A stretch of DNA of 64,000 bases, from NCBI RefSeq assembly GCF_008802355.1, contig NZ_VZRA01000007.1, positions 62,001-126,000 of the forward strand, written 5' to 3'. The notes beneath the pieces are model-generated. The model was not told the DNA's origin. It saw only the letters and a list, made by a program, of their open reading frames with translations, and ran no database searches. This DNA comes from Oryzomonas sagensis (lineage in GTDB: Bacteria; Desulfobacterota; Desulfuromonadia; Geobacterales; Pseudopelobacteraceae). Below, one piece after another: positions 1 to 64,000 of this stretch; the first letter of the stretch is position 1, and the number at the start of each line of letters is the position of its first letter. Made by a program: the position numbers and the translations under genes.

Positions 1-641
1 GTCATGCTGGCGCGGAGAAAGTCCGCGTCAAGGCGGTTCACGTTGTTGGTGACGCTGCTCAGGGTATACTTCGGGTCGATATCCAGAAAGGAGGCCACAT
101 CGCCGCAGAAGAGGTTGAAATCCACCAAAGCCACATTATCGTTGCTGGCGGCAAGAGTCGCGGCAAGGTTCACGGCAATGGTCGTCGTCCCCACCCCCCC
201 CACCGGGTTGTATACCGATATGATCTTCCCCTGCCGTTGCGTAACCTGGCCGTTTGTCAATGGCGACAGGTTTTTCGCTACCTTCCGGAGCGCTTCGAAC
301 AATTCTGTTTTCGCGACCGGCTTCAGGAAATATTCGGAAGCGCCAGACCGCATGAGCCGGAGTATCCAGTCCGGGTTCTTCTCGGTGGTGGCGACAAAGA
401 TGGCGGTGGCGGGAAAGTGCGCTAAGATGTGCTGAACCTGTTCAACCCCCACCTCCAGTTGCGCCACCCCCAGAATGACAACCGACGGATTGTTCGTCTG
501 GATCAGCCGATACCCCTCGCTGAAGTCCCCGGTCGCCCCAACAAGTTTGACCTTGTCGCCATAGGGCAGGATCAGGCTTTCAATGGCTTCCCGCGTTTCA
601 CGGTCTGAATCAATAATGGCAATCGAGAGGTTTTGGGACAT
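1..641 (-). CDS. cpaE: CpaE/TadZ-type pilus assembly protein (C-terminus cut by window edge)
   Basis: This is the N-terminal 213 codons of a CpaE/TadZ-like protein. TadZ proteins place the Flp/Tad pilus machine at the pole or membrane. Residues 5-125 read as a receiver-like domain, but the strand that normally ends in the phospho-acceptor Asp reads VVILG, so it is probably a pseudo-receiver. Residues 139-180 begin a ParA/MinD-like ATPase domain. Its Walker A region reads NPVGGVGTTT (145-154) and lacks the signature and P-loop lysines, as seen in other TadZ proteins. The ATG at 641 follows tadG by 30 bases in the same direction. The rest of the domain lies beyond the left edge, where cpaF/tadA, tadB and tadC would be expected (inference). 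Confidence 0.88.
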   Translation of the reverse strand, partial: MSQNLSIAIIDSDRETREAIESLILPYGDKVKLVGATGDFSEGYRLIQTNNPSVVILGVAQLEVGVEQVQHILAHFPATAIFVATTEKNPDWILRLMRSGASEYFLKPVAKTELFEALRKVAKNLSPLTNGQVTQRQGKIISVYNPVGGVGTTTIAVNLAATLAASNDNVALVDFNLFCGDVASFLDIDPKYTLSSVTNNVNRLDADFLRASM

Positions 642-671
642 GGATGAGCTTTCCGTTATGCGATAATTTTT

Positions 672-1799
672 TTATTGCGCTAGGCTGGGCAAGGCCCCTG
701 GTTCGATGCTGCCACAGGGATAACAGATGGCCGAGCTGATGTAAATTCCGTTACTGATACCTTTGCAGGGATCTGACGGCCCACTCGGCGCAGGGTTCGT
801 TCGTCCGTTTAAATTACATGGGTTTCCACCAGTCGGGCAGGCATTGTTTATCGTGATCTTGGCATAACCCGCAACAGTCGCTGGTTTGGTTGTCGGGTCA
901 GTTCCTGGTGTCGCATAGGGAACCAGGATTGTCCAGCCGGCAGCGGTTTTTTCTATTGCATCATAATTGGGATCGTAAAAATCTAACGAAGTGCCCTGAA
1001 AAGTTGCTGCATTAGTCCCGCCGCTGGTATCTATAGATTGGTAACAGACATCAACATTGGGTGGTGGAACGGGACAGATGTAACTGCCTCTAAAGATACT
1101 GTCAGCGGACGGAAAGCTGCCTGACAGGCTTGTCCACGCCATGTTCTTTTGGGGGTTAGTGGTCGACACCTTATTCTGGGGGTACAATCGGTACAGTGCT
1201 GCAGCAGACATGGCTTGGTTGCAGACATCTTGATTGATGAGAAAAAAGTATCGCGCCGCTGGGGGCCGCCAGGCGACCGCCGCAGCCACTGCGCCCATGG
1301 TGCTGTGGCCTGCTGCCCCGCCGAGAAAGAGGTTGAATGGGGTACTGGTGCCGATTATTCCGTTGTCGCTGGAGTCGATTCTTCTGGCAACCACTTTCAC
1401 GGCATTGACCCCTGGGGGTGGAGTCCCCGGGGGCACCGCAGGGGGGGTTGTGGTGAATTGAGGTGGTGTGGCCGTGGGGTTCCAGTACCCGAGGACGACG
1501 TCGCCGCTGGGATCATTACCGATGTTGGGGCTCATGGTCAGGTTGAAGTTGACCTTCCCCATATGTACCGCCGCTTTGCGGGCTCCGGTCTGGGTGGTGA
1601 AGGTGGTGCCGTTGAGCCGACCTGCACCGGCAAGCGCGCCGGCATCAGCTGTCTTTTGCAGTTGCGCCTTGTTCGCATACATGTACGCCAAGTCTATGGC
1701 AAGCCCTGCCATGACAATGAGCACGACAAGGGAGACGGTAATCAGGACCAGCGCAGACCCGCCATTGTTCAATCTGTTTACTCTCCGAGCGGCATCCAT
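672..1799 (-). CDS. TadG-like pilus assembly protein
   Basis: A 375-residue protein of the TadG type. A short basic N-terminus is followed by one membrane segment (about residues 15-38) and then the pseudopilin-like stretch NKAQLQKTADAGALAGA typical of TadE/TadG proteins. The long C-terminal part is Thr/Pro/Gly rich and presumably periplasmic, with several cysteines near the end (CNLNG, CKGIS, CYPCG) that could form disulfides. The ATG at 1799 has a GAGGGAG ribosome site about five bases upstream and overlaps the secretin gene by 22 bases, so translation is probably coupled. No von Willebrand domain is obvious, unlike some TadG proteins. In the Tad system these minor pilins prime or tip the pilus. 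Confidence 0.82.
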   Translation of the reverse strand: MDAARRVNRLNNGGSALVLITVSLVVLIVMAGLAIDLAYMYANKAQLQKTADAGALAGAGRLNGTTFTTQTGARKAAVHMGKVNFNLTMSPNIGNDPSGDVVLGYWNPTATPPQFTTTPPAVPPGTPPPGVNAVKVVARRIDSSDNGIIGTSTPFNLFLGGAAGHSTMGAVAAAVAWRPPAARYFFLINQDVCNQAMSAAALYRLYPQNKVSTTNPQKNMAWTSLSGSFPSADSIFRGSYICPVPPPNVDVCYQSIDTSGGTNAATFQGTSLDFYDPNYDAIEKTAAGWTILVPYATPGTDPTTKPATVAGYAKITINNACPTGGNPCNLNGRTNPAPSGPSDPCKGISNGIYISSAICYPCGSIEPGALPSLAQ

Positions 1800-3229
1800 T
1801 TGAGCTCCCTCTCTTGTTCAGGGGTCAGTTTCCGGTCCGTGGGGAGTTCCGGCCGTACCCCCGGAGCCAGAGGCTTGACGATCTTCGGCGTGATAAAGAA
1901 CACCAGCTCTTTTTCCGTGGTGCTGTCCTGGGTGGAGCGGAAGAGCGCCCCCAGGATCGGGATATCACCCAAGAGCGGAATCTTGGACATGGTTTTGATC
2001 GCCTCTTCCTGAAGCAGGCCGGCCAGGACCAGGCTTTCCCCGTCCTTCAACTCCACGCTCGTCTGCAAGGTTCTGGTATCAATGATGGGGTAGCCGTTCA
2101 CCGCCAGGGTGCCGGAAAGGCTGCTCACCTCCGCCGGGTCAAGCTTCAGGCTTATCAGGCCGTTCTCCAGAACCTCCGGCTTGAACTTCAATTTTACCCC
2201 CACATCCTGAAAGACGATGGTTGTGGTTGTGGTCCCCCCGGAGGAGAGAAGGACGCTGTAGGGGATTTTGCTTCCTGCCAGAAAGTTACCCTCCTGCCCG
2301 CTCTTTACCAGCATGTTGGGCTCGGCCAGGACCTTGGCATACCCCTTGGTCGCCAGTGCCTGCAACACCGCGCCGACACCGCCGGGGAAATAGGCCGCAC
2401 CGATCTGGAAGGCGTCAAGGGGGGAGTAACTTCCCAGGCTGGATGCGGTGCCCGAAATACCTCCGGAACCGGAAGAAGATGAACCCGACGAGGAGCCGCC
2501 AGAAGAGGGGACGCCGACTAGGTTGGAGAACCCCTCGCCTTTGCTCCCCTTGATCATGAAACTGACCCCCATATTTTTCAGAGCGGTCTTATCCATCTGG
2601 GCGACCTTCACCTGGAGCAGCACCTGCTGGGGGTTGTCGATGACAATATGGTTGAGCACCTTGGGGGCGAACGCCTTGGCGGTGTTTTCGGCCTTGAGGC
2701 GGGTCTGGTCGTTGGCCACGCTGCCGGTCAGAATAACGGTGTCGTTGGCAAACTGGACATTGATCGCATCATTGGGCGCCATTTCCTTCAATTGGGCCTC
2801 GATGGCCGAACGGTCGCCCGTGACTTTTACATCATAGAATGTGGCTGTGGGCTTTTCGTCCTTGTCGTCCTTTGTCCAGACGATCATGCTGGTGGTGCCG
2901 ATCATGATGCCGTCCAGTTTCAGGTCGTAGGGGGAGAGGATATCCAGAGTGACGAATTTGTTCGTGTTCGACGGCCCCGAATCCTGGGAGCGCCGCCGCT
3001 CCAGGTCGATCTTGTCCGACTTGGCCATAATATCGGCATCCTTCTCCTGGTCGGACTTCCTCGTGTTGGCCAGGGTGACCAGCACCATCTTTTTGTTCAA
3101 CTTCAACAGAGTGCTTTTGAAAAGCCCCACCTCCAGGGGGATGCCGGCCATGGCTGGGGAAACCAGCGCCACTGCCAGAAGAAGGCTCAAAACGGGCAAG
3201 AAACATCTCTGTTTGCGGAGTTTGATCAT
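1778..3229 (-). CDS. cpaC: Flp/Tad pilus outer-membrane secretin (RcpA/CpaC)
   Basis: A 483-residue secretin-family protein that should form the outer-membrane channel for the Flp pilus. It has an N-terminal signal peptide (LPVLSLLLAVALVSPAMAG), a pilus-assembly N-terminal domain, a BON-like segment around residues 130-190 (NVQFANDTVILTGSVAND), a Gly/Ser-rich linker near 245-265, and a C-terminal secretin domain with the conserved VPLLGDIPILG-like stretch (here IPLLGDIPILGALFR) and ELVFFITPKIV. Its length suits CpaC. It lies 37 bases after cpaB and overlaps tadG by 22 bases, in the middle of the tad operon. Confidence 0.93.
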   Translation of the reverse strand: MIKLRKQRCFLPVLSLLLAVALVSPAMAGIPLEVGLFKSTLLKLNKKMVLVTLANTRKSDQEKDADIMAKSDKIDLERRRSQDSGPSNTNKFVTLDILSPYDLKLDGIMIGTTSMIVWTKDDKDEKPTATFYDVKVTGDRSAIEAQLKEMAPNDAINVQFANDTVILTGSVANDQTRLKAENTAKAFAPKVLNHIVIDNPQQVLLQVKVAQMDKTALKNMGVSFMIKGSKGEGFSNLVGVPSSGGSSSGSSSSGSGGISGTASSLGSYSPLDAFQIGAAYFPGGVGAVLQALATKGYAKVLAEPNMLVKSGQEGNFLAGSKIPYSVLLSSGGTTTTTIVFQDVGVKLKFKPEVLENGLISLKLDPAEVSSLSGTLAVNGYPIIDTRTLQTSVELKDGESLVLAGLLQEEAIKTMSKIPLLGDIPILGALFRSTQDSTTEKELVFFITPKIVKPLAPGVRPELPTDRKLTPEQERELKWMPLGE

Positions 3230-3266
3230 TGAAGCACCTCGTCCAGGAGTTGTCCACCATGGCGGA

Positions 3267-4187
3267 TTATTGCAGCACGAATTCCTTGGTCGTACGGGCC
3301 CCCCCGTCGATCACCGTCACCTTGTGGCCCTGGGGTGCGGCGGGCAGGGGGCGAATTGCGGCTCTGGCCCCTTCCGGCGCTGCGCGCCGCACCGGACGAC
3401 GGACCTGGGCAAGCTTGGCCTGGGCAGGTTTGGCTTGGGCAACCGCAACCACGGGCCGTTCAACGCCGCCGAGCACCGAGCTTATGGTCGTCCCCCCCTT
3501 TACATCCACTTGGGCCGTATCGATGATATTCCGCAGGAGCAGTTGGAGCGACCCCTTGCGGGAGGCGTGCACCAGCTTTTCCGAATCCTCCGGGGTCAGG
3601 TCCATGGTCACGGTGGGAACGAGAACCGGCTTGCCGTCCTTCTGCTCGGTGGTCTGACCGGTAGCCAGAACCGGAACATTCTGTAGAACGATCTTGGTAA
3701 CCGTATCGTTGGGATTGTTGGGGATCGGAGTGGTCAACACCACGTCGACCCGGTTATTGGGGGCGATGAAGCCCGCGACGCCGGCTACTTCGTTCACGCC
3801 CACCGTAACGGCGCGATGCCCCAGGGGGATGATGTACGTCATGACTCCGGTGGCGGCCGCACTCCCCTCTTTCGGCATCAGTTTCTGTTCGGTAATCGCA
3901 TCGCCGGCGCTCAGGTTGCGGATCACGACCCTGTTGACGAGGGACTTGGCGTCGGTAAAACTCCCAACCGGGACACTGTCCTTTGGCCAACCTGCCGTCT
4001 TGAGATGGGTCTCGTTCAGCTTCGTGCCGATCGGTAGATCACCTGCCGCGACCATGATGACAAAGCTGGCGGCCTGCTTGGTTTTCAGGCTCTCCTGCTT
4101 CAGATAGGCGTAAACGCCCCAGGAAGCGACCCCTGCAAACACCAGGGCAATGAGCGTTACCATGGTTACTGCCTGTGATCTGTTCAT
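3267..4187 (-). CDS. cpaB: Flp pilus assembly protein CpaB/RcpC
   Basis: A 306-residue CpaB (RcpC) family protein. A single N-terminal membrane anchor (about residues 7-28) precedes a SAF-like domain (about 42-110, including AAGDLPIGTKL and AGDAITEQKL), followed by the RcpC domain (about 118-225) with the characteristic HRAVTVGVNEVAGVAGFIAP and NNRVDVVLT stretches. The last 60 residues are Ala/Pro/Arg rich and less conserved. CpaB is thought to sit in the periplasm and support the secretin. The ATG at 4187 follows tadE by 24 bases and the GGAGGAACC just upstream is a good ribosome site. Confidence 0.92.
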   Translation of the reverse strand: MNRSQAVTMVTLIALVFAGVASWGVYAYLKQESLKTKQAASFVIMVAAGDLPIGTKLNETHLKTAGWPKDSVPVGSFTDAKSLVNRVVIRNLSAGDAITEQKLMPKEGSAAATGVMTYIIPLGHRAVTVGVNEVAGVAGFIAPNNRVDVVLTTPIPNNPNDTVTKIVLQNVPVLATGQTTEQKDGKPVLVPTVTMDLTPEDSEKLVHASRKGSLQLLLRNIIDTAQVDVKGGTTISSVLGGVERPVVAVAQAKPAQAKLAQVRRPVRRAAPEGARAAIRPLPAAPQGHKVTVIDGGARTTKEFVLQ

Positions 4188-4211
4188 GGTTCCTCCGGGG
4201 AGTGCGGGAAT

Positions 4212-4649
4212 TTATTGTTCATAACGCATCGTCGCCTGAGCCGAGATGGTCGTTAAATTTTTAAAGAGATAATTGATCTTATATCGGGGAGAATTGAAAT
4301 TGGGAACAATGGTGTCGAATTTCAGTTTTGCACTAACAATAATATCGTCACCACTTGCAGGCGGCGAAGTCGTGGTTGGTGGGATGACCAAGGTAATTGA
4401 CCAACTTGCGGGGACGGTGTTGTATATCCAGGAACGTATGGTGTTCTGATCCCAAACGGTGTTTACGGCGGCTTTTCGCGCAGCATGACGCACCGCATTG
4501 GTCAGCATGTTCTTCATGTAAAAAGCCCTGCCGAATTCCATGACCCCAAGGATCAACAGCAACAGAATTGGGAGGATCAGAGCGAGTTCAACGAGGGCCT
4601 GTCCTTTGGAACCACGGATTCGATGTAGGCATGGGGGGAGACAGATCAT
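4212..4649 (-). CDS. TadE-like minor pilin
   Basis: A TadE-family protein of 145 residues from the chosen start. Near the N-terminus it has the pseudopilin signature SKGQALVELALILPILLLLI, where the Gly-Gln and Glu+5 fit prepilin peptidase processing, then a membrane helix and a short periplasmic domain. The open frame continues upstream to an ATG at 4700, which has its own AGGTGAG site. I prefer the ATG at 4649 (AAAGGG upstream) because the extra N-terminus is partly encoded by a perfect GC hairpin (4678-4695) that looks non-coding. Family members usually start only 10-20 residues before the Gly-Gln site. It lies between flp and cpaB. Confidence 0.85.
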   Translation of the reverse strand: MICLPPCLHRIRGSKGQALVELALILPILLLLILGVMEFGRAFYMKNMLTNAVRHAARKAAVNTVWDQNTIRSWIYNTVPASWSITLVIPPTTTSPPASGDDIIVSAKLKFDTIVPNFNSPRYKINYLFKNLTTISAQATMRYEQ

Positions 4650-4677
4650 TGAAGCCCTTTCGGCAACAGGGGTTACA

Positions 4678-4695
4678 GGGGGGGCATGCCCCCCC
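4678..4695. repeat. Perfect 18-bp GC palindrome between flp and tadE
   Basis: Seven G, CATG, seven C: a perfect palindrome that can fold as a seven-pair GC stem with a four-base loop in the mRNA of the tad operon. No U-run follows on the minus strand (CTGTAACC follows), so it is not a standard terminator. It could protect the abundant flp message from 3' decay or damp read-through into tadE (inference). Confidence 0.6.
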
Positions 4696-4734
4696 TTCAT
4701 CGGAAAAGCTCACCTGAATAAACCATCGGGAGGA

Positions 4735-4923
4735 TCAAGGGCTTACAAGCTTACAGGCGGCGTTGGTGAACGTACTGTTCACGGAGCCACCCAGTATTTG
4801 CATGGCGACAATTGCTGCTAGGGCGATCAGTACAATGATCAGTGCGTATTCCACCAATGTCTGGCCCTTTTCACTCTTTACGCGGCACAGCAGGTTGATA
4901 ACAAACAATTTGATCGTGTTCAT
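4735..4923 (-). CDS. flp: Flp-type (type IVb) major pilin
   Basis: A 62-residue Flp/Fap pilin. The prepilin leader is basic and ends in KSEKG before QTLVEYALIIVLIALAAIVA, the Flp motif with a Glu-Tyr pair at positions 5 and 6 of the mature protein, followed by the single hydrophobic helix and a short tail (GGSVNSTFTNAACKLVSP). I chose the ATG at 4923 because an AGGAGGG lies seven bases upstream; the open frame extends ten residues further without support. It is the only intact pilin in the window and should be the pilus subunit of this Tad locus. It sits directly downstream of a broken paralogue. Confidence 0.93.
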   Translation of the reverse strand: MNTIKLFVINLLCRVKSEKGQTLVEYALIIVLIALAAIVAMQILGGSVNSTFTNAACKLVSP

Positions 4924-4999
4924 GCGGGTACCCTCCTTTTTTTTGTGTTGCAAATGGGTGAATATGCACCGTCCGTAGAGCGGGAGATACAGCTTTACC

Positions 5000-5190
5000 T
5001 TAAGGGTTCATCAACGAACTAGCTGCACTGCTATAAGTGTTGTTCACGATGCCGCCCAGATAGTGCATGGCAACAATCGCAACGAGGGTGGTCAGCACAA
5101 TGGTCAACGTGTATTTTCCACCAAGGTCTGGCCTCTTTTGTTCTTTGCCCGGGTCAACAGATTAAAGATGAGCAGTTTGATAGTATCCAT
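5000..5190 (-). pseudogene. Second Flp pilin, frameshifted
   Basis: The minus strand from the ATG at 5190 encodes MDTIKLLIFNLLTRAKNKRG then QTLVE, clearly an Flp pilin, but the frame breaks at GTGGAAAATACACG. Removing two A bases restores YTLTIVLTTLVAIVA, GGIVNNTYSSAASSLMNP and a stop at 5000. The gene is 191 bases long, against 189 for the intact neighbour, so the only length difference is the two-base insertion. As read, translation stops three codons after the break. It has a GGAGG ribosome site and is the first gene behind the sigma-54-like promoter. A sequencing error in the A-run cannot be excluded. Confidence 0.88.
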
Positions 5191-5374
5191 AGCGCCTCCC
5201 CCCTGTTTTGTTTACAAAGCAAATTATAATTAGTTTCTATTTACCATTGTTTCACGGTGTGTCAACCACATTCAAATAATTTTATAAAAATATTGAAATG
5301 AAAATTTAATTACATATAATTGTATTTAATGAATTCAATTGTTTTTTTCTGCAATATTAAAAATCATCTATTTT

Positions 5375-5389
5375 GCAAAACAAGTGCCA
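5375..5389 (-). promoter_or_regulatory. Sigma-54 (-24/-12) promoter of the flp/tad operon
   Basis: On the minus strand: TGGCAC, five bases (TTGTT), TTGC, then A. This matches the RpoN consensus TGGCAC-N5-TTGC exactly. Transcription should start near 5363, about 170 bases upstream of the frameshifted pilin. There is no competing good -35/-10 in the same AT-rich intergenic stretch. Confidence 0.85.
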
Positions 5390-5462
5390 CTTTATAACTT
5401 ACTAATTTAATTGAAACATAATTAAAGTATGTTAAAAAACAGATATGCTTTTGTAAACTTCT

Positions 5463-5478
5463 CCGACAATAATGTCGG
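5463..5478. promoter_or_regulatory. 16-bp perfect dyad, candidate enhancer-binding-protein site
   Basis: CCGACA-ATAA-TGTCGG is a perfect inverted repeat centred about 82 bp upstream of the -24 element of the flp promoter, the usual distance for the upstream site of a sigma-54 activator. It also lies about 155 bp upstream of the divergent AAA+ gene and could serve both. The rest of 5191-5625 is AT-rich with no gene seen. Confidence 0.5.
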
Positions 5479-5625
5479 TATCGTATACACTTTAAAGCAA
5501 CCTGTAAGAGACTGAGGGGCATGGTAAAACTGGGGCAGCAGCGCGAGGTGCATCGACGTAGCAACAAGAGGATTATGGCGATTGTAATGGGGGGTTAGTC
5601 AGTACTCAGGGAAAGGAGCACCGGT

Positions 5626-7026
5626 ATGCCTGAACGGGATATGAAGCGCTGGATTGAATCTTTGGGGATTCCCGCCGCCGAGATGAAAAAGGCTCATGTA
5701 CGCCAACTCCTGCATGGCGGCAAGCTGACCGAAAGCCTGCTGACGCTTGGCCTTATTTCCAGCAAGCAGTTGATCGAATTCGAGCTGCAGATTCCCAAGC
5801 CACCAACGACCATTGAGAGGACCGGCTTGCAGCTCACCTTTATTACCGATTTGGCAACGAAGCACATCCTGTTCATGGGGGAATTCGACCAGCAGGAGCT
5901 GGCGGAACGGATCTGCCTGCCGGTCAATCTTGTCGATAAGGTGATGGAACAACTGCGCCGGGCAAAGCTTGTGGAGGTTCTTGGCGCTGGTGGATACTCT
6001 TCGGGGACCTACAGATACCTGATTACCGATGCCGGGAAAAAACGTGCCCAGGAGTTGCTGGATATCTGCCGCTATGTCGGTCCGACGCCCGTTTCCCTTG
6101 ATGACTACGTCAGGATGGTGGATGGCCAGACCATCCGTCTGGTCGCGATTGATCAGCAGCAGATTAATGAGGCGTTTGCCCACCTGGTTGTCAGCCCGCA
6201 ACTGCTTAAAACAATCGGGCCGGCAATCAGTTCCGGCAGGTCGATATTTCTCTATGGCCCATCAGGAAACGGCAAGACGGCCATTGCCGAAGCGATCGGC
6301 AGGGTCTTTCAGGACCCCATTTTTGTCCCGCACGCGGTCTATGTGGCCGGACAGATAATTACGGTCTACGATCCGGTCACCCACTTCCCGGTCAGCGACG
6401 AAGACCAGGAACCGCGTGCCGACCGGCGCTGGATACGGGTAAAACGCCCTGTCGTCATGGCAGGCGGTGAGTTGACGTTGAGTATGCTCGACCTCACCTT
6501 CAATCAGGTGACAAAGTATTATGAAGCGCCGCTACAGATGAAAGCCAATAACGGTATTTTCCTGATCGATGACTTCGGCAGGCAGCAGGTCGAGCCCAAA
6601 ATCCTCCTCAACCGCTGGATAGTCCCGCTTGAAAGGCGAGTTGACTTCATGGGCCTGCACACAGGGATGAAATTCACTATTCCCTTCGATCTGCTGGTCC
6701 TATTCGCCACTAATATCGAGCCGGGCGAGTTAGTTGATGAGGCATTCTTGCGGCGCATACGTTACAAGGTCCGCGTCGACCATCCTACCATTGCTGAATA
6801 TGAGGATATATTCAAAAGGGTCTGTGAGGTCAACGGGATTGAGTTCCAGCCGCCAGTCTTCAGCTATCTGACCAATGAGTTGTACGGCAAATCGCCGAAC
6901 CCGATGGCGGCCTGTCATCCGCGCGATATTATTGATCATCTCGTCGATCAGGCCCGATTCCACAAAACCAAGCCCGTATTGACAAAAGAGTCCATCGATC
7001 AGGCATGGAAAACCTATTTTGTATAA
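5626..7026 (+). CDS. MoxR-like AAA+ ATPase divergent from the tad operon
   Basis: A 466-residue cytosolic protein. Residues 1-150 carry no recognised enzyme domain; part resembles the domain of secretion ATPases that reads LLTLGLISSKQLIEFEL, followed by a winged-helix-like stretch. Residues 195-400 form an AAA+ ATPase: Walker A GPSGNGKT (211-218), Walker B IFLIDD (311-316), and LVLFATNIEPGELVDEAFLRRI with the sensor residues and arginine region of MoxR-type proteins. The ATG has AAAGGAG seven bases upstream. Its divergent position at the tad locus suggests a chaperone or regulatory role in pilus assembly, but this is inference. No sigma-54 GAFTGA motif is present. Confidence 0.8.
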   Translation: MPERDMKRWIESLGIPAAEMKKAHVRQLLHGGKLTESLLTLGLISSKQLIEFELQIPKPPTTIERTGLQLTFITDLATKHILFMGEFDQQELAERICLPVNLVDKVMEQLRRAKLVEVLGAGGYSSGTYRYLITDAGKKRAQELLDICRYVGPTPVSLDDYVRMVDGQTIRLVAIDQQQINEAFAHLVVSPQLLKTIGPAISSGRSIFLYGPSGNGKTAIAEAIGRVFQDPIFVPHAVYVAGQIITVYDPVTHFPVSDEDQEPRADRRWIRVKRPVVMAGGELTLSMLDLTFNQVTKYYEAPLQMKANNGIFLIDDFGRQQVEPKILLNRWIVPLERRVDFMGLHTGMKFTIPFDLLVLFATNIEPGELVDEAFLRRIRYKVRVDHPTIAEYEDIFKRVCEVNGIEFQPPVFSYLTNELYGKSPNPMAACHPRDIIDHLVDQARFHKTKPVLTKESIDQAWKTYFV

Positions 7027-7120
7027 CATCCATTATTAAGGAAAATTTTTACCGTTTCCACCACTCGTTGCCAACGGGTGAAGCTTTGAAGGGCCCCTCG
7101 GTTTCCTGTAGAAGAGGACT

Positions 7121-8020
7121 TCAGGCCGCGCTGCGAATTTTTACGTTCCTGCCGCCGCTGCTCTTCATCCCCCATTTGACGACCGTGACCCGCTCAATCC
7201 GGTCGAAGATCAGATTCTCGACCGCGATGCCGATCAGGACAACAGTTATCAAACCGGCAAAAACCGAAGGAATCTCCAGCTGCTGTTTGTTCTCGTAGAT
7301 AAACCAGCCGATGCCGCCGCTCCCGGAACTGACGCCGAAGACCAGTTCCGCCGCGATAAGCGTCCGCCAGGCAAAGGCCCAGCCGTTGCGCAGACCGGTC
7401 AGAAGTGAGGGGAACGCCGCCGGTATCAGGATGACGGCGGCATAGCGGATGCCGCTGAGGCCGTAGTTGCGCCCCACCATGCGGATCGTCCCGTTGACCG
7501 CCGAGAATCCCCCGTGGGCGCTCAGCGCCACCGGCCAGAGAACCGCATGAATCAGAACAAAGATGATGCTCCCGCTGCCCAGGCCGAACCAGAGCAGGGC
7601 CAGCGGCAGGAGTGCGATGGCGGGCAACGGGTTGAACATGGAGGTGCAGAGTTCCAGGAGATCGGAGCCGAGTCGCGTCATTGTGGCGGCCATGGCCAGA
7701 ATCAGCGCCAGGAGCACCCCGATGCCGTATCCGGTCAAGAGTATTTTGAATGAGGTGACGATGCGGGCCGGCAGTCCGCCGCTTCTGACGGCATCGACCA
7801 GCGCCTGCAACGTGGCGCTGAAGGTCGGCACCATGAGCGGGTTCGCCAGCCGTGTCGCATACCATTCCCAGAGCGCGCAGAGCAGGATCAGAAGCCCCGC
7901 CCTCCGAACCCACCCTTTGTCCCACAACTGTGCCAGTATGCCGGGACCGGTGGAGGGACTCCCCTCGTGCATCACTGTTCCCCGCACGGTCATTCCTACC
8001 GCGGTACTATCTGTTTTCAT
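7121..8020 (-). CDS. ABC transporter permease, SsuC/TauC/NrtB family
   Basis: A 299-residue inner-membrane permease with about six hydrophobic segments and the cytoplasmic EAA-like loop that contacts the ATPase (residues including RTLIAAELVFGVSSGSGGIG). It belongs to the BPD_transp_1 group used for nitrate, sulfonate, taurine and pyrimidine precursors. The ATG at 8020 has GAGGAG seven bases upstream; the frame is open much further but runs into the ATPase gene. It is the last gene of the five-gene operon 7121-11682. Substrate cannot be told from the sequence. Confidence 0.88.
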   Translation of the reverse strand: MKTDSTAVGMTVRGTVMHEGSPSTGPGILAQLWDKGWVRRAGLLILLCALWEWYATRLANPLMVPTFSATLQALVDAVRSGGLPARIVTSFKILLTGYGIGVLLALILAMAATMTRLGSDLLELCTSMFNPLPAIALLPLALLWFGLGSGSIIFVLIHAVLWPVALSAHGGFSAVNGTIRMVGRNYGLSGIRYAAVILIPAAFPSLLTGLRNGWAFAWRTLIAAELVFGVSSGSGGIGWFIYENKQQLEIPSVFAGLITVVLIGIAVENLIFDRIERVTVVKWGMKSSGGRNVKIRSAA

Positions 8021-8058
8021 GGTGCGCTCCTCGTGATGTGCTGCGGCAACCAGGGACA

Positions 8059-8838
8059 TTAGATCACGTAATCCAGAGCGTCCCGAAACAAGACCTGCCT
8101 GATCCGCTCCGCAATTTCCGGGTGGGCCCCGGCGGCCGCCTGCAACTGCTCCGCCTCGATGATCTCCTCCACCCGCCCGGGGTGAGGGGACATCACCACG
8201 ATCCTGCTGCCGAGCAGCAGCGCCTCTTCGATGGAGTGGGTCACGAACAACATGGTGAACTGGCATTCGCTCCAGAGTTCCAGCAGCTCATCCTGCATCC
8301 GCCTGCGCGACAGGGCGTCCAGGGCGGCAAAGGGTTCGTCCATCAGGATAATCTCCGGCTTCATGGCCAGGCAGCGAGCAATGGCCACCCGCTGTTTCAT
8401 CCCCCCCGACAGGGTATGGGGGTAGGCATCGGCGAATTGCTCCAGATGGACCGTCCTGATCGCCTCAAGGGCGCGTTCATGCGCCTCCCCCTTGGGCAGG
8501 GTGCGGCTGGCGAGCAGCCCGAAGGCCACGTTCTCCCGCACCGTTTTCCAGGGAAGCAGCTGATCGAATTCCTGGAACACCATCACCCGGTCCGGTCCGG
8601 GGCCCGCCACCAGTCTGCCGTTCAGGGTGATATTCCCCTCGCTGGGGGCAAGAAACCCGCCCACGGCCTTGAGAAGCGTCGATTTTCCGCACCCGGAGGG
8701 GCCCAGCAGCACTACCCGGTCGCCCCGGCTCACCTGGAATTCCACGTTATCGGTGGCGGTGACGATGCCGTTCTGGTCGCGGTAGCGCAGCGTGACCCCC
8801 TTGACGGACAGCAAAGGCGTATCCGCAACGTCAGCCAT
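8059..8838 (-). CDS. ABC transporter ATP-binding protein, SsuB/TauB/NrtD family
   Basis: A 259-residue ATPase subunit. It shows Walker A GPSGCGKS, the Q-loop in VMVFQEFDQLLPWKT, the signature LSGGMKQRVAIAR, Walker B IILMDEPFAALD and the switch His in FVTHSIEEA. This is the full set for an active ABC ATPase powering import through the neighbouring permease. It starts two bases downstream of the binding-protein gene's stop region and precedes the permease by 38 bases, so the three are one transcription unit. Confidence 0.93.
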   Translation of the reverse strand: MADVADTPLLSVKGVTLRYRDQNGIVTATDNVEFQVSRGDRVVLLGPSGCGKSTLLKAVGGFLAPSEGNITLNGRLVAGPGPDRVMVFQEFDQLLPWKTVRENVAFGLLASRTLPKGEAHERALEAIRTVHLEQFADAYPHTLSGGMKQRVAIARCLAMKPEIILMDEPFAALDALSRRRMQDELLELWSECQFTMLFVTHSIEEALLLGSRIVVMSPHPGRVEEIIEAEQLQAAAGAHPEIAERIRQVLFRDALDYVI

Positions 8839-8840
8839 GG

Positions 8841-9854
8841 TCAGCTCCCCTTTGTGGCGTGGACGTTGGGGAAGAACAGATCCTTCCAGTCCCTTGGCCT
8901 GCTCTTGATCGTCCCGGTATGGTACATGAAATCCGAAAACCTGGTGATATTGTGCGGTGTGACCGTATAGCTCACCGTCGGCTGGTTGATCTCCTTGAGC
9001 AGGTCATCCAGGCTTTCCTTGGTCTTGCTGGCCTCGCGGTAGATCTCCGCCGCGGCCCGCCTGTTCTTGTTGATGTAGGTGGTCGCCTCTTCCTGCGCCG
9101 CAAAGACCGCGGCATAGATCTTCGGGTTTTTGTCGTGGAAGGCTTTGGTGGTGGCGAAGACATTGAAGGTGTGCGGCCCGCCGAGGACCGTGTATGAGTT
9201 GAGCACCGTCCTGACCCGCTTGTCGTCCAGTTCCTGGAACATGAACGGCGGGCTGGTGAGATGGCCGGTGACCTCCGACTTGCCGGACAGGAGCGCCGCC
9301 ATGGCGTCAGGATGCTTCATGGTCACCGTCAGTTTGTCCAGTTTGGAAAAATTATTCTGGCCGAACTCCTTTGCCGCCGCCATTTGCAGGATGATAGCCT
9401 GGATCGAGACCTTCACCGCCGGCAGGGCGATACGGTCCTTGGCGGTGAAGTCCCGGATCGTTTTCACCGCCGGGTTGTTCGTATTCAGGTAGTTAGGCGA
9501 TGAAATCAGGGCCGAGACCCCTTTGACGGCGCCCTTGGACTTGTCCCAGAGCAGGATCATCGGCGCCACGCCCGAGGAGATGTAATCGACGCTCCCGGAG
9601 AGGAGCGCGTCATTGGTCGCGCTACCGCCCCCCAGGGTCGCCCAGGTGACTTTGATATCGCCGAGACCGGCCGCTTTGGCATGTTTTTCTATCAGATGCT
9701 GCTTTTCCATGATGATCAGCGGCAGGTAGCCAAGGCCGTACTGCTTGGCCAGCCGTACCTCCTTGACCTCGGCCGCGGCATTGAACGGCACGGCAGCGAG
9801 GCCGACGAGCGCCAGCGCCGTGATGGCGACGAATGTGTACATGCTCTTTCCCAT
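8841..9854 (-). CDS. ABC transporter substrate-binding protein, NMT1/SsuA-like
   Basis: A 337-residue periplasmic protein with a signal peptide (basic start, hydrophobic VAITALALVGLA, then FNAAA). It has the NMT1/SsuA fold features: early VRLAKQYGLGYLPLIIMEK, a GGGSATNDALLSGSVD stretch forming the ligand loop, and VTGHLTSPPFMFQEL. Such proteins bind nitrate, alkanesulfonates, taurine, aromatic acids or thiamine pyrimidine precursors; the ligand here is unknown. It follows the flavin-protein gene by 73 bases and feeds the permease and ATPase next to it. Confidence 0.9.
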   Translation of the reverse strand: MGKSMYTFVAITALALVGLAAVPFNAAAEVKEVRLAKQYGLGYLPLIIMEKQHLIEKHAKAAGLGDIKVTWATLGGGSATNDALLSGSVDYISSGVAPMILLWDKSKGAVKGVSALISSPNYLNTNNPAVKTIRDFTAKDRIALPAVKVSIQAIILQMAAAKEFGQNNFSKLDKLTVTMKHPDAMAALLSGKSEVTGHLTSPPFMFQELDDKRVRTVLNSYTVLGGPHTFNVFATTKAFHDKNPKIYAAVFAAQEEATTYINKNRRAAAEIYREASKTKESLDDLLKEINQPTVSYTVTPHNITRFSDFMYHTGTIKSRPRDWKDLFFPNVHATKGS

Positions 9855-9927
9855 GTGTGCAGCTCCTTATGGTTGGAATGGTTCAGACAACAGCAGGCGA
9901 TAGCCGATAGCGGGGTAGCCGCGTTCG

Positions 9928-10410
9928 TTACGGTGTATCGGCATGCCGTACCGCCAGGCGGTCCAGATGCAGATGAAACGGATGCAGCGCCTCTTCCCGC
10001 TCCTTGCGCACGGCATAGGTTTCATCGCGGATCTGCTCCGGCTCGATCAACCAGACCGCCGCCAGGTCTGCATCGCCCAACCGGGCGCGGACCTCGCGAT
10101 AATACTCGCTGAACAGCGGGCCCGAAACGAGCGCCTTGTACGTTCGCCCCGTCGTGACCAGCACCCGGTTATCGCTGCCTGCCACGGTGACGGACACCGG
10201 GCGTTCGAACCAGATGCTGCGCAGCAGGTTGCGGTGGGTTGCTGATGTTTCCAGAAGTTCGAGATGCACCAGACGCCCGTCGGCGTCGAGCCGGAGAAAA
10301 GGGCTCGGCACGCTGACGGGTGCGCCGTTTTCATCCAGGGTGGCGATGCTGGCGACGGTGGCGGGTTCTTTCAGCAGCGATCCGATTGCGTTCCGTAAAT
10401 CTTCAGACAT
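9928..10410 (-). CDS. Pyridoxamine-5'-phosphate-oxidase-like flavin split-barrel protein
   Basis: A 160-residue protein of the FMN-binding split-barrel superfamily. Residues 16-110 include the strand pattern ATVASIATLDENGAPVSVPS, then LLRSIWFERPVSVTVAG and a GRTYKALVSGPLFS stretch where other members contact FMN phosphate. Many such proteins are flavin- or haem-binding oxidoreductases; substrate specificity cannot be inferred. It sits three bases after the radical SAM gene, so the two are surely co-transcribed and probably act on the imported compound (inference). Confidence 0.8.
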   Translation of the reverse strand: MSEDLRNAIGSLLKEPATVASIATLDENGAPVSVPSPFLRLDADGRLVHLELLETSATHRNLLRSIWFERPVSVTVAGSDNRVLVTTGRTYKALVSGPLFSEYYREVRARLGDADLAAVWLIEPEQIRDETYAVRKEREEALHPFHLHLDRLAVRHADTP

Positions 10411-10413
10411 GGT

Positions 10414-11682
10414 TTATTCCTCCCACAGCGGCAACAGCCGGGACAGATCGGTGTCGGGATGATTGCCGCAGTTGCGGTAGCTGTCATGTTCGATGGGGAG
10501 CCGGTATTTCACCCGCAGGGCGTGCAGGCCACGGGCCAGGCGGATGTAATAGTCCAGCGAGGCGTTTTTGTAAGCGCCCAGCGCCGTATCCGGCCGGGGC
10601 GACCAGACGATGAGCACCGTGCTCACCCCCTGCCGGGCCAGATCCTCGGCTTCGGCCAGGGTCCGCTCCAGGGCCTCGTCCTCACTGCGAAATCCGTGGG
10701 GACCAGCCAGTTCGATGCCCGCCACCAGGCCGGTGTTCACCCTGCCCGGCCCGAATATCTCCACCGCATCCACCAGCCGCTTTTTCCACTCGCGATACCC
10801 GATCCATTCCGCTTTGCCGGGGCAATGTTGGTTGAACAGCTCCTCGTTCAGCACCTCGATGTCGGAGGTGTAGCTGGTCAGGCCGGTTTCGGCATAGAGC
10901 CTCTTCAACTGCTCCTTCTCGAACGCCGTTCCGATCAACTGGCTGGGAAACTTTGGGGTGCGGAAATTTTTGCCGACCTCTTTCAGGATGGCGATATAGT
11001 AGTCGATCTCGTCATCAAAGGGGCGCGACCCGCCGATGATGGAGCCGGAGGTCAGGAAGACCGTCGAAAACCGCCCCTCCTCCTTCAGCGCCTCGCCGAT
11101 CACCGCCCCCACCTCGACCGGATCGAGCCGTGCCGGGATCTTGAGCTCCTTGCTCCCTTTTTTCAGTTGGGTGACGATGTCACAGAAGGCGCACCCCTTG
11201 CCGTTGTTCCAAAAGGTGCAATAGCGGTACGGAAAGATGTTCAACCGCTGGGGGCGGGCGCTGACGATATTCTTCATCGGCACGCCCGAGCTGCTGTCTT
11301 TGCCATAAAATGCCGGGGCGGGCCAGTAATCCACCTCTTCCAGCGCCACCCCCGCATCGAACAGCCAGGGCCGGCCGTCGCGCAGATCGACAACATAGGG
11401 GTTCTCTTCCAGCGGCGTCGGCGTCGTGATGATCGAGGTGCCATCCCGCAGGAGCAGCGATTCCGGCCGGAGGGCGATAACCCCGTCGCGGGCGCCGAAG
11501 ATGTGGGTCCCGGTGGTCTGGTGCTTTTCCGGATCGAGATAGGAGACCGCCTCTTCGGTGTAGTGCACCCCCCGACGCTGCACATCGGTCTTGAGGATAA
11601 TCAGGCGCGGTACGTCCGGGTAGCGGCGAACGGCATCCTCCAGGGGCGTCCCAGGAAATTTTCTTGCCAGGGCAAGAGTCAT
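10414..11682 (-). CDS. Radical SAM protein with unusual C-X8-C-X2-C motif
   Basis: A 422-residue protein. Residues 1-145 are an N-terminal domain I do not recognise. Residues 150-350 resemble a radical SAM TIM barrel, with cysteines at about 155, 164 and 167 in YCTFWNNGKGCAFCDI. The spacing C-X8-C-X2-C differs from the canonical C-X3-C-X2-C. The following FLTSGSIIGG matches the SAM-binding strand position, and LTSYTSDIEVLNEELF and GLVAGIELAGPHG match later barrel strands. It is therefore probably a 4Fe-4S/SAM enzyme with an unknown reaction. The ATG has AAGGAG seven bases upstream. It is the first gene of the operon and directly follows the structured leader. Confidence 0.8.
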   Translation of the reverse strand: MTLALARKFPGTPLEDAVRRYPDVPRLIILKTDVQRRGVHYTEEAVSYLDPEKHQTTGTHIFGARDGVIALRPESLLLRDGTSIITTPTPLEENPYVVDLRDGRPWLFDAGVALEEVDYWPAPAFYGKDSSSGVPMKNIVSARPQRLNIFPYRYCTFWNNGKGCAFCDIVTQLKKGSKELKIPARLDPVEVGAVIGEALKEEGRFSTVFLTSGSIIGGSRPFDDEIDYYIAILKEVGKNFRTPKFPSQLIGTAFEKEQLKRLYAETGLTSYTSDIEVLNEELFNQHCPGKAEWIGYREWKKRLVDAVEIFGPGRVNTGLVAGIELAGPHGFRSEDEALERTLAEAEDLARQGVSTVLIVWSPRPDTALGAYKNASLDYYIRLARGLHALRVKYRLPIEHDSYRNCGNHPDTDLSRLLPLWEE

Positions 11683-11846
11683 GACATCACTCCTTTCTCG
11701 TCAAACGGTCACCAGTGGATACAACAAAAAAAGAGGTCAAGGAGAGAGCGCGCTTCGCTCGTTCCTTGGCCTCCAGTTTTTCTGGTCAGTCGTTGGAATA
11801 CTGCTGTGTGATCCTGGGGACATTCCCCGGTATCATCACATGTAAT
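11683..11846 (-). ncRNA. Structured 5' leader, candidate riboswitch or attenuator
   Basis: The predicted transcript of about 165 bases ahead of the radical SAM gene holds three hairpins: 11807-11840 (six-pair TGTGAT/ATCACA stem, asymmetric internal loop, then GGGG/CCCC), a small CCAG-AAAAA-CTGG hairpin near 11772-11784, and a strong terminator hairpin followed by seven U. Having a terminator inside a leader driven by its own promoter is the usual architecture of transcriptional riboswitches. I could not match it to TPP, FMN, cobalamin, SAM-I, c-di-GMP or fluoride consensus sequences from memory. Confidence 0.55.
11726..11773 (-). terminator. Intrinsic terminator within the radical SAM operon leader
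   Basis: On the minus strand, GAGGCCAAGGA pairs with TCCTTGACCTC (one mismatch) around an inner GAGCG/CGCTC stem, followed directly by seven T. It lies about 45 bases upstream of the start codon and downstream of a near-perfect promoter, so it should abort transcription unless an alternative fold forms. Confidence 0.8.
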
Positions 11847-11852
11847 GGGGAA

Positions 11853-11881
11853 AATCTAGCAAATCGGATACGGGGTGTCAA
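11853..11881 (-). promoter_or_regulatory. Strong sigma-70 promoter of the radical SAM/ABC operon
   Basis: Minus strand: TTGACA, 17 bases, TAGATT. The -35 is perfect and the spacer is ideal; start of transcription near 11846. The upstream flank (11882-11910) is very AT-rich, like an UP element. Confidence 0.82.
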
Positions 11882-12048
11882 TCAAATAATATAACTTCTA
11901 TAAATTTTATATACCACCAAGGACGACACCCCTCACAACCCGAAGGTCATGTGGAGCAGGGAGGCCTATTTACAGAGAACTTTCGCACTACCACGTCAGA
12001 ACCGTCGTCCCTGTCTTTAATCCATCCAGAACATGGACAAACAACACA

Positions 12049-12082
12049 AAAAGAAAAAGCCCCGGAAATTCCGAGGCTTTTT
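12049..12082 (-). terminator. Terminator after tRNA-Pro
   Basis: AAAAAGCC-T-CGGAA pairs with TTCCGGGGCTTTTT on the minus strand, followed by CTTTTTG. It ends the merR/tRNA-Pro transcript. Confidence 0.85.
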
Positions 12083-12112
12083 GACTTATCCGGATGGTGC
12101 CGGACTTTTAAA

Positions 12113-12189
12113 TGGTCGGTGCGACTGGATTCGAACCAGCGACCACTAGACCCCCAGTCTAGTGCGCTACCAGGCTGCGCTACGCACCG
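12113..12189 (-). tRNA. tRNA-Pro(GGG)
   Basis: 77 bases including an encoded CCA. Acceptor CGGTGCG pairs with CGCACCG; the anticodon stem CTAGA/TCTAG encloses CTGGGGG, giving anticodon GGG; the T-arm has GGTTCGAATCC. Its 5' end is five bases after the merR stop codon, so it is probably cut from the same transcript as pheT-ihfA-merR. Confidence 0.96.
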
Positions 12190-12194
12190 CTATG

Positions 12195-12548
12195 CTACAT
12201 CTGATTCCGCAAGAGCAAAAGTTCATCTCTGATATTCCGCAACAGCAGGAGGTACTTTTCCTGGGGGGCTGTCGGGAGCTGTTCATCAGCAGCGATGATC
12301 CTGCCCTTCGGGGTTATTCTTCTCTTTACACCTTCAATGGTAAACTTCTCGTCATACAGCAACCGGCGGACCAGGAGAATGATGTCTACTTCCCGTTTGG
12401 AATACAGCCGCTGCCCGGTGGTGCTCTTCTCGGGTGACAAAAACTCGAACTCACTCTCCCAGAAACGGAGTACCGAAGTCTTTACGCCCGCCATCTGGGC
12501 AACCTCGCCGATCTTGTAGTACAGTTTGTCGGGGAAGGTGGTGCCCAT
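12195..12548 (-). CDS. MerR-family transcriptional regulator
   Basis: A 117-residue protein with an N-terminal MerR winged-helix domain: YYKIGEVAQMAGVKTSVLRF is the recognition helix region, followed by TTGQRLYSKREVDIILLVRR, the second wing motif. The C-terminal part is a short coiled coil (LLLLRNIRDELLLLRNQM), with no cysteines for metal binding. It is directly downstream of ihfA, as in many Geobacter and other deltaproteobacterial genomes, and directly upstream of tRNA-Pro. Its target is unknown. Confidence 0.9.
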   Translation of the reverse strand: MGTTFPDKLYYKIGEVAQMAGVKTSVLRFWESEFEFLSPEKSTTGQRLYSKREVDIILLVRRLLYDEKFTIEGVKRRITPKGRIIAADEQLPTAPQEKYLLLLRNIRDELLLLRNQM

Positions 12549-12560
12549 AACAGTGTATGC

Positions 12561-12854
12561 TTATTTGGCCTCTTTCGCGACGCTATTGATCGCGTTTTTT
12601 AGAACCTGACTCGGTTTGAAAGTAAGGATGCGCCGAGCATCAATGGTAATGGTTTCGCCGGTTTGCGGATTGCGTCCTCTCCGGTCAGCCTTCCGCTTGA
12701 CAACGAAATTTCCAAACCCTGCTATCTTAATTTTTTCACCATCCTCCAGGGTGCTCTTCAGGATGCTGAAAACGGTTTCAACCATTTCAGCGGACTCCTT
12801 TTTCGAGAACCCGATTTTCTGGTGAATTTTTTCTACGATGTCGGCTTTGGTCAT
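12561..12854 (-). CDS. ihfA: Integration host factor subunit alpha
   Basis: A 97-residue HU/IHF-family DNA-bending protein. It shows the dimerisation helices (FSKKESAEMVETVFSILKST), the saddle strand KIAGFGNFVVKRKADRRGRN and the DNA-intercalating arm RNPQTGETITIDARRILTF. The position after pheT is the standard ihfA location. IHF assists sigma-54 promoters by DNA bending, relevant to the promoters proposed at 5.4 and 55.6 kb. The partner gene ihfB is at 28.1 kb. The ATG follows an AGGTTG site and lies 84 bases after pheT. Confidence 0.95.
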   Translation of the reverse strand: MTKADIVEKIHQKIGFSKKESAEMVETVFSILKSTLEDGEKIKIAGFGNFVVKRKADRRGRNPQTGETITIDARRILTFKPSQVLKNAINSVAKEAK

Positions 12855-12938
12855 AACAACCTCAATCTGCTAAGTTCTACGGCTTCTTTACAAAGGGCAA
12901 TTTTTATAACATAGGGAACGGCATTACGCAACAGGTTT

Positions 12939-15344
12939 TTATCTTATTGATACTTTTACCTTATTCAAAAGGCTGTCAACAATCTTCCCATGCACTCTTC
13001 CGGTCTCGTCATCGGTGAGCGTGCGCTCGTATGAGCGGTAGCGGATGCGGACGGCTATGCTCTTAAATCCGTCAGGGATGCCCTTCCCCTGATACACGTC
13101 AAAGATATCGACCTGTTCGACCTCTTTGGCCTTGACGCTGTGGATGCACTCGACGATCTTTTCCACCGGCAGTTCCATGGGGGCCAGCATGGCAATATCG
13201 CGTGTGCTGTCCGGAAAACGGGAGGGGGCCGAAATGGTCCGTTTCTGCCGTGCCAGGGTCAGCATCTTTTCAAAATCGAGCTCAAAACAATAGACCGGCT
13301 TATCCAGGCCAAAATTATCCTGAACCGTGGGGTGCAGTTCACCGACCGAGCCGATCCGCTCCCTGCCGGCGACGATACTGCACGATTTACCGGGATGATA
13401 AAACGGCTCCGGCGCATCGGCCACCCACTTCACACCGCCGATGCTCAACTGGCTGAGCAGGTTTTCTATAATGCCCTTGGCATCGTAGAAATCGACCGCC
13501 TCGTTGGCGCGACTCCACCCCAGCCCGTCGCGTGAGCCGGTCAGGGCTCCCACCACATAAAGCGGCTCGTGCGGCATCTCCTCCCCCGGAACGGGCAGAT
13601 ACACCCGACGCATCTCAAAGAGCTTCAGGTCAAGCGAGCGAAAGCTGATGTTGCGGGCAACCGTTTCGAGAACACCGGGCAAAAGGGTGGTACGCATGAC
13701 CGACTGTTCATCCACCAGCGGGTTGGCCAGACGGATCGTGCTGCGCCGCGAATCATCCCCGGGGAGCAGCAGTTTATCTGCGGCACCCGGTGCAGTAAAG
13801 CTGAAATTAATGATCTCGTTCATGCCGTGCTTGACAAGGATATCCCTGACACTCTTCTCAAGCTGCTGGTGCCGCGTCGGGCGGTCCGAGACGACGCGTG
13901 CCATCGGCAGGGTGGCGGGAATACGGTCGAAGCCGTTCAAGCGGGCAATCTCTTCAACCAAGTCAATCTCGCGCTCCAGGTCGATCCGGTAGCTGGGCGG
14001 CACCACCGCCAACGTCCCTTCGGGCAGCTCCTTGACAGCGCATTCGAGCCGTCTGAGGATATCAATGGCCTCCTCCCGCGGCAGATCGATCCCGATCATG
14101 GCGTTGGCGCGTTCCGGGCGGAATACGATCGTTTCCGGCTCACGTCTGCCGAGGTAGACATCGAGGCTTCCCTTGGCCATACGGCCACCGGCAAGGTCCA
14201 CAATCAGCGACGCAGCCCGGTCAAGGGCCTGGATCACACCGCCGATATCGACTCCGCGTTCGAAGCGATGGGAGGACTCCGTATGCAGGCCAAGCCGCTT
14301 ACTGGTCCTGCGGATCGCTGACGGCAGAAACCAAGCGCTCTCGAGCAGAATGTTCGTGGTGGTATCGGCAATTTCGGAGTTTTCGCCCCCCATGACACCA
14401 GCCAGGGCGACCGGCCGCTCGGCGTCGCAGATGACCAGATCGTCGCCCGTGAGGGTACGCTGCTGGCTGTCCAGCGTGGTAAAACGCTCACCTTCGCCGG
14501 CACGGCGCACCACAATCCGATGCCCAGCCAGACGATCGCAGTCAAAGGCGTGTAGTGGCTGCCCCAGTTCCATCATCACCAGGTTGGTGACGTCCACAAC
14601 GTTGTTGATGGACCGCACGCCAATGGCGTTGAGCCGCTTCACCAGCCACTCGGGAGAGGGAGCTATGCGGCAGCCGCTCAGATAGCGCGCGGCATAGCGC
14701 GGGCAATATTCGGCGTCTTCGACCGTTACGCTGATGTTTTTGTCGACCGGCTCATCAGACTCGCTGATCGCGTTTTCAGGACAGCGGACCTTTTGTCCCA
14801 GCTTGGCGGCAATCTCGCGGGCAATGCCCACGGCACTGAGACAGTCGGCGCGGTTGGGGGTCAGGCCGATCTCAAAAAGGGTGTCCTTCAGCCCCAGGGC
14901 GGCAAAGATCGGAGTGCCGAGCTTCAGACCGGCAGGCAGGATCATGATGCCGGCGCTTTCCGCGGACAGCCCCAATTCTCTCTCCGAGCAGAGCATGCCG
15001 CAGGATTCTTCGCCGCGGATCTTGGAGCGTTTGATTTTGAAATCACCCGGGAGTGTTGCGCCGATCTTGGCTAAGGCGACCGTGTCGCCCTGTTTGAAGT
15101 TCTGTGCGCCGCAGACCACGTCCAGCACCTCGGTGCCGCTATTCACCCGGCAGAGGGAGAGCTTGTCGGCGTTGGGGTGTTGCCGTTTTTCCTCGACCAC
15201 CGCCACCACGACATCGTCCATCCCCTCGCCAAGCTTCTCCATCCCCTCCACCTCGAGGCCGAGCATGGTAAGCAGATCGGCCAACTGATCGGGGGTGAGA
15301 TCAAAATCGACGAATTCCTTGAGCCAGTTATAGGTAACGTTCAT
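12939..15344 (-). CDS. pheT: Phenylalanine-tRNA ligase beta subunit
   Basis: An 801-residue PheT. In order it has the N-terminal MNVTYNWLKEFVDFDL, a tRNA-binding OB domain (about 40-150, including HPNADKLSLCRVN and VVCGAQNF), the B3/B4 domain (RYLSGCRIAPSPEWL, NVVDVTNLVMMELGQPLHAFD), B5 (about 400-475), a catalytic-like core and a C-terminal ferredoxin-like anticodon-binding domain (SRFPDSTRDIAMLAP). With PheS it forms the alpha2-beta2 enzyme that charges tRNA-Phe. The open frame extends 50 codons further, into a repeat element, so I start at the ATG at 15344. Confidence 0.96.
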   Translation of the reverse strand: MNVTYNWLKEFVDFDLTPDQLADLLTMLGLEVEGMEKLGEGMDDVVVAVVEEKRQHPNADKLSLCRVNSGTEVLDVVCGAQNFKQGDTVALAKIGATLPGDFKIKRSKIRGEESCGMLCSERELGLSAESAGIMILPAGLKLGTPIFAALGLKDTLFEIGLTPNRADCLSAVGIAREIAAKLGQKVRCPENAISESDEPVDKNISVTVEDAEYCPRYAARYLSGCRIAPSPEWLVKRLNAIGVRSINNVVDVTNLVMMELGQPLHAFDCDRLAGHRIVVRRAGEGERFTTLDSQQRTLTGDDLVICDAERPVALAGVMGGENSEIADTTTNILLESAWFLPSAIRRTSKRLGLHTESSHRFERGVDIGGVIQALDRAASLIVDLAGGRMAKGSLDVYLGRREPETIVFRPERANAMIGIDLPREEAIDILRRLECAVKELPEGTLAVVPPSYRIDLEREIDLVEEIARLNGFDRIPATLPMARVVSDRPTRHQQLEKSVRDILVKHGMNEIINFSFTAPGAADKLLLPGDDSRRSTIRLANPLVDEQSVMRTTLLPGVLETVARNISFRSLDLKLFEMRRVYLPVPGEEMPHEPLYVVGALTGSRDGLGWSRANEAVDFYDAKGIIENLLSQLSIGGVKWVADAPEPFYHPGKSCSIVAGRERIGSVGELHPTVQDNFGLDKPVYCFELDFEKMLTLARQKRTISAPSRFPDSTRDIAMLAPMELPVEKIVECIHSVKAKEVEQVDIFDVYQGKGIPDGFKSIAVRIRYRSYERTLTDDETGRVHGKIVDSLLNKVKVSIR

Positions 15345-15373
15345 ATCAGGACACCTAGAATATTCTGAATTAG

Positions 15374-15498
15374 GAGGTTGTTCAAAAATAGTCAGATCGT
15401 CGCACCCGCTAGACAAGCCACAAGGAGGCGTAGCAGCGCTACGCCGCACGAAGGGGCGTTCGAGGAGGGCGGCGAGATGGCTGTTTTTCAACAACCTC
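15374..15498. mobile_element. 125-bp repeat with terminal inverted repeats between pheS and pheT (MITE-like)
   Basis: The ends are near-perfect inverted repeats of about 18 bases (GAGGTTGTTCAAAAATAG against GAGGTTGTTGAAAAACAG), enclosing a GC-rich core with an inner palindrome near GGCGTAGCAGCGCTACGCC. No protein is encoded, although the pheT frame stays open through it. The right end coincides with the pheS stop codon, so the element fills almost all of the pheS-pheT gap. It looks like a small non-autonomous element or REP-type repeat; copy number elsewhere cannot be seen here. Confidence 0.7.
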
Positions 15499-16514
15499 TA
15501 GAATTGCCGCAGGAACCGCACGTCGTTCTCGAAAAGCAGGCGCATGTCGCTGATGCCGTACTTCAACATGGCGATGCGTTCGATGCCCATCCCGAAGGCA
15601 AAACCGGATACCTCTTCGGCATCGTAGTTGACGTGACGGTAGACCTCGGGATCAACCATGCCGGCTCCCAGTATCTCGAGCCAGCCGGTGTTTTTGCAGA
15701 CCCGGCACCCCTTGCCGCCACAGATGACGCAGGCGATATCCACCTCGGCCGAGGGCTCGGTAAACGGGAAAAAGCTGGGACGCAAACGAACGCCGGTCTT
15801 TTGGCCGAACAACTGATTGGTGAATATGGTCAGTATGCCCTTCAAGTCGCCGAAGGTGATGCCCTGGTCCACCATCAGCCCCTCGACCTGATGAAACATG
15901 GGGGAATGGGTGGCATCGGAATCGCAGCGGTAGACCGTACCCGGGGCAATGATGCGCACCGGCGGCTTCTGCTTCAGCATCGTCCGGATCTGGACCGGTG
16001 ACGTATGGGTGCGCAGCAGCAGGTTGTTTTCGACGAAAAAGGTGTCCTGCATGTCCCGGGCAGGGTGCTCCGGGGGAAAGTTGAGCGCCTCGAAGTTGTA
16101 CCAATCATGCTCGATCTCAGGGCCTTCCGCGACGGAAAATCCCAGGCCGGCGAAGATATCGCAGACCTCTTCGACCACCAGGGAGATGGGATGCTTGGTG
16201 CCGTTGGCTGGGCGACGGCCAGGCAAGGTGACATCGATCCGTTCGGATTGCAGCCGCTGGCTCCTGGCCGCTTCACGCGTTGTTTCCAGTGCTGCGTCAA
16301 GGCTGGCCTCGACCTCTGCCTTGACGGTATTGACCAACTGTCCGACAAGCGGTCGTTCCTCGGGGGTGAGCGCACCGAGCCCCTTCATGAGAGCGGTCAA
16401 CTCTCCTTTGCGGCCGAGGAATCTGACCCGTATTTCCTGAAGGGCTTCCTCGCTGGAAACGGCGGCTATGGCCTTTACGGCCTCGTCTCTCAATCTTTCA
16501 AGTTGTTCCCGCAT
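15498..16514 (-). CDS. pheS: Phenylalanine-tRNA ligase alpha subunit
   Basis: A 338-residue PheS, the usual length. An N-terminal coiled-coil region (about 1-90) binds tRNA. The class II catalytic core follows: motif 2 ([32 protein letters not shown]) and motif 3 ([18 protein letters not shown]). It includes a small [17 protein letters not shown] cysteine cluster also found in other PheS proteins. The ATG at 16514 begins [16 protein letters not shown]; the longer open frame has no support. It is downstream of rplT behind a terminator, so some transcription must start in 16515-16669, where I found no convincing -35/-10. Confidence 0.96.
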
Positions 16515-16669
16515 GTTAGTAAACCCCGTAATCAGATGAATCTGCAAAATCACTCGGCTGCCCGATACGAATCCCGGAGAATAGGGAAAACTCGCGGCTG
16601 TCTGCCAAAACGGCAAGCAAGGGGACTGAACGGGGCAATGAAGGGATCAAGCCGATTCGTGAACCTTAC

Positions 16670-16701
16670 AAAAAAAGGAATGGGACTGTTCATCCCATTC
16701 C
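16670..16701 (-). terminator. Terminator after rplT
   Basis: GGAATGGG pairs with CCCATTCC across a nine-base loop, followed by seven T on the minus strand. It separates infC-rpmI-rplT from pheST and may be partial read-through. Confidence 0.88.
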
Positions 16702-16729
16702 CTCGGTTTTGAAAGCGAAACCGGCCTGC

Positions 16730-17083
16730 TTAGATGCCAGCCTTGGCAAGGGTAGCGATCTGGCTGAACCCGGTCGGATCGGATACGGCGATGTCGGCCA
16801 GAACCTTACGGTCGATCTGCACATTGGCCTTTTTGAGGCCGAAGATGAATTTGCTGTACGACAGCCCGTTGAGGCGGGAAGCCGCGTTGATGCGGGTGAT
16901 CCACAGACTGCGGAAATCACGCTTTTTGACACGACGGTCGCGGAAAGCGTAATTAAGGGCCCGGTCAACCGCTTCGGTCGCACTGCGGAACAATTTGCTC
17001 CGTGCGCCCCGGAAACCCTTGGCAAGTTTTAATACCTTGTTGCGTCTGCGTCTCGCTTTGAATCCTCTTTTTACGCGTGGCAT
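16730..17083 (-). CDS. rplT: 50S ribosomal protein L20
   Basis: A 117-residue L20, with the highly basic N-terminus [18 protein letters not shown] and the conserved [15 protein letters not shown] and [16 protein letters not shown] stretches. L20 is an early assembly protein of the large subunit and in other bacteria represses its own operon by binding the infC-rpmI leader. It is the third gene of the infC-rpmI-rplT set and ends just upstream of an intrinsic terminator. The 195-base gap to rpmI contains nothing recognisable. Confidence 0.97.
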
Positions 17084-17278
17084 GTTCTACTCCTTCATGA
17101 TGAATTTCGCCCGATCCATAAGGGGAGACAGGTCCTCATGGTTCTTGGCATTATGCCGTTTCACCCGTGTGCGCAGGAGTGGGGCTCCATGGCGGCGAAG
17201 CGGTACTGTCCGCATCCGTCGCCACATTCCGCACCCAGCCGCGTGGTGCAAACGGTGAAAGCAGGTTATGAAATCGCC

Positions 17279-17476
17279 CTATTTGTAGGGAATCAATTTG
17301 GCAATATTTTTCTGGTCCACATCGGCGACCATAGCGCTCTGACGCAGATTCCGCTTATTCTTGCGGGTCTTGGGGGTCAGAATATGGCTGGTAAAGGCTT
17401 TGCTGCGTTTGATGCGGCCGGTCCCCGTCTTTTTGAAGCGCTTGGCGGCACCGCGGTTTGTTTTGATCTTCGGCAT
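17279..17476 (-). CDS. rpmI: 50S ribosomal protein L35
   Basis: A 65-residue L35 beginning [20 protein letters not shown], with the family's [20 protein letters not shown] stretch. The length is standard. It lies 45 bases after infC and precedes rplT, the normal order. Confidence 0.97.
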
Positions 17477-17521
17477 TGGTTCTTCTCCTTATGTGCAATG
17501 GTAAACGGTAACTGGAATCCG

Positions 17522-18040
17522 CTATTTTTTAACCTTCGGAGCAACAATCATATACATATTGCGGCCATCGACACGCGGCTGGGACTCGATCACGGCGACG
17601 TCCTGCAGTTCGGTGGCAAAGCGTTCAATCACGGCGCGCCCGATATCCATGTGGGTGATCTCCCGCCCCCGGAACACCAGCGTCACCTTCGCCTTGTTCC
17701 CCTCTTCGAGGAACCGCCTGACGTGCTTGATCTTGAACATGAGGTCATGTTCATCGGTTTTAGGCCGCAGCTTGATCTCTTTGACCTCGACATGAACCTG
17801 TTTTTTCTTGGCTTCCTGCAGCTTTTTGCTCTGCTGGTATTTGAACTTCCCGTAGTCCATGATCCGGCAGACAGGCGGAACCGCCGTCGGAGAGACTTCC
17901 ACCAGGTCGAGCTGCTGTTGTTCGGCGAGTTCCAGCGCCTTGGAAGTAGGAATGACGCCGAGCGCCTCGCCATCGGCGCCGATGACACGGATTTCCGTGG
18001 CGCGGATGGTATTGTTGATGTTCACGGTCGGTTTTGCTAT
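17522..18040 (-). CDS. infC: Translation initiation factor IF-3 (probable AUA start)
   Basis: IF-3 of 172 residues from the proposed start. It has the N-terminal domain (NNTIRATEIRVIGADGEALG), linker, and C-terminal domain ending in the conserved MYMIVAPKVKK. The longest ATG/GTG-started frame begins with a GTG at 18025, but the good AGGAGG site lies 22 bases before it. The same site is exactly seven bases from an ATA at 18040-18038, which would add AKPTV, the usual IF-3 beginning. infC is known for non-standard start codons (AUU, AUC, AUA) that let IF-3 repress itself, so I take ATA as the start. thrS ends 16 bases upstream. Confidence 0.93.
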   Translation of the reverse strand: MAKPTVNINNTIRATEIRVIGADGEALGVIPTSKALELAEQQQLDLVEVSPTAVPPVCRIMDYGKFKYQQSKKLQEAKKKQVHVEVKEIKLRPKTDEHDLMFKIKHVRRFLEEGNKAKVTLVFRGREITHMDIGRAVIERFATELQDVAVIESQPRVDGRNMYMIVAPKVKK

Positions 18041-18056
18041 GACTGCACCTCCTGAA

Positions 18057-19967
18057 TTACCTGAAGTTCCTGCATTCTAAGGCAATGAAATCGACGAAAT
18101 CGGCAGGCGTCATGGGCTGCAGGTTTTTGCCGTCGCGATAGCGTGGCGTCACGGTCCCCTGCTCCACCTCTTTGTCACCGATCACCAACATATAAGGAAC
18201 CTTCTGCAACTGAGCCTCGCGAATCTTGAAACTCAGCTTTTCATTACGGAAATCCGCCTGCACCCTGACGCCGGCTGCCCTGAGAAGCGCCTGCACTTCC
18301 TGAGCGAACGCGATCTGGTTATCGGTGACGGTCAGCACGATGGCCTGAACCGGGGAGAGCCAGAGCGGGAAGCTGCCGGCAAAGTGTTCTATCAGAACGC
18401 CGATAAAACGCTCGATGGAACCGAGAATCACCCGGTGGACCATGACGGGCCGTTTTTTCTCCCCATCCGGCCCGATATAATTGAGATCAAAGCGCTCCGG
18501 AAGGGTAAAATCACACTGGATAGTAGCACACTGCCACCGCCTGTCAAGACAATCGCGCAATTTGATGTCTATCTTGGGTCCGTAGAACGCACCGTCGCCC
18601 TCGTTGATCTCGTAGGGACGGCCGGAATCCTTGAGCGCCGACAGGAGTGCGTTGGTGGCCAACTCCCAGGAGGCATCGTCACCGATGGACTTTTCCGGGC
18701 GGGTGGACAGTTCCATCTCGTACTCGAACCCGAAGATCGCCATGACGTCGCTGACAAAGGCAAGAACACCCTTGATCTCGGCATCCAGTTGCTCCGGAGT
18801 GCAGAGGATATGGGCGTCGTCCTGGGTGAAGCAGCGGACCCGCAAAAGGCCGTGCAGTACGCCGGCCCGCTCGTGGCGGTGCACCGTGCCCAGTTCGAAA
18901 TAGCGCAACGGCAGGTCGCGGTAGCTGCGAAGCTGGGACTTGTAGATCATCATGTGGGCAAGGCAGTTCATCGGCTTGATGCCGAAGCTCTGCTCGTCCA
19001 CCTCGGTAAAGTACATATTCTCGCGGTAGTTCTCGTAATGCCCGGAGCGCTGCCACAATTCGGTCTTGAGGATCTGGGGGCCCACCACGATGTCGTAACC
19101 GCGCTTGAGGTGTTCCTTGCGTTCGAAGTCTTCCAAAACCGTACGCAACATGGCCCCCTTGGGGTGCCAGATGGCAAAGCCTGCGCCGACCTCGTCGGAA
19201 AAGGAGAAGAGATCCAGGTCACGTCCCAGCTTGCGGTGATCGCGGCGCTTGGCCTCTTCCAGGCGATTCAGATAGGCTTCAAGCTCCTTCTTGTCCACAA
19301 AGGCCGTGCCGTAGATGCGTTGCAGCATACGGTTCTTCTCATCGCCGCGCCAATAGGCACCGGCAATGGAGAGCAGCTTGAAGGCTTTGATGCGGGAGGT
19401 GCTGGGCACGTGGGGGCCGCGGCAGAGGTCGGCAAATTCACCCTGGCTATAGACCGACACCGTTTCAACGCCTAAGTCGTTGATCAGTTCGGTCTTGTAG
19501 GGCTCACCCATTTCCTCAAACATACGGATAGCGTCAGCACTGGCCAGCACCCGACGCTCAAGCTTCAGATCGGCCGCGGCAAACTCGGACATCTTGGCCT
19601 CGATACGCTCCAAATCTTCCGGGGTAAAGGGCCGGTCCATATCGAAATCGTAGTAAAAGCCGGTCTCAATGGCCGGACCGATGGTCACCTTGGCCTGGGG
19701 AAACAACTCCTTCACCGCCTGGGCCATCAGGTGCGAGGCCGAATGACGAATAATTTCCAAGGCTTCGGGGCTTTTTTCGGTGATGATCTCCACATGCGCG
19801 CCGTCGCTCACGGGTGCGGTGAGGTCAACCAGTTCGCCATTGATCTTGCCGGCCAGGGCGGCTTTCGCAAGACCGGCTCCAATGGATGCTGCCAGATCGA
19901 AAACGTTCGCGCCTGCGGGAAGTTCCCTTACGGAACCGTCAGGAAGCGTGATATTGATACTCGCCAT
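18057..19967 (-). CDS. thrS: Threonine-tRNA ligase
   Basis: A 636-residue ThrRS. Domains: TGS (1-60, [16 protein letters not shown]), the editing domain (about 62-225, with [10 protein letters not shown] and the zinc-like YCRGPH pattern as [10 protein letters not shown]), the class II core (about 240-530, with [20 protein letters not shown], motif 2 [20 protein letters not shown] and motif 3 [18 protein letters not shown]) and the anticodon-binding domain. The Met-Cys-His zinc set (C in MNCLAH, H in QDDAHI, H in HRVILGS) is present. The ATG at 19967 has AGGAGA upstream; the open frame extends 23 codons more but reads through the tRNA-Val terminator. Confidence 0.97.
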
Positions 19968-20006
19968 ACCAATCTCCTGTGTACTACCGACCTTATGACA
20001 TCCAAA

Positions 20007-20033
20007 CAGAAAAGGCATCGAAACATCGATGCC
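20007..20033 (-). terminator. Hairpin terminator between tRNA-Val and thrS
   Basis: GGCATCGA-TGTT-TCGATGCC followed by TTTTCTGTTT on the minus strand. It most simply ends the tRNA-Val transcript, but it also lies 40 bases upstream of the thrS start and could act as an attenuator. Confidence 0.75.
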
Positions 20034-20074
20034 CACGCTTGCAGCTTTGCTTAAGCACTGCTTCTTCTTTTAAA

Positions 20075-20150
20075 TGGTAGGCGCGGGCGGTCTCGAACCG
20101 CCGACCTCTACCGTGTCAAGGTAGCGCTCTCCCCCTGAGCTACGCGCCTA
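20075..20150 (-). tRNA. tRNA-Val(GAC)
   Basis: 76 bases with encoded CCA. Acceptor TAGGCGCG pairs with CGCGCCTA, the D-arm is AGCTCAGGGGGAGAGC, the anticodon loop TTGACAC gives GAC, and the T-arm has GGTTCGAGACC. It lies upstream of thrS on the same strand and has its own terminator. Confidence 0.95.
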
Positions 20151-20230
20151 CAAAAAGCTGGAAAGTAATAGCAACATACCGTGAGCTTGTCAAGCAGATA
20201 TTTTCGAAAATTACCACAAGGGGACATGCG

Positions 20231-20274
20231 ATCGGCAGCGGCATCAGCCGTTAGCGGCTGATGCCGCTGCCGAT
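20231..20274. repeat. Perfect 20-bp hairpin downstream of the VWA lipoprotein gene
   Basis: A 20-base arm beginning ATCGGCAGCGG and ending CAGCCG is followed by a TTAG loop and its perfect complement. It lies 28 bases beyond the stop codon of the VWA gene. Neither side has a U-run, so it is not a standard intrinsic terminator; it may stabilise the 3' end of the mRNA. Confidence 0.7.
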
Positions 20275-20301
20275 GGTGGAACGAGGTGGCTCCAATGACC
20301 A

Positions 20302-21645
20302 CTACTTGCAGCCGATGGCCGTTGTCGCAAATTCTCCATAATTACCATTGTCATCGATCTTGACATCCAAGGCAACCGAAGCGCCACCGGTTGAGGCGGT
20401 GTTGTATACTATTTTGTATTGCGAGGCCAATATGTTTGAGATTTTACTGAATATCCCCTGTAGATCGGCAGCGTTAGAAGTCGAAGTCGAAAAGCTCTGC
20501 CCGCCGGTCTGAAGTGCCAATTGCTGCATCAGCGTCGGGTAGGAATGGTTTGGATGGAGAATCGTGACCGTGAAAACCGGTATCTTTTGGGCGATGGCAT
20601 GGTTGATGAGATCGGTCAGGGTATGCGTTTTCGGGATATCCTCCCCGTCGGAAAGCAGGATCACAATTCGCTGATCGTTGGTTCGTGCGGCGGTGTTATC
20701 AACCGCGGCATAGGTTGAATCCCAGATCGAAGACGTCGATGAATCATAGGCATAAGGTGCATCGATAGCGTTTTTCAAAACCTGCACCGAGGAAGCCAAT
20801 GGATAAAAAGATGTTGGATGGTAGTCTGTCGCAAATTTCATGATCGACACTTCGTCGGTTGTTTGCACGGTTGCAACCAGCGAATCAATGAAGCCTTTCG
20901 TGTTATCCTGCATCCACTGCTGTTCAGCAAGACTCAGACTGCCGCTATAATCCATCGCCAAGGTAACGGAGAGTGGGGCCCTTGCCACAACCGATGTTAC
21001 GACCGGGGCAGGGTTCGTAATGGGAATCCCATTTTCAGTTACCGTAAAGACAGGCGATGTCACGGTCGCTGGTTGACCGGCGCTGTCGGCCACGGTCACA
21101 AGGAACCCAAGGGTCTTTGGAGTGGCACTGCAGCCATCCCTTATGATCTCGCTGGCTTTCAGATCAAGGGCCGTCCCCTTCCCGCTCAACCCTACCGTTA
21201 CCGTCTTATTTGCGGGGTCATTCGAAGTGATCGTCAGGTTGTCGGTGTAAACCTGCTGGTTTTGGGGAACAAGTTGGATGGACGACATGCAGGTGGCTGA
21301 TGGTGCAATGCTTTTCCCGGAACAGGCATCCGTGGCAATCTTGAATGGCGAACTCGCCCCCTTCTCCAGAGCAAGCGCCACAATAGTCAGGTTTGCCGAA
21401 CCGGTGTTCGTTATCGTTAGGAGTTGAGTGGAAGAGCCATTAACGACAACCGCCCCAAGGTTCACAGAACTTTGGGTCGAAATTGTGGGAGATGTCGTGG
21501 ATGGCGAAGGTGTCGAACCGCCTCCACCTCCGCTCGTGCCGGCGCCCCCCCCTCCTCCGCCGCAACCAGAGAGAGCTAGAATGAACAGGCCGATGATATA
21601 GGGAGAACACGGACGTCGAACGGCTTTCTTGATTTGCTTGAACAT
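20302..21645 (-). CDS. VWA-domain lipoprotein with choice-of-anchor-D-like domain
   Basis: A 447-residue exported protein. The N-terminus has a lipoprotein signal, IIGLFILALSGCGG, with the lipobox Cys followed by a long glycine/serine/proline linker. Then comes an ASPM-SPD2-Hydin/choice-of-anchor D-like beta-sandwich (STQLLTITNTGSANLTIVAL through TSNDPANKTVTVGLSGKG). The C-terminal half is a von Willebrand A domain with the MIDAS motif DYSGSLS, a later ILLSDGEDIPKTH, and TILHPNHSYP. The ATG at 21645 has AGAGG upstream and puts the signal at the N-terminus; the open frame is 12 codons longer. It stands alone. The likely role is surface adhesion or metal-dependent protein binding, not defined. 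Confidence 0.82.
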   Translation of the reverse strand: MFKQIKKAVRRPCSPYIIGLFILALSGCGGGGGGAGTSGGGGGSTPSPSTTSPTISTQSSVNLGAVVVNGSSTQLLTITNTGSANLTIVALALEKGASSPFKIATDACSGKSIAPSATCMSSIQLVPQNQQVYTDNLTITSNDPANKTVTVGLSGKGTALDLKASEIIRDGCSATPKTLGFLVTVADSAGQPATVTSPVFTVTENGIPITNPAPVVTSVVARAPLSVTLAMDYSGSLSLAEQQWMQDNTKGFIDSLVATVQTTDEVSIMKFATDYHPTSFYPLASSVQVLKNAIDAPYAYDSSTSSIWDSTYAAVDNTAARTNDQRIVILLSDGEDIPKTHTLTDLINHAIAQKIPVFTVTILHPNHSYPTLMQQLALQTGGQSFSTSTSNAADLQGIFSKISNILASQYKIVYNTASTGGASVALDVKIDDNGNYGEFATTAIGCK

Positions 21646-22365
21646 GGCAGCCTCTTTCTGACCGGAAAACTTCCGTACCACCGATTCCCAAGACGTTTAT
21701 GATCTGGACGTGAGCACCTGCCCCCATACTACAGGCCTGCTGGTATCAGGCATACTTTTACAACCACACTTTCAGAGGCATTAACAAGCACAGATTATGC
21801 CAGCCCACGTTCAGACGGGCGTAAATTCCGGCAACAGCCGACAGACATCAGTAAAACCATTGAAATTTGGCCCTATTTTCCCGTTGTGATATTCATTCGG
21901 ACAGTCGGGAAGGATGATGCTGGTTACGGTTCCTTGGCGCTCCATATCATCATATTTTGTGTTTTGCGGATTAGAGGCGAGTTTCCTCCCTGGGCAACGA
22001 GGCGCATTAACCTAACAATATTAATCATTTTATGAAAGGATACCGCAGAATTGCCTTTGTGCAAGCCTACCTGCCGAATGTGTCGGAATGATTAACACCC
22101 GTCGTACAAAGATTCCGACAACGCACCATCAGCAGGTATGTGGTAAATGCAAGGCCGACAAATCAGCGAAAGGCAATACCTGATTCCGTAGCAACCAAGG
22201 GATGTATGTAGTGGGAGGGTAATTCGGGGAAACGAAGCGTTCCGTGGTGACACGCACCAACATTTATATTCAGGGCCGGCATCGCCAATCCACATCACGC
22301 AGTAGAACAGGGGGTTCAACCGCACACGAGAAAGCTGCTGCAAGCCCCTCAGGGATCAGCACTGT
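21646..22365. other. 720-bp stretch without a recognisable gene
   Basis: No open frame here has a ribosome site, family resemblance or coding-like composition; the frames present on both strands are short and compositionally odd. It contains an inverted repeat at 22081-22120 and several AT-rich patches. It may be a decayed gene or a long regulatory gap. Confidence 0.5.
22081..22120. repeat. Inverted repeat TGTCGGAAT / ATTCCGACA
   Basis: Perfect nine-base arms separated by 22 bases, inside the gene-free stretch. Spacing is too long for a simple protein dyad, so a hairpin or a remnant of a mobile repeat is more likely. Confidence 0.5.
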
Positions 22366-23841
22366 TTATGGAGTTACCTGCCTTTCCAGCAGGGCCACGT
22401 TTTCCACATGAACCGTCTGGGGAAACATGTCTACCGGCTGGATTTCCCGGCAACAATAGCCACGGCTTTTCAGGGCCACCAAGTCGCGCGCCAGGCTCTG
22501 GGGATAGCAGGACACATAGATAATCCTGGAAGGGGCCAGAGCTGCAACCGTATCCAGCACATCCGGCACACACCCCTTGCGGGGCGGGTTGAGCACCGCA
22601 ACGTCGATCCGCTCCCCTTCCTCCGCCAGATCTTCGAGTAGCTCCGCCGCATCACCGGCTTCGAAGCGGCAGTTTTTACGGCCATTGAGCTTGGCATTCC
22701 GACGGGCATCCGCCACCGCCTCTTCCACGACCTCGATACCGATCACCTGCGCCGCCTGATCGGCCAGAAACAACGCTATCCCGCCGATGCCGCAATAGAG
22801 GTCGAGCACGTTCTCCCCGCCCCCCAGACCGGCCCAGCGCTTCACCTGTTCGTAGATCAGGCGCGCACCCGAGTTATTGACCTGGAAAAACGACCGGGGG
22901 GAGACCTGAAACGCCACATCGCCGATCCTCTCCGTCAGGTAGTGCTGGGGCGTCAGGAAGTAATCCTTTTGTCCCAAAATGACATTCCCCTCGGAGGCGT
23001 TCACGTTCTGGGCCATGACCTCGATTTCGGGTGTCATTTCCTGGACAAAGCGCCCCAGGTGATGAATCTCATTATAGGAGCGCCGGGCCGTCACAAAGAC
23101 CACCATGGCTTTGCGCTCATGCACGGAAACCCGCACCACAAGATAGCGCAGCAGCCCCATCTTGCTCTGGGGGTTGTAGACCGGCACCTTCAGCTTGACG
23201 ATCCCCTGCCTCACCGCTTCCACGACCCGATTGATCAGCGGGTGATGGAGCGGACATTGATCCAGATCGTAGACATCGTGGCTGGCGCGACGGTAGATGC
23301 CGATAAACGGATCGGACCATTTGCCGGCGATGGTTAGTTTCGCCGTGGTGCGATAGTGGATCAGATTTTCCGGAGAGAGCAGCGGGTGAACGGTAATACC
23401 CGCCAACTCGCTATGTTTGGCCAATTCCGCCAGGATCATCCCACGTTTCCAGGCGGTCTGCTCACGGTACTTCATGGCGATCAAAGGACAACCGAGGCAA
23501 TCGGCGCTTTCCGTGCAGGGAGGGCGTTTACTGCGCAGCGGCGAAGGGTGCAGCAGTTTGAGCGTGTGGCCATAGGCCGTGCCGCGGGAAATTTGCTCAA
23601 TTCTGACCAGGACGACATCGCTCGGCAGGGCCCCGCCGACCCGGAGCGTCATACCGTCGTCGGTACGCGCCGTACCGTAGCCATCCTCATCCAGGGCGGT
23701 TATGGCAAACTCCATCACCGCATTGCGTTTGATTTGGGGGGTCCAGCGGGTGTCCTTGGATACAGCAACAGTACCATGTGGGGAAGCGGGCTGCTTTACG
23801 GGGCGTTTTCCCCCTCGTTTTATTTCACGTTCATCTTTCAC
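22366..23841 (-). CDS. rlmD: 23S rRNA (uracil-C5)-methyltransferase, RlmD/TrmA family
   Basis: A 491-residue RNA m5U methyltransferase. After a basic leader there is a TRAM domain (about 40-100), then a cysteine set for a 4Fe-4S cluster (CTESADCLGCPLI and, further on, CPLHHP), then the catalytic domain. SAM binding is at VLDLYCGIGGIALFLAD, the catalytic cysteine is in YVSCYPQSLARDL, and the NPPRKGC motif is present. The family methylates U1939 or U747 of 23S rRNA; which site is not certain, so the symbol is tentative. Its start overlaps rdgB by four bases (ATGA), giving the operon rph-rdgB-rlmD. Confidence 0.88.
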   Translation of the reverse strand: MKDEREIKRGGKRPVKQPASPHGTVAVSKDTRWTPQIKRNAVMEFAITALDEDGYGTARTDDGMTLRVGGALPSDVVLVRIEQISRGTAYGHTLKLLHPSPLRSKRPPCTESADCLGCPLIAMKYREQTAWKRGMILAELAKHSELAGITVHPLLSPENLIHYRTTAKLTIAGKWSDPFIGIYRRASHDVYDLDQCPLHHPLINRVVEAVRQGIVKLKVPVYNPQSKMGLLRYLVVRVSVHERKAMVVFVTARRSYNEIHHLGRFVQEMTPEIEVMAQNVNASEGNVILGQKDYFLTPQHYLTERIGDVAFQVSPRSFFQVNNSGARLIYEQVKRWAGLGGGENVLDLYCGIGGIALFLADQAAQVIGIEVVEEAVADARRNAKLNGRKNCRFEAGDAAELLEDLAEEGERIDVAVLNPPRKGCVPDVLDTVAALAPSRIIYVSCYPQSLARDLVALKSRGYCCREIQPVDMFPQTVHVENVALLERQVTP

Positions 23842-24440
23842 GATTTATTGCACCCTTCCTGTAGATACCCCTGAAACAGGCGGAAGGCCTGTCCCCGGTG
23901 ACTGATACGATTCTTTTCATCGACGCCGAGTTCCGCCATGGTCCGGTCACAGCCATCGACCAGAAAAAGCGGATCATAGCCAAAGCCGCCTTCGCCGCGT
24001 GCGGCGTCGAGAATGCGCCCCCCCACCCTGCCGGTGAAGAGATGCGTATCGCCGGCGGGTGTCACAAAAGCCAGCGTACAGACAAAGGCCGCCGTTCTCG
24101 ATTCAGGCGGCACTCCCGCCAGTTCGGTAAGCAACTTGGCATTGTTGGCGGCATCCCCGGCTCCTTCGCCGGCAAAACGGGCCGAATAGACGCCGGGACG
24201 CCCTTCAAGCGCATCCACCACCAGGCCGGAATCGTCTGCCAGGGCCGGCAGCCCACTGAAGCTGGCGGCCTCACGGGCCTTTTTCAGGGCATTTTCCGCA
24301 AAGGTGGCGCCATCCTCCACCGTATCCGGAAATCCTGCAAAATCGCCGGAGCACCGAACCGAAGCGACCAGGCCGGCCAGCAGGGCCTGAATCTCCACCA
24401 GCTTGCCCCGGTTACGCGTGGCAACGATGAGCTCTTTCAT
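23838..24440 (-). CDS. rdgB: XTP/dITP pyrophosphatase (RdgB/HAM1)
   Basis: A 200-residue house-cleaning nucleotide pyrophosphatase that removes dITP, dXTP and XTP. Features: [12 protein letters not shown] at the N-terminus (substrate and metal loop), [20 protein letters not shown] (catalytic Asp and metal site), GGFGYDPLF (base-binding loop) and the C-terminal NRISHRGQA. Length is standard. It overlaps rph by four bases and rlmD by four, so all three are translationally coupled. Confidence 0.95.
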
Positions 24441-25156
24441 CCCCGCAGAGCCTCCTGCTGAAAGGCAAAGAGCTGCTGTATGCCGGCCATGGCCTGGCCG
24501 CGCATGGCGTCCATCTGGTCAATGGTGAACGGTTCGGCCTCCGCCGTCCCCTGGACTTCCACAAAGCGGCCACTGGATGTCATGACAAAATTCATGTCGA
24601 CCTCAGCGCTGGAGTCCTCCAGGTAATTCAGGTCCAGCATCGGCTCGCCGGCAATAATGCCGACGCTGACCGCTGCCACGGCCTCCTTGAGCGGGATATC
24701 GGCAAAAACGCCCTTGTCGCGGAGCCCGGCCAACGCATCGGCCAGGGCGACATATGCCCCGGTGATGGAGGCGGTTCGCGTGCCGCCGTCAGCCTGGATC
24801 ACGTCGCAATCGATATAAATGGACCGCTCACCCAACCGGGTCAGGTCGGTAACGGCGCGCAACGAGCGGCCGATCAGGCGCTGGATCTCCAGTGTCCGGC
24901 CGGTTTGCTTTCCTTTCGCCGCCTCACGCGGCGACCGGGTATGGGTGGCCCGGGGCAGCATGGCATACTCGGCAGTTACCCACCCGGTTCCCCTGCCCTT
25001 CAAAAACGGCGGGACGGATTCCTCCACCGATGCCGTACAGATGACCCGCGTATCGCCGAATGCGATCAGCACGGAGCCCTCGGCGTGTTTGGTGAAGTTG
25101 CGCGTGATGGTGATGGGGCGCAAATCGCAGCATCCCCTGCCGTCATTCCTTGTCAT
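24437..25156 (-). CDS. rph: Ribonuclease PH
   Basis: A 239-residue phosphate-dependent exonuclease that trims tRNA 3' ends. It has [40 protein letters not shown] with the phosphate-binding arginines, [20 protein letters not shown] and [20 protein letters not shown]. The ATG at 25156 (start of MTRNDGRG) has AAGGAG seven bases upstream; the 13 extra codons of the open frame are unsupported. It is first in the rph-rdgB-rlmD unit, 124 bases after the small zinc-ribbon gene. Confidence 0.95.
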
Positions 25157-25220
25157 TGCATCACTCCTTCCGGTAAAAAACTGGAAGGTGTTCAATATCC
25201 TTTCGTTGCCCGTGTGTCAA

Positions 25221-25250
25221 ACAAAAAGGGAACCTGAAACAGGTCCCCTT
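25221..25250 (-). terminator. Terminator after the small zinc-ribbon gene
   Basis: AAGGGGACCTG-TTT-CAGGTTCCCTT followed by TTTGTTTG on the minus strand, 30 bases past the stop codon at 25281. It separates the small gene from rph. Confidence 0.8.
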
Positions 25251-25280
25251 GTTTGTGAAAGCCTCATGTATAGTGTTCTA

Positions 25281-25436
25281 TCAGCCGAGGTGTGTGTCGT
25301 TGCAACGCGTCCGGTTGGCAAGAATGGTGGAGTCGAGCATTTCACCACAGCACGTGCATTTCCATGCATCGAACGAGCGGACAAAATCGTAGAACTTCTC
25401 GGCGAACATACGGCCCTTGCAGCGTGGACATTGCAT
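25281..25436 (-). CDS. Small zinc-ribbon protein (51 residues)
   Basis: A short gene easily missed by length filters. It begins MQCPRCKGRMFAEKFYDF and continues to SFDAWKCTCCGEMLD, ending in a stop at 25281. Cysteines 3 and 6 pair with 27 and 30 (plus Cys29) to make a rubredoxin-like zinc knuckle. AGGAG lies upstream of the ATG and a clear terminator follows, so it is a complete monocistronic gene. I recall similar tiny CPRCKGRM proteins in other Geobacter genomes, but the function is unknown; nucleic-acid or protein binding would be typical. Confidence 0.82.
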   Translation of the reverse strand: MQCPRCKGRMFAEKFYDFVRSFDAWKCTCCGEMLDSTILANRTRCNDTHLG

Positions 25437-25565
25437 AGCACTCCTCCTCATAGCGAAATTTCAGTAAAATCAGTACCTATGAGTGTTTACACCATGCGTG
25501 CCAATTCCGGCCGTGCAGCCCAACATAAATTGTTGTTTTTTAATATTACCTTTATATTCAACTAG

Positions 25566-26111
25566 TTAGAAATACCTTTTTATTGTTTCATACCTTTTCT
25601 CCCCTATGCCCTCAACGTTGAGCAACTCTTCCAGCGCCATTGAACCGCCATTGTTTTGACGGTACGTAACGATGCGCTCGGCGATTAACGGGCCGATGCC
25701 GGGGAGTCGGTCAAAATCAGCCTGTCCCATCGTATTGATATCCAAGGGAATTCCCATGAGCATTCTTTCAGAAGCCGGCATCGGCAGGAAGATCACGTCT
25801 CCCTGCCCGTCTTCCCTGATCGTGATGCGGATACCTTCACCGTTTTTGAGACGCCGCTCAGCAGCGCCTGCCGGTGCAAGTCTTTTGAGAGGCCGCAATG
25901 GTTCCGCCATTTTTATGGCGCCAATCGTCACAAATTTGGCGGATAGAGGATACATGCCGGGATGCGCCACATCCCCTTCCACACGCACGAACCCTTTGAC
26001 GGAAAAACCCGCCAAAGCGGCGTTTTGTGCGCTTTGACGGGTTTTTAGACCAGCAGGGATCACAAGTGCCGCTGCGACAAGAAGAAGGATTATGCGCTCG
26101 TAACGAACCAT
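25566..26111 (-). CDS. ComEA-like helix-hairpin-helix protein
   Basis: A 181-residue protein with an N-terminal membrane anchor (IILLLVAAALVIPAG), a central SLBB-like segment (GFVRVEGDVAHPGMYPLSA and following) and a C-terminal double helix-hairpin-helix: DINTMGQADFDRLPGIGPL, then MALEELLNVEGIGEKRYETI. That arrangement matches ComEA DNA receptors of natural competence, which bind incoming DNA outside the membrane. No other competence gene is adjacent, so DNA uptake is only a family-based expectation. It lies 99 bases after cimA. Confidence 0.85.
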   Translation of the reverse strand: MVRYERIILLLVAAALVIPAGLKTRQSAQNAALAGFSVKGFVRVEGDVAHPGMYPLSAKFVTIGAIKMAEPLRPLKRLAPAGAAERRLKNGEGIRITIREDGQGDVIFLPMPASERMLMGIPLDINTMGQADFDRLPGIGPLIAERIVTYRQNNGGSMALEELLNVEGIGEKRYETIKRYF

Positions 26112-26210
26112 GTCCCGCCTCCCATGCTCCCGGGCGGAGCCGTTATCCTGGCCTGCGCGGCGCTGGTCCGCGGCTTTTGCCTGCTCACGGTGACGCTGTT
26201 CACAAACCGG

Positions 26211-27785
26211 CTATTCCTGTTCCTCCGACTTGTGCAGCTTGAAATCAATACTATCGATCAGCGCCTGGTAGGAGGCGTCAATGATGTTATCGGATACGCC
26301 GACGGTCCCCCAGCGCGTGTGCCTGTCACCCGACTCGATCAGAACGCGGGTCGATGAAGCTGTCCCCTGCCCTGCCGGCAGAACGCGGACCTTGTAGTCC
26401 AGGAGTTTGACCTCTTTGAGCTTGGGATAGAATTTTTCCAACGCCTTGCGGATGGCGTTGTCCAAGGCGTTGACCGGACCGCTGCCTTCGGCGGCGGTAT
26501 GCTCGACCTTGCCGCCGACCCTGACCATGATGGTCGCCTCGGCCAGGGGCTTCTGGTCTTCGCCCCGCTTTTCGTCAATGACCCGGAAACCAAGTACGGT
26601 GAAAAACTTGCGATGGGTTCCCAACGCCTTCTTCATCAACAGCTCAAAAGAGGCCTCGGCACCTTCGAATTGATACCCACGGTTTTCCATCTCCTTGATA
26701 TTGTCGAGGATCTCCAGGGTGACCGGGTCCTTGCTGTCGAGGTTGATGTTGAACTCTTCAGCCTTGGCCAGGATATTCGAGCGGCCGGAGAGATCCGAAA
26801 CAAGAACCCGGGTGCAATTGCCGACCAGTTCGGGCCGCATATGTTCGTAGGTTTCCGGGTGCCGCTGGATGGCGCTGACATGAACCCCCCCCTTATGGGC
26901 AAAGGCGGAATTTCCCACATAGGCTTGGTGCTTGTCGGGGGAGATATTGACCAACTCGTAGACAAAACGGGATAACTCCCTGAGGTGGCGCATCTGCTCG
27001 TCACTGATGCACTCCTTGGCCATCTTGACCTTGAGGGCGGGGATGATGGAACAGAGGTTGGCGTTGCCGCAGCGCTCGCCAAAACCGTTAATGGTCCCCT
27101 GAACCTGTACGATCCCCAGATCAACGGCGTGCAGGGAGTTGGCTACGGCGCACTCGGAGTCGTTATGGGCATGAATGCCGAGCGGCGTCTTGATCTGTTC
27201 CTTTACCGCCGTGATGATCTCGGCCACCTCGAACGGCATGGTCCCGCCATTGGTGTCGCACAGGATGATGCAATCGACGTTGGCCTCTTCCGCCGCCTTG
27301 AGGGTCTTAATGGCATAGTCGGGATTGGCCTTGTAACCGTCGAAGAAGTGTTCCGCATCGTAGAATACTTCCGGCGCATGTTTTTTCAGGTATTCCAGGG
27401 AATCGTAGATCAGCTCCAGGTTTTCCTCCAGCGAGATGCGCAGCGCCTCGCGGACATGGAAGTCCCACGTCTTGCCGAAGATCGTGATGGCATCCGCCTC
27501 AGCCTTGATCAGGGTAACGATATTGTTGTCCTTGTCCGGCGTCACCTTGGCCCGGCGGGTGGAACCGAAGGCGGCAATCTTGGCCTGCCGCAGTTTTTCC
27601 TTCTTGATATCCTTGAAAAAAGCGACATCCTTTGGATTACTTCCCGGCCACCCGCCTTCGATATACTGAATCCCAAGCTCGTCCAGCTTACGGGCTATGC
27701 GGACCTTATCCTCCACCAGTAACGAAATGTCTTCTGCCTGGGTACCATCCCGCAGGGTTGTGTCATACAGTTTTACAAGGCTCAT
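26211..27785 (-). CDS. cimA: Citramalate synthase
   Basis: A 524-residue DRE-TIM metallolyase of the citramalate/2-isopropylmalate synthase group. N-terminal [22 protein letters not shown] carries the DRDG-type metal and substrate residues; [16 protein letters not shown] and [20 protein letters not shown] contain the metal histidines; [12 protein letters not shown] is diagnostic. A C-terminal LeuA-like regulatory domain (about 385-520) should bind isoleucine. It condenses pyruvate and acetyl-CoA to citramalate for threonine-independent isoleucine synthesis, as in Geobacter. ATG at 27785 with GGGAGG upstream. It could also be read as a LeuA paralogue, but the length and the TQAEDIS motif favour CimA. 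Confidence 0.92.
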
Positions 27786-27920
27786 CGCTACCTCCCCAAG
27801 CATTAACAATATGAAGATTCTAAACCGTTTTACATGAGTCAGAAACTATGTTTGTATACTTTTTCCGAAAAATTTTCAACATGCCCGTGGCGCTGACATT
27901 CCCCCGCACCCAGAATGCAC

Positions 27921-27956
27921 AAAAGGGCTTACAGGTACAACCTGCAAAGCCCTTTT
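27921..27956 (-). terminator. Terminator after tRNA-Leu
   Basis: AAAAGGGCTTTGCAGGT pairs with ACCTGTAAGCCCTTTT on the minus strand (one mismatch), followed by GTGC. It closes the rpsA-ihfB-tRNA-Leu region ahead of cimA. Confidence 0.82.
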
Positions 27957-27968
27957 GCCGTTTCATGC

Positions 27969-28055
27969 TGGTGCCCGGAGCCGGGGTCGAACCGGCACGA
28001 CCCGAGAGTCGAGAGATTTTAAGTCTCTTGCGTCTACCAGTTCCGCCATCCGGGC
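27969..28055 (-). tRNA. tRNA-Leu(TAA)
   Basis: 87 bases with encoded CCA. Acceptor GCCCGGA pairs with TCCGGGC; anticodon stem AGAGA/TCTCT encloses CTTAAAA, anticodon TAA; the long variable arm CGACTCTCGGGTCG is typical of class II tRNA-Leu. It begins 26 bases after the ihfB stop, so it is probably in the same transcript. Confidence 0.95.
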
Positions 28056-28081
28056 GGCGGTTCAACCATTGAGGGGACTGC

Positions 28082-28360
28082 TTAGCAGTTTACCCGTTCC
28101 TTCAATTCCTTGCCGGTCTTGAAAAACGGCGTCTTTTTCGCCGGGATGCGGACAACCTCGCCACTCTTGGGATTTCGGGCCTCACGCCCCGAACGTTCAC
28201 GTATCGTAAAGCTGCCGAACCCGCGAATTTCCACCTTGTCGCCGGTTTTCAGGGCATCTTCGATGGAATCGAAAACCGTGTTCACAAGGGCTTCAGAAAC
28301 CTTCATATTCAACATTCCGTGTGTCTGAACGACTTTTTCGATCAGTTCACTTTTGGTCAT
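28082..28360 (-). CDS. ihfB: Integration host factor subunit beta / HU-family protein
   Basis: A 92-residue HU/IHF-family protein: MTKSELIEKVVQTHGMLN at the dimer helices, KVEIRGFGSFTIRERSGREA at the saddle and RNPKSGEVVRIPAKKTPFFK in the DNA arm. The position just after rpsA is the classic ihfB site. It is the likely partner of ihfA at 12.6 kb. The ATG has GGAGAC upstream and is 33 bases after rpsA. Confidence 0.92.
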   Translation of the reverse strand: MTKSELIEKVVQTHGMLNMKVSEALVNTVFDSIEDALKTGDKVEIRGFGSFTIRERSGREARNPKSGEVVRIPAKKTPFFKTGKELKERVNC

Positions 28361-28393
28361 CGCATCGTCTCCTGCTTCGTAGTAAAACGTGAA

Positions 28394-30127
28394 TTATTGA
28401 TTGTTTTTGTTGTTAAGTTCCTGCTGCAAAAGCTCACCCAAGTTGGAGGTCGCCTCGCCCTGGGAGCTCAGGTATTGGGCAAACTCAGCCTTCTCCGCCG
28501 CAGCCTGCATTGCCTTGATGGAGAGCGAAATGCGGCGTTCACGCGAATCGCAACTCAACACTACCGCCTCAAGGTTGTCGCCGATGGCAGCGAATTCCTT
28601 GGCGGACGGCACTTTTTCGCGAGACAGCTCGGATACGTGGATCAAACCTTCAATGCCCTCTTCAAGCTCGACAAAGACGCCGAAATCGGTCAGGGAGGTC
28701 ACCTTGCCGGTCACCTTGGCACCGGCCCGGTACTTGTCGGGAGCAAGGCTCCAGGGGTCCGGCTCAAGCTGTTTGATGCCGAGAGAGAGACGCTCGTTGT
28801 CCACATCCACCTTGAGTACCACGGCCTGGACGAGCTGCGCTTTTTCGTAGACATCGCCCGGGTGTTTGACCCGCTTGGTCCACGAGATGTCGGAGACATG
28901 GACCAGACCGTCGATGCCGTCTTCTATGCCGATGAACATGCCGAAATCGGTCATGTTCTTGATCTGACCTTCGATCTTGGTGCCAACGGGATACTTTTCG
29001 GCAATCGTTTTCCAGGGGTTTTCCGACACCTGCTTCAGCCCCAGGGATATCTTGCGGTTGTCCATGTCAATCCCCAGCACGACCGCCTCAACTTCGTCGC
29101 CGACCGTGAGTACATCGGCGGCGCGGCGGACCCGCTTGGTCCAGGACATCTCGGAGACATGGATCAAACCTTCGACCCCCGGTTCCAATTCCACAAAGGC
29201 ACCGTATTCCATCAGGCTGACAACGCGGCCCCTGATGCGGCTTTCCAGGGGATAGCGGGAGGGGACCTCCAGCCAGGGATCGGAAAGGGTCTGTTTGATG
29301 CCGAGGGAAATTTTCCCCTTGGCGCGATCAAACTTGAGCACCTTGGCGGTCACCTCCTGACCCGGCTTGAGGATATCGGACGGCTTGCCCACCCGGCCCC
29401 AGGAGAGGTCGGAGACATGCAACAGCCCATCCACGCCCCCCAGATCCACAAATGCCCCGTAATCGGTGACGTTTTTGACAACGCCATTCACAATCTGCCC
29501 TTCCTCGAGCTTTGCGAGGGTTACGTCGCGGATTGCAGCCCGTTCCTCCTCAAGGATGGCGCGGCGGGAGAGAACGATATTGTCGCGTTTCTGGTTCAGC
29601 TTGATGATCTTGAACTTGGACTTCAAGCCAATATAGCTTTCGGCATCGGACGACGGCCTGATATCCACCTGAGAGGTGGGGAGGAAGGCGGGAACGCCGA
29701 TATCCACCGTGTACCCCCCGTTGACCCGTGCCGTAATGGTCCCTTCGATAATGCCGCCTTCCTGCCCGGAACCGCCGATCTTTTCCCAGGCGGCCAGGTA
29801 GTCGGCCTTTCTTTTCGAGAGGATATACCCCTTTTTCCCGTCTTCGCGCGTCATGAGAACCCGAATGCGCTCACCGACCTGGACCGTAATCTCGCCATTG
29901 GCATCACGGAACTCGTTGGCCGAAACAAAACCTTCCGACTTAAGGCCGATATCCACCAACACGGTATCCTGGTCAATACGGACGACCGTACCTTCTATAA
30001 TTTTATCCCGTTCAGGCCTTTCTTTGAGACTCTCGTTGTAGAGCGCGGCAAATTCACTGCTTTGCTGTTCAGCGTCGTCGTCTTGCTCACCGGTGTCTGA
30101 AGTGTCGAGCCTTTTGAAATCAACCAT
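28394..30127 (-). CDS. rpsA: 30S ribosomal protein S1
   Basis: A 577-residue S1 with six OB-fold S1 repeats, recognisable by repeated G.V..GVF(V/I)...GI(E/D)GL(V/I)HVSE/D patterns (for example GAFVDLGGVDGLLHVSDLSW and GMFIGIEDGIDGLVHVSDIS). S1 helps structured mRNAs onto the ribosome. It is preceded by a good sigma-70 promoter at the ispH end and followed by ihfB. The acidic first 30 residues resemble other deltaproteobacterial S1 proteins. Confidence 0.97.
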   Translation of the reverse strand: MVDFKRLDTSDTGEQDDDAEQQSSEFAALYNESLKERPERDKIIEGTVVRIDQDTVLVDIGLKSEGFVSANEFRDANGEITVQVGERIRVLMTREDGKKGYILSKRKADYLAAWEKIGGSGQEGGIIEGTITARVNGGYTVDIGVPAFLPTSQVDIRPSSDAESYIGLKSKFKIIKLNQKRDNIVLSRRAILEEERAAIRDVTLAKLEEGQIVNGVVKNVTDYGAFVDLGGVDGLLHVSDLSWGRVGKPSDILKPGQEVTAKVLKFDRAKGKISLGIKQTLSDPWLEVPSRYPLESRIRGRVVSLMEYGAFVELEPGVEGLIHVSEMSWTKRVRRAADVLTVGDEVEAVVLGIDMDNRKISLGLKQVSENPWKTIAEKYPVGTKIEGQIKNMTDFGMFIGIEDGIDGLVHVSDISWTKRVKHPGDVYEKAQLVQAVVLKVDVDNERLSLGIKQLEPDPWSLAPDKYRAGAKVTGKVTSLTDFGVFVELEEGIEGLIHVSELSREKVPSAKEFAAIGDNLEAVVLSCDSRERRISLSIKAMQAAAEKAEFAQYLSSQGEATSNLGELLQQELNNKNNQ

Positions 30128-30201
30128 TAAAACTTACCCCCTGGACGTTTTTCTATCTTGCGGTTTTCCTGTTTTGTATATGATGTATTTGTAAGCATTG
30201 T

Positions 30202-30230
30202 AATATAGCAACGAGTTGGGAAAAATTCAA
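30202..30230 (-). promoter_or_regulatory. Sigma-70 promoter of rpsA
   Basis: Minus strand TTGAAT, 17 bases, TATATT. It overlaps the last codons of ispH and lies 75 bases upstream of the rpsA start, so rpsA-ihfB can be transcribed apart from the upstream aro genes. Confidence 0.75.
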
Positions 30231-31069
30231 TTGCTTTTATTCAGCTCCTCAATCCGGCTCACCACTTCATCGATGATCCATTTGGGAGTCGATGCCCCGG
30301 CCGTGACCCCTACCCGCTCGACCCCGCTAAACCAACCGGGATCGATCTCGGCGGCGGTTTCTATGTGGTGGGTGCGCGGCTGGATTTCAACACACACCTC
30401 GGATAGCCGGCGCGTGTTGGCGCTGTTGAAGCCCCCCACCACCAGCATGCAGTCAACCTGGTACGCCAACTCCTTGGCTTCCTCCTGGCGTATCGCCGTG
30501 GCGTCGCAGATCGTGTTGAACACCCGAATCTCGCCGCCCCGCAAAAGGCACTCCGACACGACGTTTTTGAGGTTTTCGAACGACTGGGTCGTCTGGGCGA
30601 CGACGCCGATCTTGTTCATCTTGGGAAGTTTGCTGACCTCTTCGCCGGAACCGACGACAAACACCTTGTCGCCGCCATAGGAGACGATCCCCTGCACCTC
30701 GGGATGGTCGGCGTCTCCAACCACAACCACGCCGTAGCCGGTCTCGGAGAGCCGCTTGACATGTTCCTGGGCCTTCTTGACGAAAGGACAGGTCGCGTCA
30801 ACGATCTCCAACTGCTTTTGCACCGCCTCTTCGATCTCGTGGGAAGCCACCCCGTGGGAGCGGATGATGATGGTGCCGCGATCCATGGTGTCCAGGTTCT
30901 TGAGCACCTTGACCCCCATCTCCTCAAGCTTGTTGACGACCTGGGGGGAGTGGATGATCGGCCCGAGGGTATAGGTTGTCTTATCGATCCCCGCCGCCTC
31001 AAAGGCCATCTGGGTGGCCCGCTTGACGCCGAAGCAGAATCCTGCGCGCTTTGCGAGAAGAACTTTCAT
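30227..31069 (-). CDS. ispH: 4-hydroxy-3-methylbut-2-enyl diphosphate reductase
   Basis: A 280-residue IspH, last step of the MEP isoprenoid pathway making IPP and DMAPP. The three cluster cysteines are at position 12 (RAGFCFGVKRA), in VDATCPFVKKAQEHV and in NTICDATAIRQEEA. The substrate residues GVASHEIEEA and GGFNSANTRRLSE are present. It is the normal size. Its ATG overlaps the cmk stop by four bases. Confidence 0.97.
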   Translation of the reverse strand: MKVLLAKRAGFCFGVKRATQMAFEAAGIDKTTYTLGPIIHSPQVVNKLEEMGVKVLKNLDTMDRGTIIIRSHGVASHEIEEAVQKQLEIVDATCPFVKKAQEHVKRLSETGYGVVVVGDADHPEVQGIVSYGGDKVFVVGSGEEVSKLPKMNKIGVVAQTTQSFENLKNVVSECLLRGGEIRVFNTICDATAIRQEEAKELAYQVDCMLVVGGFNSANTRRLSEVCVEIQPRTHHIETAAEIDPGWFSGVERVGVTAGASTPKWIIDEVVSRIEELNKSN

Positions 31070-31773
31070 AGTAGTGTCCCAGCCTGTTGGATTTTTCCCC
31101 GGGCAATGTCTTCCATTTTGTTCAGCACCTCGTCGATACTGCTATGGGACGAATCAACGGGAATTGCGTCCTCGGCCTGCCTGAGCGGGGCGATATCACG
31201 CTGGGAATCCTGGCGATCCCTCCGGGTAACCGCTTCGATGGTCTCTTCCAGGGTTACCCGTTCCCCGTTGCCGACCAGTTCCGCGTAACGACGCTTCCCC
31301 CGTTCCTCGGGGGAGGCGAAGAGGAAGAATTTGAGCTCGGCATCGGGAAAGACAGCCGTGCCGATGTCCCGCCCTTCGAGCACCACACCGCCGTCCTGTC
31401 CCAGGCGGCGTTGAAGCAGCATCATGGATTCGCGCACCGGCCTGAGGGCCGAGATGCGCGAGGTCATCAGGGACATCTCCGGCGTTCGGATCGACTCGGT
31501 AACATCCTGCCCGTTGGCATACACCCGCAGGGAGCAGTTGGCGTTATCAAGGCGGATATCCGCGTTGTTGCAGAGACGTTCCACGGCAGCGACATCGCCG
31601 GGATCGATCCCCGCCTGACCGACGAGAAAGGCCACAGCCCGATACATGGCACCGGTATCGATCTGGAGATAGCCAAGCCGTTTGGCCAACAAACGGGCGA
31701 TGGTACTCTTACCGGCGCCGGAAGGGCCGTCGATGGCGATGATCAGGCCGTTGGGGCGTGCGTTCACGGCCAT
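31066..31773 (-). CDS. cmk: Cytidylate kinase
   Basis: A 235-residue CMP/dCMP kinase. P-loop IAIDGPSGAGKS, then LQIDTGAMYRAVAFL, DIRLDNANCSLRV in the CMP-binding insert, VVLEGRDIGTAVFPDAELKF and the arginine-rich lid ASPEERGKRRYAEL. The ATG at 31773 shares a base with the aroA stop codon (TGATG), which argues strongly against the longer open frame extending into aroA. It sits between aroA and ispH. Confidence 0.96.
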   Translation of the reverse strand: MAVNARPNGLIIAIDGPSGAGKSTIARLLAKRLGYLQIDTGAMYRAVAFLVGQAGIDPGDVAAVERLCNNADIRLDNANCSLRVYANGQDVTESIRTPEMSLMTSRISALRPVRESMMLLQRRLGQDGGVVLEGRDIGTAVFPDAELKFFLFASPEERGKRRYAELVGNGERVTLEETIEAVTRRDRQDSQRDIAPLRQAEDAIPVDSSHSSIDEVLNKMEDIARGKIQQAGTLL

Positions 31774-33062
31774 CACCTGCCTGCCACCTGTTCCAGCAGC
31801 GGGAAAAAGGAAGGAAAGGACGTTGCCACGCACTCCACATCGCGGATGGTAATCCCACCGTGCGACACCAGGGCCGCAACCGACAGGGACATGGCGATGC
31901 GGTGATCGCCGTAGCTGTCCACCGTGCCGCCGCCGAGGCGTTCCGTGCCGAGGATGTCCATACCGTCGTCGCACTCCTCGACCACGACCCCGAGCGTGCG
32001 CAGGTTCGTTGCCATGGCCGCGATCCGGTCGGTCTCCTTGACCCGCAACTCCCTGGCCCCTCGCACCGTGGTCCGCCCTTCCGCGCAGGCCGCCGCCACA
32101 CAGATGACCGGGAATTCGTCGATGGCCCGCGGCACCACGTCGCCGGAGATCTGGATGGCCTTCAGCCGCGACGAGCGGACCAGGACATCGGCCACCGGCT
32201 CGCCGGAGACTTCGCGTTCGTGGAGCAGTTCGAGAGAGCCGCCCATGGACCTGAGGATGTCGATGACCCCCGTGCGGGTCGGGTTGATGCCCACGTTGCG
32301 GATGAGCAATTCCGCACCCGGCGTGACCAGGGCCGCGACCATGAAAAAAGCCGCCGAGGAGATATCGCCCGGAACCCCGATTTCCTGACCGGTGAGTTCG
32401 GTCCCGCCGCGAACCGTGACGCCGTTTTTGAACACCTCCAGCGAGGCCCCGAACAGGCGGAACATGCGCTCCGAATGGTCACGGGAAAGGGTCGGCTCGC
32501 GGACGGAGGTTTCCCCGTCGGCATACAGGCCGGCCAGCATGATGGCTGACTTCACCTGGGCGCTGGAAACCGGCGATTCATAGCCGATGGCATTCAGGGC
32601 ACCGCCGGTGATGGCAAGCGGCGCCAGGGTCCCCTTGTCACGCCCCATGATGCGGGCGCCCATGCGGACAAGTGGTTCCACTACCCGCTTCATGGGGCGC
32701 TTACGCAGATACTGGTCGCCGGTTACCACCGAGAAGAAGGATTGGCCTGCCAAGAGGCCGGTCAAAAGGCGGATGCTGGTGCCGGAATTACCGCAATCGA
32801 TGATGTCCGCAGGCTCCTTGAGACCGCGCAGCCCCTGGCCGTGTATCGTCACGATTTCGCCGTCGTCCTCGATCCGCACCCCCATGGCGCGGAAGGCCCC
32901 CATAGTCGCCATGTTGTCTTCACCGCGCAGGAAACCTCTGATGGTGGTAACACCATTGGCAATAGCCCCCAACATGATGGAGCGGTGGGAGATGGACTTG
33001 TCCCCGGGGACGGTGATCTCGCCATTGACCGACACTGCAGGTTGTATTGTGATGGATTTCAC
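31773..33062 (-). CDS. aroA: 3-phosphoshikimate 1-carboxyvinyltransferase
   Basis: A 429-residue EPSP synthase of the shikimate pathway. VPGDKSISHRSIMLGAIA carries the PEP/S3P lysine and serines; DCGNSGTSIRLLTGLLAGQ, LRKRPMKRVVEPLVRMGA and the C-terminal MDILGTERLGGGTVDSYGDH with RIAMSLSVAAL are conserved. The start is a GTG at 33062 with GGAG seven bases upstream; no ATG fits. Operon order is pheA-tyrA-aroA-cmk-ispH. Confidence 0.95.
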   Translation of the reverse strand: MKSITIQPAVSVNGEITVPGDKSISHRSIMLGAIANGVTTIRGFLRGEDNMATMGAFRAMGVRIEDDGEIVTIHGQGLRGLKEPADIIDCGNSGTSIRLLTGLLAGQSFFSVVTGDQYLRKRPMKRVVEPLVRMGARIMGRDKGTLAPLAITGGALNAIGYESPVSSAQVKSAIMLAGLYADGETSVREPTLSRDHSERMFRLFGASLEVFKNGVTVRGGTELTGQEIGVPGDISSAAFFMVAALVTPGAELLIRNVGINPTRTGVIDILRSMGGSLELLHEREVSGEPVADVLVRSSRLKAIQISGDVVPRAIDEFPVICVAAACAEGRTTVRGARELRVKETDRIAAMATNLRTLGVVVEECDDGMDILGTERLGGGTVDSYGDHRIAMSLSVAALVSHGGITIRDVECVATSFPSFFPLLEQVAGR

Positions 33063-33099
33063 GCAAAGACTCCGTTGGTGCACAGTTGATCTTTCTCGT

Positions 33100-33963
33100 T
33101 CAGAGGATACCATCGCGGAACTGCTTGGCAATGGTAAAAAACTCGGCTAGCGCCGCAGGATCGCTGCGGTCGATGCGCCGGCGCAACTCCGCCAGACTCG
33201 CCGAGAAACCATCGATGCTCGTCAGGAGGGCCGCCCGGTTCATCAGGGTGATGTCGCGCCACATGACCGGGTCGGAAGAGGCGATGCGGGTAAAATCCCT
33301 GAAACCGCCGGCAGAGTAGGAGAGCACGTTTTCCCCTTCCACGTCGGCCGTTCCCACGGCATGCACCAAGGCGTACGCCACGACGTGTGGCAGGTGGGAT
33401 ATTTCAGCGAAGATCCGGTCGTGGTGCCCCGGTTCCATGGAGCAGACATTGGCTCCGGCAGACCGCCAGAGCCGCGCCATCGTATCGTATGCCCCCGCGT
33501 CGGTGGCAGGGGTCGGCGTCAGGATACAGCGCTTGCCGGTGAAGAGTGCAGCAAAGGCTGCCGCTGCACCCGAATGTTCGGTGCCGGCAATGGGGTGCCC
33601 GCCGACAAAGGTGCATCCCGGCGGCATGAGCGCCTCGCACTCCCGCACAACGGCGGACTTGACGCTGCCGCCGTCGCTGACGATGCAGCCCCGGGGGAGA
33701 AAGGGGGCAATCTCCCGGACCACCATCGGGATGGAACAGACCGGAACCGAAACGAATACCACCTGGGCATCCCGCACGCCGCGGGCGGCGTCGGGTGTGA
33801 TCTCATCGACAACCCCCAGGGAAAGGGCCTGGTTCAGGTTGTCACGATCGGTGTCGACGCCGACGATGGTGCCGACCGCGCCTGCTTCACGCAGGGCCCG
33901 CGCAAAGGAACCGCCGATCAGGCCAACGCCGATGACGGTCAGACGCTCAATGATCATGGACAT
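33100..33963 (-). CDS. tyrA: Prephenate dehydrogenase
   Basis: A 287-residue TyrA converting prephenate to hydroxyphenylpyruvate. The N-terminal Rossmann motif is VIGVGLIGGSFARAL, followed by GVDTDRDNLNQALSLG and the catalytic region FVGGHPIAGTEHSGAAAA, with the nucleophile-activating histidines. The helical C-terminal dimer domain contains AYALVHAVG and SYSAGGFRDFTRIASSDP. There is no fused chorismate mutase, which is instead on PheA next door. It lies 12 bases after pheA. Confidence 0.95.
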   Translation of the reverse strand: MSMIIERLTVIGVGLIGGSFARALREAGAVGTIVGVDTDRDNLNQALSLGVVDEITPDAARGVRDAQVVFVSVPVCSIPMVVREIAPFLPRGCIVSDGGSVKSAVVRECEALMPPGCTFVGGHPIAGTEHSGAAAAFAALFTGKRCILTPTPATDAGAYDTMARLWRSAGANVCSMEPGHHDRIFAEISHLPHVVAYALVHAVGTADVEGENVLSYSAGGFRDFTRIASSDPVMWRDITLMNRAALLTSIDGFSASLAELRRRIDRSDPAALAEFFTIAKQFRDGIL

Positions 33964-33975
33964 GCCGTCTCGCTC

Positions 33976-35055
33976 CTATATCGACCGCGGATAGGAACCG
34001 AGGACTTTGAGAAATTGACAGCACTCTTTGAGTTCGTCCAGGGCCGCCGCCACTTCCGGTTCGGAAACGTGGCCAAACAGGTCGAGAAAAAATATGTATT
34101 CCCAGGCCTTTTTCTTGTAGGGGCGCGATTCGATCTTGGAGAGATTGATGCCGCGCTTGGCAAAAGGCTCCAGCATGCGGCAGAGGATGCCCGGCTCATC
34201 CTTGACGGAGAACAGTATGGAGGTCTTGTCGTTGCCGGAGCGTTCGATCTCCTTGCGGGCGATCACCAGGAAACGGGTAAAGTTGTTGACCTGATCCTCT
34301 ATCCTGGTTCTGACCACCTTGAGATCATAGAGCGAACCGGCCAGTTCGCTGGCGATGGCGGCGGCGGTACTGTCTTCGCTGACCATCTGTGCCGCCACGG
34401 CCGTGGAGGCGACGTCCACCAACGGCACGCCGGGCAGATTTTCGTCAAACCATTGCCGGCACTGGGCAATGGCCTGGGGATGGGAATAAACCTTCTTGAC
34501 GTCTTCAAGCCGCCCGGAACGGGACAACAGATCGTGATGGACCTCCAGCAGGACCTCGGCGGTGATCTTCAGGCTGCTCTCCACGAACATGTCGAGGGTA
34601 TGGGAAACGACCCCTTCGGTGGAATTTTCCACCGGCACCATGCCGTACAACGCCTTGCCCTTCTCCACCTCCTCGAAGACCGATGGGATCGACTTGAGCG
34701 GCACCAGTTCCGCGGACAGCCCGAACTGCTGCATGGTAGCCAGGTGGCTGAAGGTCGCTTTGGGGCCCAGAAAGGCCACTTTCATGGGGGATTCCAGGGC
34801 CAGGCAGGCCGATATGATTTCACGGTAGATACTGCGCAGGGCATCGTTGGGAAAGGGCCCGGGGTTGCGACTCAGCAGGCGTTCATAAATCTGACGTTCG
34901 CGACCGGGAACATGGAACTCCATATTGCTGCCGGACTTGAGCTTACCGACCTCGACCACCACCCGTGCGCGCTCGTTGAGAAGCTCGACAATCCGATTGT
35001 CGATCGTGTCGATGCTGGTGCGAAGCTGTTCGATTGTGGGGGCATCCTGTTGCAA
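33976..35055 (-). CDS. pheA: Bifunctional chorismate mutase/prephenate dehydratase
   Basis: A 359-residue P-protein. Residues 8-90 form an AroQ chorismate mutase (LRTSIDTIDNRIVELLNERA, then REIISACLALE). Next is the dehydratase domain (KVAFLGPKATFSHLATMQQF, VVPVENSTEGVVSHTLDMFV, with the catalytic Thr region at NFTRFLVIA), then a C-terminal ACT domain (SILFSVKDEPGILCRMLEPF, NLSKIESRPYKKKAWEYIFF) that binds phenylalanine for feedback inhibition. I place the start at the TTG at 35055, five bases after GGTGG; the open frame is 27 codons longer with a non-coding-looking N-terminus. First gene of the pheA-tyrA-aroA-cmk-ispH operon. Confidence 0.93.
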   Translation of the reverse strand: MQQDAPTIEQLRTSIDTIDNRIVELLNERARVVVEVGKLKSGSNMEFHVPGRERQIYERLLSRNPGPFPNDALRSIYREIISACLALESPMKVAFLGPKATFSHLATMQQFGLSAELVPLKSIPSVFEEVEKGKALYGMVPVENSTEGVVSHTLDMFVESSLKITAEVLLEVHHDLLSRSGRLEDVKKVYSHPQAIAQCRQWFDENLPGVPLVDVASTAVAAQMVSEDSTAAAIASELAGSLYDLKVVRTRIEDQVNNFTRFLVIARKEIERSGNDKTSILFSVKDEPGILCRMLEPFAKRGINLSKIESRPYKKKAWEYIFFLDLFGHVSEPEVAAALDELKECCQFLKVLGSYPRSI

Positions 35056-35197
35056 TGAGACCACCTGACAAAATACGGAATTTCCCAATAAAAAGAGAGT
35101 TAATTTACTGCATAGCCGTTTTAAATGCAACCACAATTAAGTATACGGAACAACCGCCTGGAAGCAAGGCACCGCACGAAACAGGTTTCGCACCGGT

Positions 35198-35758
35198 TTA
35201 TCCCCCTACCCGGAGAGCCGCCCCGAAGCGCGCCATCCATGCGTCAAAAATTTGAAGCTTGTCTTTTCCAAAACCGGAAAGCTTTTCACGAACCCGCTCG
35301 GGCGGCGCTCTGTGGGACAACCTGTCCGGTTTTTTGGAGAAAAACAGGTCGGCAAAACAGATAATCTCTTCTGCCGTCGTTCTGGGAGCCATATCCCGAG
35401 GGGGAAGCGGCAGCTGTTGGTCAGCGATATCCTTGATCGTCAAGCCGACGCCGATGTGGCGTTCGCACACCAGGGCGTGCTGCGGCAAGCCTTCGCGCTC
35501 AAGAATCTCCCGCCCCAGAATGCCATGCATGATGTAGGGATGGGTGCCCAGAGCGCCGATTCCAGGGGCAGAAACCCTGCATACGCCAATGTCGTGCAGC
35601 ATGGCCGCTTCCTGTATGAAGGTGCATTCCTCAGGGGAAAGAGCGGCCACATGGCCGACAGCCAGGGCAAGTTCCGCCACTACCCTCCCATGGGTGGCCA
35701 CGATCTCCAACCCGGCACCCTCAAAGTACCTGCCCAGCATTGCCATCACATCCACCAT
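35198..35758 (-). CDS. HD-domain phosphohydrolase-like protein
   Basis: A 186-residue protein containing an HD domain: THGRVVAELALAVGH (first His), AAMLHDIGVCRVSAPGIGA (HD pair) and ERHIGVGLTIKDI (later His). The type is that of small HDIG proteins often annotated as nucleotide phosphohydrolases. No GYP motif of cyclic-di-GMP phosphodiesterases is seen. ATG at 35758 preferred (GGTGAG seven bases upstream) over a TTG six codons earlier. It is the first gene on this strand and is separated from pheA by 140 bases. Confidence 0.85.
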   Translation of the reverse strand: MVDVMAMLGRYFEGAGLEIVATHGRVVAELALAVGHVAALSPEECTFIQEAAMLHDIGVCRVSAPGIGALGTHPYIMHGILGREILEREGLPQHALVCERHIGVGLTIKDIADQQLPLPPRDMAPRTTAEEIICFADLFFSKKPDRLSHRAPPERVREKLSGFGKDKLQIFDAWMARFGAALRVGG

Positions 35759-35842
35759 CGGTACGCTCACCGCCAAAAGTCAAGTTTTAGACACATATTC
35801 ATACCCCTAACAGGCCCAATCGAGTCAATATTTTGTTACGAC

Positions 35843-35869
35843 AATGCAATATACTGTTTCTATTGCATT
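35843..35869. promoter_or_regulatory. Perfect 9-bp dyad in a divergent intergenic region
   Basis: AATGCAATA, nine bases, TATTGCATT. It lies between the HD-protein gene and the small gene at 35959, followed by seven T. It could be an operator for either gene. As a hairpin it is AT-rich and would be a weak terminator, with nothing upstream on the plus strand to terminate. Confidence 0.5.
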
Positions 35870-35958
35870 ATTTTTTTAGGCATGCCTTATGCTTATACTA
35901 AGAAGACTTTAAGCAACGCAGGCACGACCAGTTGTCAAACGAACAGGAGCGGTTACCC

Positions 35959-36126
35959 GTGTACGCCAAATTCCCCTTTTATTCCATAGCGCAAATGTAT
36001 GCCATCAGCATTGAAGAGCCGGTCGCCATCCTTCTGGGGCAGGACAACCTCTATTGGGTCGTCGATCAAGTCTGCGCATCCGACTATCTTAACGACGGGT
36101 GTTCCCTGCTCAGCGCTGCCGATTGA
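35959..36126 (+). CDS. Small hypothetical protein (55 residues)
   Basis: Starts with a GTG at 35959 that has AGGAG about nine bases upstream (an alternative TTG lies nine codons earlier). The product MYAKFPFYSIAQMYAISIEE, then PVAILLGQDNLYWVVDQVCA and a short acidic tail, looks like a compact soluble domain with two beta strands and a cysteine. I do not recognise the family. It precedes the DUF1858/hemerythrin operon by 229 bases on the same strand. Confidence 0.55.
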   Translation: MYAKFPFYSIAQMYAISIEEPVAILLGQDNLYWVVDQVCASDYLNDGCSLLSAAD

Positions 36127-36280
36127 GACGCCCGCCGTTTCAAACCGATCACCCGTCGAACGAAACGCCTGCCTCACCTTTTATACCTCAACCCCTTTCC
36201 AAATAAAAGGGTTCACAGCTCCTGTCCCTTCTCCGCTTCACGGCAAACCGATCCCCGTTCCGCCCATATTCGACAAAATA

Positions 36281-36294
36281 TTGACCTGCATCAT
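36281..36294 (+). promoter_or_regulatory. FNR/HcpR-like half-symmetric site upstream of the DUF1858 operon
   Basis: TTGACCTGCATCAT matches TTGAN6TCA(A/T) of CRP/FNR-family regulators (8 of 10 bases of TTGAT-N4-ATCAA). A possible -35/-10 (TTGGGC-N17-TACTTA) lies just downstream. It would place the operon under an oxygen or nitric-oxide sensing regulator. Confidence 0.4.
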
Positions 36295-36355
36295 TACTTT
36301 CCCCGCTTGGGCAAGTTATCCTGCAACCATACTTAAGGAGGCGAGGAGGTTGACC

Positions 36356-36577
36356 ATGGAACTCAGAAGCGGTCTAGGCGACAAGGCCATCCAGGACGTA
36401 ATCCAGACCCACCCGGAGATCGGCGGAATTCTCAAGCACTATGATATCGGCTGCGTTACCTGCACGGTGGGTGTCTGTCTCTTAAAGGACGTCGTCGCCA
36501 TCCACGGCCTGACAAAGGACGACGAGGCGGCAATCCAACATAAAATCAACAGTTACCTTACGGCAAAAGGAGAATGA
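36356..36577 (+). CDS. DUF1858-like small redox protein
   Basis: A 73-residue protein with the pattern of DUF1858/ScdA-N domains: helix-turn-helix, then HPEIGGILKHYDIGCVTCTV with a CxxC, followed by GVCLLKDVVAIHGL. These domains accompany hybrid-cluster protein and iron-sulfur repair (ScdA/RIC) proteins and probably form a redox disulfide or bind iron. The ATG has GGAGG at good spacing. It starts a compact four-gene operon with a ferredoxin-related protein, hemerythrin and PAS protein, consistent with O2/NO stress or sensing (inference). Confidence 0.78.
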   Translation: MELRSGLGDKAIQDVIQTHPEIGGILKHYDIGCVTCTVGVCLLKDVVAIHGLTKDDEAAIQHKINSYLTAKGE

Positions 36578-36579
36578 TC

Positions 36580-37035
36580 ATGACACACCCCGGATGCGGC
36601 TGCCCCGGCAGCATGGCGCGTACCATCGAACAACCGGAACCAGATGAAGGTAGTACGGTCAGAGTTCGTTCCGAGCTGCGACAGTGGCCGGTGCAACTCC
36701 ATCTGATACCATCAACGGCATCCTACCTCCAGGACGCGGACCTCCTGATCAGCGCCGACTGTGTGGCCTATGCCATGGGTGGCATGCACCAGGACCTGCT
36801 GAAGGGAAAAGCCCTGGCCATCGCCTGCCCCAAACTGGACGACACCACCCCCTATGTGGAAAAGCTGGCCGGCATCTTCAGCACCAACGCCATCAAAAGC
36901 ATCACCGTGGCCATTATGGAAGTGCCCTGCTGCCGCGGTCTGGATATCCTGGTCAGGGAGGCACTGGCCCGGAGCGGGCAGGAGATCCCCCTTGAGTGTG
37001 TGGTAATCGGCATCAACGGAGAACGGAGGAATTGA
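36580..37035 (+). CDS. Iron-sulfur-oxidoreductase-related protein lacking its ferredoxin domain
   Basis: A 151-residue protein that resembles the C-terminal half of a family of 4Fe-4S ferredoxin proteins with the layout ferredoxin domain, CPGSMAR-type cysteine motif, then the LRQWPVQLHL and ADLLISADCVAYAM region. Here the canonical CxxCxxCxxxC ferredoxin domain is absent, and only a short Cys-rich start (GCGCPGS) plus three more cysteines (SADC, AIAC, VPCC) remain. The second ATG (36580) is preferred since AAGGAG is eight bases upstream; the first overlaps the preceding stop. It sits between the DUF1858 and hemerythrin genes. Confidence 0.72.
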   Translation: MTHPGCGCPGSMARTIEQPEPDEGSTVRVRSELRQWPVQLHLIPSTASYLQDADLLISADCVAYAMGGMHQDLLKGKALAIACPKLDDTTPYVEKLAGIFSTNAIKSITVAIMEVPCCRGLDILVREALARSGQEIPLECVVIGINGERRN

Positions 37036-37646
37036 TGGCAGCCGAGATTACCCAAGCGCTGGTCAACGAACATCGCCTGATTCTGAGGATGGTGGCCCTG
37101 CTGGAGCGCAATGCCCGCCGGACCGCCGCAGGAATGTACGACGGATGGCAATTTTACCTGGACGGCGTGGACTTTATCCGTAATTACGCCGACCGTTTCC
37201 ACCACGCGAAAGAAGAGGATGTTCTCTTTGCGGCACTGTTTGAAAACGGCATGCCCCGAGAGCACAGTCCGGTGGCCGCCATGCTGCTGGAGCATGACCA
37301 GGGAAGACAGTATGTGGGGGCCATGGAGACAGCGGCCAAAGAGGCCACGGCGGGCAACGGCGGCGGCGCCGAGCTCGTCGCGGGCAATGCCCTGGCCTAC
37401 GCCGAACTGCTGCGCGCCCATATCGCGAAAGAGGACGGAATACTCTACCCCCTTGCCGAACGGCTCATACCTGCTAGACTGAAAAGCGAAATCACCGCGG
37501 GCTACGCAGCGGCAGAAGCGGGAAAACCGGCCGGTTTCGCAGCCCGTTATGAGGCGCTCGTAACGAAATACGAACGAGAGGTTGAGGGCATATGGATACC
37601 GAACGACTCTGCAGCACCATCATTGAAAATGCCAATGACGCCGTGA
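37035..37646 (+). CDS. Hemerythrin-domain protein
   Basis: A 203-residue protein with a hemerythrin HHE fold: VNEHRLILRM (first His), RFHHAKEEDVLF (His/Glu), AAMLLEHDQGRQYVGAM, and LLRAHIAKEDGILYPLAERL provide the di-iron ligands. Such proteins bind O2 or help repair or deliver iron under stress. The ATG at 37035 overlaps the previous stop (TGATG) with GGAGG upstream. Its 3' end overlaps the PAS gene by 55 bases, unusually long, so the last 18 residues share sequence with the PAS gene start. Confidence 0.88.
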   Translation: MAAEITQALVNEHRLILRMVALLERNARRTAAGMYDGWQFYLDGVDFIRNYADRFHHAKEEDVLFAALFENGMPREHSPVAAMLLEHDQGRQYVGAMETAAKEATAGNGGGAELVAGNALAYAELLRAHIAKEDGILYPLAERLIPARLKSEITAGYAAAEAGKPAGFAARYEALVTKYEREVEGIWIPNDSAAPSLKMPMTP

Positions 37647-38035
37647 TGTTTTCCGACAGCGAGGGGATTATCCAACTCTGGAACAGCGGCGCGGAGCGAA
37701 TGTTCGGCTATCGTAGCGAAGAGGCGCGGGGCAAATCCCTGGACCTGATCATTCCCGAGAACCTGCGTCAACGGCACTGGGACGGCTACTTTCGGGTCAT
37801 GGCAAGCGGTACGAGCCGCTACAGCGTCGAAATGCTCTCCGCACCCGCCCTGCGCAAGGACGGCAGCCGCATCTCCACCGAATTTTCCATGGTCGTGGTC
37901 ACGGATACGGCCGGGCGGGTTCAGGGTGTTGCCGCGATCATCCGCGACGTGACGGCACGATGGCAACGGGAGCGGGAGCAGAGGGAACGCATCAGGGAGT
38001 TGGAGTTGTTGCAGAAAAACGTGCCCCAAGGGTAA
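37592..38035 (+). CDS. PAS-domain protein
   Basis: A 147-residue, mostly single PAS domain protein: IIENANDAVMFSDSEGIIQL, then NSGAERMFGYRSEEARGKSL, and a C-terminal PAC-type stretch QGVAAIIRDVTARWQRERE ending in a coiled-coil-like helix. No kinase or other output domain is present. It may act as an accessory sensor or heterodimer partner. The ATG has GAGG upstream and starts inside the hemerythrin gene. Confidence 0.82.
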   Translation: MDTERLCSTIIENANDAVMFSDSEGIIQLWNSGAERMFGYRSEEARGKSLDLIIPENLRQRHWDGYFRVMASGTSRYSVEMLSAPALRKDGSRISTEFSMVVVTDTAGRVQGVAAIIRDVTARWQREREQRERIRELELLQKNVPQG

Positions 38036-38050
38036 GGGGAAACAGGCCTG

Positions 38051-39751
38051 TCAGGTTTCTTTGCGGCCCTGCAGCCTGGCTTCGCAGTCAGGGCAGATGC
38101 CGTAGCTGAACATGGCGCCTGAGTGTTTGCTGATATAGGTTTCCAGCTGGTTCCAGTACCCCTTGTCGTCACGGATCTTCTTGCAGGAGTCGCAGATGGG
38201 CAGCAAGCCGCTCAATATCCTGACATCGCACAGCGCACCCTGAAGATCCCCGATGAGCCCTTCACGCTCTTTTTCAGTCTTCTTCCGGTCGCTGATATCC
38301 TCGATCTGAACGATGAAATACTCCGGAACGCCTTCGTCGCCCTTGAGGACAGAGGCGGTCAGTTGCCCCCAGACCAACTCGCGCCCCTTGGTTATGTACC
38401 GTTTTTCCACGGTATAGGCGGAAACCTCACCATCCAGCAGCCGCTCCACATGGGGAATATCCAGGCTCAGGTCGTCCGGGTGGGTTACCTCCGCGAAGGT
38501 CAAACCTTGAAGCGCCTCTTTTTCATATCCGAGGATGGCGCACAGGGCGCGGTTCACCAGGAGAAACGTACCGTTGAGAGAGACGAGTGCCATCCCGATG
38601 GGAGCGTTTTCCAAAGCGCTGCGGAATCGGGCCTCGCTTTCCCGCACGGCCTTCTCCCGGGCGGAAAGCTGATCGGCCATCTGGTCGAAGGTCTGGGCCA
38701 AATCCCCCAGTTCCCCCCCCTGCAGGCAAGCGGAAACCCGCGTGTGAAGATTTCCTGCCGCCAGCCGGTGGGAAGCCTCCTGCAACGCGGTGATCCTGTT
38801 GACAAAACAGTGCTTGCCGATAAACAGGGCCAGGAAAATGGCGGTGAGCAGGAGCAGCGACAGGAACACCATATTGTAAAACTGCTTTTCCGCCGTTTTA
38901 CTCAGGGCCGCCTGGAGAGGAATACCGGCACGGACGTACAGGTAAGGGAACGTTTCATTGCGTAACCGCAATTTGGTGTACGAAATGATCCGCCGGTCGC
39001 CGGACACCCCCACATCAATAAACGAGTTCTCCTCAGGACCGTTCACCATGCTCATGAAGATTCCGTCGTTGACCTTTTTACCGACAAACCCCTCGGGATT
39101 CAGATTTCTGTCTATTATCACCCCGTTATAGTCGATGATATTGAAGGTCGTCCCCCGGGGCAAGCCGGCTTGGTTAAACAGGACATTGTAATGGTCAAAG
39201 TTGAAATTGACCGCAATAACGGCCCTAACCCCACCCTTCTCATCAATAACCGGGTATCCGAAACCGATGGTCGGTTTCGTGGAAATCTGGCCGATGACAT
39301 ATTCGCCGGAAGAAAACTGCCTGGTTTTGACGGCATTCCGGAAGGTACGTTTATCGCGCAGGGAAATCTGCTTGGTAAGAGGCAGAGCCGATGCCCACAC
39401 ATCTCCCGTTGTCGGGTCGGCGATCACAATATTGGCATACTGGGGATTCAGGGCGAGAACACTCGCCAGAATACCGTTGACGGCCGTCGTCTTATGTTCC
39501 CTGACCTGGGGCAATTGCCCCAGCACGGTCACCAGCTGGTGTGCGGCCGCAGTAAGATTTCTCTGTTCGGAGGCAATGTTGTAGGCCAGTTTCCTGGTCT
39601 CGACTATGCCCTCCTGCAGCGCATCATGGTGCTGGTCCAGACCAAAATGGACGATCAACCCCACGGCCGGCAGGGCAAGCAGCAGGGTCAGCAGGAGCAG
39701 GAGTTTCCGTAACGAAAGGGAGGAGAAGTGATCGAGCAGGCTTTGTATCAT
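38051..39751 (-). CDS. Membrane sensor: Cache-HAMP-PAS with C-terminal cysteine-rich module
   Basis: A 566-residue protein. N-terminal membrane segment (LLLLLTLLLALPAVGLIV), a large periplasmic dCache-like sensor region (about 40-290), a second membrane helix (MVFLSLLLLTAIFLALFIG), HAMP (about 320-375), a PAS domain with PAC (about 385-505), and a final 60-residue module CDSCKKIRDDKGYWNQLETY ... GICPDCEARL. There is no kinase, GGDEF or EAL domain. The last module, with two CxxC pairs, is probably a zinc ribbon acting as output or interaction surface (inference). Start at 39751 has GAGG upstream. Confidence 0.82.
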   Translation of the reverse strand: MIQSLLDHFSSLSLRKLLLLLTLLLALPAVGLIVHFGLDQHHDALQEGIVETRKLAYNIASEQRNLTAAAHQLVTVLGQLPQVREHKTTAVNGILASVLALNPQYANIVIADPTTGDVWASALPLTKQISLRDKRTFRNAVKTRQFSSGEYVIGQISTKPTIGFGYPVIDEKGGVRAVIAVNFNFDHYNVLFNQAGLPRGTTFNIIDYNGVIIDRNLNPEGFVGKKVNDGIFMSMVNGPEENSFIDVGVSGDRRIISYTKLRLRNETFPYLYVRAGIPLQAALSKTAEKQFYNMVFLSLLLLTAIFLALFIGKHCFVNRITALQEASHRLAAGNLHTRVSACLQGGELGDLAQTFDQMADQLSAREKAVRESEARFRSALENAPIGMALVSLNGTFLLVNRALCAILGYEKEALQGLTFAEVTHPDDLSLDIPHVERLLDGEVSAYTVEKRYITKGRELVWGQLTASVLKGDEGVPEYFIVQIEDISDRKKTEKEREGLIGDLQGALCDVRILSGLLPICDSCKKIRDDKGYWNQLETYISKHSGAMFSYGICPDCEARLQGRKET

Positions 39752-40132
39752 GAACGCGTCCTCGAGAGGCTGTCGGGCAGGCGCTTGCAAGATGACTTGG
39801 TTCCGTGAGGCCGGGGCGACAATCGCCACCTCGGGGCATGTTCCCATGTACCTCGAACGCGGCACGACATGGCCGCCGCCAAATTACATGCACTCAAAAA
39901 CTTGCAAAAGCCGGGCCTCAAATCGGATCGGGGAGGAGGTCGGTGGCCTATTCGTAAATTTTCCCCACAAGAAGCGACAAAGCCGCGACCCCTCAGGGGA
40001 GCCGGAACAGTGCTTGTGCACCGCTTAGCCGGGCGAAGAGGGGGTCGTGCCAAAGGTGGGCCGGAAAACGATCAGGGGGATACGCTATCAGGGAATCCCC
40101 AGCGTCACGGCGGTTTTTCCGGCAAATCTTAG
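39752..40132. other. 381-bp intergenic stretch, no gene seen
   Basis: Between the sensor and cheW. No supported open frame; the longest frames have no ribosome site. On the minus strand, TTTTGC with TAATTT 17 bases on (about 39885-39910) could be a weak promoter for the sensor gene. Confidence 0.4.
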
Positions 40133-40624
40133 TTACATTCCGCCAAATAGCTGGGTTTCTCCCGGCGAAAACATCTTGTCCAGGGAAAGAAGCACGAGCA
40201 GACGGTCCGTTCGGTTGATCACGCCCGTGATGCACTCCTGATCTATACCGCCCGACACCACCGGCGGGGGAGGCTGTATTTCGCTATCGGAGATGCGGAT
40301 GACCTCCGATACGGCATCGACGATAAATCCCGTTAAATTCCCGTCCACATCCACGACAATGATGCGGGTCTGGCTGTTGTTCGCCACTTCGGGCAAACCG
40401 AATTTACGACGCATGGAGATAATGGGAATCACCCGCCCGCGAAGGTTGATAATGCCCTCGACATAGTGCGGGGTGTTGGGCATGTGGGTAATGGCGGTCA
40501 TGCGGATGATTTCGCGGACCTTCAGGACCTCTATGCCGAACTCTTCGTCCCCCAGGCTAAAGCTGACGAGTTGGTTGAGCTCTCCCTTGGACTCATCACT
40601 CTTGACCATCAGTTCGTTGGACAT
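40133..40624 (-). CDS. cheW: Chemotaxis coupling protein CheW
   Basis: A 163-residue CheW: LVSFSLGDEEFGIEVLKVRE, then MPNTPHYVEGIINLRGRVIP and GFIVDAVSEVIRISDSEIQP are the classic SH3-like repeats. It bridges methyl-accepting receptors and the CheA kinase. No other che gene is near, so it may serve an array encoded elsewhere. The methionine-rich N-terminus is as in other Geobacter CheW proteins. Confidence 0.94.
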   Translation of the reverse strand: MSNELMVKSDESKGELNQLVSFSLGDEEFGIEVLKVREIIRMTAITHMPNTPHYVEGIINLRGRVIPIISMRRKFGLPEVANNSQTRIIVVDVDGNLTGFIVDAVSEVIRISDSEIQPPPPVVSGGIDQECITGVINRTDRLLVLLSLDKMFSPGETQLFGGM

Positions 40625-40733
40625 TATCTCATTCCTTTCAGTGGTTCAATTCGTTGCCATGCAGCCCATTCTATACCAGTTTGCCAAAGCCCTGTCAAAG
40701 CCTGAACAGCCACGGGCGCTAAACGAGATACGG

Positions 40734-41078
40734 TTACGGGATTAAACGTACGAAGGGAAACAGGGGGGAGCGCGTGGTTAGGAGCCGTAACAACAGCAGA
40801 GAGGCACCGAATACCATCACGAGCTGAGACGGCAGCGGCTGACCTGCGGGAGTGCGGGGAGAAATCGACCCGCCCAGGGCAACTGGCTCATCGCACTGGT
40901 TGGCCGGTGCCAGTTGGACCGATTTTTCAGCCGGCGTCTCCACGACGGCACGCGGTGCGGCTTTCGGCTTTTGCGGACGTGATAGAGCAGGAACCTTTAT
41001 CCCGAGGAACAGGAGGAATAAGGGCAGGATGAAGACAACCAGGCGCCTGGTCGAGTGATGCCGCATAGCGTGGTACAT
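40734..41078 (-). CDS. Hypothetical small membrane or secreted protein
   Basis: A 114-residue protein from the internal ATG at 41078. The N-terminus has a hydrophobic segment (RRLVVFILPLFLLFLGIKVP), a Pro/Ala-rich middle and a second hydrophobic segment near the C-terminus (LVMVFGASLLLLRLLTTR). A single Cys is in the middle. No family recognised; codon use looks coding, but a ribosome site is weak. Confidence 0.45.
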   Translation of the reverse strand: MYHAMRHHSTRRLVVFILPLFLLFLGIKVPALSRPQKPKAAPRAVVETPAEKSVQLAPANQCDEPVALGGSISPRTPAGQPLPSQLVMVFGASLLLLRLLTTRSPLFPFVRLIP

Positions 41079-41587
41079 GGCGATAGGAATATCAGATTGT
41101 TGCAACAAAGTGCAATCGCATTGGCCGGCACGCCTTCCGGCAGGCTCCACCGCCCCCGCTACTGTTTGCCATGAGGCGGATCTTTCACCTTATTCCCGTG
41201 TTTGGCACCCCGGTCCCCGAGGTCGCAGGAATTGGACATTCAGGTGGACACGCCGAGGCGCGGAAGGATGTACTTTTGGAGCACCACCCACACAACGAGG
41301 AATATGATCGGCACTAGCAGCTCTTTCACTCCTTCACCTCGCTCATTCGGATTGGGGCTGGGCAGTCATACCGGAATCGCACCCCCGGTCGCAGCCCAAT
41401 TAATTCAATTTATAATATACAATAAAAAATATATCAATAACAATCGCGACCGGGAGTATGAATCATGCCGCCTCCGGCCAGGCCACTCTTAGTCTCCAAC
41501 CACAGTGATGGTTGTGGACAGCCCCTGGTTGGGGTATAGTGTATTCGTGTTTTGCTGCCAGAGCGCCAGAACCCGGAGGTAAGCCCC
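41079..41587. other. 509-bp intergenic stretch, no gene seen
   Basis: No open frame with a ribosome site. The part from 41395 to 41450 is strongly AT-rich (TTTATAATATACAATAAAAA region) and may hold the promoter for the downstream serine carboxypeptidase gene. Confidence 0.4.
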
Positions 41588-43150
41588 TTGTTCATCCCCC
41601 TGTTTTTAACGGTCCTCTTGTTGGCCGGCGAACTTCATCATCCCTGCCTGTCCGCGGCGGAAACCACACCAGGGATCGCCCGGTCGGCCCATGATGACGG
41701 AAAAAGCGCGGAGAAGGGGAACAAGGAGTCGGGCCCGGCCGCGGAAACACCGGTCGTAACCCGCCACACCATCACCATGAAGGGCAAGGCGCTGGCCTAT
41801 ACCGTGACCGCAGGCGAGTTGCCGGTGCAAAACGATGCCGGCGAAACCGAGGCCCAGATCTTTTTTGTCGCCTATAGCGTTCCCACCCCTTCGCCCACCG
41901 TCAAACGTCCGCTCCTGTTCATCTTCAACGGCGGCCCCGGTGCGTCGTCGGTCTGGCTGCACCTTGGGGCGGTCGGTCCCCGTATCGTGCGGATGCTGCC
42001 CGACGGCAGGATGCCCGCCCCTCCCTTTCATCTGGAGGACAACGACACAACCTGGCTGGAGTGGGCTGACCTGGTGTTCATCGACCCGGTCGGCACCGGT
42101 TACAGCCGGGCGGCCAAGGCGGATCTGACGAAAAAATTCGCCACGGTCCTGGGGGATGTGGACTCATTGGGGCGGTTCATCAGGCTCTATCTGGGACGCT
42201 ACGAACGCTGGGGGGGGCCCTTGTTCCTGGCGGGAGAGAGCTACGGGGCATTCCGCTCCGCGGGGCTGTCCGAATACCTGCTTGAGCACGGCATCGCGCT
42301 CAACGGCATCGTGCTGATCTCCTCAGTCATGAACATGCAGCCCCTGAGCTTCGACCAGGGCAATGACCTCCCCTACCCCCTGTTCCTCCCCAGTTATACG
42401 GCAACGGCATGGTATCATCACCGGCTGGCGCCCCAATTCCAGGCCGACCTGGACAAGACGCTGGCCCAGGCGGAGTCATGGGCGGCAACGGAGTACACGG
42501 CGGCACTGGTTCTGGGGGATAGCCTGCCCACAGAGAAACGCCGCGAGGTTGCCGACAAACTGGCTGAATTCACCGGGCTGGATGCGGCCTTCATCGCCAA
42601 CCGCAACCTGCGCATCGACAGCAGGAGCTTCGTCAGGGAACTCCTCCGCGACCGGCAGCAGATGGTTGGATATCTGGACAGCCGCTTCGCGGCTCCGGAC
42701 CTGGAACCGTCGAGCCATCGCAGCTTTGACCCCGCCGTGGCCGTCATCAAGCCGCCCTATACCGATGCTTTCAATCGCTATATCCGCACGGAACTCGGCT
42801 ACAAGTCCGACCTGGAATACTTTGTCCTGGGCGGCGGCATCGGCCACTGGGACTGGGAAGCGAAGAACAGCTACGCCGACACCAGCGACAACCTGCGCAA
42901 CAGTTTTGCCAAAAACCCCTATATGAAGCTCTTTGTGGCCATGGGGCTGTTCGACCTGGCAACCCCCCATTTTTCCAGCACGTACACCCTCAATCACTTA
43001 GGCTTGACGCCGGCACTCCAGAAAAACATTTCAACCCGTCGCTATCGTGCCGGACATATGATGTACCTGGACAGCACCTCCCGGGGGCAGCTGAATCGGG
43101 ACGTGAAGGAGTTCGTCCATAAGGCGCTTGCCGGAACCCCACATGAGTAA
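41588..43150 (+). CDS. S10-family serine carboxypeptidase
   Basis: A 520-residue exported protein with a signal peptide after the TTG start at 41588 (GGAGG eight bases upstream). It has the S10 fold: IFNGGPGASSVWLHLGAVGP, VFIDPVGTGYSRA, and LFLAGESYGAFRS with the catalytic Ser near residue 218 in GESYG; later, the Asp/His region DLATPHFSSTYTLNHL and AGHMMYLDSTS supplies the charge relay. Family members trim C-terminal residues of peptides. Serine carboxypeptidases are uncommon in bacteria outside a few groups. It stands alone in this region. Confidence 0.88.
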   Translation: MFIPLFLTVLLLAGELHHPCLSAAETTPGIARSAHDDGKSAEKGNKESGPAAETPVVTRHTITMKGKALAYTVTAGELPVQNDAGETEAQIFFVAYSVPTPSPTVKRPLLFIFNGGPGASSVWLHLGAVGPRIVRMLPDGRMPAPPFHLEDNDTTWLEWADLVFIDPVGTGYSRAAKADLTKKFATVLGDVDSLGRFIRLYLGRYERWGGPLFLAGESYGAFRSAGLSEYLLEHGIALNGIVLISSVMNMQPLSFDQGNDLPYPLFLPSYTATAWYHHRLAPQFQADLDKTLAQAESWAATEYTAALVLGDSLPTEKRREVADKLAEFTGLDAAFIANRNLRIDSRSFVRELLRDRQQMVGYLDSRFAAPDLEPSSHRSFDPAVAVIKPPYTDAFNRYIRTELGYKSDLEYFVLGGGIGHWDWEAKNSYADTSDNLRNSFAKNPYMKLFVAMGLFDLATPHFSSTYTLNHLGLTPALQKNISTRRYRAGHMMYLDSTSRGQLNRDVKEFVHKALAGTPHE

Positions 43151-43508
43151 TCTGTACGGTCGATCCGCCGTTTCAACTTCTCCCGACATGAGGAGCCGTC
43201 TCCCGAATGTATCATTTCCCTATACAGGCACATTCCGGGCCCGCCTCCCATAGAAATCAAACAATATCAATTCGTTATTACGGCACTACCCTCGGCACGC
43301 CTCGTCATGGTTGTATGGGATTGGTATACAGACGCCCATAGGGCCGTCTCCCCCCCAACCGCCCACCGCCGCCGCCACTCGCAGTAATACTCAATAATAT
43401 TATCATGTTAAATTGGAAATCGAGCCATGTATGTGTTGTGGCACAGCCCATGCATTTTACGAGGGTAAGGAAACACGCCGGACAGCCGAGGGAAGAAAGG
43501 AGAGAGCC
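43151..43508. other. 358-bp intergenic stretch, no gene seen
   Basis: No recognisable gene. The sequence from 43255 to 43410 is AT-rich with an ATAATATTATC cluster near 43400 that may hold the promoter for the two small membrane proteins. Confidence 0.4.
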
Positions 43509-43745
43509 ATGAGAACCTTATCAGCAACGCTATTGTCCCTGATGATCACTGCAACCAAGGTGTTGGCAGCGGGAGGGGGAAGTGAAGGTGAGGGGTTGGG
43601 CTTGCTGGCGACATTCTTCATCGCATTCGGGATACTGATCGTCCTGTTCCAGTTCATTCCCGGCATTATGCTCTTTGTCGGGATGTTGAGGGGAATCTTT
43701 TCAGCTGGCGATGAAAAATTGCACGGAACCACGGGCGCCAAATAG
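43509..43745 (+). CDS. Small membrane protein, copy 1 of a 78-residue pair
   Basis: 78 residues. A cleavable or anchor N-terminus (LLSLMITATKVLAAGGG) is followed by a strongly hydrophobic helix (LLATFFIAFGILIVLFQFIP) and a short tail. The ATG has AAAGGAG about five bases upstream. It is identical in length and in layout to the next gene, but not in sequence. I do not recognise the family. Confidence 0.72.
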   Translation: MRTLSATLLSLMITATKVLAAGGGSEGEGLGLLATFFIAFGILIVLFQFIPGIMLFVGMLRGIFSAGDEKLHGTTGAK

Positions 43746-43817
43746 CATCACACCCGGTTACCGGGAGAGTGAACACATTCACACGGGTAGCCGTGCGGAG
43801 TAGAGAGGGAGGACGCC

Positions 43818-44054
43818 ATGAAAACCACCTTACTTAAAAACGCTCTGCTGTTGAGCATAGGTTCCGTCTCCAACGCGTTCGCGGCAAGCGGCGCACGGGA
43901 AGACAACAGTGGTCTGTTCGTATGGATATTCCTGGGATTCTGCGCCCTGATCGTCATTGCCCAACTCATGCCGGTGATGCTGCTGCTCTTCGGCTTTGCC
44001 AAGGGGCTCAGCAAGGATAAAACCGCCGAACCGCAGCCGGTAAAGACCAAATAA
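43818..44054 (+). CDS. Small membrane protein, copy 2 of a 78-residue pair
   Basis: 78 residues: short N-terminal signal-like segment (LLLSIGSVSNAFAASGA), then a membrane helix (FVWIFLGFCALIVIAQLMPV) and a charged C-terminal tail (KDKTAEPQPVKTK). It begins 72 bases after the first copy, with GGGAGG upstream. Both copies share the pattern signal, glycine-rich turn, helix ending in QxxPxxM/xLF.G. They probably form part of one membrane complex (inference). Confidence 0.72.
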   Translation: MKTTLLKNALLLSIGSVSNAFAASGAREDNSGLFVWIFLGFCALIVIAQLMPVMLLLFGFAKGLSKDKTAEPQPVKTK

Positions 44055-44083
44055 GGAAACCGGGCGAGAACGGTTGCCCCGGT

Positions 44084-44695
44084 TCAGGGATTGACAGCCA
44101 CGGCAAGCAGCACCGAGTAGACGCGTTCACCTTTGCGCATGGTGGTCGCCCTGCGGACGGCAATGGAGGTAAAACCGGCCCGGGTAAGAAACCCCTCCAG
44201 TTCTTCCCGGCTGAAACCATGGTGAAACACGCCGGTCGGGTTATCGTGGAAGCTGCCGTCCTCGGTTTCCAGGTCAGCCAAAGCGACCCAGCCGCCGGGA
44301 TGCAGCAGCCCGCGCAGCGACGTCAGGAGCGGGACGATCTCCGGGATGTGGTGCAGGGTCATGGCGCTGGTGACGAGATGAAAGGGACCCACGGGCGGTT
44401 TTCCCTGTTCCAGATCGCAACGGATCGCGCGCGTATTTTGGATGCCTGTCGCGGAGCATTTGGCGGTCAGGCGATCCACCATCCCCTGGGAACTATCCAG
44501 GCCGACCATGCTGTGCAGGGCGGGCGCCAGGTCAAGCGTCAGCAGGCCGGTGCCGCAACCGTAGTCCATCCCGTCCCAATCCGCCGAAAGCGGGACCGTA
44601 TCTTTGATGGCCGCCCCGATGTCCGCTGCCAGCTTTACCCGGCGCGGCTCTTCGTCCCAGGTTGATGCTACGGTATCGAAATCCTTCCGTTCCAT
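44084..44695 (-). CDS. SAM-dependent class I methyltransferase
   Basis: A 203-residue methyltransferase: MDYGCGTGLLTLDLAPALHS is motif I, SSQGMVDRLTAK the next strand, and LVTSAMTLHHIPEI follows. Substrate unknown. The start at 44695 has GGGAGG seven bases upstream; the open frame is 13 codons longer. It is convergent with the small membrane-protein genes and lies downstream of the MBL-fold gene by about 100 bases, so may form a unit with it. Confidence 0.85.
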   Translation of the reverse strand: MERKDFDTVASTWDEEPRRVKLAADIGAAIKDTVPLSADWDGMDYGCGTGLLTLDLAPALHSMVGLDSSQGMVDRLTAKCSATGIQNTRAIRCDLEQGKPPVGPFHLVTSAMTLHHIPEIVPLLTSLRGLLHPGGWVALADLETEDGSFHDNPTGVFHHGFSREELEGFLTRAGFTSIAVRRATTMRKGERVYSVLLAVAVNP

Positions 44696-44797
44696 GACAA
44701 TTCCTCCCCAATAGCCTGATATGGCGTGCTCCACGGCGGACGCCCGACGCCTCGGGTGCGTTGCCGGGAACGCCCCGCCACTACGGCATTCCGATGC

Positions 44798-45631
44798 TCA
44801 GACCTCAAGGGTATACCCGACCAGCGCCACCTGAAATTCCCGCGGCAATTCCCGCGACAGACGTGCCGAGGCGGCAAAACCGGTGCAATGCCCGGCCGCT
44901 ATCTTCCTGATCCCCCACTCCTTGAGCGCCTGAATGGTTTTCCCCGTTTGCTCCTGGCTGCAAAAGGCCAGGTGAGTCCCGCCGATCACGGCGTACACAT
45001 CGCGCCGGCCGGTCATATAGGCGATATGCTCCAGCGTATTGACCAGTCCGGCATGGCAGCATCCCAGAACGACCACCAACCCCCTGTCGGTCTCCAGCAC
45101 CAACGACTGGTCGTCAATCGTGGCGTCCAGCTCCTGCCCGGTGCAATCGCAGTACAACCCCTGATCACCGGTTTCGAACGCCGTAGCGCGGGGGACCTCG
45201 CCGGACAGGTGGACACCGGGGGCCAGTTCGCGGAATGCCGTCGAAAGATCGAACGTCGCCCCGGCGCTTTCCAATGTTTCCCGCCCCTGGGACAGGCCGA
45301 TGGGAAAGCACTCACCCGTATCCTTTACCCGGTAGCGGGGGGCGAAGATACCCGTGTGCCCGTACACCCGACGGGGGCCGAACTCCTGCAGGTAGGGAAG
45401 CAGACCTCCGGTATGATCGAAATGGCCGTGGGAAATAGCCACTTTTCCGACCGCGGAAAGGTTTTTGTTCATCCGGCGGGCGTTGTGCAGCAGGGTAAGC
45501 CCCTGGCCGGTATCGAACAGGATGGCCTCCCCCCCGGACGGTTCGATCAGGGCGGCAAAGCCGTGTTCTCCCAGAGTGCCGCAGATGGGTCCGACTGAAT
45601 TTTCACACAGGACGGTGATACGAAAGTTCAT
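44798..45631 (-). CDS. MBL-fold metallohydrolase (COG1237-like)
   Basis: A 277-residue metallo-beta-lactamase-fold protein. SHGHFDHTGGLLPYLQEFG supplies the HxHxDH metal motif; earlier GGEAILFDTGQG and later LGCCHAGLVNTLEHIAYMTG, GGTHLAF and KIAAGHCTGF contain the further metal ligands. Similar proteins are annotated as dihydropterin ribofuranosylaminobenzene phosphate synthase-like, but that activity is unproven here. ATG at 45631 with AAGGTGG upstream. Confidence 0.85.
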   Translation of the reverse strand: MNFRITVLCENSVGPICGTLGEHGFAALIEPSGGEAILFDTGQGLTLLHNARRMNKNLSAVGKVAISHGHFDHTGGLLPYLQEFGPRRVYGHTGIFAPRYRVKDTGECFPIGLSQGRETLESAGATFDLSTAFRELAPGVHLSGEVPRATAFETGDQGLYCDCTGQELDATIDDQSLVLETDRGLVVVLGCCHAGLVNTLEHIAYMTGRRDVYAVIGGTHLAFCSQEQTGKTIQALKEWGIRKIAAGHCTGFAASARLSRELPREFQVALVGYTLEV

Positions 45632-45723
45632 ATGCCACCTTTTCAACATCTTCCCTTCAGGGTGCACCCACGCCGCAAATATATTAATATACATATATTT
45701 GATACAGTGTCAACAACTGCAAC

Positions 45724-45758
45724 AAAAAACCGCCCGGCAGCATCAGGCTGCCGGGCGG
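45724..45758 (-). terminator. Terminator after the VKOR-thioredoxin gene
   Basis: CCGCCCGGCAGC pairs with GCTGCCGGGCGG around CTGAT, followed by six T on the minus strand. It is a strong GC stem ending the transcript 45806-46864. Confidence 0.9.
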
Positions 45759-45805
45759 CAAAAAGGGGATTCCAGCGGCATTCAAAGGGAAGCTGCCGCA
45801 GCCGT

Positions 45806-46864
45806 CTACCTTCCGACTTCGACGATGGCCTCTTTTATGGCGTTTCTGGTTATGTCGCGGCTGCCGATCAGGAGTTTCCGCTTCTTGGTTCTGGTGTTGT
45901 CGACCACCACCGTGGGGGTGGCTTTGACCCCAAAACCGCGAAACAGGGACTCAAAGAGTTTGACGCCGTTCATCAGTTCAACAAAGTTCTGTGGCCGAAG
46001 TTTGATGCCCAGGGGAGCCACCGCCGCCTGGACCTGCTCGGGGGACGGGTTTTTCGTCGACCGGGAGAGTTCGTCCAATACATGGCGCAGGCGCATGTAT
46101 TTATCCTTGTTGTACATGATGAATTGCAGGTTATAGGGGGTATAGTTGGAGGTATCCGGGTGGATCGGCATATCGACGAACGCGATGCGGGCCGTTGCGG
46201 CAATCTCCGGGAACACCTTTTCGATTTCAGGCTCCACCCTGCGGCAGACGGGACAGAACCAGTCGCTGACAACATACACCGTGGTGTCGCTCTGGCGCTT
46301 CCCGAAGTAAATGTCGGGTCCCGCCGCCTCCGCCTCCTTCTGTACACCGGCCACGGCTGCGCCGAGTCCGATCAGAAGAGCAAGGATCATCACCGCGATA
46401 TGGGTCAATCTTGTTTTCATGCTTCCTCCTAACGCCGTTTGCGTAGCCAGTAATTCGTAGAGCAGAACGAGACCTGCCGTAGCCACCATTGCTGCGATGC
46501 CGAGACAGACCGGGCACCAGGCGCCAATAACGTACTTTTGGATCCAGATCAGCCGCAGTTCTGCACCGGCCGCCCCGCTGACGCCATAGAGCAACAGGGC
46601 CCGAGCAAGGGGGATGCGGTTGCGCAGAACCGCACACAGGATCAGCAGCCCAAAGAAGAGACAGCCGAACCAGCCGAAATCCATCCCGAAGATGGCAAAC
46701 TTTGCCGTTTCGCTGCACATGGCCGTGCATATTTTCAGGCCGGAAAGCACGGAAAGGGTCAGGCCCGCCAGAAGCGCCAGCCAGAGCACAACGCCGGCGA
46801 CCGTTTTGCCTGCACCGCTTGATGATAAAGGCATCGAGCTACTCTTGCTTGTTGAAGAATTCAT
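45806..46864 (-). CDS. VKOR-thioredoxin fusion protein
   Basis: A 352-residue membrane oxidoreductase. The VKOR part (about 20-140) has four to five helices with the loop cysteines CTAMCSE (46 and 50) and the active site CPVC (117-120). The C-terminal thioredoxin/DsbA-like domain (about 180-352) has FCPVC (Cys 204 and 207), a cis-Pro region GVKATPTVVVDN and ends in IVEVGR. The fusion oxidises periplasmic cysteines, with electrons passed to quinone, as in bacteria lacking DsbB. ATG at 46864 has no strong ribosome site; Met11 is an alternative. It is monocistronic with its own terminator. Confidence 0.9.
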   Translation of the reverse strand: MNSSTSKSSSMPLSSSGAGKTVAGVVLWLALLAGLTLSVLSGLKICTAMCSETAKFAIFGMDFGWFGCLFFGLLILCAVLRNRIPLARALLLYGVSGAAGAELRLIWIQKYVIGAWCPVCLGIAAMVATAGLVLLYELLATQTALGGSMKTRLTHIAVMILALLIGLGAAVAGVQKEAEAAGPDIYFGKRQSDTTVYVVSDWFCPVCRRVEPEIEKVFPEIAATARIAFVDMPIHPDTSNYTPYNLQFIMYNKDKYMRLRHVLDELSRSTKNPSPEQVQAAVAPLGIKLRPQNFVELMNGVKLFESLFRGFGVKATPTVVVDNTRTKKRKLLIGSRDITRNAIKEAIVEVGR

Positions 46865-47052
46865 AGAAACGCAAATAATGTATCGCTTATTCCCTGGGAC
46901 ATCAACCCCATCTGTAATCAGTCTTTCAATATAGCACGGCGGGCGTAAAATGCGAGTGCAATTTTCCCTACCGTGTGGGCCCCTGAGGCGGCTGCCGGGC
47001 TCGGCAACAACGGCATGTCACAGCTGCCGCGCCACCGGGACGCTCACCCCGC

Positions 47053-47081
47053 TTGACCCGGCGGCGCATCGTATCTATAGT
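47053..47081 (+). promoter_or_regulatory. Sigma-70 promoter of the MFS transporter gene
   Basis: TTGACC, 17 bases, TATAGT, 50 bases upstream of the start codon at 47132. Both elements match the consensus well and the spacer is ideal. Confidence 0.72.
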
Positions 47082-47131
47082 AATGGCAGATTGACTCCAT
47101 TCAGATCAACGATAACCCCGAGGCGAGCGAG

Positions 47132-48340
47132 ATGACGTCACCTTTGCACCACAAACCGTTCCTCCTCTTTTTGCTGGCGCGCGCCGCAGCCACCATCGCG
47201 TACCAGATGACCGGCGTCGCCGTGGGGTGGCAGATCTATTCCTTGACCCATCGCGCCTTTGACCTCGGTCTGGTCGGACTCGTACAATTCATCCCCTCGG
47301 CAGCGCTGGTACTGCTGGTGGGACATGTTGCCGACCGTTACGATCGCCGCCGGATCGTCTTTCTCGCACAATTCGTCGAGGCGGCGGCGCTGGCCGGCCT
47401 CTGCCTGGGAAGCCACGCCCAGTGGGCCGGCAGGGAGGCCATCCTTGCGTTCATCTTCCTGATCGGCATCGCCCGCGCCTTTGAATTCACCACCCTCCAG
47501 ACCCTGGTCCCCTCGCTGGTGGATCAGGAAACCCTGCCCAAGGCAGTGGCGCTCAACGCTTCGGTCAGACAGGCGGCCGTCATTATCGGCCCGATGATGG
47601 GCGGTTTCCTCTACATTGCCGGCCCTGCGGTGGTTTATGCCGTCAGCGGCGCGCTCTTTCTCCTGTCGGCCGCCGCCATTGCGGCAATCAGGATCGAACG
47701 ACCGCTGTCACTGCTCCGCGAACCGGTTTCCCTCCACTTTGTCTTTGCAGGGGTTTCCTATATCCGCAGCCGTCGGGTCGTGCTGGGGGCCATATCCCTC
47801 GACCTGTTCGCCGTGCTGCTCGGCGGCGCCACCGCCCTGCTGCCGATCTATGCCCGCGACATCCTCTCCGCCGGCCCCTGGGGGCTCGGTTTCCTGCGTT
47901 CCGCGCCGGCCGTCGGTGCCTTTGCCGCCTCCGTCTACCTGGCGCGCCAGCCATTGCAGCGCAAGGTGGGAAAGGTCATGTTTGCCGCGGTAACCTGGTT
48001 CGGCATCGCCACCATCGTCTTTGCCCTCTCCACGTCCCTTGCCCTGTCATTCGCGGCGCTGGTGGTGCTCGGCTGGTCCGACATGTTGAGCGTGGTCATC
48101 CGCTCCACGCTGGTGCAGTTGGAGACCCCCGATGAAATGCGCGGACGGGTCAGCGCCGTCAACGCCATCTTCATCGGCACCTCCAACGAGTTGGGAGAAT
48201 TCGAGTCGGGGTTGACCGCCGCCTGGTTCGGGGCAATGCCCGCCGCACTGATCGGCGGTATCGGCACCTTGCTGGTCGTCCTGCTCTGGAGGCGTTTTTT
48301 TCCCGAACTGGCGCAACGCGAGCGGCTCCAGGCGGATTAA
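47132..48340 (+). CDS. MFS transporter, EntS-like
   Basis: A 402-residue major facilitator protein with about 12 helices. The first loop carries GHVADRYDRRRIVFLA (motif A), and the middle of the protein has the cytoplasmic central loop (IRIERPLSLLREPVSLHFVF). The type is MFS_3/EntS, exporters of siderophores or drugs. Substrate unknown. It reads downstream toward the ChrA-like gene, 114 bases away. Confidence 0.85.
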   Translation: MTSPLHHKPFLLFLLARAAATIAYQMTGVAVGWQIYSLTHRAFDLGLVGLVQFIPSAALVLLVGHVADRYDRRRIVFLAQFVEAAALAGLCLGSHAQWAGREAILAFIFLIGIARAFEFTTLQTLVPSLVDQETLPKAVALNASVRQAAVIIGPMMGGFLYIAGPAVVYAVSGALFLLSAAAIAAIRIERPLSLLREPVSLHFVFAGVSYIRSRRVVLGAISLDLFAVLLGGATALLPIYARDILSAGPWGLGFLRSAPAVGAFAASVYLARQPLQRKVGKVMFAAVTWFGIATIVFALSTSLALSFAALVVLGWSDMLSVVIRSTLVQLETPDEMRGRVSAVNAIFIGTSNELGEFESGLTAAWFGAMPAALIGGIGTLLVVLLWRRFFPELAQRERLQAD

Positions 48341-48453
48341 AAGCTGTCCGCACAGGCCTTGCAGATCGTTCTCCGTACAATCTGACACTTTCTTTCCAGC
48401 ACGCCACTGTGGTATTACTAGCGGGACGTAACTCCATCACGGGGAGCCGATGC

Positions 48454-49041
48454 ATGCTTCTTTGGCACATATTCTGGGTTTATACGCGGGTCGCCCTCTT
48501 TTCCTGGGGTGGCGGGCCGGCCTCACTTGCGCTGATGCAGCGCGAAACCACGACGGCGTTCTGGCTGCCGCCCGGGGGGACGGCCCCCGTGCCGTGGATG
48601 TCCCCTGAAGAGTTTGCCGATGCCGTGGCGGTGGGCAATGCCTTGCCGGGCCCGGTTGCGCCCCAGGTATCGGCCTGCGTCGGCTACAAGCTGGCCGGGG
48701 TCCCCGGCGCCGTGGCCGCGGCAGCGGGGACGGTGGTCCCCACGACCCTGCTGATGCTCATCATGGTGGCCTATTTTTTCCATGTCAAGGACAGCCCGAA
48801 CATCGCGGCGGCCCTCAAGGTGGTGCGGCCGCTGGTGGTCGGGCTCCTGCTCTGGACCGCCTACGACATGGCCTTTTCGGTCTTCGGCGCCGGCAAAAAC
48901 GGGTGGGGGACGGCCCTGACCATTGGCTGGGACAAGATCATCTTCGTCCTGGCGGCCTTTGTCCTTTTAACCCTCACCAGGATCAATCCGGCGCTGATCA
49001 TCTTCGGCGGGGCCTTGATCGGCGGGATGCTCTACCGCTGA
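48454..49041 (+). CDS. ChrA-family (chromate transporter-like) half-size protein
   Basis: A 195-residue membrane protein with about six helices and the ChrA signature FSWGGGPASLALMQRET and NALPGPVAPQVSACVGYKLAG. ChrA-family members occur as full length (about 400) or as paired half-size proteins; only one half-gene is present here, so this may work as a homodimer or with a partner elsewhere. The ATG at 48454 has GGAG upstream. It is followed 39 bases later by the sensor kinase gene. Confidence 0.86.
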   Translation: MLLWHIFWVYTRVALFSWGGGPASLALMQRETTTAFWLPPGGTAPVPWMSPEEFADAVAVGNALPGPVAPQVSACVGYKLAGVPGAVAAAAGTVVPTTLLMLIMVAYFFHVKDSPNIAAALKVVRPLVVGLLLWTAYDMAFSVFGAGKNGWGTALTIGWDKIIFVLAAFVLLTLTRINPALIIFGGALIGGMLYR

Positions 49042-49080
49042 CGCACGGCAACATTTGAGATACAAGGAATTGGGCAAACA

Positions 49081-50874
49081 GTGACCACACGACCTGGGCA
49101 AAGACATCGGCAGACCTCCGGCCCCCGTGCCGGCCTCGGACGCATCCTGCGGGCCGGCTTTGCCGTTCTCCTCCTGTGCCTCCCGGTCCTGCCCGCCTTC
49201 GGCGCCACCGATACCCAGAGCCGGAATCCCGGCGACAAGGTCATCATCGTCGGCGGCAACCGCGCCTACCCTCCCTACGAGTTCCTCGACAAGGACGGCC
49301 AACCGGCGGGGTACAATGTGGATCTCACCCGGGCCATCGCCAAGGTCATGGGGATGAAGGTGGAATTCCGCTTCGGCGCGTGGTCCGAGATGCGCACCGC
49401 CCTCATGAATGGCGAGATCGACGTCCTCCAGGGGATCTCTTTTTCGGAGGAACGATTAGGGTCCATCACCTTTTCCCCTCCCCACACCATCGTTCACCAC
49501 GCCATCTTTGCCCGCAAGGACACCAAACCGGTCAACTCCATCCAGGAGTTGCACGGCAAGGAGATCATCGTTTTCCGCGACGGGATCATGCATGACTCCC
49601 TGAGGAATCTCGGCTTCAGCGGCGACCTGCACTTCTCCGACACCCCGGCCGACGCCCTGCGCCTTCTCGCCTCCGGCGCCCACGACTACGCGGTCGTCGC
49701 CATCTTGCCCGGCATGTACCTCATCCGGGAACTCCACCTGACGAACGTCGTTCCGGTGGCGACCAGCATTGCGGCCCAGAAGTACTGCTATGGCGTCAGA
49801 AAAGGGAATGACGAGCTGATGACCCGCATCAGCGAGGGGCTCGCCATCCTCCACAAAACCGGCCAGTACCAGGCGATCTACGACAAATGGCTCGGCACCC
49901 TGGAACCGCCGCCGGTTTCCTGGGAGCGGGCCGTGCGCTATGGCGCCCTCGCCCTGGTCCTGCTCCTGCTCATTCTGGCCGCCACGGTGGTCTGGTCCCG
50001 GACCCTCCAGAAGCGCGTGGCGCTGCGGACCCAGGAACTGGCCCGCGAGTCGGCGGAGCGTAAACGCGCCCTGGAAGAGCTTCGCCGTCACCAGGACAAA
50101 CTCATTCAGGCCGACAAGATGGCCTCCCTGGGTATCCTGGTCTCCGGCGTGGCCCACGAGATCAACAACCCCAACGGCCTGATCCTGCTCAACATGCCGA
50201 TCCTCAAGGAGGTCTACCAGGACGCGGTGGAGGTTTTGGAGGCCCACTACCACGAATCCGGTGATTTTCCCCTCGGCGGCCTCCCCTATTCGCGGATGCG
50301 CAACGAGGTTCCACACATGCTGGACGAAATGCTGGAGGGCTCGAAACGCATCAAACGCATCGTCGAGGAGCTCAAGGATTTCGCCCGCCAGGACGACAAC
50401 TCCGGCAGCGACCTTTTCGACCTGAATCAGGTTGCCCAGGCGGCCGTACGCCTGGTCGACAGCTCGCTCCGCAAGGCAACGGTCAATTTTTCGGCGGAGT
50501 ACGCCGCCGACATCCCCCAGGTGCGGGGAAACACCCAACGCATCGAACAGGTTGTCGTCAACCTGCTGCTCAACGCCTGCCAGGCGCTGCCCAACACGGA
50601 GTGCAAGATATCCCTGGCCACGTTCCGCGTCAGCAATGCCAGGATCGTGGCCCTGACCATAACGGACGAGGGGGTCGGCATAGCCTCCGAACATATCCCC
50701 CGCCTGACCGATCCGTTCTTCACCACCAAACGGGAGACGGGAGGGACCGGGCTGGGCCTCTCGGTGTCGGCGGGGATCGTCAATGAGCACGGCGGGACGC
50801 TCAAGTTCACCTCGACCCCCGGCGCAGGCACGACCGTCATCCTGACCCTCCCGGCCGCCGAGGAGACACCCTAA
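49081..50874 (+). CDS. Sensor histidine kinase with periplasmic solute-binding domain
   Basis: A 597-residue kinase. A signal/anchor (about 22-40) precedes a bacterial extracellular solute-binding family 3 domain (about 52-275; GGNRAYPPYEFLDKDGQPAG, GEIDVLQGISFSEERL). Then come a membrane helix (about 286-304), a coiled-coil linker, the dimer domain with the phosphorylated His near 359 (SGVAHEINNPNG) and a HATPase domain (ERQxVVNLLLNACQ-like region, then DEGVGI, TGGTGLGLSV). It senses a ligand outside and should phosphorylate the next gene's product. The start is a GTG at 49081 with weak ribosome site. Its stop overlaps the regulator start. Confidence 0.93.
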   Translation: MTTRPGQRHRQTSGPRAGLGRILRAGFAVLLLCLPVLPAFGATDTQSRNPGDKVIIVGGNRAYPPYEFLDKDGQPAGYNVDLTRAIAKVMGMKVEFRFGAWSEMRTALMNGEIDVLQGISFSEERLGSITFSPPHTIVHHAIFARKDTKPVNSIQELHGKEIIVFRDGIMHDSLRNLGFSGDLHFSDTPADALRLLASGAHDYAVVAILPGMYLIRELHLTNVVPVATSIAAQKYCYGVRKGNDELMTRISEGLAILHKTGQYQAIYDKWLGTLEPPPVSWERAVRYGALALVLLLLILAATVVWSRTLQKRVALRTQELARESAERKRALEELRRHQDKLIQADKMASLGILVSGVAHEINNPNGLILLNMPILKEVYQDAVEVLEAHYHESGDFPLGGLPYSRMRNEVPHMLDEMLEGSKRIKRIVEELKDFARQDDNSGSDLFDLNQVAQAAVRLVDSSLRKATVNFSAEYAADIPQVRGNTQRIEQVVVNLLLNACQALPNTECKISLATFRVSNARIVALTITDEGVGIASEHIPRLTDPFFTTKRETGGTGLGLSVSAGIVNEHGGTLKFTSTPGAGTTVILTLPAAEETP

Positions 50875-52289
50875 TGAACCAGAACCTGTATCCTCCCTTT
50901 TGCATACTCCTTGTGGATGACGAACCGGCCTGGCTCCGTTCGCTCTCCCTTACCCTGGAGCGTTCCGCCGGTATTACCAATATTATTACCTGCCAGGACA
51001 GCCGGGAGGTGAAGGAGATCATCGCCAGCCGGAATGTCGGCCTGATCCTTCTTGATCTCACCATGCCCCATGTCTCGGGCGAAGACCTCCTGACCATGAT
51101 CGCGGAACAGCACCCGGAAACCACCACCATCGTGATCAGCGGCATGAACCAACTGGAGACCGCCGTGCGCTGCATGAGGCTCGGGGCATTTGATTACTTC
51201 GTCAAGACGGTGGAAGAAGACCGTCTGGTGGGCGGCGTGCTGCGCGCCATCAGGATGTTGGAACTCCAGCGCGAGAATCACGAGATGTCCAGCCGCGTCC
51301 TCACCGGGTCGCTTCGGCATCCCGAAGCCTTTACCGCCATCATCACGGCCAACCAGGCCATGCACGCCATTTTTTCCTATGTGGAAGCGGTGGCGGTCAG
51401 CCCCCAGCCGCTCCTCATCACCGGCGAAAGCGGCGTCGGCAAGGAACTCCTCGCCCGCGCCACCCATCTTCTGAGCGGCTGTGCGGGACCGCTTGTGGCG
51501 GTGAATGTGGCCGGCCTGGACGATACGGTGTTTGCCGACACCCTTTTCGGCCATATCAAAGGCGCCTTCACCGGTGCCGACCACCAGCGCCGGGGGATGA
51601 TCGAGGAGGCTGCCGACGGCACCCTGTTCCTGGATGAAATCGGCGATCTCAGCATCCCATCCCAGATCAAGCTCCTGAGGCTTCTCCAGGAGGGGGAGTA
51701 CTTTCCCTTGGGGAGCGACCGACCGAAACGCCTCAAGGCGCGCATCATCGTGGCCACCCACCACGACCTTGCCCAGAAAGAGGCTGACGGGAGATTCCGC
51801 CGCGACCTTTTCTACCGCCTGCGGACGCACCACGTCCAAGTCCCTCCCCTCCGGGAGCGGAAGGAGGACATTCCGTTACTCCTCGACTATTTCCTCGGCA
51901 AAGTCGCGCATTCCCTGGGAAAAAAGAAGCCGACCCCTCCCCGGGAGCTGGCCCTGCTCCTTGCCACCTACTCCTTTCCCGGCAACGTACGCGAACTGAA
52001 AGCCATGATTTACGACGCCGTAAGCGTCCATCGCGACCACATCCTCTCCATGGACACCTTTTTGCGCGGCATCGGCCAACCCGACTCCTCACCCGTCGCC
52101 GCCGCTCCCGAGGGCAATCCCTTTTCTTGTCTCGAGCGTCTTCCCTCCTTTTCGGAGGCAACGGAACTGCTCGTTTCCGAGGCCATAACCCGTGCCAAAG
52201 GCAATCAGACAATCGCCGCGCGCTTGCTCGGCATCTCTCAACCCGCCCTGAGCAAGCGCCTCAAGCTGGCGCGTGAGCAGGAAGAATAA
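50874..52289 (+). CDS. Sigma-54-dependent response regulator (NtrC family)
   Basis: A 471-residue NtrC-type activator. Receiver 1-125 with phospho-Asp 61 (LILLDLTMPHVSG); AAA+ domain with Walker A GESGVGKE (184-191), the sigma-54 loop GAFTGA (230-235) and Walker B LFLDEIGD (251-258); a C-terminal Fis-type helix-turn-helix (KGNQTIAARLLGISQPALSK). The ATG overlaps the kinase's TAA, so the two are a two-component pair. No target is adjacent except possibly the sigma-54-like promoter at dctA, 3.4 kb away (inference). Confidence 0.96.
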   Translation: MNQNLYPPFCILLVDDEPAWLRSLSLTLERSAGITNIITCQDSREVKEIIASRNVGLILLDLTMPHVSGEDLLTMIAEQHPETTTIVISGMNQLETAVRCMRLGAFDYFVKTVEEDRLVGGVLRAIRMLELQRENHEMSSRVLTGSLRHPEAFTAIITANQAMHAIFSYVEAVAVSPQPLLITGESGVGKELLARATHLLSGCAGPLVAVNVAGLDDTVFADTLFGHIKGAFTGADHQRRGMIEEAADGTLFLDEIGDLSIPSQIKLLRLLQEGEYFPLGSDRPKRLKARIIVATHHDLAQKEADGRFRRDLFYRLRTHHVQVPPLRERKEDIPLLLDYFLGKVAHSLGKKKPTPPRELALLLATYSFPGNVRELKAMIYDAVSVHRDHILSMDTFLRGIGQPDSSPVAAAPEGNPFSCLERLPSFSEATELLVSEAITRAKGNQTIAARLLGISQPALSKRLKLAREQEE

Positions 52290-52367
52290 CAGCGACCCTG
52301 GCCACGGGGAGCAACTCCCAGCCTACCCTGCGCCCCCAGCGCTACCGGACATCGGGAGATGATGGGG

Positions 52368-53864
52368 CTATCTGAATTTGCCCGCTGCCGGCACAGCCCG
52401 CTTAAAGGCCCACGCCTCGATTTTTTTGATCTGTTCTGCCATGGTAACGGAAAGTGGAACCGTTTGGCTGATCATGACCATCAGGTCCTGTTGGGTCATG
52501 GGCCGTCTGTCGGCAAGCGCTTCGAAAACCGCCGAATTGACGGCCTGCTCAATCTCCGCGCCAGAGAATCCGCGGGTGGAGCCGGCCAGGAGCGGGATGT
52601 CGAAAGAGGCCGGCTCAACCTGCCGCTTCGTCAGATGAATACGAAAGATCTGTTCCCGGGCAGCAACCTCAGGTAAGCCAACATAGAATATTTCGTCAAA
52701 GCGTCCTTTGCGCAGTACCTCGGCCGGGAGCATTTCAATGGCATTCGCCGTGGCGGCCACAAACACCGGCTCGCGTTTCTCCTGCATCCACGTCAGAAAG
52801 GTCCCCAGCACCCGGGACGCCGCACCGCCTTCGGACTTGAAACCGTGGGTCGTAATGCCGGATTCTATTTCATCGATCCAGAGCACACAGGGCGCCACAG
52901 CCCCCGCCGTATCGAACGCCTGGCGTAAACTCGCCTCCGGTGTGCCGAACAGGCCGCCGTAGACCGTCGACATGTCGAGCCGAATCAGGGGAAGATGCCA
53001 CTCGGCCGCGATCGACTTGACGAACAGCGATTTGCCGCAGCCCGCAATCCCCATGACCAGCACTCCCCGGGGAAGCCCAACCCCTGCCGATATGCCGTCC
53101 AATCCAAAGGCGCAGGTGCGCCGTTCCAGCCAGTGTTTGAGGTTTTCCATCCCCCCGAGCTGGTTGCATCCGACGACATCCGTAACAAGTTCCATAATGC
53201 CGCTCTGCTGAATGATCCGCCGCTTATTTTCCAGAAGGGCCGCAACGGGATTAGTGCCGCCCGCCACTTCATCCAGACGCAGCAAACGCACCGACCTTTC
53301 AAGGTCGACGAGATCAAGCCCCCTGGCAGCGACCGCCAGCCGTTCGAACAACGTGGGGTCCTCTTGGCACGCTTTGGCAAATGACGGTTCCCGATTCAGC
53401 ATATACTTCAGAAAATCCTGGATCTCCCCAATCCCGGGAAGCCCTTGGGTCACCATGATGCAATCTTCCCGGAGGACGTGGGGAACCCACTCCTCATCCC
53501 CCAGGATGACCGCCACCTTGCCCTTGCCGCTCGAAGCGGAGGCGAGGTCCTTGAATTTCCTGACCAACAGCGGGTTGTCCCGCCACAGCCGGTGGACATC
53601 CTTCATGATCATCATAAAGGGACCGGGGTGGGCAATGGCAAAATCGAGGGCCTTGAGCGGGTCTGCCGTATCCGGGACAACAGCCCCTTCCCGGCTCAAA
53701 CCAGTCGTACAGGTCCAGACAATGGGGGGCCCCATTCCCTTGAGCCGTGCGGCGACCTGGTTTAACAGCCTTTCGCTGCGCTGTTCGTTGTCGGTAATCA
53801 CGTAAAACAGGACCGTGCCGACACTGATCAGGCGCACCATCTGTTGTTGCGTCAGATTTTCCAT
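52368..53864 (-). CDS. Ycf46-like AAA ATPase
   Basis: A 498-residue protein. The N-terminal domain (1-210) has no recognised enzyme motif but resembles Ycf46-type N-terminal domains (VGTVLFYVITDNEQRSERLL, with a VWTCTTGLS strand). The AAA domain has Walker A GIAGCGKS, Walker B CVLWIDEIESG, sensor TAN, and second region of homology RKGRFDEIFYVGLPE. Proteins of this type occur in cyanobacteria and many other bacteria; function unknown, possibly a FtsH/proteasome-like regulator. The ATG at 53864 has GGGGAAAG upstream. It is convergent with the response-regulator gene. Confidence 0.82.
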   Translation of the reverse strand: MENLTQQQMVRLISVGTVLFYVITDNEQRSERLLNQVAARLKGMGPPIVWTCTTGLSREGAVVPDTADPLKALDFAIAHPGPFMMIMKDVHRLWRDNPLLVRKFKDLASASSGKGKVAVILGDEEWVPHVLREDCIMVTQGLPGIGEIQDFLKYMLNREPSFAKACQEDPTLFERLAVAARGLDLVDLERSVRLLRLDEVAGGTNPVAALLENKRRIIQQSGIMELVTDVVGCNQLGGMENLKHWLERRTCAFGLDGISAGVGLPRGVLVMGIAGCGKSLFVKSIAAEWHLPLIRLDMSTVYGGLFGTPEASLRQAFDTAGAVAPCVLWIDEIESGITTHGFKSEGGAASRVLGTFLTWMQEKREPVFVAATANAIEMLPAEVLRKGRFDEIFYVGLPEVAAREQIFRIHLTKRQVEPASFDIPLLAGSTRGFSGAEIEQAVNSAVFEALADRRPMTQQDLMVMISQTVPLSVTMAEQIKKIEAWAFKRAVPAAGKFR

Positions 53865-53964
53865 GTTTGCTTTCCCCGAAAGGCCCGGACCGGCCATCCC
53901 TGTGATAATTTTCGCACGCCTTTTCAGACGTGCGTGCCACTGGATCACTATATCTATTTATAAC

Positions 53965-55122
53965 CTACATTTTCAAGCGGGTCCGATAGATTTCGCTCAA
54001 TGCCTTGCCATGGCAATCCAGACCATGCAACTGTTCTGCCATTTCCCGCCCAAGCCTGCCCAGGCGCGCCCGTTCATCCCTGTTCCGCAGCAACCAGTTC
54101 ATTTTAACGGCCAAGTCGCTGGAATCGCCATATATTGCATAGACGCCGGCGTCCCCAAGCAACTCACGGTTCACAGGCATGTCAAAGGCTACGATCGGCA
54201 GTCCGCAGGCCATATAGTCGAGCAGTTTACCATTGGACCCGAGCAGGGAAATCTTGGGGGATACGGCTATGTCACCTGCGGAGAGGTAGAACGGGGCCTT
54301 CTCGTAGTCGATTCTGCCGGTAAAGATTATCATCCGCTCGATACCGAGTTCCACGGCTTTGGCACGATATTCCTCTTCGGGGGCTCCCATGATCAGAAAA
54401 CGGATCGGACTGCCCTTTGACCTGAGCAGGACAATGGAGGAGAGCAGGGCATCAATCCCCTGATTGCGATCCAGCGTGCCGAGATACACCACCAGCGGTA
54501 CGCCAGGGGGGAGACGCAGCTTGTTGCGCACCTCCTCACGCCCGTAGGGGCGGAACAGGGCTGTATCGACTCCGTCCACCAGGGATGCGACCATTTTTTG
54601 GTCAGCCCCCCACGGGCCAACAAGGTCTCGGGCCGCGGAAACCGAGCTGGTTACGATAAGATCGGCGGATCGCATGTTGATGCGCCGTTCCAGCCAGGAA
54701 TTGAAGCGGTGCAGCAAGGACCCCTCCTTGATAAAGCCCTGCTCGATCATCTCGCCGGTAAGACTTCCCTGATATTCAAACACGAGGGGAATGCCCAACC
54801 GCTTTTTAAGCCGTCCGCCAATCCAGGCGCCTTCGTGCCCATAGGCATGGATCAGGTGCGGCCTGAATGCTCGGGCGAACTTGAGCGCCTGATAGGACAT
54901 AAGGATGTCGAAATACGGTTTATGCCAGGAAGGATGTACTGACAATTGTTTCAGCCATGGGACACGGGGCATCCTGATGGTTGCAACGCCCGGCATCTCG
55001 CGCCCAAGGTGGCAGGTGAAAATCCGGACATTGTGACCACAGCGTATAAGGGCTTTTGCCTCTTCGTAGGCCCTCACATCACATCCCCGGTCGGAAAAAT
55101 AGGGGGTTGGAACGAGCAGCAT
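53965..55122 (-). CDS. Glycosyltransferase family 4 protein
   Basis: A 385-residue GT-B glycosyltransferase. The C-terminal nucleotide-sugar part has VVYLGTLDRNQGIDALLSSI, IMGAPEEEYRAKAVELGIER, and AGDIAVSPKISLLGSNGKLL with the conserved donor-binding Glu region replaced by SNGKLLDYMACGLPIV. It is a stand-alone transferase, not next to other envelope genes. Start: ATG at 55122 (GAGG and AAGG upstream); a GTG eight codons earlier (55146) has no ribosome site. The AAA gene is 100 bases downstream. Confidence 0.85.
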   Translation of the reverse strand: MLLVPTPYFSDRGCDVRAYEEAKALIRCGHNVRIFTCHLGREMPGVATIRMPRVPWLKQLSVHPSWHKPYFDILMSYQALKFARAFRPHLIHAYGHEGAWIGGRLKKRLGIPLVFEYQGSLTGEMIEQGFIKEGSLLHRFNSWLERRINMRSADLIVTSSVSAARDLVGPWGADQKMVASLVDGVDTALFRPYGREEVRNKLRLPPGVPLVVYLGTLDRNQGIDALLSSIVLLRSKGSPIRFLIMGAPEEEYRAKAVELGIERMIIFTGRIDYEKAPFYLSAGDIAVSPKISLLGSNGKLLDYMACGLPIVAFDMPVNRELLGDAGVYAIYGDSSDLAVKMNWLLRNRDERARLGRLGREMAEQLHGLDCHGKALSEIYRTRLKM

Positions 55123-55454
55123 GATCCTCAGCCTTCTTTCAAGCACAACAGATCATCTCCTTTGGCGCATTTGTCGTTTTCCTCAAGGTCACCGGCCGAC
55201 CGAAACGCAACAAGCACATAAACCAAGCACAACAATATATATGCAGGTTATAACGTCAAGAGCGTGAAGCAAATATGCAAATTTCGAGAAAATCAGGATA
55301 GCTGCCCCGGGATACTCCGCGCGCCCTATTTTCCCCAGTAAGGAAGCGCGCCGGGCAAGCGAAGTCGCCACGAATCGGCAGGACCCGGCAAGGAACCATT
55401 GTGGCTCAAAAAGGGCCGACGCAGACTAGCTCGAGAACACACACAATAAAGGGT

Positions 55455-55555
55455 ATAACCAATGTTATCCCCATAACGTCGGTTATACAGCCCTACTCAT
55501 GCGCAGTAACGGATGTTTCCCTACCAATCCCCGCCCGCGGCATAACCCAAGTTAT
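55455..55555. promoter_or_regulatory. Three 14-bp dyads ATAAC-N4-GTTAT upstream of dctA
   Basis: Identical arms at 55455-55468, 55473-55486 and 55542-55555, with spacer bases CAAT, GTCG and CCAA. Copies 1 and 2 start 18 bases apart and copy 3 another 69 bases on. They lie 80-180 bp upstream of the -24/-12 element and about 170-270 bp upstream of dctA, as enhancer sites of a sigma-54 activator would. They are clearly regulatory; the binding protein is unknown. The rest of 55123-55727 shows no supported gene. Confidence 0.8.
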
Positions 55556-55631
55556 ACCCTTTCAACGACAACAAAAGAGCATAAAACAATGTTTAGTGTT
55601 CAATTTCAATCATTTGAGCATATGGGGCAAC

Positions 55632-55647
55632 TTGGTATTCAGCTTGC
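55632..55647 (+). promoter_or_regulatory. Sigma-54-like promoter of dctA
   Basis: TTGGTAT, five-base spacer TCAGC in frame with TTGC, then T. GG and GC are ten bases apart, as required; the -24 element matches 5 of 7 bases. dctA is sigma-54 controlled in rhizobia, which supports the call. Start near 55660. Confidence 0.5.
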
Positions 55648-55727
55648 TGATATAGTTTTATATTGCGCAACAACAGACGACAAGCTGAACCAAATCCGGT
55701 TTAAATAAGCAAATGAAAGGGATGTGT

Positions 55728-57050
55728 ATGAAAACGAAGAGGTTTTATCAGCATCTGTACGTCCAAGTGCTTACGGCGATTGCCATCGGTGTTGTCCTCG
55801 GCAACTTCTACCCGGAGACCGGCGTTGCCATGAAACCGTTCGGGGACGGCTTCATCAAGCTGATCAAGATGATCATCACCCCGGTGATCTTCTGTACGGT
55901 CGTCACCGGCATTGCCGGCATGGAGGACATGAAAAAGGTGGGCCGGGTCGGAGCCAAGGCGCTGATCTACTTCGAGGTGCTCACCACGCTGGCCCTCGCC
56001 ATCGGCCTTATCGTGGTGAACGTCATCCGGCCGGGCGATGGTTTCAACGCCGACGTGACCAAGCTCGATACGAAAGCTCTCGCCGCCTTTACCACCCAGG
56101 CAAAATCCCATTCCACGGTCGATTTTCTGCTCAACATCATCCCGTCGAGCGTGGTTGACGCCTTTGCCAAAGGGGACATCCTGCAGGTGCTTGTCTTTGC
56201 CATCCTGTTCGGCTTCGCCCTGTCGGCCCTCGGCGAAAAGGGCAAGGCTGTTTACCGGCTGATCGACCAGCTTTCCCAGGCGCTCTTCGGGATCGTCAAC
56301 ATCATCATGAAGTTCGCCCCTATCGGGGCCTTTGGCGCCATGGCCTTCACCATCGGCAAGTTCGGGGTTGGCTCTCTTTCAAAGCTGGGCCTGCTGATGG
56401 CGAGTTTCTACCTTACCTGCCTGCTCTTCGTCCTGCTGGTCCTCGGGCCGATAGGCAAATTCTGCGGCTTCAACGTCTTCAAGTTCATTCGCTATATCCG
56501 TGAGGAACTCCTGATCGTTCTGGGCACCTCGTCCTCCGAATCGGCCCTGCCCCGCCTGATGGTCAAGCTTGAAAACCTGGGCTGCAAGAAATCGGTGGTC
56601 GGTCTCGTCGTTCCCACCGGCTACTCCTTCAATCTGGACGGGACGTCGATCTACCTCACCATGGCAGCGCTGTTTGTCGCCCAGGCCACCAACACCCCGC
56701 TTACCTGGACCCAGACCTTTACCGTCCTCGCGGTTCTGCTGCTCACCTCCAAAGGTGCTGCCGGGGTCACGGGAAGCGGTTTTGTCACCCTCGCCGCCAC
56801 CTTCGCAGCCATCCCCACCATCCCCTTGGCTGGTCTGGCCCTGATCCTCGGCATCGACCGTTTCATGTCGGAAGCCCGCGCCCTGACCAACTTCGTCGGT
56901 AATGGCGTGGCCACAATCGTTGTCTCCCGCTGGGAAAACGAGCTCGACGTCGAGCGGATGAAGCATGTGCTCAGCAACAATCTGACCGGCACCGAAGAGC
57001 CCCACGGGTTTGCCATCCCCGAGACCGAACCGGAGATGATCGCCGATTAG
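55728..57050 (+). CDS. dctA: C4-dicarboxylate/proton symporter DctA
   Basis: A 440-residue DAACS transporter for succinate, fumarate and malate. It has eight helices and re-entrant loops: [20 protein letters not shown], the serine-rich loop [37 protein letters not shown] and [20 protein letters not shown] carry the substrate and cation residues. The ATG at 55728 has AAAGGG upstream; a second ATG five codons earlier is less likely. Dicarboxylates are key electron donors and acceptors in Geobacter. It is followed by a strong terminator. Confidence 0.95.
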
Positions 57051-57068
57051 GCCGCCCGCTGCCGTACT

Positions 57069-57110
57069 GCAAATAGAAAAAGCCCGCTCATGCGGGCTTT
57101 TTCTATTTGC
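57069..57110. terminator. Bidirectional terminator between dctA and the cysteine-cluster gene
   Basis: A 19-bp perfect stem (GCAAATAGAAAAAGCCCGC with its complement) around TCAT. The T-rich arm gives a U-run on both strands. The TAG stop of the minus-strand gene lies inside it. Confidence 0.92.
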
Positions 57111-57423
57111 GGCCTTTTCTCCCTCTTTTTCTGATCCGACGCGGCTCTATGGGGAGTTCAACGGACGATCGCCGGTAGCCACAATCATTGGGGAGCCAGC
57201 GGAGGGTCGGAACCAGTTCCGGCGTCAGCTTCACACAGCTTGGATTGATCTCGAAGCGTCGCTCGAAAATCTTGCAGCGCCTGCTCGTCACATCCAGATA
57301 GCGGCACGGCGTCTGGGTATAGAGAATGGTGCCGCGTTCGTCCTCCAGCTTTTCAAAACAGCAGAGGCCGCACTGTTTGCAGAGGCTGTCCCACTGGGCA
57401 TCGTTGTTGGCGGCATCAATCAT
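57103..57423 (-). CDS. YkgJ-type cysteine-cluster protein
   Basis: A 106-residue protein with CKQCGLCCFEKL (Cys 15, 18, 21, 22), then PCRYLDVTSRRCKIFERRF and further cysteines (SCVKL, DCGYRR). This pattern is of UPF0153/YkgJ zinc- or iron-binding proteins of unknown function. The C-terminus is basic. The stop codon is embedded in the dctA terminator, so the two convergent genes share it. The ATG begins MIDAANNDAQWDSLC. Confidence 0.85.
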   Translation of the reverse strand: MIDAANNDAQWDSLCKQCGLCCFEKLEDERGTILYTQTPCRYLDVTSRRCKIFERRFEINPSCVKLTPELVPTLRWLPNDCGYRRSSVELPIEPRRIRKRGRKGRK

Positions 57424-57535
57424 GGAGGGCAGGGTAAACCAGGTGCGGGGGATGTGTCAATACAGAGACCCGCTGGCTGAAGTCCCCGGGAGCGATCTGC
57501 CGGTCCGTCAAGGCCAGTGCGAAGAATGCATCCGC

Positions 57536-58354
57536 TCAGAAGCCTGAAAAGTTGCTCATGTACGGATGGCAGCGTTTGCAGTCGTTCATGGGAAAGGCGA
57601 CCCGCATATGACAGGCGCCGCAGTAGTTACCGAAAATATTCTTGTCCATGGAGAAATCGACGGTGCCCTTTTTCTTGATGTTAAAGATATCCGGGTGGCA
57701 ACTGGAGCAGTCAAGCTCGCTGAAATGGTCTTCATGGGAGAAGGTCACGTCGCTTCGGGGAGCCGCCGTGCTGAGCTTCATCGGCAGATGCAGTTTTTCC
57801 GGGAGCGGCATGGAAGGGGCGGCGAAAGTAAGGGAATTTCTCGGGCTGATCCTGCCGCTCTTGAGCGCGCCGGCCCAATCGATGCCGTTTCCGAAGCCTG
57901 CTATGGGCAGCGGGGCGGCAAAGGTCTCGAAAGAGGCCTCCAAGGCCTGGGTATCCTTCATGTGGCATCGGGCGCACAGGGAAGGCTCGCCATCCTGCAC
58001 CCCGAATGCCGTCACGCCGTCATGGCAGGCTCCGCAGTATTTTCCCGCAGTATATTGGGCGCGGGAGATGCCCGTATCCCCTGCACGCATGCTGAATCCC
58101 AGGTCGAGGTGGCAGACGCGGCACGTGTAACGGGCCCGGTGGCTCCAGTGGGCAAACACGACCGGGGCCATCCCGGCCTTTTTGGTCCTGCGGTGCATGA
58201 CGAGGGTGCCGTACTTCCAAAACGGTCCGTTGGGAGGAATGGTCTTGAGCACATTGCCCAGTTCGCTTCGATCCATCGCCTGGGCGCTTCCCAGGCACGA
58301 CAACAGTACCACGGCGGCAAGAAACAGAATTGTGCCATTCATCCCTTTTTTCAC
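57536..58354 (-). CDS. Six-haem periplasmic c-type cytochrome
   Basis: A 272-residue protein with a signal peptide (ILFLAAVVLLSCLGSAQA) and six CxxCH haem sites: CRVCH, CGACH, CARCH, CSSCH, CGACH, CKRCH. Many extra His residues offer bis-His ligation (for example HWSHRARYTCRVCH). This type of periplasmic cytochrome moves electrons to the outer surface during metal reduction. Start GTG at 58354 has GAGG five bases upstream; two other starts are within six codons. It shares layout and motifs with the protein at 58734-59528 and is separated from it by a small exported protein gene. Confidence 0.93.
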   Translation of the reverse strand: MKKGMNGTILFLAAVVLLSCLGSAQAMDRSELGNVLKTIPPNGPFWKYGTLVMHRRTKKAGMAPVVFAHWSHRARYTCRVCHLDLGFSMRAGDTGISRAQYTAGKYCGACHDGVTAFGVQDGEPSLCARCHMKDTQALEASFETFAAPLPIAGFGNGIDWAGALKSGRISPRNSLTFAAPSMPLPEKLHLPMKLSTAAPRSDVTFSHEDHFSELDCSSCHPDIFNIKKKGTVDFSMDKNIFGNYCGACHMRVAFPMNDCKRCHPYMSNFSGF

Positions 58355-58393
58355 TCGCACCTCGTCATCAGGGTTTATCGGTTCGATGTCAGC

Positions 58394-58702
58394 CTATTTC
58401 CGCGTCTTTTCACTGTTTTTGGCCTCAAGGACGTAAACATAGAGATCCCTGCACATCTGGAGCCGTTTCGAATATACCTTGCGGACGGTTTCATCCTGTT
58501 GCTCGATAACCTTCTGTAAGCGCTCGCATCTCCCGATCAGGGCCTTCAACTCATTATCGGAAAGCGTCATGACGTCCGCGGTCCTTGCACAGGCCTCCTC
58601 GAATTCCGTTCGCCACACCTCGTCGCAATACGCCTTTGACAGGCAAACGGACAGGACGAGACATGCCGCAAGAACCATGCGCGCCGCTATTGTTGTACGC
58701 AT
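58394..58702 (-). CDS. Small exported protein between the two cytochrome genes
   Basis: A 102-residue protein with a signal peptide (MVLAACLVLSVCLSKAYC), a single early Cys cluster and an alpha-helical charged mature part (ELKALIGRCERLQKVIEQQ, KVYSKRLQMCRDLYVYVLEA). No haem motif. The second ATG (58702) is preferred because GGAG is eight bases upstream. It probably belongs to the same unit as the flanking cytochromes; function unknown. Confidence 0.7.
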   Translation of the reverse strand: MRTTIAARMVLAACLVLSVCLSKAYCDEVWRTEFEEACARTADVMTLSDNELKALIGRCERLQKVIEQQDETVRKVYSKRLQMCRDLYVYVLEAKNSEKTRK

Positions 58703-58733
58703 CGCCATATCTCCCGTTATTCCTGGCTACCCG

Positions 58734-59528
58734 TTATACCGGCTTGGTATGGCAGCGCAGGCAGTCTGTCTGGGGGAATGCCACCTTGTCGTGACAGACG
58801 CCGCAATACTTGCCGTCAAAAAGCTCCACCATGGAGTATTTCGAGGTTCCCTTTTTGATGCCTATGAAGATCTCGGGATGGCACAGTTCGCAACCGTTCC
58901 AGACCGTGTGTTTTTTGTGGGAGAAGATGATGTCGGGCATCCCTTCGACCTTTGTCTTGAGCGAAAAATCCTGTTGGACCTTGAGCTTCGCCTTCATGAT
59001 CGAAACCCCCTCAAGTTGGTCAAGCGGCTTGATCAGCCCCTCTTCCTCGGCCTTTTCCCAGTTGATCCCGTTGCCGAACCGCTCCTTCGGCATGGCGTCC
59101 GCAAATCGGTAGAACTGTTCTTCCCTGGCCGCATCCCGCTCCAGGGCATGGCACTTCACGCAGCGCTTAAACTCATCCCTGCCGTACTCCTTGGCGCAGG
59201 CCTCAAAGACCTTCTTCTTATTCACGCTCATCCTGCCATTGTGGCAGGTGCCGCAATAGTACCCTTTCATGTTGTCCATGGCACGCACCTTGGTCGCGCC
59301 GGCGGTCATCCCGAACCCGATATCCACATGGCAGAGGCGGCAGGTGAAATACTGGCGATGCACCCAATGATCGAACACCACCGGAGGCATGCCCGCCTGC
59401 TGGGAGTAATTGTTGATGGTAACGCCTCCGAATTCGTAGGGAGGGAGCTTTCTTTTTTTCGTGCCGCTAGCCCAGGCAACACCCACCCCCACGAACAGAA
59501 CCAGTACTACGAAGAGCGGCCTTCTCAT
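58734..59528 (-). CDS. Six-haem periplasmic c-type cytochrome, paralogue
   Basis: A 264-residue protein with a signal peptide (LFVVLVLFVGVGVAWA) and six CxxCH sites: CRLCH, CGTCH, CVKCH, CELCH, CGVCH, CLRCH. It shares with the 57536-58354 cytochrome the stretches VVFDHWVHRQYFTCRLCH-like, RFGNGINW, and the final FPQTDCLRCH, so the two are duplicates. The ATG at 59528 has GAGGT upstream. Together with the small exported gene it forms a three-gene cytochrome unit on the minus strand. Confidence 0.93.
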   Translation of the reverse strand: MRRPLFVVLVLFVGVGVAWASGTKKRKLPPYEFGGVTINNYSQQAGMPPVVFDHWVHRQYFTCRLCHVDIGFGMTAGATKVRAMDNMKGYYCGTCHNGRMSVNKKKVFEACAKEYGRDEFKRCVKCHALERDAAREEQFYRFADAMPKERFGNGINWEKAEEEGLIKPLDQLEGVSIMKAKLKVQQDFSLKTKVEGMPDIIFSHKKHTVWNGCELCHPEIFIGIKKGTSKYSMVELFDGKYCGVCHDKVAFPQTDCLRCHTKPV

Positions 59529-59710
59529 GGTTACCTCCTCAGATGGTAGTATCAACTCGATTTCACACTGAAATTACGGGTTCGTGCCTCCTCGACGCTT
59601 CCGCCGATCATGGCGGCGATGGCTTGGTTCGCCAGAACGCGGTTCCCTGTTTCGCCGTTGTACCCGTTGATGCCAACCGGCACGTTTTCCCACGGGGCTC
59701 GTGCGGTACA

Positions 59711-61273
59711 TCAACCATTAAACGCCGGGACACTGCTGAGTTCTATCCTGAATTCAGCCCCGTCGTCAACAGTACCTGCCGTGAGCTTGCCGCCCATATT
59801 CTGCTCGATAATGACCTTGGACATGCACAAACCGATCCCGGTCCCTTTCCCCGGCTCCTTGGTGGTAAAATAGGGATCGAAGATCTTGGGCAGGATACTG
59901 TCGGGGATGCCGCCACCATTGTCGCGGATCGTCACGACGGAACGGCCGTTATCGCCGAACACCCGAATATGGATGCGCGGGGCCGCACCACCGTGGCCGA
60001 GCAGGGCATCCTTGGCGTTATTGATGATATTGAGCACCACCTGGGAATATTCATTGTCATACCCCACGGCGCTGACCTCATGGTCCTCTTCCAGGTCGAT
60101 GGCGATGCCGTTATTTCTCAGACTCGCCCCCACCAGCTCAATGGACTTGGCAACGACCCTATTGAGACTGAAGACCGCCTTATCCTTGCCGGGACGGAAA
60201 AAATTGCGGAAGTCGTCGATAGTGCGCGACATATAGAGGATGGCCTCCATCGCCTCCCGGACCTCAAACTCCATGCTTTCCCGGTTAAGATGCCCACTTT
60301 TGTAGGAAAGCTGGATATTTTGAATAATACCGCCAACGGCATTGAGCGGCTGCCGCCATTGGTGAGCGATATTGCTGATCATTTCCCCCATGGCTGCCTG
60401 ACGGTTCTGCTGGACGAGCATCTGGTCCTTGCGGCGCAGTTCGGCTACGGCCTCGGCGACCCGTCGCTCCAGGGAGCGGTTCACCTCTTCCAGTTGATCG
60501 TCCCGCAGTTGGATATGCTCCAGCATGGCATTGAAACCGGACATGAGTTCGCCCAACTCGTCATCCGTCTCCCGGACCACCCTGATACTGTAGTCCTTTT
60601 TGCGTGATACCCGCTTCATCGCGTCAGAAAGCAACAGCACGGGATCGGAGATCAGCCGCTGCAGGCGTGAAGACAGCCAGTAGATGAGCAGAAACGAGCC
60701 GGCCAGGATCACGGCGGTAGAGATAAGCGTCGAGTACAGGTGGTTGATGAAGACGCTCGTATCCGAGAGCAGCACCACGGTGCCGACCTTCTGCCCGTCC
60801 CAGACAACCGGTTTCGCGATGCTGAAATATCCGGGCAACCCGAGCAGGCGGTCGGCCTCCGAGCGGATTCGCTGCACGGCGACATGGTTGGCAGCCGGGG
60901 GCGCAGAGGCAGCCAGCATTCCGAAGGGGAATTTCTTGGCTACCCCCGTCGCAGACAGATAGCTGGTGAACACGTGATCGGCGCCATCCAGCACATAGGC
61001 GGCGCGTATGGAGCTTTTGGCGGAAAGGGCGGCGAGCGTCTCCTGGGCCGCCTTCGAGTCGTTGAACATCAGGGCGGCAGCACTGTTTGTGCCGATGATC
61101 TCGGCAAGCGAAGCCAAGTCTTCCTTCTCGGCAGCACGAATGCCATGCGCCTCGCGGATGACGAATGCCAGCGATGCCGCCACCAGGGCAATACCGCAGA
61201 TCAGCATGATGAGGACCGTCATCTTGCGCCTGATGGAAAGATTTTGTATGGCGGAAAGGAGGCGCTGTTTCAT
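59711..61273 (-). CDS. Membrane histidine kinase (CHASE8-like, HAMP)
   Basis: A 520-residue kinase. Two membrane segments (about 18-40 and 185-205) enclose a periplasmic domain of the CHASE8 kind (EIIGTNSAAALMFNDSKAA); HAMP (about 205-260) follows, then a coiled coil and the catalytic core: ISNIAHQWRQPLNAVGGIIQ with the phosphorylated His, VVLNIINNAKDALL (N box), DNGGGIPD (G1) and GTGIGLCMSKVI. It overlaps the YfiR-like gene by four bases (ATGA), so they share an operon with the TonB-dependent receptor. No response regulator is adjacent. Confidence 0.93.
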   Translation of the reverse strand: MKQRLLSAIQNLSIRRKMTVLIMLICGIALVAASLAFVIREAHGIRAAEKEDLASLAEIIGTNSAAALMFNDSKAAQETLAALSAKSSIRAAYVLDGADHVFTSYLSATGVAKKFPFGMLAASAPPAANHVAVQRIRSEADRLLGLPGYFSIAKPVVWDGQKVGTVVLLSDTSVFINHLYSTLISTAVILAGSFLLIYWLSSRLQRLISDPVLLLSDAMKRVSRKKDYSIRVVRETDDELGELMSGFNAMLEHIQLRDDQLEEVNRSLERRVAEAVAELRRKDQMLVQQNRQAAMGEMISNIAHQWRQPLNAVGGIIQNIQLSYKSGHLNRESMEFEVREAMEAILYMSRTIDDFRNFFRPGKDKAVFSLNRVVAKSIELVGASLRNNGIAIDLEEDHEVSAVGYDNEYSQVVLNIINNAKDALLGHGGAAPRIHIRVFGDNGRSVVTIRDNGGGIPDSILPKIFDPYFTTKEPGKGTGIGLCMSKVIIEQNMGGKLTAGTVDDGAEFRIELSSVPAFNG

Positions 61274-61848
61274 TGTTCCTCTTCCCTGACGATCTTTGCC
61301 AATCTCAGAACCCGGGAACTGATCATGAAACCGGACCGTTGGGCCGCTTCCAGGTTAATCTCAAATCGGACCTTTCCCTCCTGAACGACAAACCCGACCA
61401 CCCCGCCGGCCTTCGCAAACCCGCGCATATCGCCGATCGTCAACACGCCGTGCTGTTGGGCTCTTTCGGCAGCGGCTCGCACCTGGCGACGCTGGGAGTC
61501 ATTGATCACCAGGATCTGGCAGCCGTCGATCTCCCCGGTTCGGAAGATCTGCCTGACGATTATGGGATGTCCCTTGATGCTTTTCCCCCTGAGGTTTTCT
61601 ACGGCCTGACCGAACGGCCCAATGCCCAGAGCGCACAGGGCCAGTGGCGTTCCCTCGCCCCCGAGCCCCCCCGCCGGCCACTCGACGAATTTAGCCATGG
61701 TGAACACCATGGCCGTCTTGATCTGGTATTCGCTCGGAGGCCCCGACAACGCGTGCGCGGCGGCGGCAAACAGGAAGCTGGAGCCGGCCAGAACAAGCGT
61801 GCCGACAATGGCCCCCCAGTCGATCCGGCGGCCACACCGAAACGGCAC
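61270..61848 (-). CDS. YfiR-family periplasmic protein (DUF4154)
   Basis: A 192-residue secreted protein of the YfiR/DUF4154 family. The signal peptide is GAIVGTLVLAGSSFLFAAAA; the mature domain has SEYQIKTAMVFTMAKFVEWP, then CALGIGPFGQAVENLRGKSI and GVLTIGDMRGFAKAGGVVGF. YfiR in other bacteria controls a membrane diguanylate cyclase; here it sits with a histidine kinase and a TonB receptor. The start is a GTG at 61848 with AGGAGG seven bases upstream; the longer frame overlaps the receptor gene. Confidence 0.9.
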   Translation of the reverse strand: MPFRCGRRIDWGAIVGTLVLAGSSFLFAAAAHALSGPPSEYQIKTAMVFTMAKFVEWPAGGLGGEGTPLALCALGIGPFGQAVENLRGKSIKGHPIIVRQIFRTGEIDGCQILVINDSQRRQVRAAAERAQQHGVLTIGDMRGFAKAGGVVGFVVQEGKVRFEINLEAAQRSGFMISSRVLRLAKIVREEEQ

Positions 61849-61898
61849 GTACCGTCCTCCTTTGTGAGCCCAGGGAGGCTGCTGCGGACAAGAGTGCC

Positions 61899-63950
61899 TC
61901 AAAACAGCCATGTGACCATTCCATACATGCTGCGGCCAACGGTTGCAGACTGGGTGCTCAATATCCGCTGCTGGAACTCCAACTGCCGGTCGTGCAGCAA
62001 ATTCTGGCCGACAAGCGACAACTCGACACCCTTCACCGGCTTCCATGCCAAGCGGACGTCCAGGGTCACATAGCTGCCGACCGCCAGATTAGTGAGCCGG
62101 TCCACATAGCGCATCCAGAGGTCAAGCTCCACGTTGCGGGGAAGATCCAAGGAAGAACGGACCGAGAGTTGGTGGCGCGGAGCCTCCCCCTTGGGGTCCC
62201 AGGGAACGGTATCGGGATTTGCGCGTTCTTCGACAAATTCAAGGAATGTATAAGCGGTGCGCAGGCGCCACCAGGGGAGCAGATGCGCGTCCACCGCCAA
62301 CTCGAAACCGCAGGTCTGGGCATTCCCGGAGTTTACGAGATATCCGGGGATAGCCACGTGGGGCGGGTCCGGAGCGGTTTCGAAAAACGGCTGCCCCTGG
62401 CTGTGGACATCGAGCCGGTGATAGATGTTGTAAAACGCTGCCGCATCAAAGGCGTAGCCTTCTGCGAGCTGCGCCCGGTATCCCAGTTCATAGGCGATGA
62501 GTTCGTCCGCCTTAAGGCGGTTTGAGCCGTTGAATTGAAAAAATACCGGGGGTGTCTGCTGCGAGGCCGGTGTGGGGGCGTACAGGGTAAACCCGTTCTC
62601 GCCGCGGGAAGGGGTTCTGATCGCTCGGGAAACGGCCATCCAGACGGAGTTGTGCCTGTCGGGGGTCCACAGCAAACGGGCGGTCGGCTGGACTTCAAAA
62701 CCGGTATAGTCGTTATGCTCGAACTTGGAACCGAGAATGAGGTGGAGCCTGTCGGTGACCAGCGTGATATCATCCTGCACAAAGGCGCTGTAGAGCCGGT
62801 TATCCTGACGGTCGGGGCTGATGAACACATAGGTGGAATTGGCGATGGCGTCATGGGTGAAGCGATAGCCGAGTCCCCAGGTGATGTCATGATCGCTTCC
62901 CAGGGGAAAGCGGTTCTGGTAATCCAGGTCCAGGGTGTCGCGTTTTTCGCCGATGACGTAGAGTTCCTGCTCCGACCTGTCGTAGTAGAGTTGCAGTGAC
63001 ATGTCGGAGCGTTCTGAAAACTCCCGCTTCCAGCGCGACAGGATATTGCCGCCGAAAACAGGGGTTACGGTATTGTGCGTACTTGAGTCCGGCAGCATGT
63101 TGACGTAGGTTTCGCCTAATCTGCCGTCATAGACGTCCCCCTGCACCGTCAGGGTGTCTCGGCCGGTAGGGTTCGAGTCGAGCCGGAAGCCCCCCCGGAT
63201 CATGTGCCAACTATCGGTGCCGTCGTTTCCATTGCTGTCCTTGAAATGGTCCCGTTCCAGGTATTTCGTGTACAACCGCAGATCGCTGTGGCTGCCGAGC
63301 GCAACCCCGTACCGGGCACTGCCGAAAGCGCGCTCCCTGGTGCCCCCGCCTGCGGATAACAGCCCGCCGGGGGTCTCGTCGGCCTGCTTGGTGATGATGT
63401 TGATGACCCCGTTAACCGCATTGGCGCCCCACAGGGCTGCACCGGGGCCCCGTATGACCTCGATGCGATCGATATCTTCCAGCACCGTATCCTGGCGGTC
63501 CCAGAACACCCCGGAAAACAAGGGGGTATAGACGACCCGGCCATCGAACAGGACCAGCATCTCGCCGGCAAACCGGCTGTTGAATCCCCGGGACGAGATG
63601 GCCCATTTGTTCGAATCGATCCGGGCAACGTCAAGCCCCGGGACCATGCGGAGCGCATCCGCGATGCTGGTCACCCCTGAACGCCTGATATCCTCCTGGG
63701 TGATGACGAAGACGGCCGCAGCCGAATCGGCCACCCGTTGTTCCTTTTTGGCGGCAGAGGAAACCTTGAGTTCCATCAGCGCCTCCAGGCTCAAGTCGGT
63801 CAGTTCACCCGAGCCGGCCTGGCTTTGGCCGCCCGGTCCGGCCCCCCAGGAGGTTGCGGCGGCAATGGAGAGGACCATGGCGACAAGAACCATACGTCCG
63901 ATGGCCGTACCGGCATTCGAAACAGTTGGAATCAAATGGGGCCGAATCAT
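61899..63950 (-). CDS. TonB-dependent outer-membrane receptor
   Basis: A 683-residue receptor. Signal peptide near residue 30 (VLVAMVLSIAAATSWG), a short N-terminal region with ELTDLSLEALMELKVSSA, plug domain (about 60-180: VFVITQEDIRRSGVTSIADA, GAALWGANAVNGVINIITK) and a 22-strand barrel ending in the aromatic C-terminus VTWLF. The first part resembles the YfiR-associated receptors, with the TSIADALRMVPGLDVARID stretch. The ATG at 63950 (GGAGA nine bases upstream) is near the right edge; the upstream extent is cut by the window. First of the operon receptor, yfiR-like, kinase. Confidence 0.92.
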   Translation of the reverse strand: MIRPHLIPTVSNAGTAIGRMVLVAMVLSIAAATSWGAGPGGQSQAGSGELTDLSLEALMELKVSSAAKKEQRVADSAAAVFVITQEDIRRSGVTSIADALRMVPGLDVARIDSNKWAISSRGFNSRFAGEMLVLFDGRVVYTPLFSGVFWDRQDTVLEDIDRIEVIRGPGAALWGANAVNGVINIITKQADETPGGLLSAGGGTRERAFGSARYGVALGSHSDLRLYTKYLERDHFKDSNGNDGTDSWHMIRGGFRLDSNPTGRDTLTVQGDVYDGRLGETYVNMLPDSSTHNTVTPVFGGNILSRWKREFSERSDMSLQLYYDRSEQELYVIGEKRDTLDLDYQNRFPLGSDHDITWGLGYRFTHDAIANSTYVFISPDRQDNRLYSAFVQDDITLVTDRLHLILGSKFEHNDYTGFEVQPTARLLWTPDRHNSVWMAVSRAIRTPSRGENGFTLYAPTPASQQTPPVFFQFNGSNRLKADELIAYELGYRAQLAEGYAFDAAAFYNIYHRLDVHSQGQPFFETAPDPPHVAIPGYLVNSGNAQTCGFELAVDAHLLPWWRLRTAYTFLEFVEERANPDTVPWDPKGEAPRHQLSVRSSLDLPRNVELDLWMRYVDRLTNLAVGSYVTLDVRLAWKPVKGVELSLVGQNLLHDRQLEFQQRILSTQSATVGRSMYGMVTWLF

Positions 63951-64000
63951 AGTTTCATGTCTCCAACCAAAAATATTCAGTCGGCATTGCAGTACCATAC

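Follow-up and report, generated by a model that had tools for sequence, protein, structure and literature searches.

A putative sulfur-regulon transcription attenuator in two bacterial phyla and DUF2292 as its candidate reader

What governs transcription of the operon that begins with a radical SAM gene at 10414..11682, minus strand, of the window (the whole stretch of Oryzomonas sagensis DNA analyzed here, 64,000 nucleotides)? The gene (variant_rSAM NF045502, with a weak match to TIGR04043) is followed on the same strand by a gene for a PPOX/pyridoxamine-oxidase-like small protein (9928..10410, below the Pfam cut-off) and by genes assigned by profile to an NMT1/SsuA-like substrate-binding protein (8841..9854, the SsuA family scoring below its cut-off), an ABC transporter ATPase of the taurine/nitrate/sulfonate type (8059..8838), and an SsuC/TauC-like permease (7121..8035). 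An earlier note had proposed a possible new riboswitch before the radical SAM gene, with a promoter, a two-part hairpin, a small CCAG/CTGG hairpin, and an intrinsic terminator. Of this proposal, regulated attenuation is retained on the evidence of covariation, and the two-part hairpin is given up as the sensor. Rather than being peculiar to this gene, the leader carries a copy of an element, termed R1, of a multigene sulfur regulon.

Architecture of the leader

The promoter-like site of the sigma-70 type, TTGACA-N17-TAGATT (11853..11881, minus strand), matches 10 of 12 positions, with TTGACA at 11881-11876, TAGATT at 11858-11853, and a spacer of 17. It is present as the earlier note described, but such sites are no more frequent than chance, one being found in the 2.5 kb region versus 1.4 expected in shuffles. 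The hairpins and terminator lie between this site and the ATG at 11682, and the leader (11847-11722) folds much better than its shuffles (z = -5.76; none of 200 as good).

The R1 element, consisting of an antiterminator hairpin, P2, and an intrinsic terminator, occupies 11729..11793 (minus strand). It has multicopy blastn matches in relatives and matches the covariance model described below at 69.4 bits, a match expected by construction, the window copy being one of the seeds. P2 contains a short outer stem, P2a, whose 5' strand A-C-U (11788..11790) faces 11769-11771; a conserved internal loop formed by G11787, A11786, and A11772; and the inner hairpin P2b, CCAG-AAAAA-CTGG (11773..11785), whose pairing is supported by covariation across copies and which corresponds to the small hairpin noted earlier. 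The terminator hairpin (11734..11772, with the 3' arm ending at 11734) was placed by the alignment of copies and by prefix folding. Its U tract of seven U (11726..11732) precedes the start codon, as had been claimed. A simple terminator scan does not list this terminator, which is visible in the folds and in a 44-copy alignment. The terminator 5' arm, AGGCC, has GGC in common with P2a, and because this strand belongs to both, the two structures are mutually exclusive. In the window, A11790 stands opposite C11769, an A·C mismatch of a type seen in 3 of 118 copies; with this mismatch, the window copy may be a weaker antiterminator.

The large, two-part hairpin does fold at 11805..11840, but its proposed role as a conserved sensor did not survive comparison. 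Against its 97% identical relative (L050 versus L051), substitutions break two of its predicted pairs and none is compensated (by eye, in two sequences), and its sequence was not seen by eye in the other R1 copies listed. The hairpin was rejected as an aptamer on these grounds; it is probably not conserved and, as far as these comparisons indicate, outside the switch.

The statement that no known consensus fits the leader was borne out. Rfam 15 gave no match above gathering threshold at R1 in the window, the leader alone, or sets of 8 and 20 loci, and no SAM riboswitch of any class was matched by covariance model in the same sequences. For the leader alone, at E-values up to 10, three matches fell far below their cut-offs (best 18.3 versus 64 bits); one of the three, to the patAB leader, covers the window terminator (15.5 versus 92 bits). 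Elsewhere in the window, Rfam recognizes an ordinary ribosomal protein leader, L20-Deltaproteobacteria, at 17090-17150 (minus strand, 56.6 bits).

Alternative folds and covariation of R1

A search of relatives with the leader DNA returned matches in 37 of 97 genomes, often several per genome and many only 21-26 nt long. Except in G114, from the same genus, they cover mostly the last part of the leader, CTGACCAGAAAAACTGGAGG, with or without the terminator. A consensus was drawn from 69 compared loci, and 44 copies were aligned (A1) after a false match in a coding region, L010, had been dropped from 45. The resulting model R1 comprises P2b and the terminator, with the P2a columns modeled as sequence only. 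Seeds were collected with a regular expression that required CC/GG and pairing within the terminator; those pairs were therefore selected, whereas the P2a and inner P2b pairs were not. Two larger sets were derived. Of the 150 rows of A2, 126 remained once two antisense images and all rows scoring under 28.8 bits had been taken out, and 119 after removal of duplicates. The 78 rows of A4 gave 65 Bacillota copies when the five seeds already used in A1 (L045/L046), duplicates, and two antisense images had been discarded.

P2 is about 25 nt long, with the consensus RYUGA-N4-(A-rich loop)-N4-AGGY. In the 119-copy set, the three base pairs of P2a (R-Y-U with G-G-Y) are formed in 117, 118, and 114 of 118 copies, with GC, AU, and GU types represented; sliding the strands by one to three columns leaves at most 63% paired. 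The Bacillota copies, which lie outside the seed, have 194 of 195 P2a pairs formed (at most 62% after slides of one or two columns) and more than one standard pair type at each P2b position. P2b consists of four covarying pairs, for example CCAG/CTGG, TTAG/CTAA, TCAG/CTGA, CCCG/CGGG, and CTGG/CCAG, and closes a loop that in the 119-copy set has 4-5 nt and is rich in A, mostly AAAAA or AAAA. The letters of the internal loop, G7 and A8 opposite A62, hardly vary: A8 and A62 are invariant in both sets, and G7 is present in 114 of 119 and 55 of 65 copies. Support for a fourth, outer pair is weak in the 119-copy set (76/118) and better in the Bacillota set (51/63). The covariation check named in the earlier note was thus run on the 119 copies and the 65 further ones from Bacillota, and the P2 pairs covary.

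In the smaller alignment of 44 copies, 96.3% of P2 cells are paired (at most 48% after slides), and the P2 covariation score of 0.237 was reached by none of 500 shuffles (0.168). Two stricter measures gave no excess in these 44 copies: doubly changed pairs numbered 3 versus 1.9 in shuffles (equalled by 93 of 500) and further pair types 8 versus 8.0 (equalled by 394 of 500). The terminator likewise shows no clear excess on them (54 and 154 of 500 shuffles).

The G-G-Y strand of P2 is the first part of the terminator 5' arm, and the overlap is visible in the variation itself. Changes at column 4 go together with changes at column 25 and at the terminator partner, the three reading G-C-G in 88 and A-T-A in 17 of 119 copies. 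Folding of growing prefixes of four copies forms P2 first, its outer stem being displaced once the distal arm of the terminator emerges. The leader contains a conserved antiterminator and a terminator that exclude each other, and R1 is very probably a regulated transcription attenuator, as judged from sequence and computed folds.

Two other roles for conserved parts of R1, T-box-like pairing with tRNA and use of the conserved GGAGG as a Shine-Dalgarno sequence, were set aside by eye, as the letters of the stem are free to vary and no start codon was seen at a fixed place. T-box leaders do resemble R1 in opposing an antiterminator to a terminator before amino-acid and cysteine genes, but they gave no Rfam match, and a Stem I would not fit before copies arranged in tandem. 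Such tandem copies precede one gene in L161 (105-221), L159 (8412-8543), L298 (15471-15578), and L202 (1501-1785), at a spacing of 9-23 nt in three of the four cases.

The regulon behind R1

Of 141 genomes in the window's order, which supplied most seeds, 90 contain R1 at E <= 0.01. Among 299 genomes from the phylum to which the Bacillota MAG L046 belongs, 34 contain it at E <= 1e-5, and two of the 34 (G141 and G142) hold seeds. Across a spread over the window's phylum it occurs in 13 of 395 genomes, 8 of them outside the order. The window's own genome has 11 matches at 10 places, a type of per-genome count that may include antisense images.

An open reading frame of at least 60 residues lies within 400 nt 3' of R1 in 116 of 119 copies. 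Grouped into BLAST clusters, of which only representatives were named by profile scan, these genes encode rhodanese (19), MetK (10; TIGR01034), window-type radical SAM proteins (8), Nitro_FeMo-Co domain proteins (8), DsrE2-like (7) and NifH-like (6) proteins, ABC ATPases (5), OAH sulfhydrylase (4), sulfate-binding (3) and SsuA-like (3) proteins, sulfite/nitrite-reductase-like (2), NifB-like (2), and Rrf2 (2) proteins, CysK (1), a MetQ-like protein (1), and others without a name. Cluster 2, with 9 copies, is a secreted protein without an assigned role; several other downstream products likewise lack one. In Bacillota, R1 precedes genes for cysK, metK, a metN-like protein, a sulfate-binding protein, and OAH sulfhydrylase, and also sat-like, cysC-like, and sulfonate-type transporter genes, along with some genes that have no evident tie to sulfur; these names were read by eye from translations, backed by BLAST clustering only, by which many of the genes are relatives of families in the first set. 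Copies in unrelated genomes therefore precede genes of sulfur uptake and assimilation, and R1 is, on this genomic evidence, an element of a sulfur regulon in two phyla.

Directly before genes of the radical SAM family, R1 occurs in 8 distinct copies. The terminator was expected in relatives of the operon, and this was confirmed in part: R1 is present somewhere in 12 of 19 loci encoding radical SAM relatives, several of them seeds of the model, and absent from 7, namely six Chlorobiaceae MAGs and one Treponema MAG. One contig (G120:C72, 53663-58306) carries four distant radical SAM paralogues in a row.

This set of genes invites comparison with the SAM riboswitches. Like SAM-I (S-box) and the other classes, R1 would attenuate methionine and SAM genes, but it has neither an aptamer domain nor an Rfam match, and its regulon differs in including sulfonate-type transport, rhodanese, DsrE, and radical SAM genes. 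In Geobacter and Desulfuromonas, S-boxes were reported to precede metIC and metX (PMC545781). Different motifs were reported upstream of metK, namely SAM/SAH and SAM-Chlorobi (PMC2864571), and in Geobacter, namely yjbM and nifV (PMC11109978).

Because the neighbors of R1 include NifH-, NifB-, and NifX-like proteins, nitrogen fixation under GnfR was the first idea. It was rejected, with ANTAR profiling against it (see below) and the Nif-like genes sitting among metK, sulfhydrylase, and sulfonate-type transport genes. The NifH- and NifB-like proteins may be parts of systems of the methylthio-alkane reductase type, which are named in PMC10418091.

Several loci stand somewhat apart. L154 and L155 (G012:C184 and C167) carry two metK genes, each behind an R1, in a genome with 4% contamination as a possible source. 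At L015 768-1148 (minus strand), a DUF2325 protein lies directly behind R1, and DUF2325 may belong to the regulon. In Bacillota, L195, L201, and L262 have R1-like elements before unnamed or sigma-factor-like genes that are not obviously related to sulfur, and may be other targets or false matches.

A further layer of control may act on DNA. In the window, the AT-rich box ATAGAAGTTATA (11890..11901, minus strand) lies 20 nt 5' of the -35 hexamer. The pattern ATAGA-N2-TTATA, drawn up after some of these leaders had been inspected, occurs in 24 of 116 R1 leaders, several from close relatives, versus 1.0% of shuffled upstream sequences. Its position is exactly 20 nt before TTGAC in 14 of the 24 and 20-22 nt in 17. 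The occurrence in 24 leaders, with 14 at one fixed distance, suggests a second, DNA-level control; the box is likely a transcription-factor site for part of the regulon, the predicted operator of a sulfur transcription factor.

DUF2292 and other candidate readers

Based on these data, a simple model would have R1 act in cis to attenuate the transcription of a regulon for sulfur limitation. In the nascent leader the small hairpin P2 would fold first; once the distal arm had been copied, the terminator would take GGY from P2, and transcription would end ahead of the radical SAM operon. When sulfur is limiting, a factor acting in trans would bind the internal loop and the A-rich loop and hold P2, the presumed ON state, so that polymerase reads through. 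That a factor stabilizes P2 is probable. The candidate favored here is DUF2292 (YezD), because in both phyla many genomes have yezD directly 5' of an R1; both its binding and the signal are inferred, and we consider this assignment a serious possibility that falls a little short of an even call. For the whole explanation, a sulfur attenuator whose P2 is read by DUF2292, the balance is about even.

DUF2292 (PF10055, about 55 residues; five proteins score 52-62 bits against a cut-off of 22) surfaced when the gene neighbors of R1 were compared between the two phyla. In the order it occurs in 64 of 141 genomes: 59 of the 69 that have R1 at E <= 1e-8, and 5 of the 72 that lack it. The Fisher test, uncorrected for kinship and confined to the window's order, gives p = 5e-23. 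Of the 45 genomes with at least three R1 matches, a count that may include antisense images, 42 have DUF2292. The family was also detected in the Bacillus subtilis control genome. A DUF2292 frame ends at most 300 nt before R1 in 29 of 172 copies (15 of 105 in the first set, 14 of 67 in Bacillota) as compared with 22 of 2000 positions drawn at random from those loci. Conversely, when 30 DUF2292 loci were fetched by family alone, 14 had a same-strand R1 at most about 80 nt behind and one more had it weakly. A blind plasmid search for DUF2292 gave five matches in four records, of which three regions were examined: in a Cytobacillus spongiae plasmid, yezD is followed in turn by an R1 (32.7 bits), cysH for PAPS reductase, a transporter of the phosphate type, and sat, and no R1 was found near DUF2292 in the Priestia megaterium and Novosphingobium plasmid regions.

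The same arrangement could be taken for a constitutive terminator that insulates the gene behind it, with no regulated read-through, as the terminator is strong and those 29 copies stand behind a DUF2292 gene. An insulator would not account for the covariation of P2, the nearly invariant internal loop, or the location of copies largely before sulfur genes, and we consider it very improbable. That translation might run on from a preceding DUF2292 frame into R1 was likewise dismissed as a general mechanism: no such frame is found within 300 nt before R1 in 143 of 172 copies, the window copy included.

The association has exceptions. DUF2292 is missing from 10 of the 69 R1-containing genomes of the order. 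In G008 (98% complete) it was found neither by the genome search nor by a profile run over the whole 139.5 kb contig C53, which holds at least six sense copies of R1, some in tandem. G118 (88% complete) has R1 copies, with no DUF2292 in the genome search or the scanned parts of contig C44. G007 (100% complete), where no DUF2292 was found and the 35 kb examined held a strong R1 and a weak one, is a weaker exception. Because of these genomes, either DUF2292 is not the universal reader or they have a reader that has diverged or escaped detection. The correlation may also reflect only co-membership in sulfur clusters that move together.

The exceptions G007, G008, and G118 lend some weight to another RNA-binding protein as reader of P2, with DUF2292 merely a fellow member of the regulon. 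The form of the hairpin would suit such a protein: P2 combines an internal loop with an A-rich loop a constant 4 bp away, a layout typical of hairpins that proteins bind. The remaining families common to the R1 loci of both phyla are mainly enzymes and transporters, together with a PPOX-like protein, a few unnamed proteins, an Rrf2-type regulator (11 and 1 loci), and a Nitro_FeMo-Co domain protein (6 and 5 loci). DUF2292 is enriched directly before R1, a property measured for this family only. A different reading protein is therefore judged unlikely.

The ten R1 genomes without DUF2292, and those with R1 but no ANTAR protein, are also what a very small metabolite riboswitch would predict, in which P2 itself binds a metabolite of sulfur status. 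Strong conservation of the internal and A-rich loops and the likeness of the regulon to those of SAM riboswitches (metK, metN-like, OAH sulfhydrylase) point the same way. P2 is, however, a simple hairpin of only about 25 nt with nothing conserved upstream by eye in the copies listed, and because tandem copies are only 9-23 nt apart, a larger aptamer would not fit; the linkage to DUF2292 would require a separate reason. We rate this riboswitch as rather doubtful. Were P2 its ON state, the ligand would have to be an inducer whose level goes up when sulfur is limiting, O-acetylserine being an example.

Known protein readers provide the closest parallels to the proposed reading of P2. The targets of ANTAR proteins (EutV, NasR, AmiR) are, like R1, small hairpins that overlap the terminator 5' arm in a multigene nutrient regulon. 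Geobacter GnfR, reported by Ueki and Lovley in 2010, is said to be an ANTAR protein that acts by antitermination in nitrogen fixation. Such a response regulator as the reader of R1 would find hosts enough, as 129 of the 141 genomes of the order encode ANTAR, as do 17 of the 21 Bacillota genomes with R1 that were examined (17/19 and 0/2), and predicted targets lie upstream of nitrogenase genes in Pelobacter carbinolicus (accessible part of PMC3369931). However, ANTAR is not associated with R1 in the order (84 of 90 genomes with R1 versus 45 of 51 without, p = 0.35), and PF03861 is absent from the R1 genomes G012, G074, G108, G061, G141, G142, G413, and G425, several of them incomplete; the first four of these have DUF2292. 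ANTAR target RNA consists of two hairpins with hexanucleotide loops bearing A at position 1 and G at position 4 (available parts of PMC3369931 and PMC8934654). In contrast, R1 has a tetra- or pentaloop rich in A, a GA/A internal loop, and the invariant A8 and A62; no hexaloop was found in the P2 fold, the only one considered, in 119 copies. The regulon of R1 is one of sulfur, not nitrogen, and R1 is present in genomes without ANTAR. An ANTAR reader is thus exceedingly unlikely.

The RAT hairpins of BglG/LicT, about 25-30 nt long and read by the CAT_RBD domain of about 55 residues, are also single hairpins with an internal loop overlapping a terminator. Their sequence differs from that of R1, and CAT_RBD (PF03123) was rejected as the reader, being present in 4 of 20 R1 genomes tested and in 0 of 9 from the window's order.

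DUF2292/YezD/OscA proteins are small proteins tied to sulfur genes, as they are at R1, and Pseudomonas oscA is needed for the use of organosulfur compounds. The predicted fold of DUF2292 is a helix and two strands, of low confidence (pLDDT 62, pTM 0.28); no solved structural relative was found, and no RNA-binding fold is recognizable in the model. The searchable literature, including the accessible part of PMC7921472, mentions no RNA role for the family. Neither R1 nor such a role is described in the accessible parts of PMC3369931, PMC8934654, PMC7962754, PMC11934962, PMC545781, PMC10418091, PMC11109978, PMC7921472, PMC2965389, PMC2864571, and PMC6429828. The attenuator is apparently undescribed, and its novelty is likely, though not certain.

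At the level of sequence, the alternative folds, the covariation, the sulfur regulon, and the linkage to DUF2292 are shown. R1 is a real, widespread, covarying sulfur-regulon attenuator, and its proposed reading by DUF2292 is the testable part. More broadly, and more tentatively, DUF2292 (YezD/OscA) would represent a new class of RNA-binding antiterminator that reads the 25-nt hairpin RRYUGA-N4-A-rich loop-N4-AGGYY and controls a sulfur-limitation regulon in Desulfuromonadales-type bacteria and Bacillota, with the window's radical SAM/ABC operon as a member and a predicted scavenger of organic sulfur. If correct, the model would establish an RNA switch that acts across a whole regulon in response to sulfur supply, in two phyla whose control is usually sought in S-boxes, T-boxes, and DNA-binding repressors. 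It would also provide a first function for DUF2292, a family with very little in searchable print, and bring uncharacterized genes such as the radical SAM operon into sulfur scavenging. A confirmed reader would make the small P2 a handy synthetic antitermination part.

In the window's phylum, L213 and L214 have a weak R1-like hairpin and an atypical terminator, with a DUF2292 gene close 5'.
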